From: Solirubrobacterales bacterium
GTDB lineage: Bacteria; Actinomycetota; Thermoleophilia; Solirubrobacterales; Solirubrobacteraceae
Direction: 5' to 3'
Assembly (NCBI GenBank): GCA_003157595.1
Contig: PMKB01000075.1
Span: 1,338 to 22,132, forward strand
Length of the DNA stretch: 20,795 nt
Shown one piece after another: positions 1 through 20,795 of the stretch. The position numbers and the translations under genes are program-made. Below the pieces are notes generated by a model that was given only the letters and a program-made list of their open reading frames with translations, did no database searches and was not told the origin of the DNA. How positions within the stretch are numbered: the stretch's first letter is position 1; each line of letters starts with the position of its first letter.

Positions 1-1
1 C

Positions 2-865
2 ACGGGACTGACGCTGACCGGGGGTGACGAGCTGGACGGCGTGACCGTCGAGCACACGACCGGCGACGGGGTCAGCATGGGCGACGGCGCGTTCGTGATC
101 CAGAATGTGACGATCACCGACGCCGGCGTCGACGGGATCAGAGCGGTGGGGAAAACAAGCCTGACGGTGACAGGTTCGACGATCACGGGGGGCGCGGACG
201 GGATCTACGTCGATAGCAATGGCGTGGTCTTCCAGGACTTCAACCTGCTCGACAACATCATCACCGGCGCGCAGGGCGCGGCCATCTCGGTCAGCGCCGA
301 GGGGAGCGCCAACGGCAACATCGACGGTAACGTCATCGGCATCGGAAATACGACCAGCGGAACCGTGACGGCGGGGTCTGGGTCGGTGTCGGGTGACGGC
401 ATCGACCTCAAGGTCGACGGCGGCGCCGCATGGCTGTACGCCGACGTTTTCAACAACGACATCTACGGGGTGGCGGCGGGCTCCGGGATCGACGCCGACG
501 CCTCAGCCGGCGGCACGCTCCAGCTTCCGCTGACGGCCAATGTCGTCTACACCGACGCCACGAGCCCAGGCAACGGTATGACGATCAGCGCGGGAACGAG
601 CAGCAGCGACACCGGCACCGTGTGCGTGGACACGGCGAGCAACACACTGGCGGCTCGTGGGTCGGGCAACGGCATCGAGGTGGAGGAGCCCGACGCGGCC
701 AGCACGTTCGGCATCCAGGGATACGTCGCGAGCTCGGGTTTCGCGGGTGTCGCGCCGCTGCTCGTGGCCGACAACCCCGGGAGCAGCGGCGGCGGCGCGA
801 TTGCGCTGGCAACGCCGAACGGCGCCACGTTCAGTAGCTGCACCGTTCAGCAGCCGGACATCTAG
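2..865 (+). CDS. Parallel beta-helix repeat protein, 3' part (5' end outside the window)
   Basis: The reading frame is open from base 2, so this is the C-terminal part of a longer protein; the GTG at 41 is probably internal. The visible 287 residues are rich in Gly, Thr, Ser, Asn and Asp, with short beta-strand turns recurring about every 20-25 residues (for example ITGGADGIYVDS and LLDNIITGAQGAAISV). This is the pattern of right-handed parallel beta-helix proteins (pectate-lyase-like or NosD-like). The last ~90 residues are less repetitive and contain two cysteines, suggesting a closing cap. Such proteins are usually secreted and act on or bind polysaccharide, but no catalytic residues can be assigned here. 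The stop TAG is at 863-865, only 13 bases from the end of the convergent decarboxylase gene, with no obvious terminator between them. Confidence 0.75.
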   Translation, partial: TGLTLTGGDELDGVTVEHTTGDGVSMGDGAFVIQNVTITDAGVDGIRAVGKTSLTVTGSTITGGADGIYVDSNGVVFQDFNLLDNIITGAQGAAISVSAEGSANGNIDGNVIGIGNTTSGTVTAGSGSVSGDGIDLKVDGGAAWLYADVFNNDIYGVAAGSGIDADASAGGTLQLPLTANVVYTDATSPGNGMTISAGTSSSDTGTVCVDTASNTLAARGSGNGIEVEEPDAASTFGIQGYVASSGFAGVAPLLVADNPGSSGGGAIALATPNGATFSSCTVQQPDI

Positions 866-878
866 GCCGGTTTCCGCC

Positions 879-2234
879 TCAACCGCGTGCGAGGTGCTCA
901 CGCAGGACGCTGGCGAGCTCCTCGACGATGTCGGCGTGAGCCGGTTTCATCAGCACCAGCCGCAGCGTCGTGAGCTCGTCGGCGTCGTGCTCGATCTCGG
1001 GATGGGTTCGTCTGAGCCAGGAGGTCTGCAATCGAATCTTCGCGGCGTGCCAGCCCGCCTGCGCCAGTGAGTCGAACGCCCGCTCGCAGCGCTCGCTGAT
1101 CGCCGACGCGCGCGCCAGGCGCGGGAAGGGGCAGATGATGTCCAGCTCGGGCGCGACCACAATGGCCACCTCGGCGCCCGCGAGCGCCGCAGTCAGGCCC
1201 TGCGCCGCGGCGCGCGAGGCGGCGAGGTGGGACCCGAGTCCCTCGCGCGTCAGCGGCAGAGCCTCGAGCGTCGTCCACAGCGCCGCCGCCGCCGCGCCGG
1301 CGCGGCTGCACTCGAGGCTGATCTCGCCGAGGTGACGCTCACGCGAAGTGAAGTACGTGTAGGGGGAGTCGTGGGCGTACAGCCGGGCAACGGACGGATC
1401 CGCAAACAGCACGCATCCACAGCCGTAGGGCTGCAGGCCATGCTTGTGCGGATCGACGACGATCGAGTCGGCCCGTCGCAGCGCCGCAAACGGCGCCGGC
1501 TCTACGCCGGGGGTCGCTCCGTCGGCCAGCAGCGTGAAGAAGCCCCCATACGCTGCATCGACATGCAGCCGCGCGCCGTGGCGCGAGCACAGCTCGACGA
1601 TCTGCTCGATCCGGTCGATCGCACCAAGGCTCGTGGTTCCGAGCGTCGCGACCACGGTCCCGACGCCGCCGGCCTGCAGGCGCCGTCCGAGCGCGTCCAG
1701 GTCGATCCGGCCATGCTCGTCCTGCGCGACCGGATCGGCGGGGACGCCGATCAGCTGGCACATGCGCGCATGGGTGTAATGCGCGTTCTCGCCGAACACG
1801 ATCGCGGCATCGGGGCGCAGTTCGCGCGCCACCCACAGCGCCTCGAGGTTGGCGATCGTGCCGGAGGAGGTGAGGTGGCCGATGTGCTCGTCGTAGCCGA
1901 ACATCGCGGCGATCGCGGCGACCGCCTCCTGTTCCATCTCGGCGGTGGCGGGGCCGCCGTCGAGCGCGTGGTTGTTGGGGTTGAGCAGCATCGTGGTCGC
2001 ATACGCCGCCCAGGCCAGCGGATGGGGCGGCTTGAGCATCTGGCCGATGTAGCGTTCGTCGCCGTAGGGATAGGTGTTGGCGAGGCGGTCGGCGAGACGT
2101 TCGAGTGCCGCTGACTGCTCCGCCGTCAGCGCCACGCTGTCGGCTGCGAGCGAGCCCAACGGCGCGAGCGCCGCGGCGCGGCTTGCCAGCCGGCGGGCGA
2201 GTTCCGGCTCCAGGCGAACATCGCGCGGCTGCAT
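879..2234 (-). CDS. PLP-dependent group II amino-acid decarboxylase
   Basis: Fold-type I PLP enzyme of the group II decarboxylase family (glutamate, aromatic amino acid, tyrosine or aspartate decarboxylases). Numbered from the ATG at 2234 (451 residues), it has a TSSGTIANLEAL cofactor-phosphate motif around residues 122-133. HVDAAYGG follows, whose Asp226 should contact the pyridine nitrogen, then VDPHKHG with the Schiff-base Lys264. The ECSRAGAAAAALW stretch near residue 310 is also typical of the family. An upstream in-frame start (2369) would add 45 Arg/Ala-rich residues with no resemblance to the family, so I prefer ATG 2234, although its ribosome binding site is weak. The substrate cannot be read from sequence: an aromatic amino acid, glutamate or aspartate are all possible. 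It lies downstream of aceA on the same strand, but 193 bases and a tandem repeat separate them, so co-transcription is uncertain. Confidence 0.88.
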   Translation of the reverse strand: MQPRDVRLEPELARRLASRAAALAPLGSLAADSVALTAEQSAALERLADRLANTYPYGDERYIGQMLKPPHPLAWAAYATTMLLNPNNHALDGGPATAEMEQEAVAAIAAMFGYDEHIGHLTSSGTIANLEALWVARELRPDAAIVFGENAHYTHARMCQLIGVPADPVAQDEHGRIDLDALGRRLQAGGVGTVVATLGTTSLGAIDRIEQIVELCSRHGARLHVDAAYGGFFTLLADGATPGVEPAPFAALRRADSIVVDPHKHGLQPYGCGCVLFADPSVARLYAHDSPYTYFTSRERHLGEISLECSRAGAAAAALWTTLEALPLTREGLGSHLAASRAAAQGLTAALAGAEVAIVVAPELDIICPFPRLARASAISERCERAFDSLAQAGWHAAKIRLQTSWLRRTHPEIEHDADELTTLRLVLMKPAHADIVEELASVLREHLARG

Positions 2235-2369
2235 CAGCTGCTGCCCGCTGAGGCTGTGACGGCGCTCATCGCGCCCATTCTGGCCGATGTCCCCGCGCCC
2301 CGCCGACCTGGCCGGGCGCATGAGCGCAGGCCGCGAAGCTCGAGCAGCGCGGCGGCCCGCGGGGATCAT

Positions 2370-2430
2370 CGCGTGCGGGGCGCCCTGCGCGGGGATCGTT
2401 ACGCGCGGGCGCCCTGCGCGGCGATCGTTA
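2370..2430. repeat. Imperfect tandem repeat spanning the aceA stop codon
   Basis: Two adjacent units, 2370-2401 (32 bases) and 2402-2430 (29 bases), share the core GCGCCCTGCGCGG-GATCGTTA on the plus strand. A shorter, decayed third copy (ccgcggggatcat) precedes them at about 2356-2369. Read on the aceA strand, each unit starts with TAACGATC, so the aceA stop codon is the first base triplet of the first unit. Each unit holds a GGGCGCCC palindrome that could form a hairpin just after aceA. It may act as a terminator or RNA-stabilising element; this is inference. Confidence 0.6.
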
Positions 2431-3675
2431 TGCGCGAGACCGCTGCACCTCGAACTGCTCCTCCTCGGTTGATCCGCGAAGCGCCATTGTCGAGGCCGTC
2501 CCGCCGGTGACCGTTTCCAGCACCTGGTCGAAGTAGCCGGAGCCGACCTCGCGCTGATGGCGCGTGGCGGTGTAGCCGTCGCTCTCGAGCGCGAACTCGC
2601 TCTCCTGCAATTCGACGTAGGCGCTCATTGCGCGCGTCGCGTAGCCGCGCGCAAGCTCGAACATCGAGGCGTTCAGGGCGTGGAAGCCGGCGAGCGTGAC
2701 GAACTGGAAGCGGTAGCCGAGGCTCGCGAGATCGCTCTGGAAGGTGGCGATCTGGCTTTCTGTGAGGTGCCGGCTCCAGTTGAACGACGGTGAGCAGTTG
2801 TAGGCGAGCAGCTTGCCCGGGAACGCAGCATGGATCTCCGCTGCGAAAGCCGCCGACTGCTCGAGGTCCGGGGTGGATGTCTCGAACCACAGCAGGTCGG
2901 CGTAGGGGGCGTAGGCGAGGCCGCGGGCGGTTGCGGCCTCGATCCCCTCGTTGACGCGGAAGTAGCCCTCCGGGGTGCGCTCACCGGTCGTGAACGCCCG
3001 GTCTGTCTCGTCGATGTCGCTGGTCAGCAGCGTCGCCGACAGAGCGTCGGTCCGCGCGATCAGCAGCGTCGGCACGTCCAGAACGTCAGCCGCCAGGCGG
3101 GCGGCGATCAGCGTGCGCACGAACTGCGAGCTGGGCACGAGCACCTTGCCGCCGAGGTGACCGCACTTCTTCTCCGAGGAGAGCTGGTCCTCGAAGTGGA
3201 CCGCGGCGGCCCCCGCCTCGATGAACGCTTTCATCAGCTCGAACGCGTTCAATGGCCCGCCAAAGCCGGCCTCGGCGTCGGCGACGATCGGGGCGAGCCA
3301 GTCGATCGAGTGCTCACCCTCGGCGTGGGCGATCTGGTCGGCGCGCAGCAGCGCGTTGTTGAGCCGCTTGACCAGCGTCGGTGCGCTCGTCGCGGGGTAG
3401 AGGCTCTGATCGGGGTAGGTCTGGCCCGCGAGATTCGCGTCGGCAGCGACCTGCCAGCCAGACAGGTAGATCGCCTTCAGACCGGCCTTGACCATCTGCA
3501 CCGCCTGTCCGCCCGTCACCGCGCCCAGTGCCGCCACCCAGGGTTCCTCGGCGAGCTGCGCACGCAAACGCTCGGCCCCACGTCGGGCCAGCGTGTGCTC
3601 GACGCTCACCGAGCCGCGCAGTCGCTCGACGTCCTCGTCGGAGTAGGGGCGCTCGATGGTGAGTTCGGGAGTCAT
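2428..3675 (-). CDS. aceA: Isocitrate lyase
   Basis: Splits isocitrate into glyoxylate and succinate, the first step of the glyoxylate shunt used for growth on acetate and fatty acids; cytosolic and normally tetrameric. The 415-residue length is slightly below the usual ~430. Diagnostic motifs are [20 protein letters not shown] (residues 72-91), the metal-binding region [10 protein letters not shown] (Asp133) and the family signature [11 protein letters not shown] with catalytic Cys171. YNCSPSFNW near residue 315 and [13 protein letters not shown] further on are also conserved. The ATG at 3675 is preceded by a clear AAGGAG Shine-Dalgarno at 3685-3690, nine bases away. A consensus-like promoter and a TTGGATCCAA palindrome lie just upstream, and a GntR/FCD regulator is transcribed divergently, so local repression is likely. 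No malate synthase gene is visible in the window. A methylisocitrate lyase is less likely given the length and KKCGH signature. Confidence 0.97.
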
Positions 3676-3690
3676 GTTCGCAGTCTCCTT

Positions 3691-3700
3691 TTGGATCCAA
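3691..3700. promoter_or_regulatory. Candidate GntR operator O1 in the aceA leader
   Basis: Perfect 10-base palindrome TTGGATCCAA, immediately upstream of the aceA Shine-Dalgarno and about +10 to +19 from the predicted aceA start point. The same TTGGATC core recurs at 3797-3809 in front of the divergent regulator gene. Confidence 0.55.
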
Positions 3701-3715
3701 GAATGGCAGAGTCGG

Positions 3716-3745
3716 ATCCTAGACGATGACTATACCGCCTGTCAA
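3716..3745 (-). promoter_or_regulatory. Predicted aceA promoter
   Basis: On the minus strand, a perfect TTGACA (3740-3745) is followed after 18 bases by TAGGAT (3716-3721), a good primary-sigma -10 for Actinobacteria. The start point would be near 3709, giving a leader of about 34 bases that contains O1 and the Shine-Dalgarno. A TATAGT (3729-3734) also lies in the spacer and is an alternative -10. Confidence 0.65.
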
Positions 3746-3796
3746 ACGCCTACCAGCGGCCTTTCCGCCGACGCTGTTGGTCGGGACCACTATCTT

Positions 3797-3809
3797 CTTG
3801 GATCCCAAG
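3797..3809. promoter_or_regulatory. Candidate GntR operator O2 upstream of the regulator gene
   Basis: CTTGGATCCCAAG is an inverted repeat with 5-base arms around ATC. It shares TTGGATC with the palindrome in the aceA leader and lies 32 bases before the regulator start codon, roughly where a -35 region would be, suggesting autoregulation. Confidence 0.5.
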
Positions 3810-3840
3810 TGGGCGGCCAGACTGGTGCTATCGTTGGCGC

Positions 3841-4602
3841 GTGCCGGTCCTTTCGACAAAGGCTGACGAGGTCGCCAGAACGCTTGAGGACGAGATCGTT
3901 TCCGGCGCCATCCCGCAGGGCCAGGTTCTGCGGCAGGAGCACGTGTGCGACCGCTTCGGCGTCAGCCGCACGCCGGTTCGCGAGGCGCTCCAGCGCCTGG
4001 AGGCGCTCGGTCTGGTCACGGCGCTGCCGAATCGAGGGGCGCGGGTGCGCTCGATCTCCTCCGCCGAGCTGCGCGAGGCCTTCCTCATCCGCGCCGAGCT
4101 CGAGGGTCTCGCGACGGCTCACGCGGCGCCGCGCATGACGCCAGAGGATCTCGCGCGTCTGGACGCCGCCGAGGAGCGGTTCGCCGAGCTGACTCTCGAG
4201 CTGCGCGCGCAGATGCGCAGTGGCGACCTGCGCAACTCGTCACTGGTAGTCGTCTGGATGGCTGCCAATCACGCCTTCCACGATGTGATCTACGAAATCG
4301 CGGCGCTGCCGCGCGTGGAGCAGCTTGCCAAGAGCGCGCGACGCACATTCATCGGCGAGCACGTCTGGAGCGCTCGCGGCGAGCTCGACGAGCTGTTCGC
4401 CCGTAACGACCTCCAACACCGGGCGATCCGCGAAGCACTCGCCGCAGGCAGCCCGGACGGTGCCCGGACACTCGCCCGCGAACACGTGCTTTCGTCGGGC
4501 CGGCTGATGGAGGCGGCGCTCGAGGTGGCGGCCGCGAGGACACGCCCGCCGGACTGGCTCTCGGGCGGGCCTGAGCGCGCGGATTGGGGAGCAGCCGGGT
4601 AG
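3841..4602 (+). CDS. GntR-family transcriptional regulator, FCD (FadR) subfamily
   Basis: A 253-residue DNA-binding regulator. Residues ~8-73 form the winged helix-turn-helix (LRQEHVCDRFGVSRTPVREAL, then LVTALPNRGARV as the wing). Residues ~78-220 form the all-helical FCD ligand domain, with its typical metal/ligand histidines visible in NHAFHDVIY (His147), GEHVW (His174), QHRAIREAL (His193) and REHV (His215). FCD proteins usually bind small organic acids. The gene is divergent from aceA with 165 bases between the starts and two shared palindromes, so it likely senses an intermediate of acetate, glyoxylate or another organic acid and controls aceA and itself. The GTG at 3841 lacks a Shine-Dalgarno; a TATCGT at 3829-3834 would place the transcript start at or near this GTG, so the mRNA may be leaderless. 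The tail (after ~230) is Pro/Gly/Ala-rich and probably disordered. Confidence 0.92.
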   Translation: MPVLSTKADEVARTLEDEIVSGAIPQGQVLRQEHVCDRFGVSRTPVREALQRLEALGLVTALPNRGARVRSISSAELREAFLIRAELEGLATAHAAPRMTPEDLARLDAAEERFAELTLELRAQMRSGDLRNSSLVVVWMAANHAFHDVIYEIAALPRVEQLAKSARRTFIGEHVWSARGELDELFARNDLQHRAIREALAAGSPDGARTLAREHVLSSGRLMEAALEVAAARTRPPDWLSGGPERADWGAAG

Positions 4603-4702
4603 CGGGCTCCGACGGGCCGGCGAGAGCGGGCCGCCGCCCGCCGGTCCGGGGAAGGGTGCGAACGGCGAACGGCCCTTTGGCGTCGAAGTGTGGGGATTCT
4701 CA

Positions 4703-4745
4703 CCGTTCGCTAACGGGTCGCTTAGTCGCTATACCGAGACTCGGC
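4703..4745. promoter_or_regulatory. Upstream region of the membrane redox module with two inverted repeats
   Basis: Two small inverted repeats precede the first module gene: CCGTTcgctAACGG (4703-4716) and CCGAGaCTCGG (4735-4745). Between them a TATACC (4730-4735) could be a -10 element, with start near 4742, but no good -35 is visible. Assignment is tentative. Confidence 0.3.
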
Positions 4746-4747
4746 AT

Positions 4748-5419
4748 GTGGCCTCGCGTGCCAATTCTTCCCGTGCAGGCGCGGCTCCGGCGCTCGATCG
4801 TCTTCGCCGGCTGCCGCGGGGCATGTTCGCTGGCGGCACCGCCGGCAACGAGCAGCTCACCGCTGCGACCGGGATCGTGCTGCTCGTGCTGCTCGCCGCG
4901 CTGGGTGTGAGCATCCTGCGCATCGGCGCGCTGCTGAACGAGCACATGTTCCTCGGCATGTTGCTGATTGGACCCGTCGCGCTGAAGCTGGCAAGCACCG
5001 GCTATCGCTTCGCCCGCTACTACACCGCAAGCCCCCGCTACCGGGCCAAGGGACCGCCTCCGACAGCGATGCGCTTGATGGCGCCGATCGTGGTGATCTC
5101 GACGGTCGTCGTCTTCGCCAGCGGCGTCGCGCTGCTGTTCGTAGGGCCCGGATCGCGCGCCACGTTGCTGCCTGTGCACAAGATCAGCTTCATCATCTGG
5201 CTCGTCTTCACGGGCCTGCACGTGCTCGCCCATCTCGGCGATCTGGTAGGCGCCACACGACGTGATCGCAGCCCTGAACGCCCGTGGGATGACCGCGGCG
5301 CGGGCCGCGGAGCGAGAGCGCTTTCGCTTGCCGGCGCACTCGTCGGCGGCCTTGTGCTCGCGCTGCTGGTGGAGTCGCAGTTCGGCGCGTGGGCGCACGT
5401 CCACAGACACCTGCACTGA
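4748..5419 (+). CDS. Multi-pass membrane protein with heme-ligand-like histidines (putative b-type cytochrome)
   Basis: From GTG 4748 the protein has 223 residues and about five hydrophobic helices (~38-60, 65-83, 111-132, 143-163, 193-210). Histidines lie at or inside helix ends: His66 (NEHMFLGMLLIG), His144 (PVHKISFIIW), His158 and His162 (GLHVLAHL). This resembles small cytochrome b561-like or ferric-reductase-like heme proteins and fits the redox genes downstream. The conserved-looking stretches MFAGGTAGNEQLTAATG, STGYRFARYY and KGPPPT remind me of uncharacterised actinobacterial membrane proteins. The start is uncertain: GTG 4688, GTG 4748 and ATG 4823 are all in frame and none has a clear Shine-Dalgarno. 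The C-terminus is His-rich (HVHRHLH). It is separated by 197 bases from the next gene, so it may be a separate transcript of the same module. Heme binding is inferred. Confidence 0.72.
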   Translation: MASRANSSRAGAAPALDRLRRLPRGMFAGGTAGNEQLTAATGIVLLVLLAALGVSILRIGALLNEHMFLGMLLIGPVALKLASTGYRFARYYTASPRYRAKGPPPTAMRLMAPIVVISTVVVFASGVALLFVGPGSRATLLPVHKISFIIWLVFTGLHVLAHLGDLVGATRRDRSPERPWDDRGAGRGARALSLAGALVGGLVLALLVESQFGAWAHVHRHLH

Positions 5420-5473
5420 ACCGAAGCGCGCGTGCGGCTAACGGCCGCCGGTTCGCGGGCGCCTCAGGTTGGC

Positions 5474-5519
5474 ATGAGCAGACTCTCACCACGAGGGCCT
5501 GCTTATGAGCGGCTTCTCA
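5474..5519. promoter_or_regulatory. Paired ATGAG-n-CTCA sites upstream of the redox operon
   Basis: ATGAGCAGACTCTCA (5474-5488) and ATGAGCGGCTTCTCA (5505-5519) match at 12 of 15 positions and begin exactly 31 bases apart, about three helical turns. Each is itself an inverted repeat (ATGAG/CTCA, the second extending to ATGAG/CTCAT). Placement about 100 bases ahead of the operon start suggests a binding site for a dimeric regulator. No regulator gene is adjacent. Confidence 0.45.
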
Positions 5520-5616
5520 TGCCCGGCTTAGCAGGATTTGGGATTGCGACCCGACAATCGAACGCGATGGCATTCATCTCCCGACAAGGCGCAGGTTGCT
5601 TTCGAGGACTGCTCCG

Positions 5617-6156
5617 ATGAGCGGACGCCTGCCTCGCGTACCGGAGCGGAGCCCAGCGGAGCTTGCAACGCGTCGGGCAATCCGGGCTCGTGACGCCGGA
5701 CTGCGGCGGATCGCGGCGATCACGCGCGGGATGGTCGCGGTCGTGGTCGCGTTCTCCGGCGCGCTGGCGGTGCTGGCTGCCAGCGGCTTTCACGGTCATA
5801 CGCTCGCGAGTCGGACACAGCAGCCGCGCAGCGCCCAGCCGGCGCTGACTCCCTCGACGGCGCGCACCAGATCCCGTCGTGGATCGTCGGTTCGCCAGAC
5901 GACGGCGGCACGCTCCGCGCGGGCCGCCGCCGCGTCGTCCGCAGGCGCGTCGACGCAAACGGCGCCGTCGCAGACAACGCAGACCCAGACGCCGGTACAG
6001 ACCACGCCGGTACAGACTCAGACCCAGACGACTCAGACCCAGACGACGCCGGCGCAGTCCGCGCCGGCCGCCAGCTCGTCGCCCGGCCTCGCGCAGCCGA
6101 GCCAAGCACCCGTTCAGACACCTGCCGCCCCGGTCGTCGTGTCGGGGGCATCGTGA
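5617..6156 (+). CDS. Single-TM protein with Thr/Gln/Pro-rich exported tail, first gene of the redox operon
   Basis: 179 residues from ATG 5617, which has GAGGA nine bases upstream (5603-5607); an in-frame TTG at 5596 is less likely. Residues 1-38 are basic and cytoplasmic, ~39-57 form one hydrophobic helix (MVAVVVAFSGALAVLAASG), and the remaining ~120 residues are low complexity (Ser, Thr, Ala, Gln, Pro) with QTQT and PVQTTP repeats at about residues 115-150. No catalytic residue or cofactor motif is visible. The topology suggests a membrane-anchored extracytoplasmic spacer or wall-spanning partner of the ferric-reductase-like protein. Its stop overlaps the next start (GTGA at 6153-6156), so the two are translationally coupled. 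The family is not recognised. Confidence 0.7.
   Translation: MSGRLPRVPERSPAELATRRAIRARDAGLRRIAAITRGMVAVVVAFSGALAVLAASGFHGHTLASRTQQPRSAQPALTPSTARTRSRRGSSVRQTTAARSARAAAASSAGASTQTAPSQTTQTQTPVQTTPVQTQTQTTQTQTTPAQSAPAASSSPGLAQPSQAPVQTPAAPVVVSGAS
5970..6056 (+). repeat. Low-complexity coding repeat (CAGAC / CAGACG units)
   Basis: Short direct repeats within the preceding gene: CAGACCCAGACG occurs three times and CCGGTACAGAC twice, encoding QTQT and PVQTT runs. Such stretches can vary in length by slippage or recombination. Confidence 0.6.
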
Positions 6157-7229
6157 CGGCGCTCGCGACCGCCGGGCCGAGCGCCCTGTGGTACCTCACG
6201 CGCGCCACCGGCGCGGTCACGCTCGTGCTGCTGACGGCGAGCGTCGCGCTGGGTGTCGCGAACGTCGGACGCCTGCGGAGTGCCCGCTGGCCCCGGTTCG
6301 TCGTCGAGGGATTGCACCGCAACGTCTCGCTGCTCGCGATAGCCGTTCTCGCAGTGCACATCTGCACGACGTTGCTCGACCCGTTCGCCTCGATCCACCT
6401 GCTCGACGCCGTCATCCCATTCGTCTCGACCTACCGGCCGTTGTGGCTCGGGTTGGGAGCGTTCGCGTCGGACCTGCTGATTGCCATCGCGCTCACGAGC
6501 ATGGTTCGGCGGCGCCTCGGGCACCGTGCGTGGCGCGCGACACACTGGTTCGCCTATGCCTGCTGGCCGATCGCGCTGCTGCACGCGGTTGGCACCGGCA
6601 GCGACATCAAGCAGCTCTGGATGCAGGCACTGCTCGCCGGTTGCATGATCGCCGTGATCGTTGCCATCTGGGCCCGGGCGGGCGTTGGCTGGCCGCAACG
6701 GCGCGGTCTGCGCGGCAGCGCGCTCGCTGTGTCGATCGCGCTCCCCGTGGCGCTTGTGGTCTGGCTCCCAAGCGGCCCGCTGGCGTCCAACTGGGCCAGC
6801 CGGGCGGGCACGCCGGCCGTGGCCGGCAGCGCCGGATCCACGGCGCAGGTGGCCAGCACGACGCAGCAGTCGATCTCGGCGTTCTCGGCCCGCGTGAACG
6901 GCAGCGTGAGTCAGCGCCAGACCTCGAGCGGGGGCGTCGAGGTGACCCTGTCGCTGGCCGTCGACAACCCGGCGCTCGGCACCGTGCACGTGCGAATCGA
7001 CGGTAACGCCGTGGCCGGCGGCGGAGTTCAGATGACGGCCAGCTCGGTGTCGATCGGCACGTCGTCGAGCCCGACGCTATTTGAGGGCGCGATCACATCG
7101 CTCGCCGGCACCCAGATTGCAGCGCGTGTGGCCGCGACAGACGGCCGCGCGCTCCAGCTCGGGTTCGCGCTCCGCGTCGACTCCGCCGCCGGCTCGGCGA
7201 GCGGCACCGTCCAGGTGACACCGGTCTGA
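6153..7229 (+). CDS. Ferric-reductase-like transmembrane protein with C-terminal exported domain
   Basis: 358 residues. Six predicted helices (~14-34, 54-75, 98-117, 130-147, 159-175, 187-204) form a ferric-reductase/NOX-like heme domain. The heme ligand pattern is clear: His55 and His69 (H-x13-H) in one helix and His131 and His144 (H-x12-H) in another, enough for two stacked b-type hemes. It lacks the FAD/NAD(P)H domain of canonical reductases. Residues ~210-358 instead form a Ser/Thr/Gly-rich, probably beta-strand domain likely outside the membrane. Electrons would therefore come from separate proteins, and the flavoprotein and ferredoxin genes immediately downstream are obvious candidates. 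The GTG start overlaps the previous stop by four bases, and its TGA overlaps the next ATG by one (7229). The acceptor is unknown: ferric iron, oxygen, quinone or an exported protein are possible. Confidence 0.88.
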   Translation: MTALATAGPSALWYLTRATGAVTLVLLTASVALGVANVGRLRSARWPRFVVEGLHRNVSLLAIAVLAVHICTTLLDPFASIHLLDAVIPFVSTYRPLWLGLGAFASDLLIAIALTSMVRRRLGHRAWRATHWFAYACWPIALLHAVGTGSDIKQLWMQALLAGCMIAVIVAIWARAGVGWPQRRGLRGSALAVSIALPVALVVWLPSGPLASNWASRAGTPAVAGSAGSTAQVASTTQQSISAFSARVNGSVSQRQTSSGGVEVTLSLAVDNPALGTVHVRIDGNAVAGGGVQMTASSVSIGTSSSPTLFEGAITSLAGTQIAARVAATDGRALQLGFALRVDSAAGSASGTVQVTPV

Positions 7230-8518
7230 TGGCGACGCTCGCGACAACCGTCGGGCTGCCGCGCCTGCTGAGCGCGCTCTCGGGTGGGGAGATGGTTGAC
7301 CTCGACCGCCACCTCGACGCCCATGGTCTGCTGCCCTCGGACCGCGAGCTCGACGCGAACGGGCTCCTCGATCTGGTCGAGCGCTCGGGCCTGCGCGGGC
7401 GCGGCGGCGCTGCGTTCCCGATGGCCACGAAGCTGGGCGCAGTGCGGGCTGCCCGCGGCCCGGCGATCGTGGTCGCCAACGGCTGTGAGAGCGAGCCGAT
7501 CAGTGCCAAGGATGCTCTGCTCCTGCACGAGCTTCCGCATCTCGTGCTTGACGGCGTCGAGCTCGCGGCGCGCGCGGTCGGCGCCGCTGAGGCGATCGTC
7601 GCCTTCGAAACGCCCAACACCGCTGCGCGCATGAGCCTGGAGAACGCACTGAGCGAGCGGCGTGCCGAACGGATCGACTCGACCCGCTTCTCACTGTTCG
7701 CCGCCGAAGAGCGGTTCCTCAGCGGCCAGGAGACAGCGCTGGTGTCGCAGATCGACGGCGGGCCGCCGAAACCCACCTTTGTCCCGCCGCGCCCCACCGA
7801 CCGCGGCGTAGGCCGTCGACCGACGCTCATCCAAAACGTCGAGACGCTCGCGAACCTGGCGCTGGTCGCGCGCTACGGCGCCGAGTGGTATCGCGAGCTC
7901 GGAACGGATGCGGAGACCGGGTCGAAGCTGGTCACACTGGCGGGAGCCGTCGAGAACCCGGGCGTGTATGAGATCGAATTCGGAACACCGCTCGGGGCAC
8001 TGTTTGCGGCCGCCGGCGGGTTGAGCAGCGAGCTCGCCGGCGTGCTCGTGGGCGGCTATTTTGGCTCGTGGCTGCCGGCGGCGGGAGTCGGCGCGCTCGA
8101 ACTCTCGAACGAGGCCCTCGGCCACCACGGAGCCGCGCTTGGTTGTGGCGCGGTCGTCGCTCTCCCGGCACGCTCGTGCCCGGTTGCCGAGACGGTGCGC
8201 GTCGCGATCTATCTGGCGACCGAAACCGCCGGCCAGTGTGGGCCGTGCGTTCATGGGACGGCGGCGATCGCCCGAACGCTGCACGGGGTCGCGGAGGGCA
8301 AGGCCTCGCCGACCGCGTTTGCCGACCTCAAACGCTGGGCCGAGGAGCTCCCCGGCCGCGGCGCCTGCCATCACCCGAACGGACTCGCCCATTTCGTCTC
8401 GACCGCGCTGCGGACCTTCAAGCCCCAGTTCGCCGATCACGCCCGCCACGGCCCGTGCGACGGCTGCGCTGCTGAACCGGTCCTCACGTTCCCGCAGCCG
8501 AGCCCGGCGCGCCCGTGA
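7229..8518 (+). CDS. NuoF-like NADH dehydrogenase (FMN / Fe-S) subunit
   Basis: 429 residues, homologous to the 51-kDa/NuoF subunit family. The FMN-binding glycine-rich motif GLRGRGGAAFP is at 54-64, NGCESEP at 84-90 takes the place of NADEGEP, SGQETALV (165-172) matches the GEETALI region, and QNVETLANL (202-210) matches the conserved NNVETLANV. An SLBB-like segment follows (~232-285). The Fe-S motif is unusual: AGQCGPCVHG has Cys337 and Cys340 but Ala334 where NuoF has its first cysteine. GRGAC gives Cys380, and a C-terminal GPCDGC adds Cys410 and Cys413. Expected role: take electrons from NAD(P)H through FMN and pass them to the ferredoxin encoded next. The gene shares bases with both neighbours (ATG/TGA at 7229, GTGA at 8515-8518). 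It is not part of a complete complex I, as no other nuo gene is present. Confidence 0.9.
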   Translation: MATLATTVGLPRLLSALSGGEMVDLDRHLDAHGLLPSDRELDANGLLDLVERSGLRGRGGAAFPMATKLGAVRAARGPAIVVANGCESEPISAKDALLLHELPHLVLDGVELAARAVGAAEAIVAFETPNTAARMSLENALSERRAERIDSTRFSLFAAEERFLSGQETALVSQIDGGPPKPTFVPPRPTDRGVGRRPTLIQNVETLANLALVARYGAEWYRELGTDAETGSKLVTLAGAVENPGVYEIEFGTPLGALFAAAGGLSSELAGVLVGGYFGSWLPAAGVGALELSNEALGHHGAALGCGAVVALPARSCPVAETVRVAIYLATETAGQCGPCVHGTAAIARTLHGVAEGKASPTAFADLKRWAEELPGRGACHHPNGLAHFVSTALRTFKPQFADHARHGPCDGCAAEPVLTFPQPSPARP

Positions 8519-8712
8519 CTCGTCTCCGTGTGAACCCGATCGGATGCGTGGGTCACGGCCTCTGCGCTGAGCTCCTGCCCGAGTGGATCGAGCTTGACGA
8601 GTGGGGCTACCCGATCGTCGATCGCGAGTCGCTCCCGGCCGGACTCGAGGCTCACGCGCGGCGCGCTGCCGACGCCTGTCCGACGCTCGCGCTACTGCTC
8701 CAACCCGACTGA
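8515..8712 (+). CDS. [3Fe-4S]-type small ferredoxin
   Basis: 65 residues starting with the GTG of the GTGA overlap at 8515. Cys11-x5-Cys17 (GCVGHGLC) and Cys55-Pro (ACPTLAL) are the ligand pattern of monocluster [3Fe-4S] ferredoxins, in which the second cysteine of the usual CxxCxxC motif is replaced (here by His14). The acidic middle (EWIELDEWGYPIVD) is typical of the fold. These ferredoxins often serve cytochrome P450s, but no P450 is nearby. The coupling to the NuoF-like gene suggests it shuttles electrons from that flavoprotein to the cytoplasmic face of the heme protein. It is the last gene of the operon; a strong hairpin follows at 8780. Confidence 0.9.
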   Translation: MTRLRVNPIGCVGHGLCAELLPEWIELDEWGYPIVDRESLPAGLEAHARRAADACPTLALLLQPD

Positions 8713-8779
8713 CGCTCCTCCGGCGGATCGGTCGGTCTCAGTTCGCAGCGCCCGCGCACGCCGTGCGGAGCGTTGCTGC

Positions 8780-8812
8780 GCCTCCGCACGCACGCCGTGT
8801 GCATGCGGAGGC
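8780..8812. terminator. Strong hairpin after the redox operon
   Basis: A 33-base inverted repeat: 9-bp outer stem GCCTCCGCA / TGCGGAGGC, one C-A mismatch, 4-bp inner stem GCAC/GTGC and a 5-base loop. A smaller hairpin CGCACgccGTGCG (8756-8768) precedes it. There is no U-tract, as is common for actinobacterial terminators. It lies 67 bases after the ferredoxin stop and about 70 before the methyltransferase start. Confidence 0.6.
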
Positions 8813-8879
8813 GTCGCCGCGCCCGGCTGCTCCACCGCCGCGCTGCGCAACACTGCGAGAGCACCGCGGCGGTGGTTAA

Positions 8880-9533
8880 ATGGCGCGGTGCACGCGCGGC
8901 GCTCCTGCGCAGATCGACTCGGTCCGTCGCTCGCGGGCTGAGGTGGCGTCCGGAACCTCGGAGCTGCGCTTCGCGGCCTCGGCGGTGCGCCGTCTTCCGT
9001 TGCGCGTCGCGTGGTTCACGCTGCGCGCGCGCCGGCGCGCGCGGCGGGCGGGCGACGCGTTCTCGCTCAGCTCCGCGCTGCGGCCGCAGAAGCTGGCAGA
9101 GCTGCTCGCGGTTGCCGCACAGCGCAGGACGGTCGTGGAGCTGGGCACCGGCACCGGATGGACGACGATCGCGCTAGCGCTCGCCGACCCGGCGCGGACG
9201 GTGGTCAGCTACGACCCCGTGGCCCGCGGGCGCGCTGCGTATCTGGCGCTGGTTGCGCCGTCGGTACGGGCGCGCATCAGCTTCGTGACGGCGCCGGCGG
9301 AGGATGGGCCTGGAGACGTTCTCGGTGTCGAGCTGCTCTTCATCGACAGCTCCCACGAACGCGAGCCCACGCTCGCACAGGTGGCTGTCTGGCGGCCCGC
9401 GCTGGCTCCGGGTGCCCTGGTCGTTTTTGACGATTACGGGCATCCGGACTACCCCGGCGTGGCGCAGGCCGTCGACGCGCTCGGGGCGACCGGAGCCGTT
9501 TGCGCATCGATGTTCCTGTGGCGCCCCACGTGA
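8880..9533 (+). CDS. Class I SAM-dependent methyltransferase (Methyltransf_24-like)
   Basis: 217 residues. SAM-binding motif I is VVELGTGTGW (85-94), followed by the acidic residue of VVSYDP (~112). LLFIDSSHERE (~152-162) and LVVFDDYGHPDYPGVAQAV (~180-198) match O-methyltransferases of the Methyltransf_24 / cephalosporin-hydroxylase-like group, where the adjacent acidic residues may bind a metal. The first ~58 residues are Arg-rich and variable, so the true start may lie downstream; the ATG at 8880 has only a weak GGTGG upstream. It overlaps the second methyltransferase gene by four bases (GTGA, 9530-9533). The substrate is unknown; small molecules or glycans are typical for the family. Confidence 0.8.
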   Translation: MARCTRGAPAQIDSVRRSRAEVASGTSELRFAASAVRRLPLRVAWFTLRARRRARRAGDAFSLSSALRPQKLAELLAVAAQRRTVVELGTGTGWTTIALALADPARTVVSYDPVARGRAAYLALVAPSVRARISFVTAPAEDGPGDVLGVELLFIDSSHEREPTLAQVAVWRPALAPGALVVFDDYGHPDYPGVAQAVDALGATGAVCASMFLWRPT

Positions 9534-10318
9534 GCGCCTCGGGAATGTTCGAGGACCGCTCGCGCGCCGAGTCCTTCGGCGAACTGGCCCAGATCTACGA
9601 CCGCGCCAGGCCGTCCTATCCGCCGGCGCTCCTTGACGCGTTGCTGCTCGAGCGTCCGCGGCGCGTGCTCGACGTCGGATGCGGAACGGGCAAGGCAGGC
9701 TCGCTGTTCGTAGCACGCGGCTGTGGTGTGCTCGGTGTCGAGGTCGACGCGCGCATGGCTCAGATCGCTCGGGCTAACGGCCTCGAGGTGGAGGTCTCGC
9801 AGTTCGAGCTGTGGGAGCCGGGTGAACGGCGCTTCGACCTGGTGATCTCCGCCCAGGCCTGGCATTGGATCGAGCCTCGCCTTGGCGCCGCGAAGGCCGC
9901 GGACGCGCTCAGCGGGCAGGGCCAGATCGGCCTGTTCTGGAACATCGGCGACCCGCCGGTGCGTGTGCGCGAGCGACTGGCGCCGATCTATGCGCGGCTC
10001 GAGCCCGACCTCGAGAACCACTCGGTTGTGCTCGGGAACAGCGACGGCAGGGCGGCTCAGACGCTCGCAGACCTCAACGCGTCCGGCGCGTTCGGGCCCG
10101 TAGAGGTGAGCACGTTCCCCTGGAACCAGACCTACGAGACGGCGGAATGGCTCGACTTCGTGAGCACGCACAGCGACCATCAGGCGCTCGAACCGTCGCG
10201 GCGTGAACGTCTCCTTACAGCGGTCGGCGAGGCCATCGATGCGCTCGGCGGGTCCTTTGAGGTGCCCTACGAGACGTCGCTCGTGAGCGCGCGCCTCCCC
10301 GCGCGCGCCCACCCCTGA
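9530..10318 (+). CDS. Class I SAM-dependent methyltransferase
   Basis: 262 residues from the GTG at 9530, which shares GTGA with the previous stop and is preferred over TTG 9500. The N-terminal FGELAQIYDRARPSYP is typical of the UbiE/Methyltransf_11-like group. Motif I is VLDVGCGTGKAG (46-57), motif II ends with GVEVDARM (~69-76), and FDLVISAQAWHWIEP (~102-116) carries the post-motif-II region with the WHWI signature common in this subgroup. It is coupled to the preceding, unrelated methyltransferase, so the two may act in sequence or as a pair on one pathway. The substrate cannot be inferred. The stop lies 232 bases before the protease gene, and no clear terminator was seen in that gap. Confidence 0.87.
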   Translation: MSASGMFEDRSRAESFGELAQIYDRARPSYPPALLDALLLERPRRVLDVGCGTGKAGSLFVARGCGVLGVEVDARMAQIARANGLEVEVSQFELWEPGERRFDLVISAQAWHWIEPRLGAAKAADALSGQGQIGLFWNIGDPPVRVRERLAPIYARLEPDLENHSVVLGNSDGRAAQTLADLNASGAFGPVEVSTFPWNQTYETAEWLDFVSTHSDHQALEPSRRERLLTAVGEAIDALGGSFEVPYETSLVSARLPARAHP

Positions 10319-10550
10319 CCGGCAGTCGCTCGCGGCTGCTGTGAGGAGCCGCTGAGCCGCGCTCGCGCGCCGATGCGCCGTGGCGCGCTCGGCGGTCATC
10401 GCCGCCACGCCCGCGAAGGTTCGATTGCCACTGGCGGCGCGCCAAGCGGACGAACGTTGCAGCTGCGCAGCGAACCTAAAGCCGGACCGCCTGGAGGACG
10501 AAAAGAACAACAGCAGCCGGAGCGAATCAAGAGATCCAAGGAAAGGCCCC

Positions 10551-11207
10551 ATGAAGCGCTCGACCCTTCTCGCGGCGCTACTCGTAGGACTGGCGATCCC
10601 CGCAAGCGCCGGCGCCGCCGACGTGACCGCGGTCCATGCCGTCCAGCGCGACCTCGCGCTGGCCTCAACGTTCTGGGCGGTCGAGCAGCCGACGCTCGTG
10701 TCGCCGTGCGTTGCCGATCAGGTGCTCGTCACCACGATGCAGGACGGCATCGGCGACGGTGGCGCGCTGATCCCAGCGGCGGACGTGTGGGCGGAGACGG
10801 CGCTGGGGGCATGTTCGATCGACATCGCGCCGGTCGCATGGGCCCTCGGCACCTCGGGTGACTCCGGCACGAGCGAGATGTTCTGTGTCCTGATCGCCCA
10901 CGAATACGGACACACGCTGGGGCTCCCGGACACGGAGTCGATTCCGCTGATGAGCAGCTCGTGGGGCCGCCGCGACGATCCGCTCTGCGACCAGGCCGTG
11001 TACGGATGGCGTTGGACGCTGCACAAGGATCGCGAATGGATCGCTGCGAACCGCAGCGAGCTGAGGATGGCGACGATCGAGCGCAAGGCGCGCGACGCCG
11101 CCGCATCGGCTCAGGTATCGGCCTCACAGCCGGCCGCATCGCAGGCGAGCGCCTCCGCGCCGGCAGGTGTGACCCAGCCGCCCGTGACGCCGACGCCGAC
11201 CGCCTAG
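10551..11207 (+). CDS. Small secreted metzincin-like zinc protease
   Basis: 218 residues from ATG 10551, preceded by AAGGAAAGG. Residues 1-22 are a signal peptide (MKRST, hydrophobic core, then ASAGA-A cleavage region). The zinc motif HEYGHTLGLPD gives His117, Glu118, His121 and Asp127, i.e. HExxHxxGxxD with Asp as third ligand as in snapalysin-type proteases. LMSSS (Met134) is a likely Met-turn. Four cysteines (53, 88, 112, 146) may form two disulfides. After ~180 the chain is Ala/Ser/Pro/Thr-rich and probably disordered. The pre-catalytic region is short and no propeptide cysteine switch is evident. Predicted to act outside the cell on proteins; the substrate is unknown. The longer frame from 10380 would bury the signal peptide and is rejected. 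Confidence 0.8.
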   Translation: MKRSTLLAALLVGLAIPASAGAADVTAVHAVQRDLALASTFWAVEQPTLVSPCVADQVLVTTMQDGIGDGGALIPAADVWAETALGACSIDIAPVAWALGTSGDSGTSEMFCVLIAHEYGHTLGLPDTESIPLMSSSWGRRDDPLCDQAVYGWRWTLHKDREWIAANRSELRMATIERKARDAAASAQVSASQPAASQASASAPAGVTQPPVTPTPTA

Positions 11208-11273
11208 CCGGAGCGGGCCGGGCGCCGCACTGCGACCGCGGAGTTCGTGTGGCGTCTCCATGTGGTTTGCGCT

Positions 11274-12683
11274 TCAGCTCCGCGCGGTGGCGGACCAAGC
11301 GAACTGGCCTGACCAGCCGATCTCTCCGTAGAAGCTTGGCCAGACGTTTGCAGTGAACAGCGGCGAGGCGATCCGAATCGGCTTGCCGGACGAGGTTGGC
11401 AGCAGCCACAGTGCGTCGTCAGCAGCGTAGAGCACGCTCCTGTCGTCTGCCGACCAGACCGGTGCGGCAGCCCCGACGGTGTTGGTGATCTTCGTTGGCG
11501 CCGAAGCTCCCCGGTGCAGGATCCAAAGCGAGCGCGTCCGATACCAGCGCTGCACCCTCGGCAGGCCGATGGTGCCCGCCTTCATGCTCGCCGCCTCGAC
11601 GAAGGCGAGGGCACGGCCGTTGGGCGAGAACGCCGGATCCAGCGAAAGCGTGCCCGCCGTAGTGGACACGCGCGTGCAGCGTCCCGTCGCCGCCGAGCAG
11701 GTCACCACGGCCTTCGTCACCCACGCATAGCGGTTCCCGCCGCGCGTGAAGGCAAAGGTCCCGTTCGCGCCGAGAGACACGGTATCCCCGACGGTCAGGC
11801 CGAGGTTCTGTGGCGGGGTGCCAGCAGCCTTGATCAGGTAGAGGTCGATGCCGTCGGAGACGTCGCAGCAGAACGGACTTGATCCGATGAGAATGCCCTC
11901 GCTTTTGGGCAGCGCGGTGGCGAAGAAGAGGGAAGGTCCCTGGCGCCCCGACCGCGGTGAGTATGAAACCCGCGTCCGGTACCAGGTCGTGCGCTTGCCA
12001 CTGAGCGAGTCCGACACCTCGATGCGGGCGACTCCGGTGGACGGCTTGGGCGCAGTCACACGCAGAGTGCTCGAGAAGAAGACGTATCGCTGCTCCCCGG
12101 GAACCGGCGCGACCAGTTCGCCTGGGGTCGAGCCTGCGGGCGTCAGCGCCCCGCTCGGCGCAACCCGCCAAAGCCGGCCGCCCACAAGCAGCCGGCCATC
12201 CGGGAGCCAGCTGCTCGTGTCGAAGCCGCTCCCGATGCGCCGCGGCGAAGTACCGTCCGCGCGCGCCAGCCACCTCTGGCTCGAGCCGGCGGCCGCACTC
12301 GCTGCGACGCCGTAGCTCAGCCAGCGGCCGTTCGGCGAGAACTCAGGATCGGATGGCTGCTGGGTAGGACTCGTGACGGGCGTCAGCGTGCCGGTCGCGC
12401 CGTCGAGCACCCAGAGCCGTTCGCGCGAGATGAACGCCAGGTCGCCCTCATGGCTGAATGCCTGGATGTTCACGAACGGCTGCGTGCTGGTCTCGGCAAC
12501 GGTTCCCGAGCCCCCGCCGGCGCCGGTCAGGAGGACCGCGCCGGTGACCAGGAGCACGACCGCGACGGCCACCGCGCCGCGCAGGCGGCGCCGGCGTGCT
12601 CGGCGACGCGCCTGCTCGATCAGCGCCTGTGCGTCTTGCGCAGCCGCCACGGGCACCTTCCGCTGCTCCTCGAGGAGGACCAT
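11274..12683 (-). CDS. Membrane-anchored WD40-like (PD40/TolB-type) beta-propeller protein
   Basis: 469 residues. Residues 1-34 are cytoplasmic and very basic near the membrane (RRRARRRRLR). One TM helix spans ~36-55, then a large exported domain. The domain has recurring propeller blades with the FSPNGR-type motif: AFSHEGDLAFIS (75-86), EFSPNGRWLSYG (114-125), AFSPNGRALAFV (351-362) and VWSADDRSVLYA (409-420). Several blades end in LWVLD or LWRVA strands. Such TolB/PD40 propellers mediate protein or ligand binding rather than catalysis. Five cysteines (272, 273, 329, 336 and none near the termini beyond these) suggest disulfides. It starts eight bases after the stop of the YtrA-type regulator, with the AGGGA of its ribosome binding site overlapping that stop, so the two form an operon. 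It is convergent with the protease gene. Confidence 0.83.
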   Translation of the reverse strand: MVLLEEQRKVPVAAAQDAQALIEQARRRARRRRLRGAVAVAVVLLVTGAVLLTGAGGGSGTVAETSTQPFVNIQAFSHEGDLAFISRERLWVLDGATGTLTPVTSPTQQPSDPEFSPNGRWLSYGVAASAAAGSSQRWLARADGTSPRRIGSGFDTSSWLPDGRLLVGGRLWRVAPSGALTPAGSTPGELVAPVPGEQRYVFFSSTLRVTAPKPSTGVARIEVSDSLSGKRTTWYRTRVSYSPRSGRQGPSLFFATALPKSEGILIGSSPFCCDVSDGIDLYLIKAAGTPPQNLGLTVGDTVSLGANGTFAFTRGGNRYAWVTKAVVTCSAATGRCTRVSTTAGTLSLDPAFSPNGRALAFVEAASMKAGTIGLPRVQRWYRTRSLWILHRGASAPTKITNTVGAAAPVWSADDRSVLYAADDALWLLPTSSGKPIRIASPLFTANVWPSFYGEIGWSGQFAWSATARS

Positions 12684-12691
12684 CGGCTTCC

Positions 12692-13030
12692 CTAGGGCAT
12701 GCTCTCGATGATCTGCAACAGCTCGTCGCGGCGGTAGCCGTGGCTGCGCGCCAGATCAATCAGCGCGCGGGCCTGCTCGAGCACGGCGGCCCGCTCGGGC
12801 GTCCCGGCGACCGTGACGCCTCGGCCGCGCCTGAACTCGAGCAGTCCCTCGTCACGGAGCAGCCGCAGCGAGCGCAGCACGGTGTTCGTGTTCACGCCGA
12901 GTTCCGCCGCGAGGTCCTTGGCCGGCGGCAGTCGCTCGCCGGGCTTGGCCTCGCCGTCGAGGATTGCCCGCCGGATCTCCGCGGCGACCTGCTCGAACAC
13001 GGAGGTCGAATCGGTCCGGTCGATCTTCAC
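12692..13030 (-). CDS. GntR-family repressor, YtrA-like subfamily
   Basis: 112 residues. The winged helix-turn-helix occupies ~10-78 (SVFEQVAAEIRRAILDGE, LAAELGVNTNTVLRSLRLLRDEGLLEFRRGRGVTV). Only a short helical tail of ~35 residues follows, which is the YtrA architecture: no separate ligand domain and dimerisation through the tail. YtrA regulators usually autoregulate an operon encoding membrane or transport proteins; here the downstream gene encodes a membrane-anchored propeller. A well-formed promoter lies 85 bases upstream, with a palindrome overlapping its -10, consistent with autorepression. The ATG start gives MKIDRTDSTSVFEQ, a typical N-terminus for the family. Confidence 0.92.
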   Translation of the reverse strand: MKIDRTDSTSVFEQVAAEIRRAILDGEAKPGERLPPAKDLAAELGVNTNTVLRSLRLLRDEGLLEFRRGRGVTVAGTPERAAVLEQARALIDLARSHGYRRDELLQIIESMP

Positions 13031-13122
13031 GGCCGGCTCCGCCTCGCTGGAGGGATCGTTGGGGCGGGTGCGTTCGTCGCCAAACGCCGGCAGCGGCGCT
13101 CTGAGATCGTCAACATGACGCC

Positions 13123-13151
13123 AATATAGCTATCACCATATCGAAAATCAA
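13123..13151 (-). promoter_or_regulatory. Promoter and putative operator of the YtrA-propeller operon
   Basis: On the minus strand TTGATT (13146-13151), a 17-base spacer and TATATT (13123-13128), with a predicted start near 13116. The perfect palindrome ATAGCTAT (13126-13133) overlaps the -10. The local AT-richness stands out against the surrounding GC-rich DNA. Confidence 0.6.
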
Positions 13152-13206
13152 GTGCGACGATCGCAGCGCCGTCGCGCGCGGTTTTCAGTGCACCCGGCGG
13201 GGGCGG

Positions 13207-13473
13207 CTAGAAGTCGAGGTTGTCGATGATCTCGTTGGCCCGCGACCACTGCTCGGGCGGGACCACGAGGTAGATGTCGCCGTGACCGAGGCGGTCGAGC
13301 GGCTGATCGGCGGTACAGCTCGCGTCGATGCCCATCGCGCGCAGCTCGTCGCGCCAGGCGATCGCGGTCGTCTGGTCCTCGAACGTGCTGACCGTCTCCC
13401 AGTCCTCAAAGCGTGGGTCCGCGACCGACACCGGCGGGCTCTTTTCGCTACGGGACTTGCGTGACCAAGGCAT
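13207..13473 (-). CDS. Small DUF2007-like protein
   Basis: 88 residues from ATG 13473 (an in-frame GTG at 13479 would add two). The N-terminal ~18 residues are basic and Ser-rich. The rest reads WETVSTFEDQTTAIAWRDELRAMGIDASCTAD and ends YLVVPPEQWSRANEIIDNLDF. This alpha/beta pattern (a strand, a helix covering an A-x-x-x-R-x-x-L stretch, GI followed by a strand, then a final helix starting at a valine-rich strand) is that of the DUF2007 / putative signal-transducing family. The function of that family is not established. It is upstream of the YtrA-type gene on the same strand but separated by 176 bases and that gene's own promoter. No clear Shine-Dalgarno is seen. Confidence 0.65.
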   Translation of the reverse strand: MPWSRKSRSEKSPPVSVADPRFEDWETVSTFEDQTTAIAWRDELRAMGIDASCTADQPLDRLGHGDIYLVVPPEQWSRANEIIDNLDF

Positions 13474-13628
13474 CGGCACGCGTGGAGCCTACGCCCGCGC
13501 GAGCGCCAGGGTCTGGCGTGTGCCGGCGTACAGGCGGAGCAGGCGCGCCACCTGTCGGTTCGGGCGCGCGCGCCACCTCAAGTGCAGCGCGCCGGCAGGC
13601 GGCGTGCCCCCGACGGCGCGCGAGCGGT

Positions 13629-14582
13629 CTAGCTGTAGGACCCGTGAGCGTTGTTCAGCTGCGCGAGGCGAGCTGCCGGGGGTTGGCGGCCGAGTGAGCC
13701 GTGTGGTCGACGGTGATTGTAGAAGTCGATCCAGGCTGTGAGTGCGGCGTTGCGCTCGCGGCTGGTGTTGTAGATCGCGCCGTAGGCCCAGCCTCCGAGG
13801 AGTGTGCGGATGAATCGCTCGGCTTTGCCATTGGTGCGTGGCCGGTAAGGGCGTGTTCGTAGGTGTTTGAGTCCGAGTGCGCGGCAGGCGAGGGCATGCA
13901 CGCTCGAGACATAGGCGCTGCCGTTGTCGGTCATCAGCTGTTGCACGGTGATGCCGCGTGCGGCGTAGAACGCGATCGCTCGGCGTAGAAAGCCGACCGC
14001 GGTCACCGCCTTCTCGTCCTCGAGCACTTCAACGAACGCCAGGCGTGTCGCGTCGTCGATGCAGACATGCACGAACTCCCCGTCCTTCTTGCCCTGGTCG
14101 CGGCGATCGCGACGGCTCCCGGTAACGCGATGACCGGGACGGACGATCCGCCCAAGCTTCTTCACATCGATGTGAACGAGCTCGCCGGGACGCTCGCGCT
14201 GATAGCGGTTGGGTGGCTCAGGCGGCTCGAGTCGCGAGAGCTTGCCGAGCCCGATCCGGGTCAGGATCCCCGACACCGTCGACGCCGGCATCCCGAGCGC
14301 GAGCGCTATGTCTTGCCCGGTCAGGCGCAGCTTGCGCAACGCGGCGATCGCGCTGACGCGATCCTCGCTGGTGCGACCCGGAACCGTGTGTGGCGCCGAG
14401 GAGCGATCGAGGAGCCCCGCCTCTCCTTCGCCGCGATAACGGCAAACCCACTTCCAACACGTGCGCTCGCTCACGCCCGCGGCCTCGGCCGCGTCCGTGA
14501 GCGACCACTCCAACTCGACAACCCGACGCACCATCGTAAGGCGGCCCTTCGGGCCGAGAGCAGCGTTAGCGTGCAACTTCAT
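13629..14582 (-). CDS. IS481-family transposase
   Basis: 317 residues from ATG 14582, which has a strong GGAGG Shine-Dalgarno. Residues ~10-60 form a helix-turn-helix (SLTDAAEAAGVSERTCWKWVCRYRGEG), followed by a second HTH-like segment (~80-112) and an rve integrase domain. The DDE residues are Asp139 (HIDVKKLGRI), Asp219 (MTDNGSAY) and Glu255 (NGKAERFIRT). The C-terminal YNHRRPHGSLGRQPP motif is characteristic of IS481/IS3-type integrases. The frame is intact, so the enzyme could be active. The TAG stop lies in the flanking CTAG target sequence rather than inside the element's inverted repeat. Confidence 0.95.
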   Translation of the reverse strand: MKLHANAALGPKGRLTMVRRVVELEWSLTDAAEAAGVSERTCWKWVCRYRGEGEAGLLDRSSAPHTVPGRTSEDRVSAIAALRKLRLTGQDIALALGMPASTVSGILTRIGLGKLSRLEPPEPPNRYQRERPGELVHIDVKKLGRIVRPGHRVTGSRRDRRDQGKKDGEFVHVCIDDATRLAFVEVLEDEKAVTAVGFLRRAIAFYAARGITVQQLMTDNGSAYVSSVHALACRALGLKHLRTRPYRPRTNGKAERFIRTLLGGWAYGAIYNTSRERNAALTAWIDFYNHRRPHGSLGRQPPAARLAQLNNAHGSYS

Positions 14583-14666
14583 CCGGTGTCCTCCTTGGGA
14601 CTGAGGGCTTCGACACCACTCAGCCTCCAGGGAGGCCCGGATGAACAACGCTGTCAGGAACCACAC
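13633..14666 (-). mobile_element. IS481-family insertion sequence
   Basis: Terminal inverted repeats are visible: left 13634-13657 and right 14642-14665 begin TGT and agree at 18 of 24 positions, with a perfect AGCGTTGTTCA inner block. The element is flanked on both sides by CTAG (13629-13632 and 14667-14670), read as the target duplication; IS481 is known to prefer NCTAGN targets. Length is about 1.03 kb, usual for the family. Confidence 0.88.
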
Positions 14667-15089
14667 CTAGAGCTTGGCGCAGACGGTGCTTTCGATCGCC
14701 CGGTCGGCCGCCGGGACAGTGTCCTTGACGATCTCGTTGCAGAGCGTCTTCTCGGCCGCCTTGATCTTTGCCGGATTGTCGTGTGCGAGTGACGCGCAGT
14801 ACGCCTCGAACTGGGTCTTCTCGCTCGCGGTCAGGCGCGTCTTTGCAGCTGCAAGCGCGCCCTTGCAGTACGCGGCCACGGCCGCGCTGCCGCTTCCCAG
14901 CGGCGGCGTCGTACTGGCCGCGTGCGACGTGCTGCTGGAGGTTCTTGCTGCGGTCGTACTGCTCGAGCTGGTGCTCGTGCTCGTGCTCGTGGTGGTCGTG
15001 GGAGGGCTGCTGCTCCCGCCGCCACAGCCGGCGATCAGCGCGGCGCTTGCAGCTACTGCGAGGAAGAGTGAACAGGTGCCGCGATGCAT
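14667..15089 (-). CDS. Small lipoprotein with Ser/Thr linker and four-cysteine C-terminal domain
   Basis: 140 residues from ATG 15089 (GTTAC-rich upstream with only a weak GGGGG as ribosome binding site; a longer frame from 15152 would hide the signal peptide). The signal sequence MHRGTCSLFLAVAASAALIAGC ends in the lipobox LIAGC, so Cys22 should be lipidated and the protein anchored outside the membrane. Residues ~26-62 are a Ser/Thr-rich linker. The C-terminal ~75 residues are helical with cysteines at 75, 98, 117 and 137, spaced about 20 apart and probably paired in two disulfides. I do not recognise the family. The stop codon TAG is at the CTAG where the IS481 element inserted, so the coding sequence is intact but its 3' untranslated region has been replaced. 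Confidence 0.8.
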   Translation of the reverse strand: MHRGTCSLFLAVAASAALIAGCGGGSSSPPTTTTSTSTSTSSSSTTAARTSSSTSHAASTTPPLGSGSAAVAAYCKGALAAAKTRLTASEKTQFEAYCASLAHDNPAKIKAAEKTLCNEIVKDTVPAADRAIESTVCAKL

Positions 15090-15344
15090 GTTGTAACCCC
15101 CTGGGTCGATCGCTGGGCGATGGTCGAGTGTAGCCGTCGACGACGTCGGCAAATTGGCTGCGGAACGCTAGTTCTAGGCGCAGCGCGAGCGCCCTGTAAG
15201 CCGCGTGGCGCCCGCCGGCATCAGCGGAGCCCGGCTCTTGATCACGTAATGCTCGCGCGGCGCTCGGCCTGGCAGGCGGACGGACCACGACCCGTCGCCA
15301 CGGCCGCCGTGCGGACGGCTCCGTCCAGGGCAAGGCACGGCAAG

Positions 15345-15364
15345 GTACTTGCGCACGCAAGTAC
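15345..15364. promoter_or_regulatory. 20-bp palindromic operator before the LLM monooxygenase gene
   Basis: GTACTTGCGCACGCAAGTAC has two perfect 9-base arms around a CA centre and ends 11 bases before the ATG at 15376. A TAGCCT (15370-15375) could be the -10, with the palindrome over the -35 region, so a bound dimer would repress. The style resembles sites of MarR/HxlR or TetR regulators, but no regulator gene is adjacent. Confidence 0.65.
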
Positions 15365-15375
15365 GTTGATAGCCT

Positions 15376-16431
15376 ATGGCCATGGAACTGGGAGTCGCCA
15401 CCTTTGCGGACCTCGCCTCGGGTGCCAGCCCGCTCCAGCGCATGCGCGAGCTCATGGAGGAGGTTGAGCTCGCCGACCAGCTCGGATTGGACGTCTTCGC
15501 GATCGGCGAGCATCACCGTCCCGACTTCCTGGTCTCCTCGCCGGCCACGATGCTGGCCGCGGCCGCTGTGCGCACCGAGCGCATCCGCCTCTCCAGCGCC
15601 GTGACGGTGCTCAGCTCCGACGACCCCGTGCGCGTCTTTCAGCAGTTCGCCCACGTCGACCTGCTCTCCGGCGGGCGCGCGGAGATCATGGCCGGGCGGG
15701 GGTCCTTCGTCGAGTCTTTTCCGCTATTCGGTTACGACCTCGACGACTACGACGATCTCTACGCAGAAAAGCTCGATCTGCTGCTGAAGATCCGCGACAG
15801 CGAGCGGGTCACCTGGTCGGGTCGCCATCGTGCCGCGCTGGCCGACGCCGGCGTGTGGCCGCGCCCGGTCCAGGCCTCGCTGCCAATTTGGGTAGCGGTC
15901 GGCGGCTCGCCGCAGTCGATTGTCCGCGCCGGCACGCTGGGTCTGCCACTGACAATCGCCATCATCGGTGGGCCCTACGAGCGGTTCGTGCCTCTCGTCG
16001 TGCTCTACCGGGAAGCCTTCGCCGTGGCAGGTCACGCTCTGGCAGACGCCAAGGTGGCAATCAATACCCATGCCTTCGTCGGCCGGACGCCGGCGGAGGC
16101 CGACCGCGCCTTTGCCGGGGCGTATCTGGCCTTGATGAACCGCATCGGGCGTGAGCGTGGCTGGCCGCCCTCCGGCCGGCGTGAGTATGAGGTACTGCGA
16201 TCGCCGGGCGGGGCGCTGGCGGTTGGCTCGCCTGAGCAGGTCGCCGAGAAGATCCTGGCCGAGCACGCGGCGTTCGGGCATCAGCGCTACATCGCCCAGA
16301 TGAGCGTGGGCGCTGTCGCTCACCGCGACGTGCTGCGATCGATGGAGCTGTTTGGCACAGAGGTCGCCCCGCTGGTGCGCGCCGCGATCGAGCGAGCGCC
16401 ATCCGGCGCTCCGACGTCCGCCTCGGTCTGA
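15376..16431 (+). CDS. Luciferase-like (LLM) flavin-dependent monooxygenase
   Basis: 351 residues, a TIM-barrel FMNH2- or F420-dependent oxidoreductase of the bacterial luciferase superfamily. The N-terminal MELGVATF strand, [11 protein letters not shown] (42-52, with the superfamily's E-H-H), [50 protein letters not shown] and [10 protein letters not shown] later on are all typical. It resembles the group of putative LLM oxidoreductases of about 340-350 residues. The cofactor (FMN or F420) and substrate are not certain. The start may be ATG 15376 or ATG 15382; neither has a Shine-Dalgarno, and a -10 at 15370-15375 would make the mRNA leaderless near 15382. The palindrome just upstream suggests inducible repression, for example by a reactive small molecule. 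A GCGTGCGCGCACGC palindrome (16446-16459) after the stop may help terminate transcription. Confidence 0.92.
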
Positions 16432-16445
16432 GCTTGCCGTTCGAA

Positions 16446-16459
16446 GCGTGCGCGCACGC
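16446..16459. terminator. Possible terminator hairpin after the LLM gene
   Basis: GCGTGCGCGCACGC is a perfect 14-base palindrome 14 bases after the LLM stop codon, without a U-tract. With no loop its function as a hairpin is uncertain. Confidence 0.3.
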
Positions 16460-16632
16460 TCGCACGCGCAGCTGCTGAGCGCCCCCGATCACGCTGTCGG
16501 ACCTGAGGGTGTTCGCCCACGATCCCGCAGCGGTTCAGGCTCTCAGACGTCTCCCAGACTTGCCTCAGGTGGCTCTCACCATGGCTAGCGACACTCAACC
16601 TGTCCGCTACTCCACTCGAAAGGAAGCCAGCC

Positions 16633-16740
16633 ATGACACCGACAATGTTCATCGTCGCCAACGCTCTGCTCGCCGCCGCCGTCGTCGGAGTGCTCGCATT
16701 CGTGATGGGCCGCGCCACGACTCTCCGCCCGCATGTCTGA
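16633..16740 (+). CDS. 35-residue single-TM membrane miniprotein
   Basis: ATG 16633 follows a strong AAAGGAAG Shine-Dalgarno (about 16619-16626) at six bases. The peptide starts MTPTMFIVANALLAAAVVG, continues VLAFVMGRATT and ends LRPHV. Residues ~5-25 form one hydrophobic helix, followed by a short basic tail, so it would sit in the membrane with the C-terminus probably inside. The ribosome binding site quality and the clean hydrophobic composition, unlike the surrounding Arg-rich translations, support it as real. No partner gene is adjacent; function unknown. A competing frame from ATG 16581 overlaps it but encodes a mostly Arg-rich chain. Confidence 0.55.
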   Translation: MTPTMFIVANALLAAAVVGVLAFVMGRATTLRPHV

Positions 16741-17402
16741 CGCGTGTCATGCCGCGAGCTGACGCGAGGTCGGGGCGGGTGACGCCGTCGCATTCCGTGC
16801 GAGGACGAGCGCCGCGAGTCAGGCTCGCGCGACGCTCGCTCGCGCATCTCAGCGGAGCTGTCGAGCCATCCGCCGACGCTGATCGCGAACTTCATTCGCG
16901 GAGCGTGCGAAGGCGCCAAGCGTCGGGCCAGCAGGCTGCTTGCGTCTGTTTCCGTGATCTGCAGTTTCGGCTTTGTGCAGGCGATTCGCGCTGCCACTGA
17001 ACTTGGTTTCCTGCGGTCTGCTTCCGGCTGGTGCTTCCACGCCGCTTCCAAGCCGGCGCTCCGGTCTCGCCCGCCCGATGCTTCTGATCGTCTCGCGAGA
17101 CGACCACGGACGCTCGCTCCAGCAGACACAAGCAGCAGCGTTACGCGCGCCGTGTCGGCGCCTGGTGGTCGACCAAGGCAGGCACCTTGGCGAGCGTGGG
17201 GCCACGGTCGACGAGGCGGAAGGTGGCCGCGCCTAACGCGGCGTAGCTTTCGTGCGGTGAAGGGCTTCGAGCAGAGGTTTCGCGATCAACGGCCGATCTT
17301 CGGACTTCCGCGAGACTTTTCCGGACGACGCTGCGTCGCACGCGATGGTGTGTCGGGCAGCGGCTGTCTTGCGTCGGTGTTGGTGTGGGCCATGCGCGGG
17401 GC

Positions 17403-17431
17403 TTGACAGCTGAGCCGGGCGCCTCTAGCCT
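17403..17431 (+). promoter_or_regulatory. Promoter of the glycoside hydrolase gene
   Basis: Perfect TTGACA (17403-17408), a 17-base spacer and TAGCCT (17426-17431), with a predicted start near 17438 and a leader of about 29 bases containing GGAG (17457-17460). It supports the GTG at 17467 and argues against a start at 17431. Confidence 0.75.
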
Positions 17432-17466
17432 TGGTCTCCCGGCCCCGGGGGTGTTTGGAGAGTGCT

Positions 17467-18888
17467 GTGAGGCGCTGGGTGAAGTCTCAGGTCAGCAGGG
17501 TCGGCCGTCGGGTCGTGCTTGCGGTGGTCGCGGGTTTGGTGCTCGCGGGCGCGAGTGTAGTGTCCGCATCGGCGAGCGCGGCCTACGTGGACGGGATCTC
17601 CGATCAGAACATGGGCCTGTGGAACGGGAATTTCGTGGACATCCTCGGGGTGTTCAACGAGCCCTTCTACGACTACTTCCAGCAGGCCTGGGTGGGGAGC
17701 CCGCCGTCGCACATCCGCTATGCGCGCTTCGTGACCGCTCCGGACGTGGTCGCGCAGGGCGGTGCGTGCGAGCAGAACCTGTTCAACTGGTACGCCTACG
17801 TCACGAACACGCTACACCTGACTCCGGTGATCGCGGTGTGGGACGTTGCCGAAGGTGGCTGCGCCGATCACGGCGTCCCCTCGAACGCGAATTACACGAA
17901 CGACGTCCAGAAGCTGCTCGCTGTGCTGAAGGGCCTCGGGACACCGCTTACCTATCTCGAGGCCTGGAACGAACCCAACGCCTCGGGCGTCTCGTCGACT
18001 GCGGCCGCCGGCCTCTGGATCGACGCGAGCGCGGTCTGCGCCACGGCTGGCTGCACGGCCCTGGCCGGGGATTTCGTCGACTCCGCCGATCAGGGTCAGA
18101 AGTTCAACCCAGGTTGCGCGGCGAACCTGACCTTCAACACCCTCAAGAGCTACGAGGCCGGCTACGTCAAGGGATTGAAGGGCGCAACGCCGGCGGTGTG
18201 GGGGCTGCACCCCTACCTCGCCGTCAATTGCGAGGAGTCCGCGTCGATCAGCACGTTCACCGCGAACCTGCCGGTGTCTGCGACTCCTCCCCAGATCTGG
18301 TTCACGGAGGTCGCCGCGTGGGAATGCGCCCTTCGGCAGTCGCCGCCGCGCGGGACTGCACGCCAGCAGCAAGACGCCGCCTACCTCGTCGACTCGCTGA
18401 TGGCGCCACCCGCGGCGAATCTTCCGACGCACGTGTTCTGGTACGAGATCGCCGCGTCGGGATACACGCAGAACTGCGCGAAGTACGCCGACTCCGCGCT
18501 GTATGAGGCAAACACCGCGCCCGGCACCCTGCTCGCGCGACCAGCGGCCGAGACCGTCTTTGGCCCCGACACCGAGCTGACCGCCACGACCGGCGCCGCC
18601 TCCTCCGTCACCGCCACGCAGGCGACGCTAAACGGCGTCGAGGTGCCCGGCGGGATCTACGAGGGCAGCTACTACTTCAGATACGGCCGCACGACCGCCT
18701 ACGGTTCGCAGACAGGCACAGTCCCGCTCGGCCCTGGCCTCTCCGCCGACGCGGTGAGCGCGACCATCAGCGGCCTCGCTGCCCGCACGACCTACCACTA
18801 CGAGCTGGTCGCCGCCGACACCGCAGGGAACACCCGGGTCGGCGGCGACGCGCACTTCTCGACACCGTCGCCGCGGCTCAGCCGCTGA
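17467..18888 (+). CDS. Secreted clan GH-A-like glycoside hydrolase with C-terminal Fn3-like domain
   Basis: 473 residues from GTG 17467 (GGAG six bases upstream). Residues 1-39 are a long signal peptide with a basic start (RRWVKSQVSRVGRR), a hydrophobic core and an ASASAA cleavage region. The catalytic part (~40-375) reads as a TIM barrel. YLEAWNEPN (163-171) gives the acid/base Glu169 in the clan GH-A Asn-Glu-Pro motif, VWGLHPYL (~244-251) has the usual HxY, and IWFTEVAAWEC carries the likely nucleophile Glu281. A C-terminal domain (~385-470) has Fn3-type strands (ATLNGVEVPGGIYEGSYYFRYG, AARTTYHYELVAADTAGNT). The family within the clan is not clear; GH5-, GH39- and related barrels share these motifs. 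Predicted to cut an extracellular beta-linked polysaccharide. Several cysteines suggest disulfides. It is monocistronic, with its own promoter and an end hairpin. Confidence 0.8.
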   Translation: MRRWVKSQVSRVGRRVVLAVVAGLVLAGASVVSASASAAYVDGISDQNMGLWNGNFVDILGVFNEPFYDYFQQAWVGSPPSHIRYARFVTAPDVVAQGGACEQNLFNWYAYVTNTLHLTPVIAVWDVAEGGCADHGVPSNANYTNDVQKLLAVLKGLGTPLTYLEAWNEPNASGVSSTAAAGLWIDASAVCATAGCTALAGDFVDSADQGQKFNPGCAANLTFNTLKSYEAGYVKGLKGATPAVWGLHPYLAVNCEESASISTFTANLPVSATPPQIWFTEVAAWECALRQSPPRGTARQQQDAAYLVDSLMAPPAANLPTHVFWYEIAASGYTQNCAKYADSALYEANTAPGTLLARPAAETVFGPDTELTATTGAASSVTATQATLNGVEVPGGIYEGSYYFRYGRTTAYGSQTGTVPLGPGLSADAVSATISGLAARTTYHYELVAADTAGNTRVGGDAHFSTPSPRLSR

Positions 18889-18891
18889 GCC
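18875..18891. terminator. Hairpin at the end of the glycoside hydrolase gene
   Basis: GGCTCAGCcGCTGAGCC, 8-bp arms around one central base, overlaps the TGA stop (18886-18888). There is no U-tract; it could act as a terminator or 3' stabiliser. Confidence 0.4.
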
Positions 18892-19107
18892 CAGGCCGAC
18901 CCCGGCCCAACGTCTTGGCTTCATCGGCAGCCAGGACAGTCACCGCATCCACGGACGCGGAAGATCGAGAACGCAATCAGCGGCGGCACGACCTCGTTTG
19001 CACCCGCAGACTCGCGGCGAAAGGAGCCCGGCAGACGACTGCATCTGGGGGCGGAAGCAAGAGCGGACCTTGCCGCTGACGCGGCGGCGGGTGCGCTACT
19101 GCTTTTA
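18889..19107. other. Intergenic region before the IS1182-family element
   Basis: 219 bases between the glycoside hydrolase stop and the left inverted repeat of the IS; with the element's own non-coding end (to 19207) the gene-free stretch is 319 bases. No convincing gene, RNA or promoter was seen. Confidence 0.5.
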
Positions 19108-20793
19108 CGTGAGGCTGTCGCGGAAGCGGTTCGGGGCGGCCGGGCGGGATCGGGCGGGTTGGCGGTGGCGCGATGCCGCTGGGTGTCGTCCCGGCGGCTG
19201 GTGGCTTCTAGCCGCTGGCTGTGGCTAGCTGGTGGCTGTGGAGCTTGGTGAGGTTGTGGGTCATCAGGATTAATCGCCACTCAGTGCGCACGGCGGATCG
19301 TCCTCGTCGGTGGAAGCGTTCGAACCTGCGGTTGTGTTTGGTGTGCCCGAAGACGGGCTCGACGGTCTGTTTGCGCTTGCGGTAGAGCTCTTGGCCGAGC
19401 TCGGTTGCGAGGACGGCTCGCATCCAGTCGTAGCGGCCACCGACCCAGCCGGGCCTGGGACCGTCGCGTTTGTTCGAGTCCGGTGCGACCAGGACCTCGA
19501 TTCCGTGTGCGCCGGTGACTTGGTCCATGTGCTGCTCGTTCCAGAACCCCGCGTCGGCGACCGCGACCCGGGGCTTCTCGCTGACGCCGGCGTTGTCGAG
19601 CTCGCGCAGCGTGGCCTCGACCATCGGGCCGAGATGGGAGAAATCACCGGTCTCCAGCGTGATCTCCGCCGCGAGCGCGATGCCGTTCTCGTTGACGGCG
19701 GCCTGGGCGTTGTAGCCCTGGAGGTAGTGGCGGAACCCCTTCATCAGCCGTGAGTCCGGATCGGTCAGGTTGACCTCGCCGCCCGGGCTCTCGGGCGGCC
19801 GGTAGGAATTCGGCGGCGCGCCGAAGCGACGGCCGTTCTTCATCCGTCCGGTCGTTCGGTAGTGCTCGTAGGCGTCGTTGCCTCGGCGTCTGGCGTCGAG
19901 CTCGTCCTCCAACCGCTGCCCGGCCTCAAGCAGCCGCTCACCGCGCCCCCGGGGAATCGGCGCCGCCGACGCCCACCGGTCACGCTCCAAGTGGTGCCCA
20001 GCTTCACGCCACCAGCCCTCGCGGCCCTGGCCGCGAGCGACGATCTGCTCGGTGTCGAACTCGTGAGCGCTCTCGCGACACTCGCTCGCCTTGCTGACGC
20101 TGTCCTCGTCGCGCTGACGCGCGAGCTCTCGCTTCAACCACGCACGCCGGCCCTCCGGCGTTGACAGCTCCTCGGGCAGCTCATCGCCCCGCCGCTCGCC
20201 ATAGAGCTCGTCCTCGGCCGCATCCACAGCCTTGGCCTCCCCGAGGATCTCCCGTGCGATCCGGTCATAGTCGATGTTCTGGTCCCGGTTGGCGTTCGCG
20301 AGCATCTTCGTGCCGTCGATCGCGACGACCTTGGACTCGACGAGTCCCGCTCGCGCGCACAGCCGCAACACCGACGCGAACAGATCAGCCAACGGCCGCT
20401 CATGGCGAACAAGGAAACGAGCGATCGTCGCGTGGTCAGGCACCACGTTCGCCGTGACCACCCGGTAGGCAACATCATCACGGCAATGGCGCTCGATCCC
20501 GCGCGCCGAGCGCTCGTTCGTCGCATACGCGTAGAGCACCAACCCGACCATCATCGCCGGGTCATACGCCGCGCGGCCATGCCCGTCAGCTCGATAGGCG
20601 CCATAGAACGCCGACAACCCAAGCGTCTTCACGCTGTCCAACAAGAACCACGCGAAGTGATCCGCCGGCAGCCAATCCCGCAGGCTCGGCGGCAACAACA
20701 ACTCCTGATCGTGATCGCAACGCAAAAAGTTCTGGGGCATCCCAGAAGTCTCTTAAACCCACCAGACAGCACCCTTTATGCGACAGCCTCACG
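19108..20793 (-). mobile_element. IS1182-family insertion sequence, apparently complete
   Basis: CGTGAGGCTGTCGC at 19108-19121 is matched by its exact reverse complement at 20780-20793, and similarity continues inward with mismatches (about 17 of the next-inclusive 21 positions). These terminal inverted repeats enclose one transposase gene, giving an element of about 1.69 kb. Because the right flank leaves only two bases in the window, a target duplication cannot be assessed. Confidence 0.85.
19208..20740 (-). CDS. IS1182-family DDE transposase
   Basis: 510 residues, intact. The N-terminal domain (~20-120) is DUF772-like (YDPAMMVGLVLYAYATNERSARGIE, then VPDHATIARF), which is typical of IS1182/IS5-type transposases. 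The DDE-type catalytic residues are Asp142 (VVAIDGTKMLANANR), Asp396 (VAVADAGFWNE) and Glu461 (TVEPVFGHTKHNRRFERF). A long charged insertion (~165-290), rich in Arg/Glu, sits between the first and second acidic residues, as usual for IS1182. The ATG at 20740 lies 53 bases inside the right inverted repeat. The C-terminus MTHNLTKLHSHQ is also family-typical. Confidence 0.95.
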   Translation of the reverse strand: MPQNFLRCDHDQELLLPPSLRDWLPADHFAWFLLDSVKTLGLSAFYGAYRADGHGRAAYDPAMMVGLVLYAYATNERSARGIERHCRDDVAYRVVTANVVPDHATIARFLVRHERPLADLFASVLRLCARAGLVESKVVAIDGTKMLANANRDQNIDYDRIAREILGEAKAVDAAEDELYGERRGDELPEELSTPEGRRAWLKRELARQRDEDSVSKASECRESAHEFDTEQIVARGQGREGWWREAGHHLERDRWASAAPIPRGRGERLLEAGQRLEDELDARRRGNDAYEHYRTTGRMKNGRRFGAPPNSYRPPESPGGEVNLTDPDSRLMKGFRHYLQGYNAQAAVNENGIALAAEITLETGDFSHLGPMVEATLRELDNAGVSEKPRVAVADAGFWNEQHMDQVTGAHGIEVLVAPDSNKRDGPRPGWVGGRYDWMRAVLATELGQELYRKRKQTVEPVFGHTKHNRRFERFHRRGRSAVRTEWRLILMTHNLTKLHSHQLATASG

Positions 20794-20795
20794 CG

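Follow-up and report, generated by a model that had tools for sequence, protein, structure and literature searches.

A candidate natural flavin tag on a disordered, membrane-anchored tail in a MsrQ-like/NuoF electron-transfer gene set of Thermoleophilia

The window analyzed here is a stretch of 20,795 nucleotides from a Solirubrobacterales bacterium of the class Thermoleophilia. It contains five genes that encode two heme-type membrane proteins, a NuoF-like protein, a ferredoxin and a small protein with a single transmembrane (TM) segment. Their features are as follows.

4823..5419, + strand: upstream four-TM b561-like protein (alternative in-frame starts at 4748 and 4688)
5617..6156, + strand: single-TM Thr/Gln-rich protein of 179 residues, the proposed carrier of a flavin on its tail (from translation and hydropathy)
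6142..6153, + strand: codons of the C-terminal tag Ser-Gly-Ala-Ser, the last Ser being the proposed FMN site (from conservation, codon and background tests in relatives)
6153..7229, + strand: ferric-reductase-like (MsrQ-like, hereafter FRD) membrane protein with two predicted hemes (from PF01794 and four histidines)
6882..7223, + strand: eight-stranded beta-barrel at the C-terminus of the ferric-reductase-like protein, residues 244-357 (from the predicted structure)
7229..8518, + strand: NuoF-like flavin/Fe-S protein, presumably NAD(P)H-oxidizing (from PF01512, PF10531 and PF10589)
8515..8712, + strand: small ferredoxin with the pattern C-x2-H-x2-C...C-P (from PF13459 and PF13370)

The single-TM gene overlaps the ferric-reductase-like gene by 4 bases, the latter overlaps the NuoF-like gene by 1 base, and the NuoF-like and ferredoxin genes share 4 bases. 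The set of five genes with overlaps of 1-4 bases, as described in a first-pass annotation of the locus, is thereby confirmed at the sequence level. That annotation had also proposed a bis-heme protein devoid of its own flavin domain; the histidines predicted to bind the hemes are conserved, and no such domain is recognized. The ferric-reductase-like protein matches Ferric_reduct (PF01794) at 28.9 bits, against a cut-off of 28, and His55, His69, His131 and His144 are identical in all 53 aligned homologues (55 were collected, and two were removed by a length filter). The AlphaFold model (mean pLDDT of 74 overall) places helices at residues 48-79 and 124-147, and their directions suggest by inference that His55 pairs with His131 and His69 with His144 in heme binding. 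The protein has no Pfam match to the C-terminal FAD/NAD domain of the classical ferric reductases and NOX; the small beta-barrel is predicted there instead. Matches of residues 6-156 to the GPCR fold were set aside as a common helical arrangement. The upstream protein gave only a sub-threshold b561 match (Ni_hydr_CYTB, 16.1 bits against a cut-off of 30.1). The heme-ligand-like histidines that had been noticed in it are conserved: numbered from the start at 4823, H119 and H133 are kept in 21 of 21 relatives, H41 in 20 and H137 in 18. A b561-like relative is present in 18 of 39 related stretches (on either strand and at any place), and it lies directly 5' of apbE in one relative of the same genus.

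The NuoF-like protein is composed of Complex1_51K (PF01512), SLBB (PF10531) and NADH_4Fe-4S (PF10589, 60.7 bits against a cut-off of 23.5). It scores 218 bits on TIGR01959, the equivalog for NuoF of complex I, which is under the cut-off of 558.65. The ferredoxin matches Fer4_15 (PF13459) and Fer4_13 (PF13370), retains C11, H14 and C17 in 39 of 39 homologues and C55 in 38 of them, and on precedent we take it to be of the [3Fe-4S] type. The combination of FRD and NuoF is not peculiar to the window and is widespread in the class. NuoF is the next recognized gene 3' of FRD in 35 of 39 related loci, with the ferredoxin as well in 33. Outside the class, FRD and NuoF adjoin a tag gene and ApbE in 5 of 20 hand-picked loci, the ferredoxin being there too in 4. 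MsrQ-like flavinylation-associated clusters with NuoF as the likely entry point for NAD(P)H are already described in Meheust et al. 2021 (PMC8238504), where the NuoF-like PF10589 is found in 31 MsrQ-like clusters. The rare adjacency in other genomes that the first-pass annotation had named as counter-evidence is not seen, because the gene order is conserved and the class has been published with NuoF. Its proposal that split donor subunits feed electrons of NAD(P)H to an acceptor on the extracytoplasmic side fits both this order and the published class, yet it left the single-TM protein without a role.

It is this single-TM Thr/Gln-rich protein that is the new element with respect to the published clusters. 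It has an Arg-rich N-terminus, a TM segment at approximately residues 40-58 and a low-complexity tail of 121 residues (median of 85 in 84 relatives), and its predicted topology is N-in/C-out. No family scored over the cut-off in a Pfam scan of the protein. Its last residues are SGAS, and those of its paralog are SGGS; both resemble the target [ST]GA[ST] of the FMN transferase ApbE, which SGAS fits exactly. The target is given in an ApbE review as D-x-x-[ST]-G-A-[ST]. The window protein (VVVSGAS) lacks the Asp of this motif, which stands three residues ahead of the first Ser/Thr; by the same review, replacement of this Asp by Ala has minor effects only, Thr is preferred over Ser as acceptor, and engineered flavin tags perform best at N- or C-termini.

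Homologues retrieved with the N-terminus only retain this ending. All 14 from one such search end in -SGGS, and 106 of 107 from a second end in [ST]xx[ST]. The latter set is conserved across its last 15 residues (with Pro at -8 in 106), and therefore a part of the agreement in the tag is ancestry. The motif Gly is replaced by Arg, Lys or His in many relatives (for example, TRTS and SHAS). An origin of SGGS as a by-product of a Shine-Dalgarno sequence or of gene overlap was rejected: an ATGA or GTGA overlap constrains the last codon at its third base only, the relatives use all four Gly codons and TCG, TCC, TCA, AGC or AGT for Ser, and a 4-base overlap with the ApbE-frame start is missing from 18 of 50 SG-type tags. 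Because the Gly and Ser codons vary and these 18 tags lack the overlap, the C-terminal tag is, as judged from sequence comparison, a constraint at the protein level. The set for the codon test was chosen by the motif, and its position table was left out of the evidence. Direct fusions of the tag are seen in three FRDs of two stretches (L070 and L071), which end with a low-complexity tail and -ATGGS or -ATGAS. Such fusions are rare, since only 2 of the 120 listed FRD homologues carry the motif at their end, which does not exceed the background.

The window alone could show neither the ApbE, which is encoded in a paralogous cluster, nor the conservation of the C-terminal tag. No apbE was found within five genes of the window cluster, which is on contig C96; the only ApbE match of the genome is on contig C315, in a paralogous cluster (L002) with the order tag protein, ApbE, FRD, NuoF and ferredoxin, and with an FRD 66% identical to that of the window. 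We then counted such linkage across the class in 103 ApbE rows from 100 stretches (the split ApbE of L034 was counted twice, and L069 and L172 have two ApbEs each). In this sample, which was selected from FRD and ApbE matches, is non-random and related by descent, and in part shares genomes, 93 rows have a membrane-anchored ORF directly upstream, and 79 of the 93 end in [ST]xx[ST], as do 5 of 371 background ORFs. Eight more of the 93 have [ST]xx[ST] within 5 residues of the end. These near-end tags include SGGT with two further residues (L106), TSGS with three (L107) and TxTS with four or five (L095, L169, L171, L172 and L173). The near-end match at L090 was rejected as a chance match, the upstream gene being FRD.

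The exceptions were read row by row, post hoc and with the data already seen. Ten of the 103 rows have no ORF passing the rule. Two of them (L017 and L058) have an ORF ending in SGGS narrowly below the GC3 limit, one (L166, hydropathy of 1.2) has an upstream ORF ending in TRSS, and two stretches begin inside the gene, which ends in TRAS (L181) or TRSS (L177). No tag was seen upstream of ApbE in L098, L111, L102, L114 and L072, the last two being devoid of any candidate ORF. Six of the 93 picks lack the motif. In L083 the TM frame stops after VVTLPR and another frame ends in TRTS, an apparent frameshift; an ORF ending in SRSS falls below the hydropathy limit in L091; an alternative frame ends in SGSS in L165; and the gene upstream of ApbE is the b561-like one in L003. 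The true exceptions, with an upstream gene devoid of any tag, are L113 and L024 (same place as L048). The sample from outside the class comprised 51 rows, from 30 stretches of best ApbE matches and 20 picked among middling ones. Here 35 rows had no passing ORF, and of the 16 picks 9 end in the motif, 5 have it near the end and two (L146 and L147) lack it. One of the nine (L132) runs 73 bases into ApbE and is probably no gene, and one of the five (L149) is spurious, likewise running into ApbE, its other ORF ending in SRAS. The tie to ApbE and the conserved C-terminal [ST]xx[ST] tag make the single-TM protein a probable redox carrier.

Other substrates of ApbE are scarce in these genomes. FMN_bind (PF04205) has no match in this genome, which is 73% complete, with a profile that can miss divergent members. 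Within the class it was not found in 174 of 222 ApbE genomes and matched in 48; since the profile misses some members (for example at L102, which looks like a divergent FMN_bind lipoprotein and belongs to a genome outside the 48), the figure of 174 is a maximum. An FRD match occurs in 162 of these 174. Of the other two published substrate families of the PMC8238504 survey, DUF2271 was over the cut-off in 0 of 239, and DUF3570 was found in 0 of 239. Of 20 FMN_bind loci in the class, 16 have an internal [ST]GAT, in each case in a protein without the tag at its end; the other four have no match to the motif pattern. A short ORF in L193 ending in TITS matched the pattern and was not accepted as an FMN_bind protein.

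The paralogous cluster encodes an ApbE with homology to FMN transferases of solved structure. Of the Ser-His-Asp triad it retains the His, the S/T loop is kept, and the catalytic Asp (Asp285 in the V. cholerae enzyme) is replaced by Asn. Among 89 tag-linked ApbEs, 44 have Glu at this position, 41 have Asn and only 4 have Asp, compared to Asp in 45 of 45 comparison ApbEs. The replacement could mean that activity is altered or lost. All 89 keep the triad His, and in the S/T loop each position of the Thr-Ser pair is conserved in at least 85 of them. Trp97, Tyr149 and Tyr217 (L002 numbering) of 29 outside-class ApbEs are lost or mostly lost in the tag-linked enzymes, and Trp221 takes the place of their Phe/Tyr in 88 of 89. 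In a tree that excludes rows with a near-end motif, the 89 tag-linked ApbEs stand apart from 16 FMN_bind-linked and the 29 top-scoring outside-class enzymes, with a support of only 0.625 for the tag-linked group. By the rule used, 82 of 97 ApbEs allow at most 12 residues before the domain. The tag-linked ApbEs thus seem to be devoid of a signal peptide, in contrast to the predicted outward location of the C-terminus of the tag protein.

We consider it likely, from these sequence patterns, that the window encodes an MsrQ-like/NuoF type of transmembrane electron relay, and that its terminal carrier is a novel flavoprotein with FMN on the C-terminal Ser. The gene set probably exports electrons from the cell interior. 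The NuoF-like protein would accept those of NAD(P)H at its FMN and Fe-S centers, as its family suggests, and the small ferredoxin would deliver them to the ferric-reductase-like protein at its inner heme. The two hemes predicted from the observed histidines would then conduct them through the membrane to an FMN that would have been attached by ApbE to the single-TM protein, at its last Ser. This FMN would sit at the tip of a flexible, membrane-anchored tail, swinging between the heme protein and the acceptor. The acceptor, at the weakest step of the scheme, may be the b561-like partner and then quinone, or an extracellular oxidant. For the window copy, the ApbE would be supplied in trans from contig C315. 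We also lean, somewhat less firmly, to the general proposition that disordered, membrane-anchored tails in Actinomycetota bear natural flavin tags, whose C-terminal Ser receives FMN from ApbEs that form a separate group and have a rebuilt triad.

The altered catalytic site bears on two other readings. The tag might instead serve in docking or assembly, as a C-terminal peptide by which the single-TM protein is tethered to the ApbE-like or the heme protein, the ApbE-like protein being a scaffold or modifying something else. The replacement of the catalytic Asp in 85 of 89 enzymes and the looseness of the motif in relatives such as those with TRTS and SHAS agree with this reading. We judge it unlikely all the same, as the triad His and the S/T loop are preserved, a hydroxyl residue lies exactly where ApbE attaches FMN, the tag is also fused to the heme protein in three FRDs, and the other known ApbE substrates that were searched for are mostly missing from the class. 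Least probable is that the changed triad lets the terminal Ser receive not FMN but a different group, such as AMP or some other nucleotide phosphoester; the active-site changes at Trp97, Tyr149, Tyr217 and Trp221 are consistent enough to suit it, but the neighboring genes encode redox proteins, a better fit to a redox cofactor. Distinctly improbable, too, is the reading implied by the first-pass annotation, in which an ordinary MsrQ-like ferric reductase would serve iron assimilation or extracellular reduction and the single-TM protein would be its structural helper. Clusters of PF01794 with NuoF are published, as is the linkage of some PF01794 clusters to a VIT1-like iron transporter (PMC8238504). 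This reading, however, leaves unexplained both the conserved tag and the ApbE between tag protein and heme protein, and no iron transporter was found among the ten window proteins scanned with profiles.

The proposed FMN carrier and its relay resemble known systems in part. RNF has an RnfC-like flavoprotein, a ferredoxin and an outward-facing single-TM flavin carrier. The present set shares with RNF/NQR a NuoF/RnfC-like flavoprotein, a ferredoxin and the proposed outward-facing single-TM carrier, whereas heme membrane proteins stand in place of RnfA/D/E, which are absent from the Pfam matches of the five genes. With the MsrQ-like clusters (PMC8238504) it has in common the two-heme PF01794 protein, the PF10589 donor and, in many clusters of the family, ApbE. 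Their carrier is an FMN-binding domain protein, in place of which the present set has a disordered tail that ends in the tag. It further includes a separately encoded ferredoxin of 65 residues and a b561-like gene, and the window copy lacks an ApbE of its own. As in NqrC, RnfG, DUF2271 and DUF3570, [ST]GA[ST] fits and ApbE is adjacent within the family; unlike in these substrates, no folded domain is recognized, the motif is at the extreme C-terminus and devoid of the Asp, and its middle residues are relaxed in relatives. FMN_red proteins with a flavinylation motif on an unstructured C-terminal extension have been shown experimentally to be flavinylated (mSystems 2024, PMC11334425); there the extension serves a folded FMN_red flavin site, while the carrier here has no flavin-binding fold. 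The engineered flavin-tag of Tong et al. 2021, as recounted in PMC12052999, is likewise a short C-terminal peptide targeted by ApbE; that tag is artificial, whereas the present one would be natural and at or next to the last residue. In literature comprising no preprints and few subscription papers, we found nothing on ApbE or flavinylation at a C-terminal serine, in Thermoleophilia or Solirubrobacter, or in intrinsically disordered proteins, nor on an FMN transferase together with a ferric reductase-like transmembrane protein and ferredoxin.

According to Meheust et al. 2021 (PMC8238504), 4% of genomes (670) have apbE and no known substrate, and substrates are said to remain unidentified. The C-terminal tag is a concrete and easily tested substrate candidate that adjoins ApbE in many FMN_bind-free genomes of one class. 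If the proposal is true, it would account for many genomes with an orphan apbE, and would define a broad new class of ApbE substrates that have no folded flavin domain: a "flavin on a string" connecting a heme relay with acceptors beyond the membrane. It would be the simplest covalent flavoprotein known to us, with its cofactor on a floppy string. It would also provide a natural flavin-tag system, a new view of electron transfer across the envelope of these actinobacteria, and an altered-triad variant of ApbE for study.

The module comprises five co-directional genes encoding, in order, a b561-like protein with four transmembrane (TM) segments, a single-TM low-complexity protein, a ferric-reductase-like (MsrQ-like) membrane protein predicted to hold two hemes (FRD), a NuoF-like protein and a ferredoxin of 65 residues. 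Overlaps of 4, 1 and 4 bases join the last four genes in succession. Features of the window referred to here are as follows.

2428-3675, minus strand: isocitrate lyase, its gene transcribed divergently from that of the regulator listed next
3841-4602: GntR/FCD regulator, preceding the module
5617-6156, plus strand: single-TM protein with a membrane anchor, a low-complexity tail and the C-terminal tag SGAS (tag protein)
6882-7223: predicted C-terminal barrel of the FRD, its fold resembling Diels-Alderase/pyocyanin demethylase barrels
13629-14666 and 19208-20740, minus strand: two transposase-like ORFs in the right part, noted by eye

This gene order is conserved. Among recognised genes, NuoF comes immediately after the FRD in 35 of 39 fetched loci picked by similarity to the window FRD, and the ferredoxin then follows NuoF in 33; in L071, one of the four loci where NuoF does not follow, it is interrupted by the contig end. 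A b561-like gene occurs somewhere in 18 of the 39 stretches, and the full order b561-like, tag protein, ApbE (the flavin transferase that joins FMN to Ser/Thr), FRD, NuoF, ferredoxin was seen repeatedly. The four FRD histidines are kept in 53/53 sequences. The eLife 2021 survey (PMC8238504) describes MsrQ-like flavinylation clusters as broadly conserved in Actinobacteria, reports a NuoF-like gene in 31 of them, and infers, for a subset of clusters at least, that NAD(P)H is the donor.

The same genome carries a further, paralogous copy of the module (L002:1-4093, G000:C315), with a single-TM protein, ApbE, an FRD 66% identical to that of the window, NuoF and ferredoxin. The assembly (2.95 Mb, 358 contigs) is 73% complete; this ApbE is the only one found in it, and FMN_bind had no match. 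In L035, a locus from a same-genus relative, an ApbE gene likewise stands apart from the FRD, directly after a b561-like gene. ApbE is therefore most likely supplied to the window's set in trans. The tag proteins end in -PVVVSGAS (window) and -PVVVSGGS (L002). As described in PMC12052999, the ApbE target is D-x-x-[ST]-G-A-[ST], with FMN on the last Ser/Thr and Thr preferred, and engineered flavin tags perform best at the N- or C-terminus. The window's SGAS matches the core [ST]-G-A-[ST] exactly, and we propose that ApbE would place FMN on its last Ser.

In 103 ApbE rows of the class Thermoleophilia we picked the ORF lying immediately upstream, judging by its hydrophobic segment and its GC content at third codon positions, with the C-terminus unseen. 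An ORF qualified in 93; [ST]xx[ST] forms its very end in 79, lies within 5 residues of the end in 8 (one by chance) and is absent in 6. In the background set, 371 further long ORFs from the loci retrieved, 5 end in the motif. Outside the class, 51 ApbE rows yielded 16 picked ORFs. The motif is terminal in 9 of these, one being a spurious pick, and close to the C-terminus in 5, as in -SGGSN and -SGSHP, again with one spurious pick. Of two database searches with the N-terminal part alone, one returned 14 proteins, all ending in -SGGS, and the other 107 (query included), of which 106 end in [TS]-[RKH]-[TS]-S; the latter family is weaker evidence than the tag proteins with varied linkers, because its conservation reaches residue -15. 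Those linkers vary greatly in length and composition (rich in Ala, Ser, Pro, Gly and Thr), with a median of 85 residues after the TM segment (range 3-181, 84 tag proteins). By eye, lipoprotein-like proteins with a small shared domain also lie directly upstream of apbE (L092, L093, L094, L103, L112, L168, L174), and they too end in SxxS (SGQS, SKQS, SDAS, SRHS, SRWS). Also by eye, in FRD-ApbE clusters without NuoF the tag protein is preceded by another single-TM protein, whose tail is rich in Gly and Asp and in most cases terminates in -DD; it lies some 240-660 bases upstream of ApbE in at least about a dozen loci (including L081, L082, L083, L086, L104 and L108).

Those known ApbE substrates that we looked for are sparse in the class. 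Across 399 genomes, 200 had an FRD match, 222 an ApbE match and 48 an FMN_bind match; ApbE occurs in 194/200 FRD genomes and in all 48 FMN_bind genomes, and 174/222 ApbE genomes had no FMN_bind match. DUF2271 and DUF3570, the other ApbE substrates named in PMC8238504, were absent from 239/239 genomes searched, DUF2271 at its cut-off, with weak sub-cut-off matches in 5. At 16 of 20 FMN_bind loci of the class, [ST]GAT lies inside the protein, and none of these 16 proteins has a terminal tag.

The tag-linked ApbEs themselves are distinctive. A FastTree phylogeny of 89 tag-linked ApbEs, 16 FMN_bind-linked ones and those of 29 among the 30 top-scoring loci from outside the class (the last labelled canonical by match score, not by substrate) gave three groups, with supports of 0.625 (tag-linked), 0.96 and 0.99. 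His257 (V. cholerae numbering) is kept in 89/89 tag-linked enzymes. At position 285, described as a catalytic-triad Asp of V. cholerae ApbE, they carry Glu (44), Asn (41) or Asp (4); the comparison enzymes have Asp in 45/45. This replacement speaks against ordinary activity, yet it marks the group.

Topology raises a conflict. If the ApbE start is placed at most 60 bases ahead of the tag-gene stop, at most 12 residues can precede the ApbE domain in 82/97 tag-bearing loci, so a signal peptide on these enzymes is unlikely. The tag-protein tail is predicted to lie outside: net charge is +4.3 before the TM segment and +0.8 after it, and the charge before is the larger in 76/84 proteins. Either the tail would be modified before export, or the topology differs from prediction.

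Fusions bear on the proposed flavin at the tag. They are rare, 2/120 of the FRD homologues listed ending in the motif. Three FRDs (L070:876-1892; L071:2423-3181 and 3303-4316), from loci of which L071 holds three FRDs in tandem, end in a low-complexity stretch followed by -ATGGS or -ATGAS, and one has PVVVSGGS within that stretch. These tailed FRDs are fusions of the electron donor with the putative carrier.
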